A DNA stretch of 57,742 nt from assembly GCF_000284415.1 (NCBI RefSeq), contig NC_017059.1, forward strand, positions 1,159,156 through 1,216,897, in the 5' to 3' direction. Under the pieces are notes generated by a model. That model worked only from the letters and a program-made list of their open reading frames with translations, made no database searches and was not told where the DNA came from. Positions within the stretch are counted from its first letter, which is position 1, and every line of letters begins with the position of its first letter. Source of the DNA: Pararhodospirillum photometricum DSM 122 (GTDB lineage Bacteria; Pseudomonadota; Alphaproteobacteria; Rhodospirillales; Rhodospirillaceae). Made by a program: the position numbers and the translations under genes. Positions 1-57,742 of this stretch are shown piece after piece.

Positions 1-103
1 CCTCGCGCCTTCCGACGACCTCCCAGAACCCCGCCGCCACCAAGCCCCCCCCGGCCGCCGCCGTGCCCCCCACCCCCCGCCGCCGGCCGACCCCGTCGCG
101 CTG

Positions 104-1222
104 ATGGACGAGGCCCCTGCCCTGGATGCCGCCGAGGCCGAGCGGACCCGCAAGCGCAAAGAAAAGGAAGAGCGCGAGGAAGCCGAACGCCGGGCCAAAG
201 CCAAAAAAGAAGAAGAAGAACAGCGCCGCAAGGAAAAGGAATCCGCCGACAAGGCCGCCCAAAAGAAGCTGGCCGAGGAAGGGCCGCCGCTCACCGCCGA
301 TCAGGAGCAGGCGCGGCGAATCGCTATGGCCTTCCTGGCCGGCGCCGTGGCCTCGCTGAAGGGCAGTCGGATCCAGATTGATACCTTCACCCGCTTCGGC
401 ATCAACTTGTACCTGACCGGCGCCGTGGGCCTGTCCGGAGAGCGCCTGGGTCTTTCTTCGCCCCAGGTGCGCCCGGTCTTGAGCGAGGCCCTGGAATTGA
501 TGGGCAACCGGCCCGCCCTGGTCAGTTTGTTCGTGGACAAAATCGACGAGTACCTCCTGGAGCCCCGTTACCTCCAGATGGCCCGCCACGGGCGCGACGC
601 CATGGCCCACATGCTGGGGCAAAACGGCGATCCCTTTGCCGAACTGCCCGGGATCATGGCGGAGTGGACCACCCCCCAGACCCGTCCCTCGTCGTCGAGC
701 ACCGTGGCCATTGTCTTCACCGACATGGTGGGCTCCACCGACCATAACAGCCGCCTGGGCGATGCCGCGTCGCGCGGTCTCAACCGCATTCACAATACCC
801 TGGTCCGCTCTGCCCTAGCCCGCTTTGACGGCCGGGAAGTCAAGAACACGGGGGATGGCATCATGGCCATTTTCCCGGTGGTCTCCCAGGCGGTGGAAGC
901 CATGGTCGAGGTCCAACGCTCCGTCGCCAACCACAATGCCCAAACCCCCGGAAATCCCCTGCACATCCGCGTCGGCATCAATGCCGGCGAGCCCGTGGTT
1001 GAAGAGGGGGACTATTTCGGCCTGGCCGTCACCCTTGCCGCGCGGATCTGCAATCAGGCGGGACCGGACCAGATTCTGTGTTCCGGCGTTGTGCGCGACC
1101 TGAGCCAGGGCAAATCCCTGTATTTCCGCAATCGGGGCGACGTCACCTTGAAGGGCATCGTCGATCCCCAACGTATTTACGAAATTGCCTGGGCCGACGC
1201 GGCCGCCGCCGAACGCCCCTAA
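104..1222 (+). CDS. Class III adenylate/guanylate cyclase domain protein
   Basis: The C-terminal half (about residues 200-365) is a class III nucleotidyl cyclase homology domain. It has the metal-binding region VFTDMVGST, the second metal aspartate in KNTGDGIMAIF, and the region YFGLAVTLAARICN that normally holds the transition-state Asn and Arg. The Arg is present but Thr stands where Asn is usual, so cyclase activity is uncertain. The N-terminus is a highly charged Lys/Glu/Ala-rich stretch (about residues 10-60) that should form a coiled coil, followed by an unassigned helical region. No signal peptide or membrane segment is evident, so it is probably a cytoplasmic or scaffolded sensor. The reading frame stays open with a proline-rich sequence upstream to the window's left edge, so the true start may lie outside. 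A hairpin repeat follows the stop. Confidence 0.8.
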   Translation: MDEAPALDAAEAERTRKRKEKEEREEAERRAKAKKEEEEQRRKEKESADKAAQKKLAEEGPPLTADQEQARRIAMAFLAGAVASLKGSRIQIDTFTRFGINLYLTGAVGLSGERLGLSSPQVRPVLSEALELMGNRPALVSLFVDKIDEYLLEPRYLQMARHGRDAMAHMLGQNGDPFAELPGIMAEWTTPQTRPSSSSTVAIVFTDMVGSTDHNSRLGDAASRGLNRIHNTLVRSALARFDGREVKNTGDGIMAIFPVVSQAVEAMVEVQRSVANHNAQTPGNPLHIRVGINAGEPVVEEGDYFGLAVTLAARICNQAGPDQILCSGVVRDLSQGKSLYFRNRGDVTLKGIVDPQRIYEIAWADAAAAERP

Positions 1223-1240
1223 TCCTCGCCACGCGGGGGC

Positions 1241-1262
1241 CTGGGGAGGCTTACCTCCCCAG
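1241..1262. repeat. Hairpin repeat family A, copy 1
   Basis: Inverted repeat ctggggaggc / acctccccag with a short loop, between the convergent cyclase and ABC permease genes. It is the first of about a dozen copies of a dispersed intergenic hairpin in this window and probably serves as a bidirectional terminator. Confidence 0.7.
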
Positions 1263-1270
1263 CTTAGCCT

Positions 1271-2089
1271 TTATTCCCCCTGCCCCAACAGCAACCCCCG
1301 CCGGCGGGCAATGCGAAACATGGCCAGGAACAGCGCCAAGGCCAAAGAGAGATACAGCGCATTCAGGCCCGTGGCGGCCCAGAAATGGGCGCTGGGAAAG
1401 GCGCCCGTAAGCATGACCTCGCGCATCCCCTCGAACACATGGGCCGATGGCAGGGCCTGCGCCACCGCCTGGAGGGGGGCGGGCAGCACGGCAATGGGAT
1501 AGTAGATCCCCGACACCGGCCAAAACGCAAACGTCAGAACCCAGGCCATGCTTTCGGCCCCCAGGCCAAAGCGAAGCACCACGGCACTGACCACCAAGCC
1601 GATCACCCAGCCCATGACCAGCAGGTTGGCAAAACAGGCGACAAACGCCAAGCCCATGTCGAAGATGTTAAACGCGTAAAACACGATGGCCAGAAGGCAG
1701 GCCGGCACAACCCCCACCAGGGTGCGGATCAGGCTCATCACCATCAAGGCGACCACCAGCTCCCCAGGCCGCAAAGGCGTGACGAACAGGTGCCCGAGAT
1801 TGCGCGACCATAACTCCTCGAAAAACGATAAGGAAAATCCCAGGTTCCCGCGAAACAGCACATCCCACAGCAACACCCCGCCAAGAAGCAGGCCGCCGGC
1901 CTGGGCCAGCACGCTCGACTGATCCATCAGGTACTGGGTGAGAAACCCCCAGGTGACCATCTGAATAATGGGCCAATAGGCCATTTCCAACAGCCGGGGC
2001 ACGGAGCCGCGCAGCAAGTACCAATGGCGCAGGACCACGGCGAAGATCCGGCGCAAGGGACTGCCGATCGAGATCATGGAAAAGGCCAT
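1271..2089 (-). CDS. ABC-2 type transporter permease
   Basis: A 272-residue integral membrane protein with about six hydrophobic segments, including one near residues 60-80 and a run of four from about 105 to 260. It has the ABC-2 permease pattern: a cytoplasmic stretch around ELWSRNLGHLFVTPLRP, and a late segment FWPVSGIYYPIAVLPAPLQ that resembles the conserved export-permease region before the last helix. Such permeases pair with an ATP-binding subunit to export drugs, polysaccharide or similar cargo. No ATPase gene lies beside it in the window, although a minus-strand frame ending just upstream (near 2130) could be anything. Methionines at residues 1 and 5 are both usable starts. The substrate cannot be told from sequence. 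Confidence 0.82.
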   Translation of the reverse strand: MAFSMISIGSPLRRIFAVVLRHWYLLRGSVPRLLEMAYWPIIQMVTWGFLTQYLMDQSSVLAQAGGLLLGGVLLWDVLFRGNLGFSLSFFEELWSRNLGHLFVTPLRPGELVVALMVMSLIRTLVGVVPACLLAIVFYAFNIFDMGLAFVACFANLLVMGWVIGLVVSAVVLRFGLGAESMAWVLTFAFWPVSGIYYPIAVLPAPLQAVAQALPSAHVFEGMREVMLTGAFPSAHFWAATGLNALYLSLALALFLAMFRIARRRGLLLGQGE

Positions 2090-2196
2090 GGGGATGCTCT
2101 CGCCAAAAGACTATAGGGAAGGCCGCCATCACGCGGCGCCCTCCAGACTACGGCGCGCCTTTTGCCGAGGCAATCCCACCCGAAACGCCAGCGGGC

Positions 2197-2226
2197 TTGA
2201 CCTCCCCCCCCCTGGCCCGCTCTAAT
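2197..2226 (+). promoter_or_regulatory. Candidate sigma-70-type promoter for the SH3 protein
   Basis: TTGACC and TCTAAT separated by 18 bases, about 50 bases before the chosen ATG at 2275. The spacer holds a run of C. Confidence 0.45.
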
Positions 2227-2274
2227 ACCCCGAAGCGGGAACCGGTCCCGCTCGCCGCTCGAGATCACGAGGAC

Positions 2275-2874
2275 ATGCACCCGGCCCGTTCCCTTCTGCC
2301 TGCCTTGCTTGTCACCGTGGCGACCTCCTGGTTGCTCTCCACCGTCGGGGAAACACGGGAAGCGCCGGCTGTCGGTGTGCAAGGAAAAGCGCCCGCCGCC
2401 CCAACGGCGCCGGCCCAGGCTCTGGACGGCGAGGTGACACCGCGGGAGGCACCCAGTGGCCTGCCCTTGCCGCGCTTTGTCTCCTTACGCTCCGACGCGG
2501 TGAACATGCGCTCGGGCCCAGGAACCCGGTATCCCGTGGTCTGGATCTACCGATTGCGCGATCTGCCGGTCGAAGTGATTGCGGAGTATGATAACTGGCG
2601 AAAAATCCGGGATCAGGAAGGCACGGAAGGGTGGGTTCATCAAAATATGCTGGCCGGCCGCCGGTTCCTGGTCACCCTTGAAGGCATCCAGGTCTTGCGC
2701 ACCGACCCAGCCCCGCACGCGCGGCCCCTGGCCCGGGTTGGGCCCGGCGTCATTGGCCGACTTCTGGCATGCCCAAGGAGCACGCCATTTTGCCGCGTTG
2801 AAGTCGCCGGGCACCTGGGATGGCTGCCGCGCGCGGGGATGTGGGGCGTCTACCGCGAGGAAGTTCTCGACTGA
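2275..2874 (+). CDS. Exported bacterial SH3-domain protein
   Basis: The ATG at 2275 is chosen because it follows a GAGGA-type ribosome site and starts a typical signal peptide (MHPARSLLPALLVTVATSW). A longer frame would begin inside the putative -35 box. After a low-complexity Ala/Pro linker comes a bacterial SH3 domain (about residues 65-125 of this start) with the hallmark VNMRSGPGTRYPV, then a second, weaker SH3-like repeat that contains GHLGWLPRAGMWGVY. Proteins of this SH3_4/YgiM-like type are periplasmic and often bind cell wall or partner proteins, but no specific role is visible. The neighbour downstream (Irr) is on the other strand and convergent. Confidence 0.75.
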   Translation: MHPARSLLPALLVTVATSWLLSTVGETREAPAVGVQGKAPAAPTAPAQALDGEVTPREAPSGLPLPRFVSLRSDAVNMRSGPGTRYPVVWIYRLRDLPVEVIAEYDNWRKIRDQEGTEGWVHQNMLAGRRFLVTLEGIQVLRTDPAPHARPLARVGPGVIGRLLACPRSTPFCRVEVAGHLGWLPRAGMWGVYREEVLD

Positions 2875-2906
2875 TCCGCCGATCGTCTGGGGAAACCGCC
2901 GCCCGG

Positions 2907-3329
2907 TCAGGCGGCGGCGGCCAAGCGAATGATCAGATCAACCGACCGCACCGTGGCGCCATCGGGGATCTCCGGCAATCGAGCGATCGCGACGTCGGTT
3001 GCGGGAATGTCAACCAACACGCCCGTCTCCTCAAAGTAGAAGTGGTGATGACTGGTCGTGTTCGTATCAAAATACGACCGACCAGGGTCAACAACCACCT
3101 CTCGCAGGAGGCCACCCTCCGTAAACTGATGGAGGGTGTTGTAGACGGTGGCCAACGACACCGACACGTTACTCGCCATTGCCTCGTTATGGAGCGTTTC
3201 CGCTGTGACGTGGCGGGTCATCCCGCTTTCAAACATCAAGCGAGCGAGGGCGAGTCTTTGCCGGGTTGGCCGCAGACCCGCCGCGCGCAGCTTGTCGAGC
3301 AGCGGCCGGTAGGGTCGATAGTGGTTCAT
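2907..3329 (-). CDS. irr: Fur-family iron response regulator Irr
   Basis: A winged-helix Fur-superfamily repressor of about 140 residues. The start is the ATG preceding NHYRPYRPLL, behind a GGGGGA ribosome site; a longer in-frame extension has no family resemblance. The DNA-binding region reads GLRPTRQRLALARLMF and SLATVYNTLHQFTEGG. The segment FDTNTTSHHHFYFEETG carries the triple-His that in alphaproteobacterial Irr proteins contributes haem or metal sensing. It lacks the C-terminal CxxC pairs of Zn-type Fur. In Rhizobiales, and by inference here, Irr controls haem synthesis and iron genes and is destabilised by haem. A Fur-type operator in front of the flavodoxin gene elsewhere in the window shows that a classical Fur-like regulon may coexist. 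Confidence 0.88.
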   Translation of the reverse strand: MNHYRPYRPLLDKLRAAGLRPTRQRLALARLMFESGMTRHVTAETLHNEAMASNVSVSLATVYNTLHQFTEGGLLREVVVDPGRSYFDTNTTSHHHFYFEETGVLVDIPATDVAIARLPEIPDGATVRSVDLIIRLAAAA

Positions 3330-3454
3330 CTTACGGTCCCCCGTTGAAAAACACGGCTTCAACACAACAGTCGCGTGAAATGGGACCAAAGTCAAGAACC
3401 ACTCTTACGGAGCCTCCATTTTATCCACAAAATCCGGTGCTTACGTACCTCGTT

Positions 3455-4852
3455 TCAATCGCCAGTAAGGATACGATCCACCAATTCCTTCATCGTCGGG
3501 ATCCGTCCCTCGGCAAAAAACGGGTCGGTGGCGAAGCGATAGGCGTTGTGGCCGGCGAACATGAGGTTGTGCTCCACCGAGCCCCCGTGGGCGATGGCTT
3601 GCAGGGTCTTCTGAATGCAGAATGACCGGGGATCGGCACGCTTGCCCGTTGTTCCCTCCTCGTTCTGCGCCCAGTTAGAGAACCCGCAGCCCGACAGGCA
3701 CCCCATGCAGCTGTTCTGATCGTCGCGAATCTCGCGCGATTTCTCCGGTGTGACAAAAACCAAGGTGTTGTCTGGAGTCCGCAAGGCCTCGCTCAATCCC
3801 TCGGCCATCCACGCCTGCGCCCGGGCCAGATCCTCGGCGCTCATGTATACCGGCCGTCCCCGGGGCCCCAGCGCCAAGGCCTCCGACTTGTCCCCCTCGG
3901 GGGCGCTGGCGTAGGCCACCTGATGCTCGGAGCGATGGACCAGATCCTCGATAAAGGCGTTGTGCACCGCAGAGCTATAAAAACCCGTCGGGCTAAACCG
4001 GTGCAACAAAACATCCCCCGGCTTCAACCCCAGCAGGCGCTCGCGCCACGCTTGGCTCACCGGGCTTTCCGCCGCCAGCAGCGGCCGCGTGCCAAACTGA
4101 AACGCCACCGGCCCCAGGTCAGGATTGCCGATGAAGTCCTGCCATTCCCGCAGATACCAAACACCGCCGGCCATAAAGATCGGCCGCTCCGGCGCTCCCA
4201 ACTCGCGCATCGCGGCACGCAGTTCGGCAACCCGGGGCAACGGCGCTTGCGGCTGGGCCGGATCCTCGCTGTTGGACAGGCCATTGTGGCCCCCGGCCAG
4301 CCACGGATCCTCGTAGACCACGCCGCCCAGCCACTCGGCAAACTTGGAATACGAGCGCTTCCACAGCGCCTTGAAGGCCCGTGCCGATGACACGATTGGG
4401 TAGTAGTAAACCCCGTGCCGCGCCGCGATTTCCGCCACGCGATAGGGCATGCCTGCCCCACAGGTCACCCCATGGATGAGCCCCTTGGCGCCCTCCAGGG
4501 CCCCTTCCAGGACCGACTCGGCCCCGCCCATCTCCCAGAGCACGTTCATGTGCAACCGGCCCCGGCCTCCGGCCACGTCGTGGGCCTTGCGGGCCTGGGC
4601 GATGGCGCCTTGGATGCCAAAGGCGATCAACTCTTGCTGCCGGGCCCGCCGGGTGGTGCCTTTATACTCCTGGTGAACCAGGGCCCCGGTCTCGTCGTAA
4701 AAATCCGCGTTGACCCCGCTGATGGTTCCCACACCGCCGGCCGCCGCCCAGGCGCCCGAGCTGGCGCCGCTGCTGACCGAAATCCCCTTGCCTCCCTCGA
4801 CTAGGGGCAGAACCTCCTTGCCCGATATCATGAGCGGATCAATGTTCTTCAC
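3455..4852 (-). CDS. Nitronate monooxygenase-like flavoprotein (2-nitropropane dioxygenase family)
   Basis: A TIM-barrel FMN enzyme of about 465 residues. The GTG at 4852 follows a strong GGAGGGA ribosome site, and the longer frame upstream overlaps the next gene, so the GTG is preferred. The N-terminal GGKGISVSSGASSGAWAAAG is the glycine-rich start of the family. Other family marks are the central GLIHGVTCGAGMPYRVAEIA, PIVSSARAFKAL, and IFMAGGVWY followed by AFQFGTRPLLA, which bind FMN phosphate. A Cys-containing insert, SCMGCLSGCGFSNW, near the C-terminus is notable: three cysteines in a CxxCxxxC arrangement that could hold metal or a disulphide. Substrate is unknown; members oxidise nitronates or act as enoyl-type reductases. 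The gene lies about 100 bases downstream of the glycerophosphodiesterase on the same strand and is followed by irr. Confidence 0.75.
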   Translation of the reverse strand: MKNIDPLMISGKEVLPLVEGGKGISVSSGASSGAWAAAGGVGTISGVNADFYDETGALVHQEYKGTTRRARQQELIAFGIQGAIAQARKAHDVAGGRGRLHMNVLWEMGGAESVLEGALEGAKGLIHGVTCGAGMPYRVAEIAARHGVYYYPIVSSARAFKALWKRSYSKFAEWLGGVVYEDPWLAGGHNGLSNSEDPAQPQAPLPRVAELRAAMRELGAPERPIFMAGGVWYLREWQDFIGNPDLGPVAFQFGTRPLLAAESPVSQAWRERLLGLKPGDVLLHRFSPTGFYSSAVHNAFIEDLVHRSEHQVAYASAPEGDKSEALALGPRGRPVYMSAEDLARAQAWMAEGLSEALRTPDNTLVFVTPEKSREIRDDQNSCMGCLSGCGFSNWAQNEEGTTGKRADPRSFCIQKTLQAIAHGGSVEHNLMFAGHNAYRFATDPFFAEGRIPTMKELVDRILTGD

Positions 4853-4955
4853 CGGGGCCTTCCCTCCAGTTTGACTTTTTTTATCTCTGAACGACCCTGC
4901 AAACGGACAAAACCAACCGATTCCCTCAAGGGGACCCTCGGTCTGCACCCGTTTC

Positions 4956-5753
4956 CTAGGACCGTGGCGTCGCTCGTGTCGTCGCGTCCAGCAGCATCGC
5001 CGGACGGTCCGAGATAATGGCATCTGCCCCCTGGTCCCACAAGGCCAGGGCGCGGGCCGGTTCATTGACCGTCCACACAACGCGGGCCAAGCCCGCCTGT
5101 TCCAAAACCTGTAGGGTTTGTGGGGTGGCCAGGGCATCGTCTAGATGCACGGCACCGCAGCCCAGGCGCTGGGCCGTGGCGATCAGATCGGCCGCCGTCC
5201 AACCGTCGGCGCCGTCCGCCAGTAAAGCCCGGGGCACCTCGGGCGCATGGCGTTGCGCCGCCGCCAGGGCGTCGAGATCAAAGGAAGACACAAGAAAGCG
5301 CGGCACCGGCTGGATCGCCAGCGCCACCGCCAGGGCGGTCCGGGCCAGGGCAGCGCCGTCGGGCGGTGCCTTCAGTTCCAGGACCATGGCCAAGCCCAGG
5401 CCCGCCGCCGTGCGCAGAGCGGGCGCCAAAAAGGCCACGGGCTCCCCCGTGAACGCCGGACCAAACCATGATCCGGCATCCAAAGTCGCCACCTCGGCCG
5501 CCGTCGCCGCGGCCAAGGGACCCGATCCCGAGGTGGTGCGCTCCAAGGTCGCGTCGTGGAGCAACACAGGCACCCCATCGGCGGTCAGTTGGACGTCCAC
5601 CTCGACCCAGGCCACCCCGTCGGCCGCGGCACGCCGCAGACCGGCCAGGGTGTTTTCCGGGGCCAGGGCCGCCGCCCCGCGATGCCCAATCACCCGCTCG
5701 CGAGCCGGGTGTCTGATCTCCCGCTCCTGCGGGGGCAGGGGAGGGGCGGCCAT
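4956..5753 (-). CDS. ugpQ: Glycerophosphodiester phosphodiesterase
   Basis: A 265-residue cytoplasmic GDPD without signal peptide, which hydrolyses glycerophosphodiesters to glycerol-3-phosphate and an alcohol. The catalytic signature is complete: HRGAAALAPENT near residue 24, EVDVQLTADGVPVLLHD with the metal acidic residues, and later LELKAPP. Near the end, VVWTVNEPARALALWDQGAD is the usual C-terminal strand-helix of the barrel. The start ATG lies five bases beyond the stop of pnp, so it is probably the last member of the rpsO-pnp transcript, an uncommon companion for that operon. Confidence 0.9.
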   Translation of the reverse strand: MAAPPLPPQEREIRHPARERVIGHRGAAALAPENTLAGLRRAAADGVAWVEVDVQLTADGVPVLLHDATLERTTSGSGPLAAATAAEVATLDAGSWFGPAFTGEPVAFLAPALRTAAGLGLAMVLELKAPPDGAALARTALAVALAIQPVPRFLVSSFDLDALAAAQRHAPEVPRALLADGADGWTAADLIATAQRLGCGAVHLDDALATPQTLQVLEQAGLARVVWTVNEPARALALWDQGADAIISDRPAMLLDATTRATPRS

Positions 5754-5758
5754 GATCC

Positions 5759-7891
<2,133 letters not shown>

Positions 7892-8205
7892 GCGTCAGTT
7901 CTTCCTTTTGCGTTGCCAGCGCCGCCGGATTGCGCCTGCCGGTGTCGGATCCCGAGTGCCTTAAGTCACCGCCGTCGTGGCGGGGGATCCCTGTCGGCCG
8001 GGGGATCCCCTGGATCCCGCGTGGCCCCAGCACCGTAGTGCCTTCGTTATCTCGTGTTGTCCCCTCCGGGCGCCAGGTCACGGGTCCGGCCTTGGCCCTC
8101 GACCCGTCACCTCGCGCCCCGCGAGAGACCCTTTGATCGTCCTACCACACACAAGGATCGCGCGCCATGGCCCCTCCCAACGCGCAGTCCCCTTCAAGGA
8201 CGAAA
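7892..8205 (-). promoter_or_regulatory. pnp 5' leader with strong hairpins
   Basis: A gene-free stretch between rpsO and pnp. It contains GGGGGATCCC-type palindromic runs three times within 40 bases (about 7984-8020), able to form alternative stems in the minus-strand transcript. In enterobacteria the equivalent leader is cut by RNase III and used for pnp autoregulation; the same function here is an inference. Confidence 0.4.
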
Positions 8206-8239
8206 GCGCCGGCCTTTCCTCGCGGGAAAGATCCGGCGC
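8206..8239 (-). terminator. Hairpin downstream of rpsO
   Basis: On the minus strand GCGCCGG-ATCTTTCC, loop CGCGA, GGAAAGG-CCGGCGC, followed by TTTCG. It probably gives partial termination or 3'-end protection after rpsO, ahead of pnp. Confidence 0.6.
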
Positions 8240-8251
8240 CTCCTTGAGCCC

Positions 8252-8521
8252 TTACTTGCGCAAGCCAAGACGGGCGATCAGATCCTCGTAGCGCTTCGTG
8301 TCCTTACGCTTCAGGTAGTCCAGCAGCCGGCGGCGCTGCCCCACCATGATCAGAAGACCACGACGCGAGTGGTTGTCCTTCTTGTGGATCTTCAGGTGCT
8401 CGGTCAGAGCATTGATCCGATTGGACAAAATGGCGACCTGAACTTCAGGCGAGCCGGTGTCGCCTTCCTTGGTCGCGAAATCCTTGATCACCTCTTGCTT
8501 GCGCTCGGGCGTGATCGACAT
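8252..8521 (-). CDS. rpsO: 30S ribosomal protein S15
   Basis: An 89-residue protein, the normal S15 length, with the family segments [35 protein letters not shown] and [14 protein letters not shown], ending in [10 protein letters not shown]15 binds the 16S rRNA central domain early in 30S assembly. It sits 49 bases after truB and before pnp. Confidence 0.98.
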
Positions 8522-8570
8522 CGGGCAGTCTCCATATAACGACAGGCCCGATCCATCGTGGACCAGGACC

Positions 8571-9491
8571 CTAGGGATGAATCACACGGGCAGGACGAAT
8601 TTCCACCCCCGCGACCCGCGCCAACGCCACCACCCGTCCATTAAACAAGGCCTGGACCGCATCGCCAGAAGCGAGACTGTCCAGAGACACCCTGCTTGCC
8701 AGGGACAAGAGGGACAGGGCCTGTCCTTGCGACAGGCGGCGGGCTTCCTCCTCGGTCAGAGGCACGGCCGGGATGTCGTCCAGCGCGGCCTCGATGGGAA
8801 GAAGGCGTCGAGCGGCCTCATCTTGCCCGAGAGCGGTCAAGACTTCCAGCGAAATCGCGGTTTCTTCGGTAAAAGGCCCGCAGGCCAACCGCCGCAACGC
8901 CTTTACATGGCCCACGGTACCAAGAGCCCGGGCCATGTCCCGCGCCAGGGCCCGCATATACGTTCCTTTCCCCGACACCACCCGAAACACCGCCTCGTCC
9001 GCCGACGGCTGGGACACCAGGGTCAGGGCATCAATCCGCACCTGCCGCTCGCTCAACGACACTGTTTCCTCGGCCCGGGCCAAGTCATAGGCGCGCCGCC
9101 CCGCAACCTTCACCGCCGAATAGGCCGGCGGCACCTGGGAAATCGTGCCCATGAAACGGGGCAGCACCGCCAAAATCGCCTCGGTCGTCGGGCGATGCGG
9201 GCTCGTCTCGGTCACCTGTCCCTCGCGGTCGTCGGTGTCGCGCTCCTCGCCCCAGGCGACGCCCACCTCGTAGACCTTGGCGCCGTCCATGACATACGAC
9301 ACCGTCTTGGTGGCTTCGCCAAACGCCAAAGGCAGCACGCCCGATGCCAGCGGGTCCAAGGTGCCCCCGTGTCCCACCTTGGCCGCCCCCAGCACCCGCC
9401 GAGCCAAGCTGACAACGTCGGCGCTCGTCACGCCCAGCGGCTTGTCCACCGCCAGCCAACCATGCACCGGCCGTCCCCGCCGCCGGCTCAT
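8571..9491 (-). CDS. truB: tRNA pseudouridine(55) synthase
   Basis: A 306-residue TruB which makes pseudouridine 55 in the T-loop of tRNAs. The catalytic Asp lies in [15 protein letters not shown]; other family motifs are [13 protein letters not shown] at the N-terminus, [16 protein letters not shown] and [14 protein letters not shown]-terminal PUA-like part carries [10 protein letters not shown] and [11 protein letters not shown]. Its ATG overlaps the stop of rbfA by the ATGA arrangement, indicating translational coupling. Confidence 0.96.
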
Positions 9492-9916
9492 TCCGGGAGC
9501 TCTCCCGGGGGATCCGTCGGGCGGGTGTCGTTGGCCCCCAGGTCGCGGCGCACTTCGGGCCGGTTCAGCAGTTGGGCAATGTGGCCGGCCTCGTCAAACG
9601 TGACGTCCACCTCAAAGCGCAGGTCGGGGACATACCGGGTCTGGAGCTTCGACGCTAGGCAATGGCGCAAAAACGGCCGAGCCCGGCGCAGCGCCACCAA
9701 CACCTCGTCCATCACCCCGCCGCCCAGGCGCATGACAAAGACCGTGGCCGCGCGAAGATCCGGGCTGACCCGGACCTCACTCACCGTCACCGGCGTCTCG
9801 GCCAAAACCGGTTCGTGGATGTCGCCTCGCTCCAGCACTTCGGCCAAAGCGTGACGGATCTCCTCCCCCACGCGCAGTTGGCGCTGGGAGGGAGCCTTGC
9901 CGCTGTTTCGGGACAT
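9488..9916 (-). CDS. rbfA: Ribosome-binding factor A
   Basis: A cold-shock 30S maturation factor of 142 residues with a KH-type fold: VGEEIRHALAEVLERGDI, VTVSEVRVSPDLRAATVFV and LASKLQTRYVPDLRFEVD. The ATG before SRNSGKAPSQRQ is chosen since it has an AGAGGT ribosome site; the longer frame overlaps infB. It has a short acidic tail after the conserved core and overlaps truB by four bases. Confidence 0.94.
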   Translation of the reverse strand: MSRNSGKAPSQRQLRVGEEIRHALAEVLERGDIHEPVLAETPVTVSEVRVSPDLRAATVFVMRLGGGVMDEVLVALRRARPFLRHCLASKLQTRYVPDLRFEVDVTFDEAGHIAQLLNRPEVRRDLGANDTRPTDPPGELPE

Positions 9917-10010
9917 GGCGGGGACCTCTTCGACCGCGTTGTCACAGGGACAACGCCCTCTCAAAAAAACGGGGCCACCAGGGAGGGACACCCCCCGGTG
10001 GCCGCCAGTG

Positions 10011-12914
10011 TTACAGCGTCGCCGCGACTTGCTCGACTTCAATGCACTCGATCATGTCGCCGACCTGGATGTCGTTATAGTTCTCGAAGGACATGCCGCA
10101 TTCGTAGCCTTCGCGAACTTCGCGGACATCGTCCTTGAACCGCTTGAGCTGCGACAAGGTGCCCTCGTGCACCACCACGTCGTCGCGCAACAGGCGAACC
10201 TTGGTGCCGCGCTTGACCACACCTTCCGTGACCATACAGCCCGCAACCCGGCCCACCTTGGTAATATTGAACACTTCGCGGATCTGAGCGTATCCGATGA
10301 AATGCTCCTTGTAGGTCGGATCCAGCATGCCCGACAGCAGGGCCTTCACCTCGTCCGCCACCGCGTAAATGATCGAGTGGTAACGGATTTTCACCCCATC
10401 GCGCCGCGCCATGTCGCGGGCCTGCGGGTTGGCGCGGACGTTGAAGCCCACGATCAAGCCATCGGAGGCCTTCGCCAAGGTCACGTCGGACTCGTTGATG
10501 CCGCCGACCGCTGCATGCAGCACCCGGATCTTGACATCGTTGTTGCCCAACTTCTCCAAGGTGCCAACCAGCGCTTCCACCGAGCCCTGCACGTCGGCCT
10601 TGATGACCACCGGCAGCTCCTTGGCCTCGCCGGCCTGGATACGCTCGAACATCTGCTCCATGGTCGAACGCGCGCCCTTGACCTGCTGGGCCTCGCGCTC
10701 CTTGCGGCGCCGGTATTCAGACACCTCGCGGGCGCGGTTTTCGTCCTCGACCACGATAAAGTCGTCACCCGCCGCCGGCGTCCCCTGGAAGCCCAGGACC
10801 TCGACCGGCATGGCCGGCGTCGCCTCGACCACCCGGGCCCCGCGATCGTCCACCAACGCCCGCACCCGGCCCCACTCGGCCCCGGCCACAAAGATGTCGC
10901 CGACCTTCAACGTGCCACGCGACACCAGGATCGTCGCCACCGAGCCCCGGCCCTTTTCGACCTTGGCTTCGATCACCACGCCCTGACAGGCCCGGCCGGG
11001 GTTGGCCTTGAGATCCAGAACCTCGGCCTGGAGCAAAATGGCCTCTTCCAGCTTCTCCAGGTTCAGGCGCTTCTTGGCCGACACCTCAACCGTCAGCACA
11101 TCACCGCCCAGGTCTTCCACCACCAGCTCATGCTGGAGCAGATCCTGACGCACCTTGTCCGGGTTGGCATCGGGCAGATCGATCTTGTTGATCGCCACCA
11201 CCACCGGAACCCCGGCAGCCCGCGCATGCCGGATGGCTTCCACCGTCTGCGGCATGATGCCGTCGTTGGCCGCCACCACCAGGACCACGATGTCGGTCAC
11301 CCGAGCCCCACGGGCACGCATCGCCGTGAAGGCCGCGTGACCCGGGGTGTCAATGAACGTGATCCGCTGGCCCGACTCCCGGATGACCTGATACGCTCCA
11401 ATGTGCTGGGTGATGCCACCGGCCTCGCCCGAAACCACGTTCGTCGAGCGCATGGCATCCAGCAAGGAGGTCTTGCCGTGGTCCACGTGCCCCATCACCG
11501 TCACCACCGGCGGGCGAGACACCAAGTCATCGTCCGTATCCGGGGTGGCGTCCACCAGACCCAGCTCGACGTCGGATTCAGAGACGCGACGCGCCTGATG
11601 CCCGAATTCGCTCACCACCAGTTCGGCGGTGTCGGCGTCGATGCTCTGATTGATGGTCGCCATCACGCCCATCTTCATCAGCGCCTTGATCACGTTCGCG
11701 CCGCGCTCGGCCATGCGGTTCGCCAACTCCTGCACCGTGATGGTGTCGGGAATGATGACGTCACGCACCACGCGCTCGGAGGGAAGATTCCCCTCAGCCT
11801 TGCGCTTTTCCTTCTGCTTCGCGCGGCGCAACGCCGCCACCGAGCGACCCCGCTCCGAGCGCTCTTCCCCGGTCAACGCCACCGAAATGGTCAGCTTGCC
11901 GCGGCGCTTCTGCTCACCCCGCTTGACGGGGGGCGCCTTGGGGGCAGCCACGCCACTGCGAGCGGCCTTCTTGCGCCCTTCCTCATCCTCGTCGTCGCGC
12001 CGGCCCACCGTGCGCGGATTTTCCGACAACGGCGGCGGCACCACGGCGCGCGCGCCATCGGGCACCGGAGTCGCCGCCGGGCGCGGTCCCGGGCGATCAC
12101 CGCCCACCGGACGCGGCCCCGGACGGTCGCCGCCCATCGGACGCGGCCCCGGACGGTCGCCGCCCATCGGACGCGGCCCCGGACGGTCACCGGCCGTCGG
12201 ACGCGGCCCCTGACGGTCGCCGCCCGTCGGGCGCGGCCCCTGACGGTCACCGCCCGTCGGACGCGGCCCCTGGCGGTCGCCGCCCATCGGGCGCGGCCCC
12301 TGACGCTCGCCATCCCCCGGACGCGGCCCCACCGGGCGCGGCCCCGGGCGCTCACCCATCCCCCGGACGCGGCCCCACCGGACGCGGTCCAGGGACGCTC
12401 GCCCTCCACCGGGCGCGGCCCTTCTTGGGGACGGGCCTTGGCGGCAGCCGTCTTCCTCAGCCTTGCGCTTGGCCTCTTCCTCGGCGCGACGCTTGGCCTC
12501 CTCTTCCTCGGCCTTGCGACGAGCTTCGTCCTCAATAGCCTTGCGCTTGGCTTCTTCCTCGGCCTCGCGGGCCCGACGTGCGGCTTCCTCGGCCTCGCGC
12601 ACCCGGCGCGCAGCGTCCTCGGCCGCCGCGCGCGCCGCTTCGTCCAGCGCGCGCCGACGTCCTTCCAGCTCGGTCGCCGTCAGGCCGTTATCCTGCGTCG
12701 CCGCGCCGCGGCTCGCATTCTGGATGGCCGCGGGATCGCCACCAGCGGCCGTCAGGGGACGCTTTTTGCTCTTGCGCACCTCGACCTGCACCACCTTGGA
12801 GCGTCCATGGGAGAAGCTTTGCCGCACCTGGCCGGTTTCAACACTCTTCCTCAACTCAAGCTTCCCTTTGGAGGACAGCGACAGGGGGGCTTTGCGGTCC
12901 TTGTCGTTCGTCAT
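10011..12914 (-). CDS. infB: Translation initiation factor IF-2
   Basis: A 967-residue GTPase that places fMet-tRNA on the 30S. The ATG before [15 protein letters not shown] is chosen because the following sequence ([20 protein letters not shown]) is the conserved alphaproteobacterial start. After a charged Ala/Glu/Arg coiled coil comes a repetitive Gly/Pro/Arg linker, then the IF2-N segment and the G domain: [14 protein letters not shown] (G1), DTPGHAAF (G3), NKIDLPDA (G4). Domains II to IV follow. Within the linker, three single-base offsets (near 12355, 12391 and 12451) appear to throw about 100 bases out of the ancestral frame and then restore it. Confidence 0.95.
12046..12350 (-). repeat. 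In-gene tandem repeat encoding GDRxGPRPxG units
   Basis: About eight to ten head-to-tail 30-base units inside infB, each specifying [14 protein letters not shown] decapeptides with slight drift (Q or P at one site; T, M, V or A at another). It lies in the flexible linker before the IF2-N region. Slippage during replication would change its length without harm. Confidence 0.85.
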
Positions 12915-13050
12915 GCGGCTTTGCCCTGCTTCCAACCATCCGGACCCCTCGGCCCGCCCGGGGGACACGGCCCCCGATTTCACCTCGTCCCGGCGCCTAG
13001 TGCGTCGGGGATCATGAACCTCGCGGCAAAACGCCCCACAGCAGGGGGTG

Positions 13051-13773
13051 TCATGCCCGGACGGCCTTACGCCGCCCCTTGCCGCCGGGATCCGGGACCT
13101 CGGCGTCCATGCTGCCCCGGCGCCCACGCAGGCGACCCAGGCGAAGAAGATCAACGTCGAGCCGGCGGGCCAAGCCCCCCGGCGCCATCGCCGCGTGCAC
13201 CGCCTCGGTGCGGGCAAAGGCCCGTCCCAAGGTCGCACGATCAAGAGCCTGATGCCGGGACCCTTGCGCTAAAAACGCCAGCTTGGACCGGCCATCCTCG
13301 GCCCCGTCCCAGGCTTCCAGCAACAAGGCGTCGGCTTGGGTACGGATCATGGCCTTGACCTTTTCAAAACCACAAACCGCCTGACCCGCCTTGCGAGCCA
13401 GCCCGATCAAGCCAACACAGCGTTCCTGCAACAGATGATCTACCTGGACGGCCAGATCGTCGGGAACCGTCACCGACCGGCGCGCGGCCCGGGCAAAGGC
13501 GCCCTTGGCCAACGCTGTTTCTATCACATCGCGCCCGGGGCTCAACCAGAATCCCCTTCCAGGCAAGCGGGCGTCAAGATCGGGCACCACCCCCCCCTCA
13601 GGGGACACCACAAAGCGGAGCATCAGCTCCCGAGGGCGGACGGCACGCGTGACGATGCAGCGTCGCGTCGGTCCATCCGGCTCGCGTTCGTCCTCCAGGG
13701 AAAGGTCCATCCGATCGCCGGAGGGGGTTTCCCCCTCCTGATCGGGGGGACCTGCCTGCGGGGTTTCATTCAT
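13051..13773 (-). CDS. YlxR-family RNA-binding protein with L7Ae-like C-terminal domain
   Basis: A 240-residue two-domain protein. The N-terminal DUF448/YlxR domain (about residues 35-110) has [20 protein letters not shown] and [19 protein letters not shown]. The C-terminal part (about 115-205) is like ribosomal L7Ae/YlxQ, with [19 protein letters not shown]. The fused YlxR-YlxQ form between nusA and infB is standard in Alphaproteobacteria. A role in RNA binding near nusA/infB expression or RNase P is suggested in other bacteria but not shown by this sequence. It starts five bases after the nusA stop. Confidence 0.88.
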
Positions 13774-13778
13774 CCGGC

Positions 13779-15308
13779 TTAGGCCTCCTTTGCCTCGCTG
13801 GCCTCGTCGTCGAACCAGTGGGCCCTGGCCGCCATGATGATGGCGTTGGCCCCCGCCTCATCCAGGGTATCGTTCCCCAGAATCTCGCGCAGTTCGTCGG
13901 TGGCCAGATCCGCTAGGTCATCTAGGGTTTTGATGCCCTTTTCGCCCAGCGCCACCAGCATGGTTCCACTGAGACCCTCCAGAGCCGCCACGGCATCTTC
14001 GACCCCAAGGTCGCGCCGGCGGGCCTGATTGCGGGCCTCCCGTTCCGTCACGAAGCCGCGTGCGCGCTCTTGCAGCTCGACCGCCACGTCTTCGTCAAAT
14101 CCTTCAATCGCCGCCAACTCGGTCGGATCAATGAAGGCCACGTCCTCCACGATGCTGAACCCTTCGGTCACCAGCAGATGGGCGATCACATCGTCCACGT
14201 CGAGCGCCTCGATAAAGGCCTTCGACCGCGAATGGAACTCTTCTTGCCGTCGCTCGCTTTCCTCGGCCTCGGTCAGGATATCGATATCCCACCCGGTGAG
14301 CTTGGAGGCCAAACGCACATTCTGACCACGACGGCCAATCGCCAAGGATAACTGCTCGTCGGGAACCACCACCTCGATGCGGTTGGCTTCCTCGTCCAGA
14401 ACCACCTTGGCCACCTCGGCCGGCGCCAAGGCGTTGACCACGAAGGTCGCGGGATCCGACGACCACTGGATAATGTCGATCTTTTCGCCTTGCAACTCGG
14501 CCACCACGGCCTGGACGCGCGAGCCGCGCATACCAACACACGCGCCGACCGGATCAATGGCATGATCGTTGGACAACACCGCGATCTTGGCGCGGGACCC
14601 AGGATCGCGGGCCACCGCTTTGATCTCGATGATGCCATCATAGATCTCCGGGACCTCTTGCGCAAACAACTTGGCCATGAATTGTTCATGGGTGCGCGAG
14701 AGAAAAATCTGCGGGCCGCGCGGCTCCTGGCGCACATCGGCGATGTAGGCCCGGATGCGATCCCCCACCTTGAAGGGCTCGCGGGGTATCACCTCGTCGC
14801 GACGCAGCAAAGCCTCGGCCCGGCCGAGATCCACAATGATATTGCCAAATTCAACCCGCTTGACCAGACCGTTGACGATCTCGCCCAGGCGGTCCTTGTA
14901 CTCCGAATACTGCCGCTCGCGCTCGGCATCGCGCACCTTTTGCACGATCACCTGCTTGGCCGTTTGGGCGGCGATGCGTCCGAAGTCGATGGGCGGCAAG
15001 GGATCGATCAAAAAATCCCCCACCTGGGCGTCGCTTTTTTTTCGCCGGGCCTGAGCCAAGGTCACCTGAGTAAACTCGTTCTCAACCTCTTCCACCACCT
15101 CAAGGTAGCGGGCCAGCTTGATCTCGCCGGTCTTTCGGTCGATGCGGGCGCGAATGTCATGCTCGTGACCGTACTTGGAGCGGCCGGCCTTCTGAATGGC
15201 CTGCTCCATGGCGTCGAACACCTCCTCGCGCTCAATGTTCTTGTCCCGGGCCACCGTGTCGGCGACCTGGATCAGCTCGGGGCGGCTCATGCCAACGGTT
15301 CGTTCCAT
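13779..15308 (-). CDS. nusA: Transcription termination/antitermination protein NusA
   Basis: A 509-residue RNA polymerase-binding factor. Domains in order: an N-terminal polymerase-binding part (ELIQVADTVARDKNIEREEV), an S1 domain (IVNGLVKRVEFGNIIVDLG, about residues 135-200), and two KH domains (DPVGACVGMRGSRVQAV and LSLAIGRRGQNVRLASKL, about 230-345). The C-terminal acidic helix-hairpin-helix repeats (AAIEGFDEDVAVELQERA; LVALGEKGIKTLDDLADLA) follow. The first Met is used; a second in-frame Met six codons on is possible. It lies 32 bases after rimP. Confidence 0.96.
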   Translation of the reverse strand: MERTVGMSRPELIQVADTVARDKNIEREEVFDAMEQAIQKAGRSKYGHEHDIRARIDRKTGEIKLARYLEVVEEVENEFTQVTLAQARRKKSDAQVGDFLIDPLPPIDFGRIAAQTAKQVIVQKVRDAERERQYSEYKDRLGEIVNGLVKRVEFGNIIVDLGRAEALLRRDEVIPREPFKVGDRIRAYIADVRQEPRGPQIFLSRTHEQFMAKLFAQEVPEIYDGIIEIKAVARDPGSRAKIAVLSNDHAIDPVGACVGMRGSRVQAVVAELQGEKIDIIQWSSDPATFVVNALAPAEVAKVVLDEEANRIEVVVPDEQLSLAIGRRGQNVRLASKLTGWDIDILTEAEESERRQEEFHSRSKAFIEALDVDDVIAHLLVTEGFSIVEDVAFIDPTELAAIEGFDEDVAVELQERARGFVTEREARNQARRRDLGVEDAVAALEGLSGTMLVALGEKGIKTLDDLADLATDELREILGNDTLDEAGANAIIMAARAHWFDDEASEAKEA

Positions 15309-15340
15309 CGCTCTCGTCTTTCTGCTTATCGTCCGACCGC

Positions 15341-15934
15341 CTAGCGGCCAGGCTCCTCGACGGCCTCGTCCGCGACGGCGTCATCCTCCTCGGGGAGGGT
15401 CTCTGCCTCGGCCCGCCGCGCCGCCTCGCGCAGCGATTCCGCGATCAGGGCGTCGGTCAACAGCAAACGCGCCTTGGTAATCGCCCCAAACGGAATGGCC
15501 AGAACGTCCGATCCCGGCTGACCGTCCGCAAGGCGGGACGGCTCGGCCAGTTGAACCTTTACCGTCCGGTCGTTGTCGATCCCCAGCAAGACCCCTTTGA
15601 TCCGCTTGTAGCCGTCCACAAGACGATCCGTCTCAATGCGGACATCTCGCCCGGCAAACCGCGCAAAATCCTTGGGGCGGGTCAGGGGGCGGTCGATCCC
15701 CGGCGAGCTGACTTCCAGCATGTAGGCGCCCGCAATGGGATCCTCCACGTCCAGAACCGCCGACAGCGCCCGCGACAAGGCCTCGCAATCCGACACCGTC
15801 ATCGGGGTTTCGTCCAGACGCTCGGCCATCACCTGCAAGGTCGGCCGGCCACTGCCCAACAGCGATACCCGGACCAAATCATAGCCCAAAGCCTCGGCGG
15901 TGGGGGCCAGCAGCTTATTCAGATGCCCCATCAC
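15341..15934 (-). CDS. rimP: Ribosome maturation factor RimP
   Basis: A 197-residue RimP/YhbC protein needed for 30S maturation. Family motifs: GYDLVRVSLLGSGRPTLQV, CEALSRALSAVLD, and AYMLEVSSPGIDRPLTRPKD. An acidic tail (EEDDAVADEAVEE) is typical of alphaproteobacterial members. Start is GTG followed directly by ATG; either could initiate. It is the first gene of the nusA-infB operon, with a terminator-like hairpin about 60 bases upstream. Confidence 0.93.
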   Translation of the reverse strand: MMGHLNKLLAPTAEALGYDLVRVSLLGSGRPTLQVMAERLDETPMTVSDCEALSRALSAVLDVEDPIAGAYMLEVSSPGIDRPLTRPKDFARFAGRDVRIETDRLVDGYKRIKGVLLGIDNDRTVKVQLAEPSRLADGQPGSDVLAIPFGAITKARLLLTDALIAESLREAARRAEAETLPEEDDAVADEAVEEPGR

Positions 15935-15990
15935 GATCGTCGTGTCTCCCTAGTGGATCGGTCCGACCTGTTCGTCCACGGGACCGCCTA

Positions 15991-16016
15991 AAACAAAAAA
16001 GGTGGGCCACCGGCCC
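15991..16016 (-). terminator. Intrinsic terminator or attenuator upstream of rimP
   Basis: On the minus strand GGTGGGCC / GGCCCACC with a three-base loop, followed by TTTTTTGTTTT. It lies between the end of the flagellar genes and rimP, so it either ends the fliFG transcript or acts as an attenuator in the rimP leader. Confidence 0.75.
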
Positions 16017-16041
16017 ACCCCCTGCCAGCCTGCCGGCCGTG

Positions 16042-16206
16042 TCAAGAAGATGTCACGCTTTTTATAGAGCACTTTTCCCCAGGGCTCAAGGAGTTCTTTC
16101 CCCCGGGACTGGGCGTCGGGAAAGCGGAAAAAGAAAGGCTGGGGAGGCGGGGGCCGAGCGGGCGGTCGAAGCGCCGATCAAACAAAAACTTGGCAATCTC
16201 GGCCAT
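16042..16206 (-). pseudogene. Truncated fliH/flbE start
   Basis: An ATG 41 bases after the fliG stop opens with MAEIAKFLFDRRFDRP, which resembles the N-terminus of alphaproteobacterial FliH/FlbE (KFLFD..FD pattern). After about 16 codons the sequence changes into a half copy of the family A hairpin repeat (CCCCGCCTCCCCAGCCTTTC) and unrelated codons to a stop at 16042. The position, where fliH should follow fliG, supports a cut-off gene. Identification rests on a short match, so it is moderate. Confidence 0.5.
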
Positions 16207-16247
16207 GGGCTTCCCACTTCGTCCCGCAAGGATCCCCGTTCAGGCGA

Positions 16248-17267
16248 TCAGTAGACCAGTTCGTCCTCGTCCTTGCCCTCGGAGATCACGATCTGTCCGT
16301 TGGCGGCCAGATCCTTGGCCAAGGTCACAATGGAGTTCTGGGCTTCGTCCACCTCGCGCAGGCGCACGGGGCCCATGGCATCCATATCCTCGCGCAGCAT
16401 TTTGCCGGCGCGCTCCGACATGTTGGCAAAAAACATGTCTTTGATCGCCGTTGAGGAGCCCTTGAGGGCGAGCCCCAGCTTGTCCTTTTCGACGTGGCGC
16501 AGCAAGGTCTGCACGCCTTGGGCATCGAGACGGCCCAGATCCTCGAAGGTGAACATGAGCTTCTTGATCTTTTCGGCGGACTCGCGGCTGCGCTCCTCCA
16601 AGGAGGTGAGGAAGCGGCTTTCGGTATTGCGGTCGAGGTTGTTGAAGATCTCGGCCATCATCTCGTGGGCGTCGCGCTTGGCGGTGCGCGCCAGGTTGGA
16701 CATGAACTCGGTACGCAGGGTCTTCTCCACGCCTTCCAGGACTTCTTTTTGGATCGCCTCCATGTGCAGCATGCGCATGATGACTTCCATCGCGAAGTTT
16801 TCCGGCAGCAAGGTCAACACCCGGCTCGCGTGGTCGGGCTTGATCTTGGAGAGGACCACGGCCACCGTCTGCGGATATTCGTTCTTGAGATAATTGGCCA
16901 GCACCTGCTCGTTCACATTGCCCAGCTTGTCCCACATGGTGCGGCCTGCCGGACCGCGGATCTCTTCCATGATCTGGGCCACGCGATCCTTGGGCAAGGA
17001 GCGCATGAGCAGTCGTTCGGTGGTGTCGAAGGAGCCGACCAGGGACCCCGTGTTGGAGATGGCATCGGCGAAGTCGATGAACAGGCGTTCCACCACCGAG
17101 GCGCCGATGGTGCCCAAGGTGGCCATGATCTGTGACAACTCGCGGATTTCCTCGTCGTCCATCATGGCGAACAGCTTGGCGGAATGATCCTCGCCCAGCG
17201 AGAGCATCATGATGGCGGCTTTCTGCGGGCCGGTCAGACTGCGATAATCTTCCTTGATGCGCGACAC
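16248..17267 (-). CDS. fliG: Flagellar motor switch protein FliG
   Basis: A 339-residue rotor protein of the C-ring. The N-terminal part binds FliF; the middle domain has the EHPQ-like motif as [13 protein letters not shown]; the C-terminal domain has the charged torque helix ([40 protein letters not shown] split over two turns). It lies 37 bases after fliF on the same strand. The genes that normally continue this operon (fliH, fliN, flbD) are absent; only a possible fliH start remains. Confidence 0.96.
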
Positions 17268-17304
17268 GGCTTGGATCTCCTGTCAAACAGCGGCCCCGGA
17301 GGCG

Positions 17305-18966
17305 TCACGTTTCCTGATACAGCCAGTTGCGAATAATCGACAGGGCTTCCTCAGGGTGCTTATCGACAATTTCGCCGATCTTGCGCAAGGAGGAGGCCTT
17401 GACGCGGCCTTCGACCTTGTCGATGTCGATCAACTCCTCGGCGTCCTCCAACTCGTCGGGCGCGCCCAACATGGATCCGGGCAAGGGCATACCGCCCGGT
17501 CCCGTGAGCTGGGGCGCCCCTTGCATCTCGGCGGTCAACAACCCGACGCCGGCCTGATCGGCCCCCGAGGGCAGGTTCTCGAAGGCCCGCTGAACCAAGG
17601 GCCGCACCACCAGCAAGATCACAAGGATCGCCACCACGGCCACGCCCAGGCCCTCGGCGATCTTCATGATCTCGGGCTTGGTGAAGCCCAGGAACATCCA
17701 TTCCTCGCCGCCCGCCAGCATGTCGGACAGATCGACGAACTGCATGTTGACCACTTCCAACTGGTCGCCGCGCCCCTGGTCATAGCCCATGGCCGAGCGC
17801 ACCAGCGCCGTGATCTTCTGCATTTCCTCCTGGGTGCGGGGCTGCCAAGAGACCGTGCCGTCCGCAGCCTTGCTGGGGATCCCATCCACCATCACCGCCA
17901 CCGAGAGGCGGCGGACCTTGCCCGCTTCCTTGATCTCGTTGGTCGTGACCTTGGTAATCTCGTAATTGATCGTCTCTTCCGTGCGACGTTCCGTGGTGCG
18001 CGAAACGGGGGCGTTGCTCTGCTGGAACTGACCATCGGGCAGGTTCTGTTGCACCGACACGTTGTCCACCGTGTCGGAGGTGTTGTTGTCTTCTTCGATG
18101 TTGGTCGCCGAGCGCACCACTTGGCCTTCGGGATCGTAGGTCTCCTTGTTGGTGACCATCCGGTTGAAGTCCATTTCGGCCGACACCTCGGCGCGGACCT
18201 TGCCCGGCCCCACGGAACGCTCGATCAGTTGCTCGATGGCCTGGGCGAGACGGCGCTCCTCAGCCTTGCGCATTTCGTCTTGGGTGTGGGCCAACATCAG
18301 GCCCTCGTCCTCACCGCCGCGGGTGAGCAAGGTGCCGCGCTCGTCGATGATCGACACCTGCGCCGTCTTCATGGAAGGCACCGAGCCCGCCACCAAATTC
18401 TGAATGGCCGTCACCTGATTGGGCTGCAAGCGCCCGCCGCGCATATGCACAATCACCGAGGCGCTGGGCTGCACCTCCTCGCGGGTGAAGGGCTCCCGTT
18501 TGGGCAGGACCAGATGGACCCGCGCCGCCTCAATGCCATCGATGGAGCGAATGGTGCGGGCCAACTCGCCTTCCAGCGCCCGCACCAGATTGATGTTCTG
18601 GGTGAACTGGGTCGAGCCCAGAGCGCTGGCGCTGTCGAACAATTCGTAGCCCACGGTGGCCCCGGTGGGCAGGGCCAGCTCGGCCATTTGCACGCGTAGC
18701 TTGAGCACCTGATCGGTCGGCACCAAAATCGACTTGCCGCCATCCCCCATCTGGTAGGGAATGTTACGCTCTTCCAACTGGGAAATGATGGCCTTCGCGT
18801 CACCGGGCGGCAGGTCGCCGTAGAGCAAATCCATCTGGGTCGAGGACATGCGCGAGGCGAAGTAGATGATGAACCCGATCAGGGCAAGCCCCACCCCCGC
18901 CAGCGCCGCGAGACGGACAGGCCCCAGACTGCGCAAGGTCTGAACGAAGTTGTTCACGATGCCCAC
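17305..18966 (-). CDS. fliF: Flagellar MS-ring protein FliF
   Basis: A 553-residue membrane ring protein at the base of the flagellum. It has two transmembrane helices (about residues 17-38 and 435-460, with VAVVAILVILLVVRPLVQ), a periplasmic ring-building region with VHLVLPKREPFTREEVQPSA, and a C-terminal tail (IVDKHPEEALSIIRNWLYQE) that binds FliG. The start is GTG at 18966 behind an AGGGG site. It begins about 480 bases from the divergent efflux operon. Confidence 0.95.
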   Translation of the reverse strand: MGIVNNFVQTLRSLGPVRLAALAGVGLALIGFIIYFASRMSSTQMDLLYGDLPPGDAKAIISQLEERNIPYQMGDGGKSILVPTDQVLKLRVQMAELALPTGATVGYELFDSASALGSTQFTQNINLVRALEGELARTIRSIDGIEAARVHLVLPKREPFTREEVQPSASVIVHMRGGRLQPNQVTAIQNLVAGSVPSMKTAQVSIIDERGTLLTRGGEDEGLMLAHTQDEMRKAEERRLAQAIEQLIERSVGPGKVRAEVSAEMDFNRMVTNKETYDPEGQVVRSATNIEEDNNTSDTVDNVSVQQNLPDGQFQQSNAPVSRTTERRTEETINYEITKVTTNEIKEAGKVRRLSVAVMVDGIPSKAADGTVSWQPRTQEEMQKITALVRSAMGYDQGRGDQLEVVNMQFVDLSDMLAGGEEWMFLGFTKPEIMKIAEGLGVAVVAILVILLVVRPLVQRAFENLPSGADQAGVGLLTAEMQGAPQLTGPGGMPLPGSMLGAPDELEDAEELIDIDKVEGRVKASSLRKIGEIVDKHPEEALSIIRNWLYQET

Positions 18967-19448
18967 CCACCCCTAATTGGTCGGCCGCCGGGGGTGCCCA
19001 GCACCCTGGCCCCCGAGACGACATATATCGCTCGTCATATCCCGCCAAAGATTGCCGACTCACGCAAGAGCCTTCTCGTACCGTAGGACCCGTGCAGTGA
19101 AGAGAGTCTTAATCTGGGCAACTTCTGCCCGGTTCCCGGGCCGTGCTTGCCGCTTGCCTCTCTGCGCTTCTCGCCAAAATGAATGTTTCTCTTGAGGGCA
19201 TTTCGCCCCTGGCGCAACCCAATTCTCCCTGACACGCCCAAGAGGAGAAAGCCGGGAACAGTTCACCTATTACCCGCGACTCGATACTCCCCTGGCAAAA
19301 AGTAGCGCTCCGAAGGTCGGGGTTTCAAGGGAAAAGCCGCTGGTTCCGACTAAAATTAGTGTTTACTAATATGATGGACCGACGCTACCCTCCCCTCTCT
19401 CCAAGAAAAAACACCGGGGACGCCCCGCGCGCGACAAAGGAGACCCTC
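18967..19448. other. Divergent intergenic region fliF / efflux operon
   Basis: A 482-base region without a credible gene. Composition is lower in GC than the flanks in places. It holds one perfect inverted repeat (see 19355-19370) about 80 bases before the efflux start; I see no obvious sigma-54 or sigma-28 promoter for fliF. Confidence 0.5.
19355..19370. promoter_or_regulatory. Candidate operator, ATTAGT-N4-ACTAAT
   Basis: A perfect six-base inverted repeat ATTAGT GTTT ACTAAT in an AT-rich patch upstream of the RND efflux pair. The size and position fit a TetR-type repressor site, though no TetR gene lies next to it in this window. Confidence 0.4.
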
Positions 19449-20531
19449 GTGAGTGCGATGAAAACCGCAAGCGCTGGAAGACGGGACGGCCTTGCCCGGA
19501 GCCCGCACCAGCCCCCCCTGGGCTGGGGCCTGGACTGGGGCCTGAGTTTGGGCCTAACCCTGTCTTTGGTCTTGCTCCCCGCCGGCGCCCACGCCGATGA
19601 CACCGCCTCGTTTGTGGTACGCCAGGAAACCGTTGCCGACTGGAAGGCAGTGTTCGCCACGGTGGAAACCACGGACATGCTCCAGGCGCGCGCCCGCATC
19701 GGCGGCACCGTGGGCAGTCTCGCCCTCGACGAGGGCGACCCGGTGACCAAAGGACAGAAGATCGCGGTCATCGCCGACGAGAAACTCCTGTTGCAGATGC
19801 AAGCCGCCGAGGCGCGGGTGCGCTCGCTTCAGGCGGAACTGGAGCAGGCCACCTTAGAGCTTGGTCGCTCCCGAGCGCTGCGGGCCCAGGGCACCGTCGC
19901 CCAGCAACACCTCGACGAAGCCGCCACCAAGGCCCGCGTCACCGCCCAAACTCTGGAAGCAGCCAAGCGCGATCGCGACGTGATCGCCCGCCAGATCGAG
20001 GATGGCGCGGTCCTGTCGCCGGGCGCCGGCCGGGTGCTGGCGGTCAGCGTCACCAACGGCGCCGTGGTCCTGCCCGGCGAGCCCCTGGCCAGCATCGCCG
20101 CCGAGACCACCATCTTGCGCCTGCGCCTGCCCGAACGCCATGCCCGCTTCCTGTCCAAGGGCGCCTCGGTGCGGGTGGGGCCGCGCGGCCTGGACGTCAG
20201 CGCGCCCCGGCCGACCAGCGAGGGCACGGTGGTGCAGGTATATCCCAAGTTGGAGGCCGGGCGGGTCATCGCCGACGTGCGCGTGGAGGGCCTTGGCGAC
20301 TACTTCGTAGGAGAACGCGCCTTGGTCTCTGTGGCGACCGACCAACGCCCGGTGCTGCGGGTACCCGGGCGCTTCTTGGAGCACCGCTTCGGCCTGACCC
20401 TCGCCCATCTGGCCGAGGGGGGCCCGGTGGTGGTGCAAACTGGCCAGCGCCAGGGGGACTGGGTGGAGGTCCTCTCGGGCCTGCACGCGGGCGACACCCT
20501 GACTCTCCCGGCGGCGGGGGCACGCCCATGA
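19449..20531 (+). CDS. RND efflux periplasmic adaptor (HlyD/MFP family)
   Basis: A 360-residue membrane fusion protein joining the inner-membrane RND pump to an outer-membrane channel. The GTG at 19449 follows a clear AAAGGAG site and precedes a signal peptide ending about AGAHA-DDT. Then come a lipoyl/barrel half (GGTVGSLALDEGDPVTKGQ), a long alpha hairpin (LLQMQAAEARVRSLQAELEQ and following), and the return barrel (DGAVLSPGAGRVLAVSVTNG). No lipobox Cys is seen. Its stop overlaps the RND gene start (ATGA), so the two are co-translated. No outer-membrane channel gene follows. Confidence 0.88.
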   Translation: MSAMKTASAGRRDGLARSPHQPPLGWGLDWGLSLGLTLSLVLLPAGAHADDTASFVVRQETVADWKAVFATVETTDMLQARARIGGTVGSLALDEGDPVTKGQKIAVIADEKLLLQMQAAEARVRSLQAELEQATLELGRSRALRAQGTVAQQHLDEAATKARVTAQTLEAAKRDRDVIARQIEDGAVLSPGAGRVLAVSVTNGAVVLPGEPLASIAAETTILRLRLPERHARFLSKGASVRVGPRGLDVSAPRPTSEGTVVQVYPKLEAGRVIADVRVEGLGDYFVGERALVSVATDQRPVLRVPGRFLEHRFGLTLAHLAEGGPVVVQTGQRQGDWVEVLSGLHAGDTLTLPAAGARP

Positions 20532-23500
20532 AAGCCGGTCTTTCGGGAACCCTGACCCGCGCCTTCATCGCCTCGCCGCTCACGCCCCTCCTTCTCCTGG
20601 CGGCGCTGGCGGTGGGCCTCCTCGCGCTGGCTGGTCTGCCGCGCGAGGAGGAACCGCAGATCTCAGTGCCCATGGTTGATATCCACATCTCCGCCGACGG
20701 CCTGCGCGCCGTCGATGCCGTGGAACTGGTGACCAAACCCCTGGAGGACGTGGTCAAGGGCATCGACGACGTGGACCACGTCTATTCGCAAAGCGTGGAT
20801 GATCAGGTGGCGGTCACCGCCCGCTTCAAGGTTGGCACCGACGAGGACGTGGCCATGCTGCGCGTCCACGAGACCATCCGTGCCAACTATAACCGCATCC
20901 CGCTTGGCATCCCCGAACCGTTGATCGTCGGGCGGGGCATCAACGACGTGCCCATCGTGGTGCTCACTCTCGCCGGTCAGGGGCCACACGCCGACCGCTG
21001 GACCCGCAATGCCCTAACCGACCTCGCCCAGGACCTGTTGCCTGAACTGATGAAGGACGAAAACATCGGCCTGACCTTCCTGATCGGTGATGCCCCCAAC
21101 CAAATCCGGGTCGAGCCCGATCCCGAACGGCTGGCCACGCTGGGCGTCACCCTCAACCAACTGGTCGAGAAGGTGCAAAACGCCAACCGCTCCTTCCGGG
21201 TGGGTTCCTTGCGCGAGGCCAACAGCGCCCTGCCCGCAGCGGCCGGCCAAACCCTGCAAGGGGTGCCCGACATCGGCCAACTCCTGATCACCACCCAGGA
21301 CGGCCGGCCGGTCTATGTTGCCGACGTGGCCCGGGTGGTGGTGGGATCCACCCCGGAGGAACACCGGCTGTGGCAGGCCCACCCGGTGGCCGGCGGCCAG
21401 GAGCTCGACATCCGTCCCGCCGTGTCCCTGGCCTTTGCCAAGCGCAAGGGCGCCAACGCGGTGGTGGTAGCCGAGGCCCTGCTAGAGCGCCTGGACACCC
21501 TCAAGGGCCGCCTGATCCCCGAGGGGGTGGCGGTGGAGGTCACCCGCAACTACGGCGCCACCGCCCAGGACAAGGCCGATGAGCTGCTGTTCCACCTGGG
21601 TCTGGCCACGGCGTCCATCGTCTTGCTGGTCAGCTTGGCGATTGGCTGGCGCGAGGGTCTGGTGGTCGCCTTGGTCATCCCTTGCACCATCTTGCTTACG
21701 TTGTTTGCCAGTTGGCTCATGGGCTACACCCTGAACCGGGTCAGCCTGTTCGCCCTGATCTTTTCCATCGGCATTTTGGTGGATGACGCCATCGTGGTGG
21801 TGGAGAACATCGCTCGGCACTGGGCGATGCGCGACGATCGCTCCGTGGTGGACAAGGCGGTGGATGGCGTGGCCGAGGTGGGCAATCCCACCATCATCGC
21901 CACCTTGACCATCGTCGCCGCCTTGCTGCCCATGATGGCCGTCTCGGGCCTGATGGGCCCCTACATGAGCCCCATCCCGGCCAACGCTTCGGCGGCCATG
22001 GTGTTCAGCTTTTTTGTCGCGGTGGTCATCACGCCTTGGCTGCTGCTGCGTTTGGCTGGCCGGCGCGCCGCCAGCGCCGCCCACGCCGAAGCCGTCGATC
22101 ACGAGGGCCGGCTGGGCCGCTTCTACCGCGCGCTCGCCCGCCCGGTGCTGGCCAGCCGGGCCCGGGCCTTGACCTTCCTGCTGCTCACCGGCCTTGCCAC
22201 GCTGGCCGTGTGCACGCTGTTTTATACCCGCGACGTGACGGTCAAGCTGCTGCCCTTCGACAACAAGTCGGAGTTCCAGGTGATTGCCGACCTGCCCGAG
22301 GGCACCTCGCTGGAGGAAACCGAGCGCGTCTTGCGCGCGGCCGCCCGGCGTCTGGCCGATCTTCCCGAACTGACCAGCGTGCAACTCCACGCCGGTACGG
22401 CGGCGCCGTTCACTTTTAATGGCCTCGTACGCCATTATTACCTGCGCGAGGCGCCGCACATGGGCGACCTTCAGGTCAACCTCGTCTCGCGCCACGACCG
22501 GACGCGGGCCAGCCACGCCATCGCCTTGGAGGCGCGCGAGCGGCTGCGCTCCTTGCCCGTGCCACCCGGCGCCAGCTTGAAGGTGGTGGAGGTGCCTCCG
22601 GGTCCGCCGGTGCTGGCCACCTTGCTGGCCGAGATTTATGGCCCCGACGACGCCAGCCGCCAAGCCGCCCTGGCCCGGGTCAAGGCCGCCTTCGCGGCGG
22701 TGCCGTTTGTCGTGGACGTGGACGACATGGCCGGCGAAAAGGCGCCGCGCCTGCGCTATTCGCTCGACAGCGAGGCCCTGGCCCTGCATGGCGTCGAGGA
22801 GGAAGCGGTTTACGATACCCTGGCCGCTCTGATCGGCGGGGTCAGTGTGGGCTATTCCCACCAGGGCCAAGGCGCGCGGCCGGTCGAGATCGTCGTGCGC
22901 CTGCCCCCGGACGCCCTGACCCCGGGCGAGCGCCTGCTGGCCACCCCGGTGCCAGCCGCCTCGGGAACCGTGGAACTGGGCGACGTGGTGCGCGTCCACA
23001 AGGAGGAAAGCTCGCGCCTGATCTACCGCCGCGATGGCCATTTTGTCGAAATGGTCATGGCCGACTTGGCCGGGGCGGTGGAGGCGCCGATCTATGGCAT
23101 GCTCGCGGTCAACAAACTCCTGGCCGAGGCCCCCGATCCCCTGCCCGTCGCCCTGCACGGCGCCCCCCTTGATGAATCCCGGCCCAGCGTGCTGTGGGAC
23201 GGCGAGTGGGAGATCACCTATGTCACCTTCCGCGACATGGGCGCCGCCTTCGGCGTGGCCTTGCTGGGCATTTATCTGCTGGTGGTGGGCCTGTTCAAGA
23301 GCTTCAAGATCCCGCTGCTGGTCCTGGTCCCGGTGCCCTTGACCTTGATCGGCATCGTGCTTGGGCACTGGGCGTTTGGCGCGCCCTTTTCGGCCCCCTC
23401 CATGATCGGCTTCATCGCGCTGGCCGGCATCATCGTGCGCAACTCGATCTTGCTCGTGGACTTCATCCGCCACGCGCGGGCCCATGCTGGCTCCTTGCGC

Positions 23501-23764
23501 GATGCCTTGCTGGAGGCGGGCGCGGTTCGGGTCAAGCCCATCGTCTTGACCGCACTTGCGGCCATGATCGGCGGCGCCTTCATCCTGGGCGACCCCATTT
23601 TCCAGGGACTGGCCTTGTCCCTGGTCTTTGGCCTAGCCTCGTCCACCGCCCTGACCTTGCTGGTGATCCCCGCGATTTACGTGGTCTTGCGCGACGATGG
23701 CCGGCCCGAGGGATCCCCTCCCGGGCCTAAGTCGGGGATTGCTCCGGCAAACGCTTCGCGGTAG
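20528..23764 (+). CDS. RND-family efflux permease (AcrB-like)
   Basis: A 1078-residue proton-driven inner-membrane pump with the RND plan: TM1, a large periplasmic loop, TM2-6, a second loop, TM8-12. The proton-relay aspartates stand in [18 protein letters not shown] (TM4 region, about residue 415-435). The second-half signature [20 protein letters not shown] and the last helices are intact. Based on lacking the extra charged TM4 residues of metal pumps, it is more likely a drug or amphiphile exporter than a heavy-metal one; substrate is not determinable. It is expressed with the upstream adaptor and followed by ndk about 80 bases on. Confidence 0.92.
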
Positions 23765-23843
23765 AAGCCCGCTCATCCCGCCGGCCCCTCCCGGGGCTGG
23801 CCCCTCCCCCGTTCGGGGGGGTCCACAGCCAAGGGAAACCAAC

Positions 23844-24266
23844 ATGGCGATTGAACGTACCCTGTCGATCATCAAGCCCGACGCCACCCGCCGCAACCTG
23901 ACCGGCGCCATCAATGACCGTTTCGAAAAAGGCGGCCTGCGCATCGTGGCCCAAAAGCGCCTGCGTCTGACCCCGGAAATGGCCGGCCAGTTCTACGAGG
24001 TCCATAAGGAGCGCTCCTTCTTCGGGTCCCTGTGCGAGTTCATGACCTCGGGCCCGGTCGTCGCCCAGGTGCTGGAAGGCGAAAACGCCGTGCTGCGCAA
24101 CCGTGAAATCATGGGCGCCACCAATCCGGCCAACGCCGCCGAGGGCACCATCCGCAAGGACTTCGCCGAATCCATCGAAGCGAACTCGGTGCACGGCTCC
24201 GACTCCCTCGAAAACGCCGCCAACGAGATCGCCTTCTTCTTCTCCGAGATCGAGATCGTCGGCTGA
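23844..24266 (+). CDS. ndk: Nucleoside diphosphate kinase
   Basis: A 140-residue NDK that balances nucleoside triphosphate pools by ping-pong transfer through a phospho-histidine. The active-site motif is NSVHGSDS (His near residue 117); the start [17 protein letters not shown] is canonical, and [10 protein letters not shown] and GTIRKDFA are conserved nucleotide-binding segments. The ATG at 23844 is preceded by AAGGGAAA. Confidence 0.97.
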
Positions 24267-24290
24267 TCACCTCCCCGTCCGAGAGACCCA

Positions 24291-24327
24291 GAGGTCTGGG
24301 GGGGCACGCCTCCCCAGCCTTTTTTTT
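24291..24327 (+). repeat. Hairpin repeat family A, copy 2 (ndk terminator)
   Basis: CTGGGGGGGC / GCCTCCCCAG stem with one G-U pair in RNA, followed by a run of eight to nine T. It acts as an intrinsic terminator right after ndk. Confidence 0.8.
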
Positions 24328-24345
24328 GTCCCTGTGCGATTGTCC

Positions 24346-24374
24346 TTGCCTCAGAAATCGCGAACGCTTATTAA
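24346..24374 (+). promoter_or_regulatory. Candidate sigma-70-type promoter upstream of sulP
   Basis: TTGCCT and TATTAA with exactly 17 bases between them, just after the ndk terminator. A transcript from here would begin near 24382. Confidence 0.5.
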
Positions 24375-24381
24375 TTTCACC

Positions 24382-24488
24382 GCGTTCGGGACGCCGCCCC
24401 AGGGCGGCCCCGGTCCTCTTCTTGGTGTCTCAAGCCTTCAGGTTCCCTTGAAACGGCCTCTCCCTCCCCTCGAGAGGCCGTTCTTTTT
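24382..24488 (+). ncRNA. Candidate small RNA or attenuated leader
   Basis: A stretch without a gene between the promoter at 24346-24374 and an intrinsic terminator. If transcribed it would give an RNA of about 105 nt ending in the 11-bp terminator stem. It could be a free small RNA or a leader attenuator for the SulP gene, whose start lies about 120 bases on. No known riboswitch pattern was recognised. Confidence 0.3.
24452..24488 (+). terminator. Intrinsic terminator upstream of sulP
   Basis: AACGGCCTCTC, nine-base loop, GAGAGGCCGTT, then CTTTTT: a perfect 11-bp stem with a U tract. Confidence 0.85.
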
Positions 24489-24605
24489 GCTGGGCCTTGA
24501 CCAAGCCCCGGCAACGGGACTACCTCTGTTCTTAAGACTCCCCAAGCACGACGGGGCTTGCCGCTGTCCGACGATCCCGCCGTCAAAACCCAAGGCGTTG
24601 GATCC

Positions 24606-26330
24606 ATGGCTTTTGATGCGCGTCCGGTGACGGTCGCTCCCCCCACGTTCCTGGACCTCTTTACCCCCAAGCTGGTGACGGTCTTGCGCGAGGGCTACGG
24701 CCCGGCCCAGATCCGCCACGACCTTCTGGCCGGTCTGACGGTGGCCATCGTCGCCTTGCCCCTGTCCACCGCCATCGCCATTGCCTCCGGTGTCACCCCC
24801 GACCGGGGCCTGTACACGGCGATTATTGGCGGCTTTCTGATTTCGTTGTTCGGCGGCAGCCGCTTTCAAATCGGCGGTCCGGCGGGCGCTTTCATCGTCT
24901 TAGTCTCGACCACGGTGGCGACCCATGGGGTGGACGGCCTGATCCTTGCGGTGTTCCTCTCGGGCCTTTTGCTGCTGGCCATCGGGTTTTTACGGCTTGG
25001 AACCTATATCAAATTCATCCCCTATCCCGTGACCCTGGGCTTTACCGCCGGCATCGGCGTGGTGATCTTTGTCAGCCAGATCAAGGAATTCCTGGGCCTG
25101 ACCCTGCCCGCCGCGGAGCCTGCGGCGCTTTTGGAAAAACTGCCGGTGTTGTGGCAGGCTCTGCCCGGCACCGATTGGCCCACCTTGGCCCTGGCCAGCG
25201 CCACCTTGGCGGGCTTGGTCCTGCTCAAGCGCTGGAAACCCCAGTGGCCCGGCATGCTCCTCGTCATCGCCGTGGCTGCCGGGATCACGGCTTTGTTCAA
25301 GCTGCCGGTGGAAACCATTGGCTCGCGCTTTGGCGGCATCCCCACAGGCCTGCCGGCCCCCGCCCTGCCCTCCCTGTCCTGGGCCCGGGTAGAGGAGGTT
25401 TTTCCGACAGCCATCACCTTCGCGTTGCTGGGCGCCATCGAATCCCTACTCTCGGCGGTGGTAGCCGACAGCATGACCGGGCGTAACCACCGCTCCAACT
25501 GCGAACTGGTGGCCCAAGGGATTGCCAACATGGGCTCGGCCCTGTTTGGCGGCATTTGTGTGACCGGCACCATTGCCCGGACCGCGACCAACGTGCGGGC
25601 CGGCGCTCACGGCCCGATGGCGGGCATCATGCACGCCTTGTTCTTGCTCGCGTTTATCCTGGTGGCGGCTCCTTTGGGCGACCGGATCCCGTTGGCGGCA
25701 CTGGCGGCGGTCTTGATGCTGCTGTCGTGGAACATGATCGAACGCCACGCCGTGATGACCTTGTTTCGGGGCTCGCGGGGCGACGCGGTGGTGTTTTTGT
25801 GCACGTTTGGCCTGACCGTGTTCCGCTCCCTGACCGAGGCCATTTTGGTTGGGGTGGCGGTGGGGGCGACCTTGTTCATCAGCCGCATGTCGGCCTTGAC
25901 CGAGGTCACGGCCGAGCGGGCCTTTATCCCCGAGGACCGACCCGACGGCACCCCGGCCGAGCGCCTCCCCTATGATGCGCGCACGGCACGCGATCCGGCG
26001 GTGGCGGTCTATCGCATCAGCGGGGCGTTTTTCTTTGGTGCGGCGGCCTCGGTCGGCTCGGCTCTGGAGCGCATCGCCGATCGCCACCGCACCGTGATCT
26101 TGGACGTGTCGGCCGTCCCATTCCTAGATTCCACCGCCGCCCACACCATCGAGGGGCTGGCCCACAAGGCAGCGCGCCGGGGGGTGCGGATGATCCTCAC
26201 CGGGGCCTCGGTGCCCATGCGCCGCTTGTTGCTGGCCCACGGGGTGCGCCCCCCTCTGGTCTTGTTTGACCGCTCGATCGCCGACGCCCTTGCCGTTGTT
26301 CACGCCCCAGCCCCGGAGAGCCCCCCATGA
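24606..26330 (+). CDS. SulP-family anion transporter with STAS domain
   Basis: About 574 residues from the ATG at 24606 (a TTG 16 codons earlier is possible). The N-terminal two-thirds are ten or more membrane segments with the SulP marks IVALPLSTAIAIASGVTPD, RFQIGGPAGAFIVLV and CVTGTIARTATNVRAGAHGP. The C-terminal STAS domain (about residues 450-560) has VILDVSAVPFLDSTAAHTIE, with the Asp-Ser pair seen in anti-anti-sigma folds. These transporters move sulfate, bicarbonate or dicarboxylates; no carbonic anhydrase neighbour points to bicarbonate. It overlaps the following gene by ATGA. Confidence 0.9.
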   Translation: MAFDARPVTVAPPTFLDLFTPKLVTVLREGYGPAQIRHDLLAGLTVAIVALPLSTAIAIASGVTPDRGLYTAIIGGFLISLFGGSRFQIGGPAGAFIVLVSTTVATHGVDGLILAVFLSGLLLLAIGFLRLGTYIKFIPYPVTLGFTAGIGVVIFVSQIKEFLGLTLPAAEPAALLEKLPVLWQALPGTDWPTLALASATLAGLVLLKRWKPQWPGMLLVIAVAAGITALFKLPVETIGSRFGGIPTGLPAPALPSLSWARVEEVFPTAITFALLGAIESLLSAVVADSMTGRNHRSNCELVAQGIANMGSALFGGICVTGTIARTATNVRAGAHGPMAGIMHALFLLAFILVAAPLGDRIPLAALAAVLMLLSWNMIERHAVMTLFRGSRGDAVVFLCTFGLTVFRSLTEAILVGVAVGATLFISRMSALTEVTAERAFIPEDRPDGTPAERLPYDARTARDPAVAVYRISGAFFFGAAASVGSALERIADRHRTVILDVSAVPFLDSTAAHTIEGLAHKAARRGVRMILTGASVPMRRLLLAHGVRPPLVLFDRSIADALAVVHAPAPESPP

Positions 26331-27364
26331 GCGCCCCCATCCCGCCCGGCGCCCTGCCCGTGACCTTTCATGGCCGGGCCCGCGACTACTTCGGGATCTG
26401 GATCACCAACCTCCTGCTCACCTTGGTGACCATCGGCCTGTGGTCGGCCTGGGCCAAGGTGCGGCGGCTGCGCTATTTTTACGGCAACACCGAAGCGGCT
26501 GGCGGCAGCCTTGATTACACCGCCCGGCCGTGGTCCATCCTGCTGGGCCGGGTGCTGGTGGTGGGTATCCTGGGGCTGGTCGCCCTGGTGGAGACCGCCT
26601 CGCCCTTTGCCAGCGTCCCGGTGGGTCTGGCCTCGCTGGCCCTTTTGCCCTGGCTGGTCAACCGATCGCTACGTTTCAACGCGCGTATGACCCTCTGGCA
26701 GGCGGTGCGCTTCGACTTTCGCGGCACCTATGGCGCGGCAGCTAAGGTCCATTTGGGCTGGCCCCTGGCCAGTGCTGTGTCGCTCGGGATTTTGCTGCCT
26801 TTCGCCACCCGGGCCAGCGGCCGCTATTGGGTGAACCACCGTTTTTTGGGAACGGCGCGCTTCGCCAGTCTGCCGCCGATGGGGCCCTTTTACGCCGCCC
26901 TGCTCCAGGCCGGGCTGGTGATGGGGCTGGCGTTTGCGACGTGCGGGGCAGCGGGCGCGGCGGTTTTCATGGGCCTCGGCGGGGAGTTCCAAGAAGCGGA
27001 AGAACTTGGCGCCGCCCTCACCGTGTCTTTTCTGCCCGCCTTCCTGCTGGCCCGGGTGTTTTACCGCACCCGCGCCCGGGCGATTTTGCTCAATCACCTG
27101 ACCTTGGAGGAAGGACACCGCTTCGTGTGCCGGCTCTCGGCGCTACGCTACACTTGGATCGTGGCGACCAACGCAGTGGCAACGCTACTCACCCTGGGCT
27201 TTGCCCATCCGTGGACCGCGGTGCGGGCGTGGCGCTACCAGTGTTCTTGTCTTTGGATCCTGCCGGCTGGGGCGATTGATACGTTTATCAGCAAACAGCG
27301 GGAGGCTGGTTCGGCCTTTGCCTCCGAGTTTGCCGACCTTGAAGGGTTTGACATCGGTGTCTAG
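26327..27364 (+). CDS. DUF898 (YjgN-type) membrane protein
   Basis: A 345-residue integral membrane protein of the YjgN/DUF898 family. It has the N-terminal TFHGRARDYFGIWITNLLLT and the twice-repeated pattern W..WAKVRRLRYFYGNTEA / FAHPWTAVRAWRYQ. About six to eight membrane segments are visible. The biochemical function is unknown. It is translationally coupled to the SulP gene and followed after 42 bases by a membrane-anchored M48 peptidase, a pairing that suggests an envelope role. Confidence 0.82.
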   Translation: MSAPIPPGALPVTFHGRARDYFGIWITNLLLTLVTIGLWSAWAKVRRLRYFYGNTEAAGGSLDYTARPWSILLGRVLVVGILGLVALVETASPFASVPVGLASLALLPWLVNRSLRFNARMTLWQAVRFDFRGTYGAAAKVHLGWPLASAVSLGILLPFATRASGRYWVNHRFLGTARFASLPPMGPFYAALLQAGLVMGLAFATCGAAGAAVFMGLGGEFQEAEELGAALTVSFLPAFLLARVFYRTRARAILLNHLTLEEGHRFVCRLSALRYTWIVATNAVATLLTLGFAHPWTAVRAWRYQCSCLWILPAGAIDTFISKQREAGSAFASEFADLEGFDIGV

Positions 27365-27406
27365 GCGCTCCCGCGAAACGAGAGCCCTCTGAACGGGGAA
27401 CACGGC

Positions 27407-28415
27407 ATGGAACGGGGCATCGACGGCACCGTGATGCAAACGGGAACGGCGCAGGGGCGGCCCGCTCGCCTGGGCTTGGTGGCCGGGCGGCTCGTGCTGG
27501 AAGATGGGGAAACCCAAACCAGCCTGGACCCCGCCCATCTCTCGATCAGCGAGGCTGTCACCGGGGTGCCGCGCCGGGTGGTGTTAGACGATGGTCGCTG
27601 CTTCATCACCCGGGATTCCCAGGGGGTGGCCCGTCTTCTCGGGGCGACGAGACAGCGCGACCCGGGCCGCTGGCTGGCCCGGGTGGAACGGGGCTCGCCG
27701 GGTGTCCTGCTGGGCCTCGCCCTGATGGTTCTGGTCTTGCTTGTGAGCCTGCGCTGGGCCGTGCCCCTCGCCACCGACCACGTGGCCCTTTTGGTGCCGA
27801 CGCCGGTGGAGCGGGCCTTGGGTCAGCATGCCTTTCTGACCTTGGAGAAAACAGCCCTGGCGCCGTCCCGCTTGCCCGAGGCGCGCCAAGCGGCTTTGCG
27901 CCAGCGCTTTGAGGCCTTGGTGATGGCGGCCGGCCTCGACAGCTCGCCCGGACTGGTCCTGGCCGAGGCGCCCCGCTTGGGACCCAATGCCCTGGCCTTC
28001 CCCGGAGGACCCGTGGTCCTGACCGACGCCCTGGTCGCCCTGGCGGACAGTGACGAGGCGGTAGCGGGGGTCCTGGCCCACGAACTGATTCACATCCGCG
28101 AACACCACGGCTTGCGCCGGCTGATCTCGGGGGTGGGCGTCGTGGTGGTGGCCGGGGTGGTGACGGGGGACCATGGGCGCCTTGGTGGAAGAGGCGGCGG
28201 CCCTGCCGGCCCTGCTGCTCGACCGGAGCTATTCGCGCGCCTTTGAGCGCGAGGCCGACGACGGGGCCCGGGTCCTGCTGGCCCGCACCGGAACCGATGC
28301 CGAACCGTTTCGCGCCTTGCTGGCCCGCTTGGCCCGCCTGTCCGATGACGGCGGCTGGCTGTCCACCCACCCCGGCATGGCAGAACGCCTGCAACGCATG
28401 GAGCGCGAAATCTAA
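27407..28415 (+). CDS. M48-family membrane metallopeptidase, frameshifted
   Basis: A zinc peptidase split over two frames. The first (27407-28246) has an N-terminal cytoplasmic part, a membrane segment (LLGLALMVLVLLVSL, about residue 105) and the zinc motif HELIHIREHHG. The second (entered near 28173) has the third zinc ligand in RAFEREADDGARVLLA, and THPGMAERLQRM, the usual M48 end. Deleting one C of the CC at 28171-28172 joins them as VVTGDMGALVEEAAALPA in one frame of about 335 residues. Without that correction the protein lacks the Glu ligand and should be inactive. It may be a sequencing error or a recent mutation. Confidence 0.82.
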
Positions 28416-28420
28416 AAGAT

Positions 28421-28499
28421 CGAGGGGTCTGGGGAGGCCGCGCCTCCCCAGTCTTCCTTTTTTTAAGGCTGGGGAGGCGCGGCCTCCCCAGACCCCTCG
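28421..28499. repeat. Hairpin repeat family A, back-to-back pair (copies 3 and 4)
   Basis: Two copies in opposite orientation, each with a perfect CTGGGGAGGC/GCCTCCCCAG stem (28429-28451 and 28469-28491), with TTTTTTT between them. The whole is itself a longer inverted repeat, beginning with aggggtctgg and ending with ccagacccct. Confidence 0.8.
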
Positions 28500-28518
28500 G
28501 TTCCTTTGAGGCTGCCTC

Positions 28519-28546
28519 TTGCCTCGGTGTGTGCCCCCCGTATGCT
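28519..28546 (+). promoter_or_regulatory. Candidate promoter of the TRAP binding protein gene
   Basis: TTGCCT, 16 bases, TATGCT, 33 bases before the ATG. Confidence 0.4.
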
Positions 28547-28579
28547 GGAGCACTTTTTTTGATCAAAGGAGGGGGTTGG

Positions 28580-29671
28580 ATGAAGCGGCGTGATTTTCTG
28601 GCGGCGGCCTCGGCCGGTACCGCCGTTGCGGTGGGCGGCTTGGCAGCCCCGGCCCTGGCGCAAGAGCGCCTGGAGTGGAAGATGGTGACGCCCTGGCCGA
28701 AAAACGCGCCCGGGGTCGGGGTCAATGCCCAGCGATTTGCCGACATGGTCACCGCCATGTCGGGCGGACGTCTGACCATCACCTTGTTCGCGGCCGGTGA
28801 GCTGGTGCCGCCGTTCGAGGTCATGGATGCCATTCAGGCCGACACGGCGCAGATTGGCCACGCGACCTCGTATTACTGGCAAGGCAAGGCGCCGGCCCTC
28901 AACCTATTCACCGCCATCCCGTTTGGCTTGATGGCCTGGGAACTGGACGCCTGGATCACCAATGGCCCCGGACAAGCGCTGTGGGAAGAGGTCTACGCCC
29001 CCTTTGGCATCCAGCCGTTTTACGCGGGAAACTCCGGCGTGCAGGCCGGCGGCTGGTTTAACAAGGAGATCAACACCCTTGAGGATCTCAAGGGGCTGCG
29101 CATGCGCATTGCCGGCCTGGGGGGCGAGGTGATGCGGCGCCTGGGAGCGGCCACCGTGCTAACGCCGCCGGGCGAGATCATGCCGGCCTTGATGGCAGGG
29201 GCGGTCGATGCCGCCGAGTGGGTCAGCCCCTGGCTAGACATTGCCTTTGGCCTCCAGAAAGCGGCCAAGTACTACTACATGCCAGCCTTCCACGAGCCCG
29301 GCCCCTCGCTGGAGGTGATTGTCAACAAGGCACGCTACCAAGCCCTGCCGGCCGACCTTAAAGCCATTGTCCGCTACGCCGCTCAGGCGACCAGCGCCCA
29401 GACCCTGGCCGACTTCACCTACAACAACACCCTGGTTTTCGCCGACATGGCGACCAAATACCCCACCATCCAAATCCGCACCTTCCCCGACGAGGTGATC
29501 CAGGAGATGGGGCGCCAGACCCGACTGGTTCTGGAGGATATGTCCGCCAAGGATCCCCTGACCGCCAAGGTCTATGAATCCCTGCGCACCTTCGTCTTGC
29601 AGTGCACCAAGTACCAAGATCACGCCGACTTGCCGGCGCTACGCCACCGCAAACTGGCCCTTGGCATTTAA
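28580..29671 (+). CDS. TRAP transporter solute-binding protein (DctP/TakP-like)
   Basis: A 363-residue periplasmic receptor. The ATG at 28580 follows a strong AAAGGAGGGGG site and begins a Tat-type signal (MKRRDFLAAASAGTAVAVGG ... APALAQ). The mature part starts with EWKMVTPWPKNAPGVGVNAQ, typical of the 2-keto-acid (TakP-like) branch; the ligand Arg lies in KGLRMRIAGLGGEV, and WVSPWLDIAFGLQKAAKYYY is conserved. It normally delivers ligand to DctQ/DctM membrane subunits, but neither is encoded nearby, so partners must lie elsewhere. A hairpin repeat follows the stop. Confidence 0.88.
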   Translation: MKRRDFLAAASAGTAVAVGGLAAPALAQERLEWKMVTPWPKNAPGVGVNAQRFADMVTAMSGGRLTITLFAAGELVPPFEVMDAIQADTAQIGHATSYYWQGKAPALNLFTAIPFGLMAWELDAWITNGPGQALWEEVYAPFGIQPFYAGNSGVQAGGWFNKEINTLEDLKGLRMRIAGLGGEVMRRLGAATVLTPPGEIMPALMAGAVDAAEWVSPWLDIAFGLQKAAKYYYMPAFHEPGPSLEVIVNKARYQALPADLKAIVRYAAQATSAQTLADFTYNNTLVFADMATKYPTIQIRTFPDEVIQEMGRQTRLVLEDMSAKDPLTAKVYESLRTFVLQCTKYQDHADLPALRHRKLALGI

Positions 29672-29678
29672 GGCAACG

Positions 29679-29718
29679 AGGGGTCTGGGGAGGCCGCGCC
29701 TCCCCAGCCTTGCCTTTT
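29679..29718. repeat. Hairpin repeat family A, copy 5
   Basis: aggggtctggggaggc, loop, gcctccccagcct then GCCTTTTT. It lies between the convergent TRAP receptor and MocR genes and is a likely bidirectional terminator. Confidence 0.75.
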
Positions 29719-31170
29719 TCATAGCCCCTCTAATCGACGAAAGGCCTCGTTGATTTCTTCCGGCGTCAGCGCGCCATACCCAATGATCAAGCTCCGCGCA
29801 AGATCCACACCGCCCCCCCGCAGCCCCGACGCCTCGGCCGGATAAAACCCGATGCCCCGCGCCCGAGCACACCGGGCCACCTCCTGGGCACTCGGAGCCG
29901 AGGGCGGCAAGGTGCAATAAAGATGCAAGCCGGCATCCGCCCCCTCCACCCGCAGCTCGGGACCAAACAGGGCCAAAAGACCAGCGCGCGCGGCATCACG
30001 ACGAGCGCGATAGGTCACGCGCAAACGGCGTAAATGCCGCTCAAAGCGGCCGCTGGCGAGAAACGCGGCCAGGATCTGCTGGTCAAGCCAGGACTGGCCA
30101 TAGCTCATCAACCCCTTGACGGCGCGGGCAGCGGGAACCAGGGCGCGCGGCACCACGACATAGCCCAGCCGCAACCCGTTGCCCAAGGTCTTGGAAAAGG
30201 ACCCGACATAAAGGGTACGCTCCAGCCCGTCGAGAGCGGCCAAGGCGGCAACGGGCGGCCGGTCGTAGATGATCTCTCCGTCGTAATCGTCTTCAATGAT
30301 GCGCCCGCCAAACTGGGCGCAGTGCTCAATGAGGGCCCGCCGCCGCGCCAGGGTCATGACCGCCCCGGTGGGAAACTGGTGGGACGGCGTGACAAACACC
30401 AAGCGTGGGCGCACGCCGCGCAGGGCGGTCGGATCCAGGCCCTCGTGGTCGAGGGGGACGGGATGGATCCGCGCCCCATGATCCTCGAACACCCGGGCGG
30501 CGGCATCGTAGCCGGGGGCTTCCAGGGCAACCGGGGTGCCGGGCTCGACCAGCAGGCGGGCGATCAGGTTCAAGGCTTCCTGGGCGCCAGCGGTGATGAT
30601 CACTTGGTCGGGCGCGGCGGCAAGGCCCCGGGCGCCGGCCAGATGGGTGGCGATGGCGCTGCGCAAATCCGGGTCGCCACCGCGATCGCCGTAGTCGGCC
30701 AACCCCCGGGCGCAAGCGCCCAATACCATACCGGCCAGCATGCGCCATGTATGCGCGGGAAACAGCCGGGGATCGGGACGGCCATACCAGAAGTCAAACA
30801 CCGGCCGCCCCTCGCCCGCCAGCACGGGCGGCGGAACGGCGGGCGGCACCACGGGCGGCGGTTCTTGCGGATCGGGGACGGGGCGTGTTTCGGGTAGGGC
30901 CGGCGCGGGGGTGAGGTTGGGCGGCAGGAGACGGGCCACAAACGTCCCGGATCCGGCGTGGCGCTCGATATAGCCCTCGGCGGCCAGCCAGTCGAAAGCC
31001 AGGACCACCGTGTTGCGCGACACCCCCAGGCTTTGCGCCAACTCGCGGGTCGAGGGCAGACGAGCGCCGGCCGGCAGATGCCCCGCCATCACCCGGTCGC
31101 GGATAAAGCGATAGATCTGCTCTTGCAAGGTAGGGGCGCTGCTGGTGCGTTCCAAGGCGATAGGCAGCAT
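29719..31170 (-). CDS. MocR/PdxR-type transcriptional regulator (GntR-HTH plus aminotransferase domain)
   Basis: About 483 residues from the ATG before LPIALERTSSAP, which has a GGGAGA ribosome site; longer starts lack family similarity. The N-terminal GntR winged helix (about residues 15-80) reads IYRFIRDRVMAGHLPAGARL, then RELAQSLGVSRNTVVLAFDW. A proline-rich linker leads to a fold-type I aminotransferase domain (about 125-483) with the PLP lysine in VGSFSKTLGNGLRLGY and the PLP-phosphate and Asp motifs FVTPSHQFPTGAVM and EDDYDGEI. Such proteins sense PLP or amino compounds. It diverges from a PNPOx-like gene, which suggests it controls that gene. Confidence 0.9.
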   Translation of the reverse strand: MLPIALERTSSAPTLQEQIYRFIRDRVMAGHLPAGARLPSTRELAQSLGVSRNTVVLAFDWLAAEGYIERHAGSGTFVARLLPPNLTPAPALPETRPVPDPQEPPPVVPPAVPPPVLAGEGRPVFDFWYGRPDPRLFPAHTWRMLAGMVLGACARGLADYGDRGGDPDLRSAIATHLAGARGLAAAPDQVIITAGAQEALNLIARLLVEPGTPVALEAPGYDAAARVFEDHGARIHPVPLDHEGLDPTALRGVRPRLVFVTPSHQFPTGAVMTLARRRALIEHCAQFGGRIIEDDYDGEIIYDRPPVAALAALDGLERTLYVGSFSKTLGNGLRLGYVVVPRALVPAARAVKGLMSYGQSWLDQQILAAFLASGRFERHLRRLRVTYRARRDAARAGLLALFGPELRVEGADAGLHLYCTLPPSAPSAQEVARCARARGIGFYPAEASGLRGGGVDLARSLIIGYGALTPEEINEAFRRLEGL

Positions 31171-31297
31171 GACGAACGACGTCTCCCGGCCAGCGTGTCG
31201 CGGTGGCTCCATGCGCGGCAGCCGCGGCGGATCTAGGGGCAAGGCGGTGGGGCTGCCACAGTGGGGCGGTTCTCGATCAACCAGAAGGATCTCCCCG

Positions 31298-31948
31298 ATG
31301 ACCGACACCCCTCCCAGCGAGCGGACCCGCGTCAAACGCTATCACTGGCTGGCAAAGTACGACAAGGAAACCATCCACGCCATCCTCGACGCCTGCCCCC
31401 ATGCCCACGTCGGCTATCTCCACGAGGGGCACCCCCTGGTGACCCCCACCTTGGTATGGCGCGATGGCGAGGTCTTGTACTGGCACGGATCGCGGGTGGC
31501 CCGCATGATCCAGGCGACCACGGGACAGGAAGTGTGCCTGTGCGCCTCGATCATCGATGGGCTGGTGCTGGCCCGCTCGGCCTATAACTACAACATCAAC
31601 CACCGCTCGGTGATGGTGTTCGGCGTGGCCCAGCCGGTGACCGATCCGGCGGAAAAAGAGGCCCAGCTCAAGCGCTTCGTCAACGGCCTGATCCCCGGCC
31701 AGTGGGACCGCCTGCGCCCGATGACCGAGCAGGAACTCAAAGTGACAGCCCTGATGCGCCTCGACCTCACGGAAGCCTCGGCCAAAGTGCGCACCGGCCA
31801 GCCCGAAGACGACGAAGCCGACTACGCCCTGCCCATCTGGGCCGGCGTCATCCCGATCACCACAACCATCGGAACCCCAGAACCGGACCCGCGCAACCTC
31901 CCTGAAGCGGAAATGCCGGCCGATGTTCTGAAGTTTAAAATCGGCTAG
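31298..31948 (+). CDS. Pyridoxamine 5'-phosphate oxidase-like FMN-binding protein
   Basis: A 216-residue split-barrel flavin protein related to NimA/PNPOx-like families. Family features are an N-terminal TRVKRYHWLAKYDKETIHAI, the strand HVGYLHEGHPLVTPTLVWR with the flavin-contacting region, and NYNINHRSVMVFGVAQPV. It is not PdxH itself, lacking the C-terminal PLP-contact tail. Its start lies 127 bases from the divergent MocR gene, so it is the probable regulated target. The substrate is unknown. Confidence 0.82.
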   Translation: MTDTPPSERTRVKRYHWLAKYDKETIHAILDACPHAHVGYLHEGHPLVTPTLVWRDGEVLYWHGSRVARMIQATTGQEVCLCASIIDGLVLARSAYNYNINHRSVMVFGVAQPVTDPAEKEAQLKRFVNGLIPGQWDRLRPMTEQELKVTALMRLDLTEASAKVRTGQPEDDEADYALPIWAGVIPITTTIGTPEPDPRNLPEAEMPADVLKFKIG

Positions 31949-31968
31949 CGGGGGCGGTCAGACGCGGC

Positions 31969-32034
31969 GACGCGGGGCTGTCGCCCCGGACCCCACCTGG
32001 AGGCTGACGCCTCCAGACCTCCGCTTTCTTTTAT
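31969..32034. repeat. Intergenic repeat family B, copy 1
   Basis: A 66-base element with two hairpins, GGGGC-TGTC-GCCCC and CTGGAGGC-TGAC-GCCTCCAG, ending CTTTCTTTTAT. The second copy at 55383-55448 differs at two positions only. It follows the PNPOx-like gene as a probable terminator. Confidence 0.85.
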
Positions 32035-32218
32035 GGCTCTTCAAGGCGGTTTTTAGAGAAGTCTCCCGGTAGCAAAACGCCTCGAAACTCCCCCTCCCCG
32101 GCAGCTTGCCGCCCGTTGCGGCAGCCTGATCAAACCGGCAATCCTGCTGGAGATCAAATGGCCACCACCCTATTGCACCACGCAATGGGACATGATCCGT
32201 GGGGATGTCGCCTGAAAG
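32035..32218. other. Short region with an open fragment
   Basis: No complete gene. A plus-strand frame without a start (about 32057-32215) is open for about 50 codons and ends IKWPPPYCTTQWDMIRGDVA-stop, which looks more protein-like than random. I cannot assign it; it may be a gene remnant at the edge of the AT-rich gene. Confidence 0.25.
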
Positions 32219-34090
32219 TCATTTTTCAGGACTTGGATCTGCCGGAGAGGCAGTGAGCGCCGGTGCATGTTGGGTCATGTTAAACCGGAGCACCTCTTCG
32301 AAGACGCGATTGCGTGCCTTGGCATCAATGATCAATGAGGCCGCAGGCATCACGTAGAGGTGCAGTGGGATATCGTCGTTTGAGCCAGTGGCGAAGTCGT
32401 TATAGACAACTCGCTCGCTCAACGAGAACACGTCCTTGAACCCAGAGCGTTTCATATCCCTGTAAAATTCGTCATCGATCTCGACGATAGAGAAGGCGAA
32501 AACCTCCCGCACCGTCTTAATCCTATCTACCAACTCACTGGCATAGAGGCGGCACTGGAGTAGTGCCTTGTTATTATCATAGATATCGGCACCAGGTTTC
32601 TTGAATTCAATGATGACAAGTTTATTGGGGTGGCCTTCATTGTCCTTTGAAAAAAAGGCTGCGACATCGGGTTTGCGCTTCTGTTTCGATTCTGTTTCGA
32701 CGCCAACCTCGCGAACGATTTTCGCTAGAGTTGCATCGCTGTAGATGCTTGAATAGGAAAGGAACTTGTCGTCCACGAGCCAGACATTGTTTTCTCGGAT
32801 ATCGTCACCGTTACTTTTTTTTCTTAGAATTGCATTGTGGAGGAACTCTTCCGCAGATTCGCGGGGCATCTTAGCTAACGAGTCGATAACCAGTGCCCGA
32901 TGGACGATAAAGCGAGCCAAGTCGTCACTGGCGAGATGAGATATATCGTCGAAGTTCGCCTTGCGACCCTCGATCAAGTCTTCAACCAGCCGATCTTCGC
33001 GCCGTGCCTGTTGTGCACGGTAAGTTTTAACGATCTCGTCAGCGTCCAGCATCGCAGCATCCCCGTTTAAGGAGCTGATGGTGATAAATGGATAATATTT
33101 TTTGAGTTTCTCAATGTTAGATTCTTTGAATGAATCGATATCGCCTTTCGCTGTCTCGTTAATCATGGCCAAACATTCGTCGTGGATACGCGGCATGAGC
33201 ATCTCACGGCTGATCGGCGACACGAGATCTACATCAGAGTCCGTTTTGGGAATTTCGAGTTTCTGGCGCTCGATATTGGAAGTGCGGTTTAGGTAGGTCG
33301 ATGTGACTGAAATGAGGTAACGGCAGATATCGAAGCGCTTGCTGATCTGATATTCTTCAACACAGAGCTGGTCAGCGCAGAGCATTGCGACTATGCCCTT
33401 ACGCGGGGCCTCTTCGCGGAAAAGATAGCAGTCGAACGTCTCGCCACCGACCTCGAAAAACCGGGTTTTCAGCGCCTCAATTTGGTCTGCCGAAAAAGAA
33501 AATGACACCGGAAATGGCTGCTGCGAATTATGGGTGAAGGTGACCGATATGATCTGTCCGGCCTGCTTCTTCAGGAACAACAACAGGCGCAGGTCGTCGC
33601 ACATCGAATTTATCAGTTTTGCGACCTGTGTATTGATTTCTTCCTTCGGCTCGGAGATGGTTATCCTCGTATTCGGACTACCGGAAGATTTAGTTCTTTT
33701 AACATCCTCTAACTTAAAATCGGGGGTGTAGCGGAATTCGACTAGGTGCTCTGCTAGTTGGCTGCGAACCTCGACGCGATTAGCATATTTCAAAAAGGCG
33801 AGGCGACCGACACCCTTGCCACCAATATCGTCTTTGTGGCCGGTGCAAATTTCGTCGAAATAATTCAGGTTGTCTTGGGTGAATCCCTCGCCATTGTCGG
33901 AAATGATGATGCGGTCGAGGACGTTGCGCTCTTCGTCACTAAATAGCTTCTTCTGAAAAAAGAGTTCGACACAAATCTCATTGGCGCCAGCGTGGATTGA
34001 ATTAGTGATGCCTTCACGGATCACGTCTCGTGCTGTCACGCCACCTTTGTAATGTTCAGCAATGAATTTTTTAAGATTGATCCGTGCCAT
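32219..34090 (-). CDS. GHKL-ATPase protein with C-terminal PD-(D/E)XK-like motif, putative defence gene
   Basis: A 623-residue protein from the ATG before ARINLKKFIAEHYKGG; a start 18 codons earlier is poorer. The N-terminus is a GHKL (Hsp90/MutL/MORC-type) ATPase: N box REGITNSIHAGA (E26, N30), DNGEGF (65-70), and the lid GGKGVGRLAFLKYA (90-103). A long helical middle follows. Near the C-terminus, KPDVAAFF (D475), then VIIEFKKPG (E495, K497) matches the D...ExK core of PD-(D/E)XK nucleases. GHKL ATPases linked to such nucleases are known from restriction-like defence loci. The gene is visibly AT-richer than its neighbours, uses many A/T-ending codons and stands alone between unrelated genes, suggesting transfer. 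No methylase or helicase partner is adjacent. Confidence 0.7.
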   Translation of the reverse strand: MARINLKKFIAEHYKGGVTARDVIREGITNSIHAGANEICVELFFQKKLFSDEERNVLDRIIISDNGEGFTQDNLNYFDEICTGHKDDIGGKGVGRLAFLKYANRVEVRSQLAEHLVEFRYTPDFKLEDVKRTKSSGSPNTRITISEPKEEINTQVAKLINSMCDDLRLLLFLKKQAGQIISVTFTHNSQQPFPVSFSFSADQIEALKTRFFEVGGETFDCYLFREEAPRKGIVAMLCADQLCVEEYQISKRFDICRYLISVTSTYLNRTSNIERQKLEIPKTDSDVDLVSPISREMLMPRIHDECLAMINETAKGDIDSFKESNIEKLKKYYPFITISSLNGDAAMLDADEIVKTYRAQQARREDRLVEDLIEGRKANFDDISHLASDDLARFIVHRALVIDSLAKMPRESAEEFLHNAILRKKSNGDDIRENNVWLVDDKFLSYSSIYSDATLAKIVREVGVETESKQKRKPDVAAFFSKDNEGHPNKLVIIEFKKPGADIYDNNKALLQCRLYASELVDRIKTVREVFAFSIVEIDDEFYRDMKRSGFKDVFSLSERVVYNDFATGSNDDIPLHLYVMPAASLIIDAKARNRVFEEVLRFNMTQHAPALTASPADPSPEK

Positions 34091-34303
34091 GATGACTGTT
34101 GAGTTAGGCCAGCCTCTGACGGGCAAGTTTATCACGAGACTCACGATGCCACAGAAGGTGACGCCTTGCTAGCCTAGGAGTTCGCGACCGTCCAAAAGAT
34201 CGTGCCCCATCACATGGTGTTACCGTCGTGTCGCGGCCTTCACCGCCTTGTCGCGTGCAGGACGTAGGCCATGCCTCGGGGCGTGGTCCGTCGAGCGAGG
34301 CGG

Positions 34304-34325
34304 CTGGGGAGGCTCGCCTCCCCAG
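34304..34325 (-). repeat. Hairpin repeat family A, copy 6 (flavodoxin terminator)
   Basis: CTGGGGAGGC / GCCTCCCCAG with a two-base loop, ten bases beyond the flavodoxin stop on the minus strand. Confidence 0.75.
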
Positions 34326-34335
34326 CCTGGGGGGG

Positions 34336-34818
34336 TTAGCGGATCTGGTCGATCCAGGCGGTGAGGCGTTGGTCGGTGAGGGTGGGTTGTTGGTCTTCGT
34401 CGAGGGCGAGGCCGACGAAGCGGCCGTCGCGTTGGGCGGCGGAGCCGGTGTGGTCGTAGCCTTTGGTGTCGGTGAAGCCAACCACCTGGGCGCCGCGATC
34501 CACCACGATGTCGTAGAGGATGCCCATGGCGTCCACAAAGGTGTCGGGGTAGGTCATTTGGTCCCCGGTGCCGAACAGGGCGACCCGTTTGCCCGACAAC
34601 TGGGCTTCCTTGAGCAAGGAGAGCCGGTCTTCCCAGTCCGATTGCAGATCGCCGAAGCCGTAGGTGGGGCAGCCCAGGATCAGCAGGGCTGGTGATTCCA
34701 GGTCGGCAACGCTGGCCTTGGTGATGTCAATCGCTCGGCCCTGGAGACGGCTGGCAAGGCGCTGGGCGATCCCTCGGGTGGTGCCGCCATCGGATCCATA
34801 GATCACGTGAACACTCAT
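34336..34818 (-). CDS. fldA: Long-chain flavodoxin
   Basis: A 160-residue FMN electron carrier that can replace ferredoxin under iron shortage. It has the phosphate loop YGSDGGTTRGIAQ, the first FMN-flanking loop GCPTYGFGDLQSDWEDRL with Trp, the second aromatic loop GTGDQMTYPDTFVDAM, and the inserted long-chain segment KGYDHTGSAAQRDGRFVGL. A near-consensus Fur box lies about 32 bases before the start, so iron repression is expected. It could serve nitrogenase (NifF-like) or general metabolism; sequence alone does not decide. Confidence 0.92.
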   Translation of the reverse strand: MSVHVIYGSDGGTTRGIAQRLASRLQGRAIDITKASVADLESPALLILGCPTYGFGDLQSDWEDRLSLLKEAQLSGKRVALFGTGDQMTYPDTFVDAMGILYDIVVDRGAQVVGFTDTKGYDHTGSAAQRDGRFVGLALDEDQQPTLTDQRLTAWIDQIR

Positions 34819-34849
34819 GGGCTTTCCCTCTCTGTGGTCGGGTTTAAGA

Positions 34850-34868
34850 GATAATGAGTGTCATTATC
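34850..34868. promoter_or_regulatory. Fur box upstream of flavodoxin
   Basis: GATAATGAGTGTCATTATC is a perfect 8-base inverted repeat around a 3-base centre. It matches the classical 19-bp Fur box at 16 of 19 positions, differing only in the centre. It overlaps the expected promoter region of the flavodoxin gene on the minus strand. Confidence 0.85.
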
Positions 34869-35040
34869 AAAAAATCCAGGAAAAAGGCCAGAGGGCAAAA
34901 ACCGATGCCCCGCCGGGTTGCCTCGGTTTGGGGAAGGCCAAAGACCCCAATTTTGCTATGGTGTCCCAGTGGAAACGGTGCCGCGATTCTCTGGAATCTT
35001 TTTCATGTCGTCCGAGAGCGGGGGCGGTGAGAAAGAGGGA

Positions 35041-35068
35041 AGGCTGGGGAGGCATGGCCTCTCCAGGC
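35041..35068. repeat. Hairpin repeat family A, copy 7
   Basis: CTGGGGAGGC ATG GCCTCTCCAG with one mismatch, 65 bases before the DUF2235 start. In this upstream position it could attenuate read-through into the gene. The rest of 34869-35132 shows no gene. Confidence 0.6.
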
Positions 35069-35132
35069 CCTTCGTTTCGTTGGGGCGCGGGCTTGGTCTT
35101 TAGGAACTCGGTTGAAACGCAAGGAGGTTTTG

Positions 35133-36437
35133 ATGAGTGAGAGCGCAAAAAGTGACCTCCTATCGGCGGGTCATCGGGTGGAAGAGGGGCGTAACCTCGT
35201 CGTTTGTTGTGATGGGACCAGCAATGAGCCGGCGCCGACGGGGGCGGGTGTTGGATCGACCAATGTCGTTCATCTGTTTCGCGCGTTGAGCAAGGGGGAG
35301 AAGCAGATTGTTTACTATGACCCTGGGGTGGGGACCTCGGGGATTTTGGATTTGTGGCGGCGGCGGTCCAATCGGATCCGGGCTTTGGCCGAGCAGGCGA
35401 CCGGGGATGGGCTCGATGAGCATGTGATCAGCGCCTATCGGTTTCTCTGCGAGCACTACCGGGCGGGGGATCGTATTTCCCTGTTCGGGTTCAGCCGTGG
35501 GGCCTACGCGGCGCGGGTGGTGGCTGGGGTAATCCATCAGGTGGGCTTGCTTCGGCCCGAGCAGGCCAATCTCGCGGCTTTCGCGGTGAAGGCCTATAAG
35601 ATGTCGAGCGATCAGGACAATCTCGCGATTGGCTGGCGGTTTGCCCGTGACGTGGGGACGCGACGGGTCTTGATCCATTTCTTGGGGCTGTGGGACACCG
35701 TGGGCTCCATGATCGCGCCCTTGAGGGATCGCTTGGCCATTGGCCTTGTCCATTTGCCCTACACGCGCCGCAATCCTTCGGTTGCTTGTGTGCGCCACGC
35801 CATGGCGATTGATGAGCGTCGGCGGATGTTTCGGGTGAATTTGTGGCACCCCGGTCCTTTTGTGCCGAATCCTTTCGATCCTCAGAAGACCGTGGCGCAG
35901 GATGTGGCGCAGGTTTGGTTCGCCGGAGCACATGGCGATATTGGTGGGGGACACGCCGAGGCTGAAAGCGGTCTGTGTAAGGTTTCGCTCCGCTGGATGG
36001 TGGGCGAGGCGGCGGCGGCTGGGCTTTCCTTCAACAAAAAAATGCTGAAAAACATCGTTGAGGGGCAAAAGAACGCGCGTGGCGAGGTGGTCTATGCCCC
36101 GGAAGATCCCCTGGGGCCTCTTCACCCAGAGCCGACCGGGCCGTGGTGGCTGCTTGAATATTTTCCCAAATCAGTCAAGTACCGGGAATGGCCCGAGCGT
36201 AAAACGTTGGGCGGCTGGTATCTGCCGGCGGGTGAACCGCGTGTGCTCGGCGACACCGCTTGGATCCATGAATCCGTGGTGACGCGGGCGGCCCAGGGGT
36301 ATGCCCCGGTCAATCTTGGGGCAGACATCACGCGCTATCAGGTCGCGCGGACCCTGCCCCTGCCCCCTCCAAGGAACATGGGAGAGGGGGAGGCCGGGGA
36401 TTCCCAGCCGTCTCCTTCCTTTCTCATTGATTCATAA
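35133..36437 (+). CDS. DUF2235 alpha/beta-hydrolase (Tle1-like)
   Basis: A 434-residue soluble protein from the ATG at 35133 behind AAGGAGG. Family marks: NLVVCCDGTSNEP at residues 21-33, the nucleophile elbow LFGFSRGAYAAR (Ser121), HFLGLWDTVGSM, and WFAGAHGDIGGGH with the catalytic-type His. DUF2235 proteins include type VI secretion phospholipase effectors (Tle1), but many family members stand alone and act in the cytosol. No VgrG, adaptor or immunity gene is adjacent, so an effector role is not supported here. The C-terminus ends in a low-complexity Pro/Gly stretch that may be drifted sequence. Confidence 0.82.
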   Translation: MSESAKSDLLSAGHRVEEGRNLVVCCDGTSNEPAPTGAGVGSTNVVHLFRALSKGEKQIVYYDPGVGTSGILDLWRRRSNRIRALAEQATGDGLDEHVISAYRFLCEHYRAGDRISLFGFSRGAYAARVVAGVIHQVGLLRPEQANLAAFAVKAYKMSSDQDNLAIGWRFARDVGTRRVLIHFLGLWDTVGSMIAPLRDRLAIGLVHLPYTRRNPSVACVRHAMAIDERRRMFRVNLWHPGPFVPNPFDPQKTVAQDVAQVWFAGAHGDIGGGHAEAESGLCKVSLRWMVGEAAAAGLSFNKKMLKNIVEGQKNARGEVVYAPEDPLGPLHPEPTGPWWLLEYFPKSVKYREWPERKTLGGWYLPAGEPRVLGDTAWIHESVVTRAAQGYAPVNLGADITRYQVARTLPLPPPRNMGEGEAGDSQPSPSFLIDS

Positions 36438-36620
36438 AACAAAAAGGGGAAAAGGGGCATCGCGCCAAGCGGGGGTGGGGGCCAGCCCGACCAACCGGTC
36501 AGAGGCTTGGTAAGGGAGCCTCGGGTTTCCAGAGCAAGCGCCGTGGCCGCACTCTTGCCGTGGGCGCTAAGGGAGCGTACCCATAAAGAAGGAAACGGAA
36601 TAAGCGCGGGGAGAAGAGCC

Positions 36621-38680
<2,060 letters not shown>

Positions 38681-38684
<4 letters not shown>

Positions 38685-40186
38685 CCCTCAGTGCCGCCGA
38701 TTGGATCGCCCGCGCCGCCGCTCTCACCCCCGTGACCGTGGAGGGGCGCGCCATCGTGGGAGGGGAGCGCGTGGCGGCCGTGTCGGGGGAGACCTTTGCT
38801 TGTCGCAGCCCACGCGATGGCCAAGCGCTGGCCGACGTGGCCGCGTGCGATGCGGCCGATGCCGACCGGGCCGTGGCCGTGGCCCGGGCCGCCTTTGCCG
38901 ATGGTCGTTGGGCCCGCCTGCCGCCGACCCGGCGCAAGCGGGTGTTGCAGCGGTTGTCGGAGCTGATCTTGCACAATGCCGAGGCCCTGGCCCTGCTGGA
39001 GACCTTGGACATGGGCAAGCCGATCACCGAGAGCCTGGGCATTGATGTGCGCTCGGCGGCTAATTGCTTTCGTTGGTATGGCGAGGCCCTGGACAAGGTC
39101 TATGGCGAGGTAGCGCCGACCGGGCCCGATGATCTGGCCCTGATCACCCGCGAGCCGCTGGGGGTGGTGGCGGCCATCGTGCCTTGGAACTTCCCGCTGC
39201 TGATGGCGGCCTGGAAGGTCGCCCCGGCCTTGGCGGCCGGCAACAGCGTGATCTTGAAGCCGGCGGAGCAATCGCCGCTGACGGCTCTGAAATTGGGCGA
39301 GTTGGCCCTGGAAGCCGGGGTGCCCCCGGGCGTGCTGAACGTGCTGCCCGGCTTTGGGCCGACGGTGGGCCGGGCCCTGGCCTTGCACGGCGATGTTGAT
39401 GGCGTGTTTTTCACCGGCTCGACGGCGGTGGGCAAACTGATCATGCAGTATGCCGGCCAGTCGAACCTCAAGCGGGTGGGGCTGGAGTGCGGCGGCAAAA
39501 GCCCCAATATCGTGCTCTCGGGCTTTCGCGACCTCGAAGCGGCGGCCCGCACGGCGGCCGAGGCGATTTTTTATAACCAAGGCGAGGTGTGCACGGCGGG
39601 CTCGCGCCTGATTGTCGAGCGTTCCGTTCACGACCGGGTGGTGGAGATCGTCACCCGCATGGCCCGGGAGCGCTGCCCGGGAGATCCCCTCGATCCCGCC
39701 ACCCGCTTCGGTGCGATGGTGGACGAGGATCACGTCCAGCGTGTTCTGGGGTATGTGGAGATCGGCAAGGCCGAAGGCGCTGTTTTGGCCCAGGGCGGGG
39801 CGCGGGTCGCGCCGGTGGCGGGGGGCTGCTATATCGAGCCCACCGTTTTTACCGGGGTGCGCAACACCATGCGGCTGGCCCGCGAGGAGGTGTTTGGGCC
39901 GGTGTTGGCGGTGATCGCCGTGGACAGCGCCGAGGAGGCTTTGGCGGTAGCCAATGACAGCGACTATGGCTTGGCGGCAGCGGTGTGGACCGATGACCTG
40001 AGCCAAGCTCACCGGATGGCGGCGGGCTTGCGCGCGGGGGTGGTCTATGTCAACGGCTACGATACCGATGACATGACGACGCCGTTTGGCGGCTACCGTC
40101 AATCCGGGATCGGCCGGGACAAGTCCCTGCATGCTTTGGATAAATATACCGAGTTGAAGACGACCTGGATTCGGTTGGGCGCATAA
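38681..40186 (+). CDS. puuC: Aldehyde dehydrogenase, PuuC-like
   Basis: A 501-residue NAD(P)-dependent dehydrogenase resembling PuuC, the gamma-glutamyl-gamma-aminobutyraldehyde dehydrogenase of putrescine breakdown. The similarity runs along the whole length, including YGEALDKVYGEVAPT, GVVAAIVPWNFPLLMAAWK and the end GRDKSLHALDKYTELKTTWI. The general base Glu stands in GLECGGKSPN, the catalytic Cys in NQGEVCTAGSR, and the NAD motif in FFTGSTAVGK. It overlaps the kinase gene by four bases. No other puu gene (puuA, puuB, puuD) is in the window, so the physiological substrate could be another amino-aldehyde. Confidence 0.85.
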
Positions 40187-40203
40187 GGAACGGGGCCAAA
40201 AGG

Positions 40204-40297
40204 GCAGGCTGGGGAGGCGGGGCCTCTCCAGACCCCTCGTTTGCGATGGCCTGGGAACGCAGGGGTCTGGGGAGGCCCCGCCTCCCCAGCCTTCTCT
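40204..40297. repeat. Hairpin repeat family A, back-to-back pair (copies 8 and 9)
   Basis: Two oppositely oriented copies (stems about 40209-40231 and 40267-40290) separated by about 35 bases, after the aldehyde dehydrogenase gene. The arrangement is the mirror of that at 28421-28499: here the two aggggtctgg flanks point inward. Confidence 0.75.
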
Positions 40298-40329
40298 TTC
40301 CTTTCCCCCGAAGACCTTGCGCAAAGAGG

Positions 40330-40358
40330 TTGCTTCAAGCCGCCGGGTGTGGGATAAG
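40330..40358 (+). promoter_or_regulatory. Candidate promoter of tRNA-Leu
   Basis: TTGCTT, 17 bases, GATAAG, ending 25 bases before the tRNA. Confidence 0.45.
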
Positions 40359-40383
40359 CCGGACTGGCCGTCGGACACGATGG

Positions 40384-40468
40384 GCGGGCGTGGTGGAACT
40401 GGTAGACACGCTGGATTTAGGTTCCAGTGGCCCTGGCCATGGGGGTTCAAATCCCTCCGCCCGCACCA
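40384..40468 (+). tRNA. tRNA-Leu (anticodon UAG)
   Basis: A complete class II cloverleaf. Acceptor GCGGGCG pairs with CGCCCGC, the D arm contains GGTAGACACG, the anticodon stem CTGGA/TCCAG encloses TTTAGGT giving anticodon TAG, then a variable arm and the T loop GTTCAAATC. The discriminator A and CCA are encoded. It reads CUA/CUN leucine codons and lies upstream of tig. Confidence 0.97.
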
Positions 40469-40594
40469 AGGCGCCCGTAAGGAGCGCGTGTTCCGGCCCC
40501 TTCCCGTTCCCCGTTCGTCCCGGCCCAGCCCCGCCGCCCCGGTGCGGCCGGGGTCATTTCCCTTTACCTACGCAAGGGCTTGAGAGAACCGCCG

Positions 40595-41935
40595 ATGCAG
40601 GTCACCGAAACCGTCAACGAGTCCCTGAAGCGGGAATACAAGATTGTCCTCCCGGCCGCTGACATTGCCGAGCGCGTGAGCGCGAGGCTTGAGGAGCTGC
40701 AAGGCCAGGTTCGCCTGCCCGGCTTCCGTCCGGGCAAGGTTCCCGCGTCGATGTTGCGCAAGCGGTTTGGCAAGAGCGCCCTGGGGGAGGTGCTGGAGGC
40801 GGCCGTCCAGGACAGCTTCCGCCGTCTGATCGACGAGAAGGGTCTGCGCCCCGCCCTCCAGCCGCAGATTGATTTTCCCTCGGACGTCGAGGAAGGCCAG
40901 GATGTGGCCTTTACCTTGGCGGTTGAGGTCCTGCCCGAGATCGCTGACCCCGATTTCGCCGCTCTGACCCTGGAGCGCGAAAGCGTGGCGGTCGAGGACA
41001 AGGCGCTGGACGAGGCCGTGGAAGAACTGCGCGGCCGCATGAAGACCTTCGAGGCGACCGCCGAGGGGCATGCCGCCGAGATGGGCGACAGCGTGCTGAT
41101 CGATTTCGTCGGCCGTCTGGATGGCGAAGCCTTTGAGGGCGGCTCCAGCGAGGACTTCCGGCTGGAACTGGGCTCGGCCACCTTCATTCCGGGCTTCGAG
41201 GAGCAACTGGTCGGCGTGAGCGCCGGCGAGACCCGCACCGTCACCGTGCCCTTCCCCGAGGATTATCCGGTGGACCATCTGAAGGGGCGCGAGGCCGCTT
41301 TCGAGGTCAAGGTCCATGCCATCGAGCGGCCGGTCCTGCCCGAGGTCGATGAGGCCCTGGCCAAGAAACTGGGCCTGGAGACCGTCGAGCAAGTGCGCGA
41401 CGAGATCCGCAAGAACATCCAAAACGACTATGATGAGGCCTGCCAGGCCCGTCTGAAGCGTCGTTTGCTCGATGTCCTGGCCGAGCAGAGCACCTTTGAG
41501 GTGCCCGAGGGGCTGCTGGAAGCCGAGTTCAAGTCGATCTGGGATCAGGTGAGCCACGCCCTGGAGCACGGCCATCTGGACGAGGAGGACAAGGGCAAGT
41601 CGGAAGAGCAGCTGCGCACCGACTACCGGGCGATTGCCCTGCGCCGTCTGCGTCTGGGCCTGCTGCTGGCGGAAGTGGGCCAGCGCCACAAGGTGACCGT
41701 GGCGCCCGAGGACCTGAACAAGGCCCTGATGCGCGAAATGCGGCGTTTCCCGGGGCAGGAAGCGGCGGTGATCAACTACTACCGCCAGAGCAAGGAAGCC
41801 ATGGAGCGTCTGCGCGCGCCGGTGTTCGAGGACAAGGTGTGTGCCTTTATCCTGGAGCAGGCGAGCGTGACCGAAAAGGCAATCAGCGCCGAAGAGTTGA
41901 AGGCCGCGCTGGAAAACGACCGCGACGCGGCCTGA
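40595..41935 (+). CDS. tig: Trigger factor
   Basis: A 446-residue ribosome-bound chaperone and prolyl isomerase. The ribosome-docking signature is [17 protein letters not shown] (about residues 44-60). The FKBP-like domain (about 160-245) has [20 protein letters not shown] and [15 protein letters not shown], and a long helical C-terminal arm follows. The ATG at 40595 precedes the typical [15 protein letters not shown]. It begins the tig-clpP-clpX-lon-hupB cluster. A CCCCCCGGG/CCCGGGGGA hairpin follows the stop near 41945-41972. Confidence 0.96.
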
Positions 41936-42081
41936 CGTCGAGATCCCCCCGGGGCGTCGTCCCGGGGGACTCCGGTTGGGGAGGCGATGACACGGGCGCG
42001 CCCCTGGACAGGGGGTGTCTCCCCATCCTATGTAGGGAAGGCGACTCCCCCACCGGATATCATCAGCAGCGAGACCTAAAC

Positions 42082-42741
42082 ATGCGTGACCGCGATCCCC
42101 TTGAAGTATTCAATAATACCCTTGTCCCCATGGTGGTGGAGCAGACCAACCGGGGGGAACGCGCTTATGATATTTATTCGCGTTTGCTCAAGGAGCGGAT
42201 TATTTTTCTGACCGGGCAAGTGCACGATGGTGTGTCGAGCCTGATCTGTGCCCAGCTTTTGTTTTTGGAATCGGAAAATCCCAGCAAGGATATTGCTTTT
42301 TATATTAACTCCCCCGGGGGGGTCGTGACCAGTGGCATGGCCATCTATGATACCATGCACTACATTCGCTGCCCGGTTTCGACGGTGTGCATCGGGCAGG
42401 CGGCCTCGATGGGCTCGCTGTTGCTGTGCGCCGGGGCTCCCGGCAAGCGGTATGCCACGCCCAATGCCCGGATCATGATCCATCAGCCGTCGGGCGGGTT
42501 CCAGGGGCAGGCCGCCGACATCGAAATCCAGGCCCGGGAGATTCTGGCCCTGCGCGAGCGCCTCAATCGGGTTTATGTGCGCCACACCGGCCAGACCCTG
42601 GAGACCATCGAGCGCGCCATGGATCGCGACAACTACATGACCGCCGAAGAAGCCACAGCCTTCGGCTTGATCGACGAGGTCATCGAAAGCCGGCCCAAGG
42701 GCGCCGAAGACGAGGCCCCCCCGACCGAGACCAAGGGATAA
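42082..42741 (+). CDS. clpP: ATP-dependent Clp protease proteolytic subunit
   Basis: A 219-residue serine peptidase forming the ClpP barrel. The nucleophile lies in [16 protein letters not shown], the His in [15 protein letters not shown], and the Asp in [30 protein letters not shown] is the substrate-groove strand. It works with ClpX, encoded next. A terminator-like hairpin separates the two genes. Confidence 0.97.
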
Positions 42742-42751
42742 GGATCCCCGG

Positions 42752-42797
42752 CCCCGGGAGGAGACCTTTTCTCTCCTCCCGGGGAGATCGTTTTGGT
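42752..42797 (+). terminator. Hairpin after clpP
   Basis: A perfect 13-bp stem CCCCGGGAGGAGA / TCTCCTCCCGGGG with a seven-base loop, then AGATCGTTTT. The U run is short, so termination may be partial. It implies that clpX has its own promoter in the next 200 bases. Confidence 0.65.
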
Positions 42798-43014
42798 CCG
42801 GGATATCGTTTTGGATTGTGCCGGCCTTCCCAGAACGGCTAACATACCCGATGGCGTTCCGGGTGTGCTCGGCTGCCCGCTCTCATTTCCTCTGCAGGGA
42901 TGATCCGGGACCGGGCGGGGGCGGGACGTTTACGACGGGGCCTTGTCTTTTCCGGATGGCGACAATAAATCCGGGCAGGGTGGGCAGCGGAAGACGATAG
43001 GGAGACTTTCCGAC

Positions 43015-44283
43015 ATGTCGAAGTCGTCAGGCGGTGACTCAAAAAACACCCTCTACTGCTCTTTCTGCGGGAAGAGCCAGCATGAGGTTCGCAAGCTCAT
43101 CGCCGGTCCGACGGTGTTCATTTGCGACGAATGCGTCGAACTGTGCATGGACATCATTCGCGAGGAGCACAAGACCAGCTTGGTCAAATCCCGCGATGGC
43201 GTTCCCTCGCCCAGGGAGATCATGCAGGTCTTGGATGACTACGTGATCGGGCAGCACCACGCCAAGAAAGTTTTGGCGGTGGCGGTACACAATCATTACA
43301 AGCGCCTCTCCCATGTCGGACGGAATTCGGATGTCGAGCTGGCCAAGTCCAACATTTTGCTGATCGGCCCCACGGGCTGCGGCAAGACTTTGTTGGCGCA
43401 GACGCTGGCGCGCATCTTGGACGTTCCCTTCACCATGGCCGACGCCACCACCTTGACCGAGGCGGGGTATGTTGGCGAGGATGTGGAAAACATTATCCTG
43501 AAGTTGCTTCAGGCGTCGGACTACAATGTGGAGCGAGCCCAGCGCGGCATTGTTTACATTGACGAAATCGACAAGATCTCGCGCAAGTCAGACAATCCGT
43601 CTATCACCCGCGACGTGTCGGGCGAGGGCGTGCAGCAGGCGCTGTTGAAGATCATGGAAGGCACCGTGGCCTCGGTGCCGCCGCAGGGCGGGCGCAAGCA
43701 TCCGCAGCAGGAATTCCTCCAGGTCGATACCACTAACATCTTGTTCATCTGCGGCGGCGCCTTCGCCGGGTTGGAGAAGATCATTTCGGCACGGGGCAAG
43801 GGGTCGTCCATCGGCTTCGGGGCCGATGTGCGCGACCCGGAGACCCGGCGGACCGGCGAAATCCTGCGCAATGTCGAGCCCGAGGACCTGCTGAAGTACG
43901 GCCTTATTCCTGAATTTGTCGGGCGTCTGCCCGTCTTGGCCACGCTGGATGACCTGGACGAGGATGCTCTGGTCGATATCCTGACCTCTCCCAAGAATGC
44001 TCTGGTCAAGCAATACCAGAAGTTGTTCGAGATGGAGAGCACCCACTTGTCCTTCAAGGACGAGGCCCTGCGCGGGATCGCCAAGAAGGCCATCGCCCGC
44101 AAGACAGGCGCGCGCGGCCTGCGGTCGATTATGGAAGGCATCTTGCTCGACACCATGTTCGACCTGCCCGGCTTGTCCGGGGTGGACGAGGTGGTGGTGA
44201 ACAAGGAAGTGGTGGACGGACGGTCCAAGCCCCTGTTCATCTACGGCGACCAGCGCGCTTCGGTGGACGGCACCAGCGGCTAA
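43015..44283 (+). CDS. clpX: ClpX unfoldase ATPase subunit
   Basis: A 422-residue AAA+ unfoldase delivering substrates to ClpP. The N-terminal zinc-binding domain has CSFCGKSQ and CDECVELC. The AAA+ core has Walker [12 protein letters not shown], Walker [10 protein letters not shown], the pore loop GYVGEDVE, and the sensor region [17 protein letters not shown]. The IGF loop for ClpP docking appears as SSIGFGAD. The ATG precedes [14 protein letters not shown], the usual start. Confidence 0.97.
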
Positions 44284-44405
44284 GGGACGGGGGCGGACGA
44301 GGACGGGCGCTCCTCGGGCGGTCCCGCCCCCTCCCTCTACGAATCATTGTGCCCCGGCGGACCCCATGGCGGGACACCGGGCACCGCGTGTGAAAGGAAC
44401 ACCTG

Positions 44406-46820
<2,415 letters not shown>

Positions 46821-46869
46821 ATGGGAGAACGATGCGGCGCTGGGGCCATTGGGGCCATTCGTTGAAAAA

Positions 46870-46912
46870 GAGGGGTCTGGGGAGGCGAGCCTCCCCAGTC
46901 TTTCTTTTTTTG
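46870..46912 (+). repeat. Hairpin repeat family A, copy 10 (lon terminator)
   Basis: aggggtctggggaggc GA gcctccccagtctttctttttttgg: a perfect 10-bp stem with a long T tract, about 50 bases after lon. Confidence 0.8.
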
Positions 46913-46935
46913 GCTTTTTGCCCTAGGCAGGGCCG

Positions 46936-46965
46936 TTGACGCGGGTGAAGAGGGGACCGTACAGT
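46936..46965 (+). promoter_or_regulatory. Candidate hupB promoter
   Basis: TTGACG, 18 bases, TACAGT, about 75 bases before the hupB GTG and just after the lon terminator. Confidence 0.6.
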
Positions 46966-47040
46966 CTCCGCCCCCCTGACGTCGGCGTCCGCGGTGTGGA
47001 CGGGCCGTGAGGGGCCTCATGGAGTAAAGGGGGTTGTCCT

Positions 47041-47346
47041 GTGAACAAGAATGATCTCATCGCCGCCGTGGCGGAACGCGCGGAGCTGTCGAAGGCCGAG
47101 GCGGCGCGCGCCGTGGACGGCGTGTTCGACGCCATCACAGCCGCGCTGAAGGCGGATGACGAGGTGCGACTGGTTGGCTTTGGCACCTTTGCGGTGTCGC
47201 GGCGCGCGGCATCCGAGGGGCGCAATCCGCGCACGGGGGAGGTGATTGCCATTCCGGCCTCCAATCAGCCGAAGTTCAAGCCCGGCAAGGTCCTGAAGGA
47301 CGCCGTCAACGGGGGCGAGGCCGCTCCAGACGCTGACGAAGCCTGA
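47041..47346 (+). CDS. hupB: DNA-binding protein HU
   Basis: A 101-residue histone-like dimer subunit that bends DNA. The family pattern is MNKNDLIAAVAERAELSKAE, FDAITAALKADDEVRLVGFGTF and the DNA-arm GRNPRTGEVIAIPASNQPKFKPGK. It starts with GTG behind AAGGGGG. The position after lon is the normal one. Confidence 0.97.
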   Translation: MNKNDLIAAVAERAELSKAEAARAVDGVFDAITAALKADDEVRLVGFGTFAVSRRAASEGRNPRTGEVIAIPASNQPKFKPGKVLKDAVNGGEAAPDADEA

Positions 47347-47439
47347 AGGCTTGACGGACGGGGGGCGGATCGGGAATAGATCTGGCCCCGAGGGGAAGGC
47401 GCGTGGGGCCGGGGGGCTGGCGCGCTTCCCTGACGATCA

Positions 47440-47515
47440 GGGCGGTTAGCTCAGCTGGAAGAGCGTCTGGTTTACACCCAGAAGGTCGGCGGTTCGAACC
47501 CGTCACCGCCCACCA
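47440..47515 (+). tRNA. tRNA-Val (anticodon UAC)
   Basis: A complete 76-base cloverleaf. Acceptor GGGCGGT pairs with ACCGCCC, D arm TAGCTCAGCTGGAAGAGC, anticodon stem TCTGG/CCAGA with loop TTTACAC giving TAC, T arm GTTCGAACC, discriminator A, encoded CCA. It follows hupB by 93 bases. Confidence 0.98.
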
Positions 47516-47565
47516 CTCGGCCCGGCGTGGGGGCACGCGGGAGCCCCCGAACAAGGCCCCGTTTC

Positions 47566-47937
47566 ATGGACGTTCTTTGTCGTCGTGAGTGCCTCAGCGG
47601 ACGTCCGAATCCGGCGCCCCGGCGCGATTACGTGGTGCTTTTGCAGGTCCGCGCGACCATGGTGCAATCGGCGCTGACCCAGCCCCTGGTCCGTCTGGCC
47701 TATATTCCCGACCGCCTTCTTCTGGACCCGGCCGCGTTTGAGCGCTATGTCCGAGGCTTGGGCCGCTGGATGTGGCCGGGGCCGGAGGATCTGGCGGTGG
47801 CGGTGATCGACGATGTGGGCAACGAAATCGTGCCCCGGTGGGTGCGGGTGTCGCTCGACAGTGGAGCCTTGGGAAGCCTCATCGTTGAGGAGCGCCAGCC
47901 TTTGTGGCGCGGTACTGTGCCCGATGGGGCGTGGTAG
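47566..47937 (+). CDS. QueF-like protein lacking the catalytic residues
   Basis: A 123-residue protein with recognisable but degenerate similarity to QueF, the NADPH-dependent preQ0 reductase (T-fold). RPNPAPRRDYVV corresponds to PNPxPxRDY of QueF, and the stretch around TQPLVRLAYIPDRLLLDP to GQPDFAxxxIDYVPDxxxVE. In my alignment the catalytic Cys of the CPxTGQPD motif is Gln, its Asp is Leu, and the ESKSLK segment is replaced by DPAAFER. So reductase activity is not expected. The start is uncertain (weak ribosome site), and the family assignment is by eye. It ends eight bases before the J-domain gene, likely co-transcribed. Confidence 0.5.
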   Translation: MDVLCRRECLSGRPNPAPRRDYVVLLQVRATMVQSALTQPLVRLAYIPDRLLLDPAAFERYVRGLGRWMWPGPEDLAVAVIDDVGNEIVPRWVRVSLDSGALGSLIVEERQPLWRGTVPDGAW

Positions 47938-47945
47938 GGGGGCTC

Positions 47946-49064
47946 ATGGCCACGCCGATCGCTGATCCCAAGGGCTATTACCGCGTGCTGGGGGTGACAC
48001 CCGGGGCGAGCGCGGCCGTCATCAAGCGGGCCTATCGCCGCAAGGCCATGCTGCTGCACCCGGATCGCAATCCCAGCCCCAATGCGGTGGCCGAGTTCCA
48101 ACTCTTGCACGACGCTTATCAGACCTTGCTCGATCCGGGCGGGCGCGAGGCGTATCACCGAGGCGCCGCTCGGTCTCAGGCGCCGCGGCCAACGGCCCAG
48201 GCCGAAAGCCTGCCGGCTTTTCATAGTTGCCGGGTGTGCGGCACGGTGACGGCTCAACCGCGCTATCTGATTTTGGAGAAGGTGACGGCGCGGGGCGGGC
48301 GGCGGGTCCAGCACGAGTCGATCTCGGGGGTGTTTTGCCGGCGTTGTGCTGATCGCACCGCCTTGTTTGCGGCGCTGCACTGCTGGGTGCGGGGCTGGTG
48401 GGCCGTGCCGTCCGGGCCGTTTCATACGCTGATTGCCTTGTGGATCAACCTGAAAGGCGGAATGCGCCCGGCGCGGGAGAATGCCTTGCTTTTGCTGGAG
48501 CAAGCCCGGGCTTTTCTGGCGCGGGGCCAGCGCGAGATTGCCCACGAACTGGCAGCCCATGCCCGCCGTCTGGCGCCGACCGAGCGCGAGCGCACCGCGG
48601 CCGACCGCCTGATGAATGCCTTGGCCGGGGATGCGCCGACCCAGCGCCTTGTCGATGTGTGGCGGCGCCCCGGAGTGGGGTTTTGGCTGCAACTGGTTTT
48701 GCCGCTGTGTTTCTTTTTGCTGCTGTCGCTGGTGGGCTGGCCGTGGCTGCGGGACCTGATGCCCGGAGCAACGCCGGGAACGCTTCGTCCGCGCCCTGCC
48801 GTGTCGGGGGTGATCCTGGTCGATCCGGCCACCGTGGCTCCGTCCGGGCGAGTGTATGCCGTGGCGGTCCCGACCACGGTGGTTCGCACCGGGCCTGGGG
48901 AAGCGTTTGAAACGGTGGCCGTCTTGCAGCGCAACACCTTTGTGATGTTTGTCGATACGGCCGGTGCCTGGGCCCGGGTGGTGACCGCCCAGGGCGTGCT
49001 GGGCTATGTCTGGCTCGACGACATGCGCGCCGTGCCCGGCGTCCCCGAGCCAGCACAGCCCTGA
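47946..49064 (+). CDS. J-domain membrane protein with C-terminal SH3 domain
   Basis: A 372-residue protein. Residues about 9-72 are a DnaJ J-domain (YYRVLGVTPGASAAVIKRAY with HPD in LLHPDRNPSP). A Cys-pair region follows (SCRVCGTV and FCRRCADRT, about 95-140), perhaps zinc-binding. Helical segments then lead to one strong membrane helix (LQLVLPLCFFLLLSLVGWPW, about 245-267) and a bacterial SH3-like domain (TTVVRTGPGEAFETVAVLQ, about 315-365). The N-in topology puts the J-domain in the cytoplasm, where it could recruit DnaK, and the SH3 in the periplasm. The specific role is unknown. Confidence 0.78.
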   Translation: MATPIADPKGYYRVLGVTPGASAAVIKRAYRRKAMLLHPDRNPSPNAVAEFQLLHDAYQTLLDPGGREAYHRGAARSQAPRPTAQAESLPAFHSCRVCGTVTAQPRYLILEKVTARGGRRVQHESISGVFCRRCADRTALFAALHCWVRGWWAVPSGPFHTLIALWINLKGGMRPARENALLLLEQARAFLARGQREIAHELAAHARRLAPTERERTAADRLMNALAGDAPTQRLVDVWRRPGVGFWLQLVLPLCFFLLLSLVGWPWLRDLMPGATPGTLRPRPAVSGVILVDPATVAPSGRVYAVAVPTTVVRTGPGEAFETVAVLQRNTFVMFVDTAGAWARVVTAQGVLGYVWLDDMRAVPGVPEPAQP

Positions 49065-49066
49065 CG

Positions 49067-49100
49067 AGGGGTCTGGGGAGGCAAGCCTCCCCAGCCTTGG
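49067..49100. repeat. Hairpin repeat family A, copy 11
   Basis: aggggtctggggaggc AA gcctccccagccttgg between the convergent J-domain and FtsX-type genes; the last base before the permease stop region is six bases away. Confidence 0.75.
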
Positions 49101-49105
49101 TTTGA

Positions 49106-51241
49106 TCAATCAGCCCGCAACCACGGCCCCGGCCGGGTGGACAACGCGCGTCCCAACCCCAGCATCCCCCCCCCGATGGTCAAGCCCACGCCAACTCCCA
49201 CCAACCCGACCACCACAAGCGGCTCAATCACCGCCGGAATCTCCAGCCCGAAGCGCAAAATCGCCCACGCGGCCAGGACTCCAACCCCGGCGGCAATGAT
49301 CCCGGCGGTCAAGCCCATGAGGCCATACTCCAGGAGATAGACCCGCAGCAGATCGCCCCGGGTCGCCCCCAGCACCTTGAGGGTCACGGCCTCGCGCACC
49401 CGGCGTTGGTGGGTGGCGGCAAAGGCCCCGATCAAGACGAGAACGCCGGTGAGCAGGCAGACACCGGCGGTGACGCGCAGCGCCAGCCCGGCGTTGTCGA
49501 GAATCCCCCCGACCCGAGCGACGATGGCCCGGACATCCAAGATCGACACATTGGGCAAGCCCTCGCCTACCGCGTCCTCCAGGGCCTTCAGGCGGTGAGG
49601 GGGGGCGTGCACCGTGGCGATCCATGTGCGCGGCGCTCCGGCGAAGGCCCCGGGCGAGACCACAAAGGCGAAGTTCATGCCCAGGCTGGCCCAGTCCACG
49701 CGTCGGGTCGCGGCCAAGGTGCCGGTGATGTCGCGCCCCAGGATATTGACGGTGATCTGGTCGCCGAGCTTGAGACCCATGCCCTGGGCTAGATCGGTGG
49801 TGATGGAGAACAGGGGCGGGCCCTGGTAATCGGCCGGCCACCACGTGCCCTCGACCAGGGTGGAGCCGGTTGGCAGGGTGGGGGCGGTGGTGAACCCGCG
49901 ATCGCCGCGCACCGCCCAGCGGGCCCCGGGGGCGATGGTTTGCTCGTTGACCGACTGGCCGTTGAGGGCTTGCAGGCGCCCGCGCACCATGTCGGCCAAC
50001 TGGACTTCGGCCTCGGGAGCCGCCTCGGCGACCAGGGCGCGGAAGGGGGCGACCTGATCGGGCTGGAGGTCGATGAAGAAGAACGCCGGGGCCCGGGCCG
50101 GTAAACCCTCGGCCAGATGGTGGTCAAGGGAGCGCTGCACCAGCCCGACCGCGACCAGCACCGCCAGACCCAGGCCCAGGGACAAGACCACGGTCGCGGT
50201 GGGCGCGCCGGGGCGATGGAGGTTGGTCACCGCAAGGCGCACGGTGGCCCGGCCCACGGGCAGGGGGCAGCGTCGGGCCAGGGCGCTCACCCCCCAAGCG
50301 GCCCCGCGAAACAGCCAAAACGCGACGCCAACGCCGACGACAAACCACAAGGCCAAGCGGGAATCGGGCGACGACAGGACGATCAGGGCGACCAGGGCGG
50401 CCCCGATCCCGCCGACCTCAAGGCGGTCGCGCCAGGAGAGCGGCGGCCTCTCGTCGTCGTCGCTGTCGCGAAACAGGCGGGCCGGACTGACGGCGCTGGC
50501 CCGGGCGAGGGGGATCAGGCTGAACACCAGGGCGACCAGCAGGCCAAAAGCCCCAGCCAGCAGCAAGGGCCGGGGATAGAGCCCCAGGCGGGCCGGCACC
50601 GGCAAGGTGTCGAGGGCCCCGACCAGGGCGACCGGCACCAGGGCGCCGACCACGAGGCCCCCCGCCACCCCCAGCCCGGCCAGCAGGAGGATCTGGAGCA
50701 GGAACACCCGGCGAACCAACCCGACCGGAGCGCCCAGGCTCTTGAGGGTGGCTAGGGTCGGCAGGCGGGTGTCGAGATGGGCCTTGACGGCGTTTGCCAC
50801 GCCAATGCCGCCGACCAGCAAGGTGGTCAGCCCGACCAGCACCAAGAACAGCACCAGCCGGTCGAGGAAGGACTGGACGCCCACCCCGGCCTCGTCGGTG
50901 CCGCGCACCCGCCAGCCAGCCTCGGGATGGGCCGCCGCTAGAGCCGCCTTGGCCTCGGCCTCGCTGGTGGCGGCGGGCAGGCGAATCAACGTGGTGTACT
51001 CGATCAGACTGCCCGGGCGCACCAGTCCAGTGTCGGGCAAGACGGCGGCGTCCACCATCAGGCGCGGCCCGACCTGGAAGGCGCTGCTCAGGTCGTCGGG
51101 CTCGGCGGTGAGCAGGGCGCGCAGTTCGACCTCCCGTTCGCCCAGGCGCAGCCGCTCGCCCACCGTGAGGCCCAGGCGCTCGGCCAGGGCCGGAGCGGCC
51201 ACGGCGCCCGGCACGCCGTCGCGCACCGCCAGCCCCCGCAC
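49106..51241 (-). CDS. FtsX-family ABC permease, 5'-truncated and fused to the cyclo-ligase frame
   Basis: About 712 residues of a YbbP-like permease, which has two FtsX cores. Visible membrane groups are LVLFLVLVGLTTLLVGGIG (about 115-135), then LLLAGLGVAGGLVVGALVPV, LVLSLGLGLAVLVAVGLV, and the C-terminal LTGVLVLIGAFAATHQRRV, ending GLTIGGGMLGLGRALSTRPG. The usual first 140-odd residues (cytoplasmic start, TM1 and part of the periplasmic domain) are missing. The frame continues without a stop into the C-terminus of the folate cyclo-ligase. A GTG at 51241 behind GAGG could initiate a truncated product. No ABC ATPase is adjacent. Probably a deletion fusion or a misassembly. Confidence 0.72.
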   Translation of the reverse strand: MRGLAVRDGVPGAVAAPALAERLGLTVGERLRLGEREVELRALLTAEPDDLSSAFQVGPRLMVDAAVLPDTGLVRPGSLIEYTTLIRLPAATSEAEAKAALAAAHPEAGWRVRGTDEAGVGVQSFLDRLVLFLVLVGLTTLLVGGIGVANAVKAHLDTRLPTLATLKSLGAPVGLVRRVFLLQILLLAGLGVAGGLVVGALVPVALVGALDTLPVPARLGLYPRPLLLAGAFGLLVALVFSLIPLARASAVSPARLFRDSDDDERPPLSWRDRLEVGGIGAALVALIVLSSPDSRLALWFVVGVGVAFWLFRGAAWGVSALARRCPLPVGRATVRLAVTNLHRPGAPTATVVLSLGLGLAVLVAVGLVQRSLDHHLAEGLPARAPAFFFIDLQPDQVAPFRALVAEAAPEAEVQLADMVRGRLQALNGQSVNEQTIAPGARWAVRGDRGFTTAPTLPTGSTLVEGTWWPADYQGPPLFSITTDLAQGMGLKLGDQITVNILGRDITGTLAATRRVDWASLGMNFAFVVSPGAFAGAPRTWIATVHAPPHRLKALEDAVGEGLPNVSILDVRAIVARVGGILDNAGLALRVTAGVCLLTGVLVLIGAFAATHQRRVREAVTLKVLGATRGDLLRVYLLEYGLMGLTAGIIAAGVGVLAAWAILRFGLEIPAVIEPLVVVGLVGVGVGLTIGGGMLGLGRALSTRPGPWLRAD

Positions 51242-51833
51242 GCCATCCTCGGTGACCACCGCATCAAGCGGGTGATCATGGACGCCGCGCGGCAAAGCTT
51301 CAACCCGTTGCCCGGCAAAGGCAACGCCCAGAAAAAAAGGGACGCCCCCTCTCCCCCTCCGCCAGCGCGGCCAAGGTGCGGTCGTAATAGCCGCCGCCCT
51401 GCCCCAGCCGCCCGCCCCGATCATCAAATCCGAGCAGCGGCACGAGGACCCAGGCCGGGTGCCCCAGGGCTCCGCCCGCCGGCGCCCAAATGCCATGGGC
51501 CCCGCGTTCCAGAGGATCGCCGGGCGCCCAGGCGCGAAACGACAGGGGATGATCGGGCTGCTCCACCACCGGCAGGGCCAAACGGCAGCCCCGCGCCCGC
51601 AAGCCCCCCATCAGAGGCCGGGGATCAAGCTCGCTGCCTTGCGGCCAGTAGCCCGCGACGATAGCGCCCTCTGGTGGCCGAATCCCGGCACCCAAAACAT
51701 GGGTACACACCGCCAGGGCGGCGGCCCGCCCGTGAGCAGCGGCCAGCCCACGCCGACGCGTGCGCAACTCCCGACGCAGCGCCTGTTTGGCCGCGTCCAG
51801 GCCTTGATCTGCCAAAAGGGTGGTGGAGGTCAT
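51242..51833 (-). CDS. 5-formyltetrahydrofolate cyclo-ligase, frameshifted
   Basis: This enzyme converts 5-formyl-THF to 5,10-methenyl-THF using ATP. The N-terminal part runs from the ATG at 51833 (AAGGACAC site) with LRRELRTRRRGLAAAHGR, VAGYWPQGSELDPRPL and the signature LLGFDDRGGRLGQGGGYYDR. It then falls out of frame at a run of seven A (51332-51338, plus strand). The C-terminus continues in the neighbouring frame as LGVAFAGQRVEALPRGVHDH and PLDAVVTEDG. One base fewer in the run restores one frame. No stop follows the C-terminus; it runs directly into the permease. The place next to 6S RNA and zapA is the conserved one. Confidence 0.82.
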
Positions 51834-51865
51834 GTGTCCTTCCCGACGCCCACGGGCCGGGAGAG

Positions 51866-52027
51866 GGTGCGGGGCCATGCCGACCGTTGGTTCTGCGAAT
51901 CCCTATGGGCCGCGAGCACGATGTGGGTGCCATGTGACCGGACCACGGTCCGGTCAGGGACAGCTCCCTTCAGAATGATATCGCCCCCGGGAGTGTGCTG
52001 CCTGACGCATCGGACAGCGCCCGCACC
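51866..52027 (-). ncRNA. ssrS: 6S RNA (putative ssrS)
   Basis: A gene-free 200-base gap between zapA and the folate cyclo-ligase is the conserved location of 6S RNA in Proteobacteria. On the minus strand the ends pair, GGTGCGGG with CCCGCACC. A perfect 10-bp apical hairpin, TGACCGGACC / GGTCCGGTCA, lies in the middle, leaving less structured sides as the central bubble. 6S RNA binds the sigma-70 holoenzyme in stationary phase. The assignment rests on synteny and foldability, not on a model score. Confidence 0.65.
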
Positions 52028-52034
52028 AAAGACA

Positions 52035-52385
52035 TTAGGAGGTTTCGAGGGCCTCCGCAATCCCTTCGACACGGCGGGCCAAGCCCTCAATGACCTGGGC
52101 GACGCGCTCCTCGGCCTGCTCGCGGGCGCTGGGCCCGTCGCCGCCGGCCGCCCCCAGGGCGGTACGCAGTTCGTGCAACTCGCCCGACACGTCGGACAGC
52201 TCATCGGCGATCAGCAGCGCCACCATGACCAACATCAGGCTTTCGCTGATATGGCCGATGGAGCCGACCAACTGACGGCAACGATGATCCAGGTATTGCC
52301 CCAGACGCTCCAGGTGCTCTTCCTGGCCTTCCTCGCAGGCGATGCGGTAGATTTTACCGTTTATGGACAGGGGCAACGTGGGCAT
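52035..52385 (-). CDS. zapA: Cell division protein ZapA
   Basis: A 116-residue FtsZ-associated protein. The N-terminal globular part (LSINGKIYRIACEEGQEEHL, LDHRCRQLVGSIGHISES) is followed by a helix (LMLVMVALLIADELSD) and a coiled-coil tail that dimerises. It helps bundle FtsZ filaments at the division site. It is preceded by a DUF4164 coiled-coil gene and followed by 6S RNA, as in related bacteria. Confidence 0.92.
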   Translation of the reverse strand: MPTLPLSINGKIYRIACEEGQEEHLERLGQYLDHRCRQLVGSIGHISESLMLVMVALLIADELSDVSGELHELRTALGAAGGDGPSAREQAEERVAQVIEGLARRVEGIAEALETS

Positions 52386-52409
52386 GGCCCGGGCCTTCGC
52401 GTCAGGGGG

Positions 52410-52667
52410 TTAGGTTTCCAAAACGGCGCGCACCCGCCCGATGGCGGAATCGAGCCGGGTCGAGACCGCCTGGGAGACGGTGCGCAAATTTTCGTAATCG
52501 GCCTTCAGGTCCTCGATCTCGCGGCGCAAGGCTTCCTCGGCGGCGGAGTGCTCGGGATCCAGGGGCGCGCGCTCCAAGGCGGCCAGCTCCAGCCGGTCGA
52601 TGGCCCTCGACAGGCTGTCAACGGCCTGCTCAATCCGGGCAAGCTTATAAATCGCGATATCCTTCAA
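52410..52667 (-). CDS. DUF4164-type coiled-coil protein
   Basis: An 85-residue, almost wholly helical protein with heptad pattern (IYKLARIEQAVDSLSRAIDR and ALRREIEDLKADYENLRTVS). It starts with TTG behind GGGAAAGAGA; an upstream in-frame extension looks like shadow sequence. It is 24 bases before zapA and likely in the same transcript, so a role with ZapA in division is reasonable but unproven. Confidence 0.65.
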   Translation of the reverse strand: MKDIAIYKLARIEQAVDSLSRAIDRLELAALERAPLDPEHSAAEEALRREIEDLKADYENLRTVSQAVSTRLDSAIGRVRAVLET

Positions 52668-53000
52668 GTCTCTTTCCCTAGACCCTGGCCATCGTCCCCA
52701 AAGGCGATCCCCCCTCCCCGCGCGGGTGGGCAGACCCCCCACAGGTCATAAAACCCCTTGGGGCGCGACTATGCCTCCGAAAGTGTCTCCGGGTCAACGG
52801 GCCTTCCCGAGATCTGGGGGGCAAGGGAAGGCGGAGCAGTCGGGCCTCCCCAGAGCTCTGCGTTCCTTTTGACCCCGACAGCACGGCGCGAGTCGAAACG
52901 TCGGCGGCTGTTGCGATGGGGCCGAAGCATGCTATAGCTCTGCGTCTGGCGTGCCCCGTCTGGGGGGACGCGATATTCTGCTTTCTTGGGCCGGATTCTC
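52668..53000. other. Divergent intergenic region with a degenerate family A repeat
   Basis: No gene. At about 52812-52856 GATCTGGGGGGC and GGGCCTCCCCAGAGC form an imperfect, wider-spaced version of the family A hairpin. The promoter for aroQ follows at 52911-52938. Confidence 0.5.
52911..52938 (+). promoter_or_regulatory. Candidate promoter of aroQ-accB-accC
   Basis: TTGCGA, 16 bases, TATAGC, about 62 bases before the aroQ ATG. Confidence 0.5.
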
Positions 53001-53456
53001 ATGACCGAACGCCCTGTTTATGTACTCAATGGTCCTAACTTGAACCTGCTGGGCTTGCGCCAGCCGGAGATTTATGGGGCCACCACGCTGGAGGATCTGC
53101 GCGCTTTGTGTCTTGAGACCGGCGCGCGCCTTGGCCTGGGCATCGACTTTCGCCAGACCAACCACGAAGGCGTGCTGGTCGAGTGGATCCACGAAGCCCG
53201 GACCCAGGCCCGGGCCGTGGTCCTCAACGCCGCCGCCTACACCCACACCTCGGTGGCCCTGCTCGACGCCCTTTTGGCCTGCGAGCGGCCCGTCGTCGAG
53301 GTGCACTTGTCGAACATCCACCGCCGCGAGGCGTTTCGGCACCATTCCTATGTGTCGCAGGCGGCGCTGGGAATGATCTGCGGCTTTGGTGCCCACGGCT
53401 ACGTGCTGGCGCTGGAAGCCGTGGCCGCCCTGCCGCCCGCCGCGCGCTCCTCCTGA
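53001..53456 (+). CDS. aroQ: 3-dehydroquinate dehydratase, type II
   Basis: A 151-residue dodecameric enzyme of the shikimate pathway. Family signatures: [21 protein letters not shown] (its Tyr is the base), [34 protein letters not shown] and [18 protein letters not shown] with the catalytic His. It precedes accB by 29 bases, the standard alphaproteobacterial arrangement. Confidence 0.97.
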
Positions 53457-53485
53457 CCCCCTGACCCTCGGAGAGAACCGTTCCC

Positions 53486-53938
53486 ATGGCGAACACCCCC
53501 ATCGACAGCGAGGCAATCCGCACCCTTGCCAACCTGCTGGTCGAGACCGGCCTGACTGAAATCGAGTTCGAGACCGACGGCCTGCGCCTGCGCGTCGCCA
53601 AGTCCGCGCCCGTGGTTCAGGCCTATGCGGCCGCGCCGATGGTGGCGGGGGCTCCGGCCGCCGCGGCCGGCGCCGGGGCGGCGACGGTCGATCCCTATGA
53701 CCATCCGGGCGCCGTCAAGGCCCCGATGGTGGGCGTCGTCTACCACGCCAGCGAACCGGGCGCGCCCGCCTTCGTTCAGGTCGGCGACCGGGTCAGCGAA
53801 GGCCAGACCCTGGTCCTCATCGAGGCCATGAAGACCTTCAACCCCGTGCGCGCCCCTCGCTCTGGCACCGTCAGCGCCATTTTGGTCGATGACGCAACGC
53901 CCGTCGAATACGGCGAGCCCCTGGTCATCCTTGAGTAA
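53486..53938 (+). CDS. accB: Biotin carboxyl carrier protein of acetyl-CoA carboxylase
   Basis: A 150-residue BCCP. After an N-terminal helical region (IRTLANLLVETGLTEIEFE) and an Ala/Pro-rich swinging linker comes the biotinyl domain (about residues 72-150). The biotin lysine is in VLIEAMKTFNPVRAP, the EAMK form, with the thumb region VVYHASEPGAPAFVQVGDRV. It carries CO2 between AccC and the transferase. Confidence 0.96.
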   Translation: MANTPIDSEAIRTLANLLVETGLTEIEFETDGLRLRVAKSAPVVQAYAAAPMVAGAPAAAAGAGAATVDPYDHPGAVKAPMVGVVYHASEPGAPAFVQVGDRVSEGQTLVLIEAMKTFNPVRAPRSGTVSAILVDDATPVEYGEPLVILE

Positions 53939-53957
53939 GGGCAAGGGACGCCGCCCC

Positions 53958-55304
53958 ATGTTCGAGAAAATCCTCATCGCCAACCGGGGCGAGATCGCCT
54001 TGCGCATCCATCGGGCCTGTCGCGAGATGGGCATTCGGACCGTTGCCGTCCACTCGACGGCCGACTCCGAGGCGATGCACGTGCGCTTGGCCGACGAATC
54101 CGTCTGCCTCGGCCCCCCCTCGGCCCGGGACAGCTACCTCAACAAGGTGGCGCTGCTCTCGGCCGCCACCATCACCGGCGCCGACGCCATCCATCCGGGC
54201 TACGGCTTCTTGTCGGAAAATGCCGACTTCGCCGAAATGGTGGTCGAGCACGGCTTCACCTTCATCGGCCCCTCGCCCGCCCACATCCGCATGATGGGCG
54301 ACAAGATCACGGCCAAGCGCGCCGCCCAACACGCCGGGCTGCCCATCGTCCCGGGCTCGGACGGCGCGGTGCAAAACGAGGCCGAGGCCTTGGCGCTGGC
54401 CAACGAGTTCGGCTACCCCATCTTGTTCAAGGCCACCGCCGGCGGCGGCGGACGCGGCATGAAGGTCGCCACCTGCCCCGAGGATCTGGTCGAAGCCTTC
54501 CGCACCGCCCGCGCCGAAGCCGGGGCCGCCTTTGGCAATTCCGAAGTCTACATGGAAAAATATCTCCAGGCGCCGCGCCACATTGAGGTGCAGGTCCTGG
54601 GCGATAGCCATGGCGGCGCCGTCCATCTGGGCGAACGCGACTGCTCCTTGCAGCGCAAACACCAGAAGGTCCTGGAAGAAGCCCGCTCCCCCGCCCTCAA
54701 CGAGGAGCAGCGCGAGACCATCGGCGAAACCGCGCGCCGCGCCGTCGAGCGCCTGGGCTACACCAACGCCGGCACCATGGAGTTCCTCTACGAGAACGGG
54801 CAGTTCTATTTCATCGAAATGAACACCCGCCTCCAGGTGGAACACCCGGTCACCGAGATGATCACCGGCATTGACTTGGTGCGCGAACAGATCCGCATCG
54901 CCGCGGGCGCCCCGCTGGGGTACACCCAAAAGGACATCCGCTTCCAGGGCCACGCCATCGAGTGCCGCGTGAACGCCGAGGACCCGGAGACCTTTGCGCC
55001 CTCCCCGGGCCGCGTCACCGACTTCCACCAGCCGGGCGGCATGGGGGTGCGCGTGGACTCCGGCCTGTACCAGGGCGTTATGGTGCCGCCGCACTACGAC
55101 AGCATGGTTGCCAAGCTGATCGTCCACGGCGCCTCGCGCAACGAGTGCCTGATGCGCCTGCGCCGCGCCCTCGACGAATTCGTCATCGAGGGCATTCACA
55201 CCACCTTGCCCCTCCACCGCAAGCTCATGCGCTCGCCGACCTTCCTCGACGGCGCCTATGACATCCACTGGCTGGAGCACTTCGTGGAACAAGGCGGCTC
55301 CTGA
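53958..55304 (+). CDS. accC: Acetyl-CoA carboxylase biotin carboxylase subunit
   Basis: A 448-residue ATP-grasp enzyme that carboxylates the BCCP biotin. It starts MFEKILIANRGEIALRIHRA; the glycine-rich ATP loop is KATAGGGGRGMKVA, and the active-site run is FIEMNTRLQVEHPVTEMITG. It lies 19 bases after accB and is followed by a strong terminator. Confidence 0.97.
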   Translation: MFEKILIANRGEIALRIHRACREMGIRTVAVHSTADSEAMHVRLADESVCLGPPSARDSYLNKVALLSAATITGADAIHPGYGFLSENADFAEMVVEHGFTFIGPSPAHIRMMGDKITAKRAAQHAGLPIVPGSDGAVQNEAEALALANEFGYPILFKATAGGGGRGMKVATCPEDLVEAFRTARAEAGAAFGNSEVYMEKYLQAPRHIEVQVLGDSHGGAVHLGERDCSLQRKHQKVLEEARSPALNEEQRETIGETARRAVERLGYTNAGTMEFLYENGQFYFIEMNTRLQVEHPVTEMITGIDLVREQIRIAAGAPLGYTQKDIRFQGHAIECRVNAEDPETFAPSPGRVTDFHQPGGMGVRVDSGLYQGVMVPPHYDSMVAKLIVHGASRNECLMRLRRALDEFVIEGIHTTLPLHRKLMRSPTFLDGAYDIHWLEHFVEQGGS

Positions 55305-55320
55305 GCGAGCCTCCCAACAA

Positions 55321-55356
55321 AAAAGGCGTTCCCTTCCCCGGGAACGCCTTTTCTTT
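55321..55356 (+). terminator. Intrinsic terminator of aroQ-accB-accC
   Basis: AAAAGGCGTTCCC / GGGAACGCCTTTT with a six-base loop TTCCCC, then CTTTTG. A perfect 13-bp stem. Confidence 0.92.
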
Positions 55357-55382
55357 TGCCGAGGTGGGCGGTCGGGCCGGGT

Positions 55383-55448
55383 GACGCGGGGCTGCCGCCC
55401 CGGACCCCGCCTGGAGGCTGACGCCTCCAGACCTCCGCTTTCTTTTAT
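55383..55448. repeat. Intergenic repeat family B, copy 2
   Basis: Same 66-base element as 31969-32034 with two substitutions; hairpins GGGGC-TGCC-GCCCC and CTGGAGGC-TGAC-GCCTCCAG. It lies between the accC terminator and the long palindrome. Confidence 0.85.
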
Positions 55449-55453
55449 TAATT

Positions 55454-55517
55454 GGCCCTCCCTTCCCCCTCCCTTTTGAAAAGCACGCTTTTCAAAAGGG
55501 AGGGGGAAGGGAGGGCC
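55454..55517. repeat. Perfect 31-bp inverted repeat with 2-base centre
   Basis: Left arm 55454-55484 (beginning ggccctcccttccccctccc) and right arm 55487-55517 are exact complements around AC. It lies directly against the broken end of the 16S rRNA fragment. It could be a real hairpin or cruciform, or an inversion artefact of assembly. Confidence 0.9.
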
Positions 55518-55520
55518 ATG

Positions 55521-55696
55521 CCCCCGAAGGGCGTATACGGTATTAGTCCTCGTTTCCAAGGATTATTCCGTACTCCAAGGTACGTTCCCACGTGTTACTC
55601 ACCCGTGCGCCACTCATCCCGAAGGATGCGTTCGACTTGCATGTGTTAGGCCTGCCGCCAGCGTTCGTCCTGAGCCAGGATCAAACTCTCAAGTTA
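55521..55696 (-). rRNA. 16S rRNA, 5' fragment only (about 176 nt)
   Basis: On the minus strand AGAGTTTGATCCTGGCTCAG is the universal 16S start, followed by ACGAACGCTGGCGGCAGGCC, ACACATGCAAGTCGAACG, GGGTGAGTAACACGTGGG and AATACCGTATACGCCC, ending at GGGGG. It is alphaproteobacterial in character. Beyond that the expected sequence is replaced by the long inverted repeat. The fragment corresponds to about the first 180 positions in E. coli numbering and cannot make a functional ribosomal RNA. No 23S or 5S is present. Confidence 0.93.
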
Positions 55697-55981
55697 ACCT
55701 CGAAAGCCGAGCCTTTTCTCAATCACTTATACTTGGCCATAAGAACTTCAAAGGTATCGAACGAGTCGATATTCTTTTCGTCTTACTCAAGATGAGCGGT
55801 TGAGGAAGATCTCTCTTCCGACAGCGCCGGTCCCCCGAGAGCCGCCCGCCCATCTCTTTCGATCGCGTTTTCTTTTACAATGTCAAACAGCACACCGGCG
55901 AACCGGCAATATTGACTAACCACTTAGTTTCGACTACCGTCACATCGTCCGATGCTTCGTTCGTCGTCACCAAGGCGGCGG
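55697..55981 (-). promoter_or_regulatory. rRNA operon leader with boxA
   Basis: The region between the rRNA promoter and the 16S start. It carries TGCTGTTTGACA (minus strand, at 55881-55892), which matches the boxA antitermination site TGCTCTTTAACA at 10 of 12 positions. It is AT-richer than its surroundings, as leaders usually are. Confidence 0.75.
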
Positions 55982-56010
55982 TTTTTACTAGCACCGCCCC
56001 ACCGTGTCAA
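55982..56010 (-). promoter_or_regulatory. Candidate rRNA operon promoter
   Basis: On the minus strand TTGACA, a 17-base spacer and TAAAAA. It points at the 16S fragment. The rest of 56011-56319 shows no gene on either strand that I can support. Confidence 0.6.
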
Positions 56011-56319
56011 CCGCTTTTTTTCAGGACCGCGACACCGGCTGAAGCCAACGAAGCGACCCGGGCGGTCAACCCGGAAGGCAAGGAAACTACTCCCCGCCCC
56101 GTTCCAGCGTCAAGCCCTTTTCCCGGATCCGCTTGGCCGTTGTTCCCAAAGGGAAAAAAGCCGCTACACCACCCGAGGAGCCTGCCCCCGAACCCCCTCG
56201 GCGCCGTTGCCAGTGCGTCGGGAGGGCTGTTTATACGGGGGTGGCGCCTGGGGCGCAAGCAAAAAAGAACGACGGGGCTGCGGAGGCCGCGCCGGGACAG
56301 CGTTACCTCCCCCTCTCCT

Positions 56320-57742
56320 CTACTCCTTGAGCCGTTTCTCCAACGTATCACAGACGGTGCGCAACACCTTGACGCGAGCATGTCGCTTGTCCCCCGCCTC
56401 AACCAGCGTCCACGGCGCGTGCGAGGGAGAGGTCCGCTCGACCATATCGTTGACGGCCTCCTCGTAGTGATCCCACTTGTCCCGATTGCGCCAATCCTCG
56501 CTGGTCAGCTTCCACCGCTTATACGCAACGGTCTCGCGCTCCTTGAACCGGTTGAGTTGCTCCTCGCGGGTGATGTGCATCCAGAACTTGGCCAGGGCGA
56601 TCCCGTGGTCGATGAGTTGCTCTTCGAAGTCGCGGATTTCGGCGTAGGCCCGCCGCCAGTCGCGAGGCTCGGCGAAGCCTTCGACACGCTCGACCAAAAC
56701 CCGGCCATACCACGACCGGTCGAACACGGTAACGCGGCCGGCACGACTCATGTGCCGCCAGAACCGCCAGAGATAATGGTGGGCCTTTTCCTCATCGCTC
56801 GGCGCGGCCACGGGGATAACTTGGTAATCGCGGGCGTCCAGCGCTTGGGTAATGCGACGGATCGCTCCTCCCTTGCCCGCGGCATCCCACCCTTCGAAGA
56901 CCACGACGGTGGAGACCCCTTTCAACCGGGCCTCACGAACCAGGGTATTGAGCCGGCCTTGCTCATGGGCCAGCGCGCGGGCGTACTCGTCCTTTTCGAG
57001 AACCAAGTCCGTGGGCAGGCGATCTAGGATGGAGGGCAAGGCGTGGCGGACCTCGGACAGCATTTGCTCCACATCCTGGCTTGGCTCGGCTGCGGAGACT
57101 TGGCCTGGGGCTTGGCCATCAACGGGGCTGGGGCGACTCAGTCCATCGGGAACGTCGGGAAGGCTGGCGGTGGCGCGCCGGCTGGCCCGTTCGGTGAGGT
57201 GGCGGCGAAGAGCGTCGCGCAAGGTGGTGAGGACGGTAAGGGAGCGGTAGCGGTGGTCCTCGCCTTCGACGATCTGCCAAGGAGCGTGCCCCACGCTGGT
57301 GCGCTGCAATAAACGCTCGGAGGCTGCGATAAAGGTGTCATAGCGACGCCAATTATCCCAGTCAGTCGGCGTGACGCGCCAGCTTTGCAGGGGATCCTTT
57401 TCCAGGGATTTAAGACGCCGGCGCTGGGGCTCCTTGCCCAGGTGCATCCAGAATTTCAAGATCAGGGTGCCGTCGTCGGACAAGGTGCGCTCAAAGGCGG
57501 CAACCCGCTCTAGCGCCTTGTCGAAGGCGGCTTCATCAAGATGGCCGAGCGCCCGATCCATGAAGGGGCGGGAATACCAACTGGAGAGGAACAGCCCCAC
57601 CCGTCCGCGGGGCGGTAGGTCTCGCCAATAACGCCAGAACTCGGGGCGCTCGCGCTCTTCGTCCGAGGGGGGCCATAGGCGCGCGTCACAATCCAGCGGG
57701 GGTCCATCCAGGCATTGATCAGGTTGATGCTCTCGCTCTTCC
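56320..57742 (-). CDS. Polyphosphate:AMP phosphotransferase (PPK2 class II), partial
   Basis: A tandem PPK2-domain protein that makes ADP from AMP with polyphosphate. The C-terminal domain (complete) has Walker A VVFEGWDAAGKGGAIRRIT, the lid and Walker B regions HHYLWRFWRHMSRAGRVTVF then DRSWYGRVLVERVEGF, and the end APWTLVEAGDKRHARVKVLR. The N-terminal domain is present from about its middle (GRVGLFLSSWYSRPF, LILKFWMHLGKEPQRRRL) and runs off the right edge. Its early part (INLINAWMDPRWIVTRAYG) is out of frame; one extra C in a C6 run (57667-57672) would join it to PPSDEERERPEFWRYW. So the window has a probable frameshift here. The upstream end lies outside. Confidence 0.85.
   Translation of the reverse strand, partial: EEREHQPDQCLDGPPLDCDARLWPPSDEERERPEFWRYWRDLPPRGRVGLFLSSWYSRPFMDRALGHLDEAAFDKALERVAAFERTLSDDGTLILKFWMHLGKEPQRRRLKSLEKDPLQSWRVTPTDWDNWRRYDTFIAASERLLQRTSVGHAPWQIVEGEDHRYRSLTVLTTLRDALRRHLTERASRRATASLPDVPDGLSRPSPVDGQAPGQVSAAEPSQDVEQMLSEVRHALPSILDRLPTDLVLEKDEYARALAHEQGRLNTLVREARLKGVSTVVVFEGWDAAGKGGAIRRITQALDARDYQVIPVAAPSDEEKAHHYLWRFWRHMSRAGRVTVFDRSWYGRVLVERVEGFAEPRDWRRAYAEIRDFEEQLIDHGIALAKFWMHITREEQLNRFKERETVAYKRWKLTSEDWRNRDKWDHYEEAVNDMVERTSPSHAPWTLVEAGDKRHARVKVLRTVCDTLEKRLKE

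What the first reader, a model, noticed from the sequence alone, without database searches (positions are those of the whole stretch)
32219..34090. Solitary GHKL ATPase with PD-(D/E)XK-like C-terminus: candidate single-gene defence system
Seen: N box (E26, N30), DNGEGF and GGKGVGR lid motifs of GHKL ATPases in the N-terminus, and D475 ... E495-x-K497 in the C-terminus. The gene is AT-richer than everything around it and stands alone between PNPOx-like and flavodoxin genes. Known: MutL/MORC-like GHKL ATPases fused or linked to restriction endonuclease folds were described as parts of restriction-like systems in bacteria. Inference: an imported antiphage nuclease whose ATPase gates DNA cleavage, with no separate partner visible.
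Basis: partly seen in the sequence, partly recalled or inferred. Interest (0 to 1): 0.72.

Follow-up and report, generated by a model that had tools for sequence, protein, structure and literature searches.

The report
Imported ATPase-nuclease, probable phage defence gene
This is a horizontally acquired bacterial gene that fuses an ATP-driven clamp to a probable DNA-cutting domain; one similarly built protein is known to block phages, so it is a good candidate for a one-gene phage defence but not a new kind of system.

Summary
Window 32219-34090 (-) encodes a 623-residue protein with a GHKL ATPase N-terminus and a C-terminus bearing E414, D475 and E495-x-K497, fixed or nearly so in 159 close and 124 distant homologues. 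The gene is the most AT-rich of 35 called window ORFs and stands alone between Pyridox_ox_2 and flavodoxin genes. Its clade is absent from the 40 related genomes searched; it is AT-richer than its flanks in 14 of 14 loci. It belongs to a tight clade (65-97% identity, synonymous sites saturated) within a wider superfamily of GHKL-nuclease proteins (profile match 100%). On plasmids that superfamily lies near restriction, CBASS, Shedu or SIR2 genes in 7 of 11 loci, against 2 of 11 control stretches; one phage carries a member. The architecture was described in 2008 (paraMORC3), and VcSduA, of the same layout, was shown in 2025 to stop phages. Residues 1-315 model as a MORC/MutL/Hsp90-type ATPase; the C-terminus has nuclease-like elements, but the fold comparison barely covered it. 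The Shedu profile PF14082 is not matched. Verdict: probable single-gene antiphage nuclease, an uncharacterised clade of a known kind.

The parts
32219..34090 (-). Whole gene: 623-aa GHKL ATPase + PD-(D/E)XK-like nuclease, solitary
   Evidence: single copy in its genome
33146..34090 (-). Residues 1-315: GHKL ATPase plus S5-like transducer (N box E26/N30, D65-x-G-x-G69, lid 90-96, conserved R275)
32948..33145 (-). Residues 316-381: mostly helical linker, model confidence low
   Evidence: pLDDT about 45-62 in blocks of ten
32282..32947 (-). Residues 382-603: nuclease-like C-terminal domain with E414, H418, N435, W437, D440, S451, D452, D475, E495, K497
   Evidence: invariant in a 16-sequence superfamily alignment; HSDR_N 4e-5; strands 476-482 and 488-496 between helices 453-470 and 508-523
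34302..34327 (.). Perfect 12-base-arm palindrome between the flavodoxin gene and this gene; one of nine like it in the window (another at 31999, on the other side of the gene)

Best explanation
The gene is a horizontally acquired, single-gene antiphage nuclease. An N-terminal GHKL/S5 module dimerises when it binds ATP, as in MutL, MORC and Hsp90 (inferred from fold and motifs), and closes as a clamp on, or changes shape next to, invading or replicating phage DNA. ATP binding and hydrolysis bring the C-terminal PD-(D/E)XK-type domains (E414, D475, E495, K497) into a cutting state. It has no conserved partner gene and no methyltransferase beside it in the window, so self and non-self are probably told apart by a DNA state (ends, topology, replication intermediates) rather than by a modification mark. 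Shown here: architecture, conservation of both sets of catalytic residues, strong purifying selection, mobility, solitary organisation, defence-gene neighbourhood of the superfamily. Inferred: dimerisation, gating, DNA as substrate, the trigger, and antiphage activity itself.
For: ATPase and nuclease residues kept in 158 or 159 of 159 close and 122 to 124 of 124 distant homologues (120 of the 124 come from one branch). Full-length profile match to 14 distant GHKL-nuclease proteins, prob 100%, E 3e-45, 556 columns, candidate active-site residues in register. N-terminal fold MORC/MutL/Hsp90-like. Sporadic: the clade is in 2 of 398 genomes of the phylum sample and only in the window genome among 41 relatives. 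AT-richer than flanks in 14 of 14 loci; synonymous sites saturated with pN 0.11-0.22; omega 0.035 and 0.059 in the two pairs where it could be estimated. No adjacent gene conserved across unrelated hosts. Superfamily members on plasmids have annotated restriction or DNA-methylase, CBASS, Abi, SIR2 or Shedu genes within about 8 kb in 7 of 11 loci against 2 of 11 stretches taken opposite on the same plasmids, one-sided Fisher 0.040. A member sits beside the integrase of phage vB_RanS_PJN03. A Burkholderia member of the window's own clade lies next to a type III restriction-modification set. Precedent: VcSduA, GHKL plus nuclease in one protein; E27A and K557A both abolish protection (PMC12137116).
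Against: No activity was tested. In the close clade only one locus of 16 (L011) was clearly seen to have defence neighbours; looser ones are L009 (a 903-aa protein with a PDC-M37B/DolB match over part of its length) and L008 (a partial mad3 match). Of 112 neighbour proteins only 20 were scanned singly; the pooled scan lists 25 of 103 matching families, shows a second methyltransferase among the 112 that I could not place, and many ordinary metabolic and mobile-element families. PADLOC has no good model for the protein (best E 0.025). The window protein itself found no phage record (0 of 50,697). The clade is unusually slow-evolving for an arms-race protein. The C-terminal fold was not confirmed by a structure match. 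The plasmid control is small and I scored it knowing which was which.
Confidence: 0.65

Rival explanations
1. Abortive-infection version: on sensing infection the ATPase releases a nuclease that attacks host nucleic acid (tRNA, rRNA or the chromosome), stopping the cell rather than restricting phage DNA.
For: PD-(D/E)XK-type domains can be such effectors: WonB in PMC12137116 (passages seen) is one that depends on an ATPase partner and shuts down translation. The absence of a methyltransferase partner fits a triggered effector.
Against: VcSduA, the closest tested layout, protected at all MOIs tested, read by its authors as direct restriction that keeps the host viable. The motif region resembles HSDR_N, a DNA-cutting domain.
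Confidence: 0.15
2. A genuine Shedu protein (type I-D, SduA_C/DUF4263 nuclease core) with a GHKL sensor domain.
For: VcSduA, with the same domain order, was filed there by its authors. The profile of 14 distant relatives matches seven classic Shedu proteins over the nuclease at 91.6%, E 8e-7. It also matches two GHKL proteins with SduA_C hits at 97.6%, though that alignment rests largely on the ATPase half.
Against: PF14082 does not match this protein or seven distant relatives nor anything in its genome. The close clade alone matches Shedu at 1.6%; the window-led profile of 44 sequences at 21%, below HSDR_N at 49%. The two GHKL proteins with SduA_C hits (27.5 and 22.3 bits, cut-off 27) branch far away.
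Confidence: 0.2
3. A DNA repair or genome-maintenance factor of the MutL/topoisomerase sort that happens to be mobile.
For: The GHKL/S5 module is shared with MutL, topoisomerase VI and gyrase B; the strong purifying selection is more usual for maintenance genes.
Against: The clade is in 2 of 398 genomes of the phylum sample and absent from all 24 other same-genus and same-family genomes (some of them incomplete); AT-rich against its flanks in 14 of 14 loci; superfamily carried by plasmids and a phage, often beside defence genes; TIGR00585 mutl 14.8 bits against a cut-off of 180.
Confidence: 0.1
4. An anti-plasmid or anti-conjugation nuclease rather than an antiphage one.
For: Many superfamily members ride on conjugative or mobilizable plasmids (7 conjugative, 5 mobilizable, 7 neither, of 19 records), where exclusion of rivals pays.
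Against: A member is phage-borne beside an integrase and two lie on contigs of a viral collection (L068, L069); the tested protein of this layout acts on phages.
Confidence: 0.15

Closest known systems
paraMORC3 GHKL proteins with a C-terminal restriction-endonuclease fold (Iyer, Abhiman and Aravind 2008, PMC2292703; parts 1 and 2 of 4 read)
   Same: N-terminal GHKL with S5, C-terminal nuclease with an E-D-ExK signature, patchy distribution in proteobacteria, some solitary without conserved neighbours
   Different: No paraMORC3 reference sequence was at hand, so sequence kinship was not tested; this clade is compact (mostly about 610-630 aa) and very conserved
VcSduA of Vibrio cholerae VSP-II (PMC12137116, passages seen)
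   Same: One protein, GHKL ATPase then PD-(D/E)xK nuclease; both catalytic centres present; works alone
   Different: Spacing from N-box Glu to catalytic Lys is 530 in VcSduA (E27, K557 as printed) but 471 here; it is 529 and 531 in the V. fluvialis and Acinetobacter relatives, which suggests, without proof, that VcSduA belongs to their branch. The VcSduA sequence was not held
Classic Shedu (SduA_C, PF14082)
   Same: Single-protein defence nuclease; distant profile similarity of the nuclease core through the wider superfamily
   Different: No PF14082 match; weak direct profile similarity; different N-terminal half
Type I restriction HsdR N-terminal nuclease (HSDR_N, PF04313)
   Same: Residues 385-533 score 24.0 bits against a 25.1 cut-off; RPD and E-x-K in register
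   Different: GHKL ATPase instead of a helicase motor; no HsdM or HsdS gene next to it
BbrUII/HgiDII family restriction enzymes (NF050001)
   Same: GHKL-like N-terminus in one polypeptide (match to residues 23-122)
   Different: 16.5 bits against a cut-off of 550; similarity ends with the ATPase
MORC / MutL / Hsp90 / topoisomerase VI ATPase modules
   Same: Fold of residues 1-315
   Different: No C-terminal match to these seen

Membership tests
paraMORC3 (Iyer 2008) | GHKL ATPase with the conserved ATP-binding motifs | tested here: met
paraMORC3 (Iyer 2008) | S5-like domain following the GHKL domain | tested here: met
   model aligns through about residue 315 with MORC3, MutL and topoisomerase VI chains; that these parts hold the S5 domain is recalled; R275 kept in 159 of 159 close homologues
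paraMORC3 (Iyer 2008) | C-terminal nuclease domain with E-D-ExK | tested here: met
   E414, D475, E495, K497; the motif is tested, the fold is not
paraMORC3 (Iyer 2008) | sequence kinship to a named paraMORC3 protein | not tested
   no reference sequence held
Shedu (SduA_C / DUF4263) | match to PF14082 over its cut-off | tested here: not met
   no hit up to E 1; none in the genome
Shedu (SduA_C / DUF4263) | profile kinship of the nuclease core | tested here: inconclusive
   distant relatives 91.6%, window-led profile 21%, close clade 1.6%
VcSduA-like GHKL-Shedu | alignment to VcSduA itself | not tested
   sequence not held; only residue spacing compared
HsdR N-terminal nuclease | match to PF04313 over its cut-off | tested here: inconclusive
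   24.0 against 25.1 bits for the protein; 26.3, over the cut-off, in the genome search
BbrUII/HgiDII restriction enzymes | NF050001 equivalog cut-off 550 bits | tested here: not met
   16.5 bits
PD-(D/E)XK nuclease fold | core of helix, strands, helix, strand with D at one strand and E-x-K at the end of the next (recalled) | tested here: inconclusive
   model shows helix 453-470, strand 476-482, strand 488-496, helix 508-523, strand 529-535; the comparison with solved structures barely covered this part
antiphage defence system | protection against phage | not testable with these tools
   needs plaque assays
GHKL ATPase | Bergerat-type ATPase fold | tested here: met

The most novel reading that the evidence does not exclude
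The MARINLKKF clade is a separate GHKL-gated restriction system, distinct in trigger from VcSduA and Shedu. Its near-frozen protein sequence (65-97% identical among the loci compared across alpha- and betaproteobacteria while synonymous sites are saturated) would mean that it reads an invariant feature, such as a DNA structure or a conserved host or replication factor, rather than a variable phage protein. The clade would be a self-contained, partner-free nuclease switch portable between classes.
Probability: 0.3. Interest if true: 0.55.

Novelty: new member of a known kind. Interest (0 to 1): 0.38.

Why it matters
PADLOC 2023 and Pfam give this protein no defence label, yet one capped protein search already returned 335 homologues, so defence catalogues may well miss it. 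If active, it would be a compact one-gene defence with both catalytic centres predicted, and a way to ask what GHKL clamps sense in bacteria, a question shared with MutL, MORC and Hsp90.

Tried and rejected
A first structure model from 18 close homologues was poor (mean pLDDT 54.9, most of residues 377-490 under 50) and was not used; the second, from 44 more varied sequences, was better (74.2). The comparison with solved structures covered mainly residues 1-356; no nuclease was among the 50 entries shown, which says nothing for or against one. Foldseek searches (PDB, viral) could not be run: machine busy.

Integration scar: only one 18-nt repeat at 78%, both copies inside the gene. Empty site: in same-genus G398 the flavodoxin gene is 79% identical but the surrounding order is not kept, the only PNPOx match is 39%, and the ATPase gene is absent; absence is shown, a clean empty site is not. 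Phage records: none with the window protein, one with the distant relative P0241.

Dropped rows: L026 (a histidine kinase matched through its ATPase domain) was left out of the distant set A3; L020 belongs to the close clade; L028, L029 and L031 are second pieces of genes already taken. GC test: L004 (near-copy of L003), L015, L017 and L018 (partial) left out. Neighbour comparison: L002-L017, not L018; it is not empty: L003, L010 and L011 share a 415-445-aa protein (37-47% identical) about 6-8 kb away, not identified; L002, L008 and L016 share a stretch of 121-143 residues at 30-34%; L010 and L012 share a whole block, as do L003 and L004. Pooled scans took 112 of 116 chosen neighbours (four L004 copies of L003 genes dropped). 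Plasmid count: 11 of 19 records; H3, H5-H7 and H14 were left out as near-duplicates by equal scores, H1 and H16 as unannotated, H15 as a domain-only hit. H8 lies near the record end, so its downstream stretch is short. The two positive control stretches hold two cytosine methyltransferases and a CRISPR-type RAMP protein. The control was scored by me, not blind.

Literature: seven answered full-text searches showed no paper on this clade; most subscription journals are not held, so this is not proof of absence from print. Gu 2025 and Loeff 2025 on Shedu were not read (the first is not held; the second not looked up); they were seen only in the reference list of PMC12409362 (passages). PMC13092281: one passage only.

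Full report
What is there. The gene at 32219-34090 on the minus strand encodes 623 residues. The start at 34090 is supported by the conserved N-terminus MARINLKKF among homologues; the longer GTG form in the ORF list is not. It is the only match in its 3.88-Mb genome. Pfam finds HATPase_c_3 over its cut-off and a C-terminal HSDR_N match just under it. The gene is the lowest in GC (0.487) and GC3 (0.579) of 35 called window ORFs of at least 150 residues; its codon-usage distance ranks fourth. It lies between a Pyridox_ox_2 gene and a flavodoxin gene, with 270 and 245 bases between them and no repeats that mark an insertion.

Catalytic residues. In 159 close homologues N30, D65, G67, G69, G93, G95, R96, R275, E414, H418, E495 and K497 are kept in all, E26 in 158 (one gap) and D475 in 158. 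In 124 distant homologues these positions are kept in 122 to 124, while two lid residues, G91 and K92, are C and R in 120 of 124. Of the 124, 120 come from one search with a Vibrio protein and are much alike, so they count for little more than one branch. The more independent evidence is the 16-sequence alignment A6, in which N30, D65, G67, G69, K86, G93, G95, R96, R275, E414, H418, N435, W437, D440, S451, D452, D475, E495 and K497 are invariant.

Kinship. The clade's profile matches 14 distant GHKL-nuclease proteins over 556 columns, probability 100%, E 3e-45. A tree of 39 rows puts the window protein in a 14-row clade with full support on a long stem (2.46 changes per column), apart from the Vibrio/Acinetobacter, Phaeobacter/Sphingomonas and other branches, and far from two GHKL proteins with SduA_C hits of 27.5 and 22.3 bits (cut-off 27). 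Some branches of that tree are long and their places unsure. The superfamily profile resembles classic Shedu over the nuclease (91.6%) and HSDR_N (86.2%); the window-led profile resembles HSDR_N (49%) more than Shedu (21%), and the close clade alone gives 1.6% with Shedu. I therefore do not file it as Shedu.

Mobility and selection. The clade is in 2 of 398 genomes sampled from the phylum (nine genomes matched at all, the other seven weakly in one or two pieces, one of them a histidine kinase). Among 41 related genomes it is only in the window genome (a second genome there holds a distant relative, and some of the 41 are incomplete). A scan of genome contigs gave 17 loci, mostly scattered alpha- and betaproteobacteria (one MAG record is labelled Mesoflavibacter, and records of the window's own genome may be left out). 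The gene is AT-richer than its flanks in 14 of 14 loci measured, by 0.026 to 0.266. Synonymous positions are saturated between the window gene and all 13 others while non-synonymous differences are 0.11 to 0.22 per site; two other pairs where omega could be computed give 0.035 and 0.059. The protein is under strong constraint and so most likely working.

Context. No adjacent gene is shared across unrelated hosts, though a few farther genes are (listed under Tried and rejected), so it looks like a one-gene unit. In the window's own clade, defence neighbours are clear in Burkholderia ambifaria L011 (type III restriction enzyme, methylase and a DrmD-like helicase), with looser cases in L009 and L008. 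I scanned singly only 20 of 112 neighbour proteins; the pooled scan shows one more methyltransferase that I could not place, so the true number may be higher. In the wider superfamily the link is stronger: type I restriction plus Shedu, type I restriction, CBASS genes, SIR2 with XamI restriction, an Abi protein, an N-6 methylase and a LlaJI-type restriction enzyme. Four of the eleven loci have none by my criterion; two of these have VapC toxin-antitoxin genes and one a lone antitoxin-like gene. Stretches on the opposite side of the same plasmids gave 2 of 11; one-sided Fisher 0.040. A phage genome carries a member beside its integrase.

What is known. Iyer et al. 2008 (PMC2292703, parts 1 and 2 of 4 read) described paraMORC3, GHKL-S5 proteins with a C-terminal nuclease of E-D-ExK type, a subset of them solitary. 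The Vibrio cholerae study of 2025 (PMC12137116, passages) showed that VcSduA, of the same layout, acts on Drexlerviridae in E. coli and on phage X29 in its host, that E27A and K557A abolish protection, and that protection holds at all tested MOIs.

Mechanism and verdict. The best reading is an ATP-gated, partner-free nuclease that acts on phage or other incoming DNA (0.65). The ATPase fold, the two conserved catalytic centres, the constraint, the mobility and the solitary organisation are shown; DNA cutting, gating, the trigger and the antiphage effect are inferred. The finding is sound and useful but belongs to a known kind.

Noticed in passing
L070:6010-6687 (Bosea sp. RAC05 plasmid pBSY19_1): A 225-aa stand-alone ORF 39% identical to residues 369-593 of the window protein, but with the D and the E-x-K motif changed, directly after a ligA gene and near a cytosine methyltransferase and a DUF262 gene: possibly a dead nuclease domain on its own.
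   Followed up: partly
L094:2485-4509 (phage vB_RanS_PJN03, ON245412.1): A superfamily GHKL-nuclease relative beside the integrase is annotated as N-acetylmuramoyl-L-alanine amidase; the annotation looks wrong.
   Followed up: partly
L071:6406-9800 (Vibrio fluvialis plasmid) and proteins: A distant relative lies behind type I restriction genes and a Shedu gene; close copies occur in Vibrio, Aeromonas, Proteus and Klebsiella, a number of them with longest contigs of about 90-118 kb, which may mean an integrative conjugative element.
   Followed up: no
window 28433, 28473, 29689, 31999, 34308, 40271, 46881, 49077, 55413: Nine short palindromes GGAGGC(0-10)GCCTCC, against a mean of 0.18 in 100 base shuffles: a dispersed palindrome family, perhaps terminators or a repeat. 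Copies at 31999 and 34308 lie on either side of the ATPase gene.
   Followed up: partly
window 35112-36437: A gene with a T6SS Tle1-like phospholipase catalytic domain (PF09994, 265.6 bits) lies two genes from the ATPase gene.
   Followed up: no
L068:9797-11758 (IMG/VR contig): A superfamily member directly upstream of a large ORF that looks by eye like a tail tape-measure gene.
   Followed up: no
L010 and L012: Zoogloea and a Burkholderiales MAG share the ATPase gene (92% identical) inside a larger block of several homologous genes, probably a shared mobile element.
   Followed up: no
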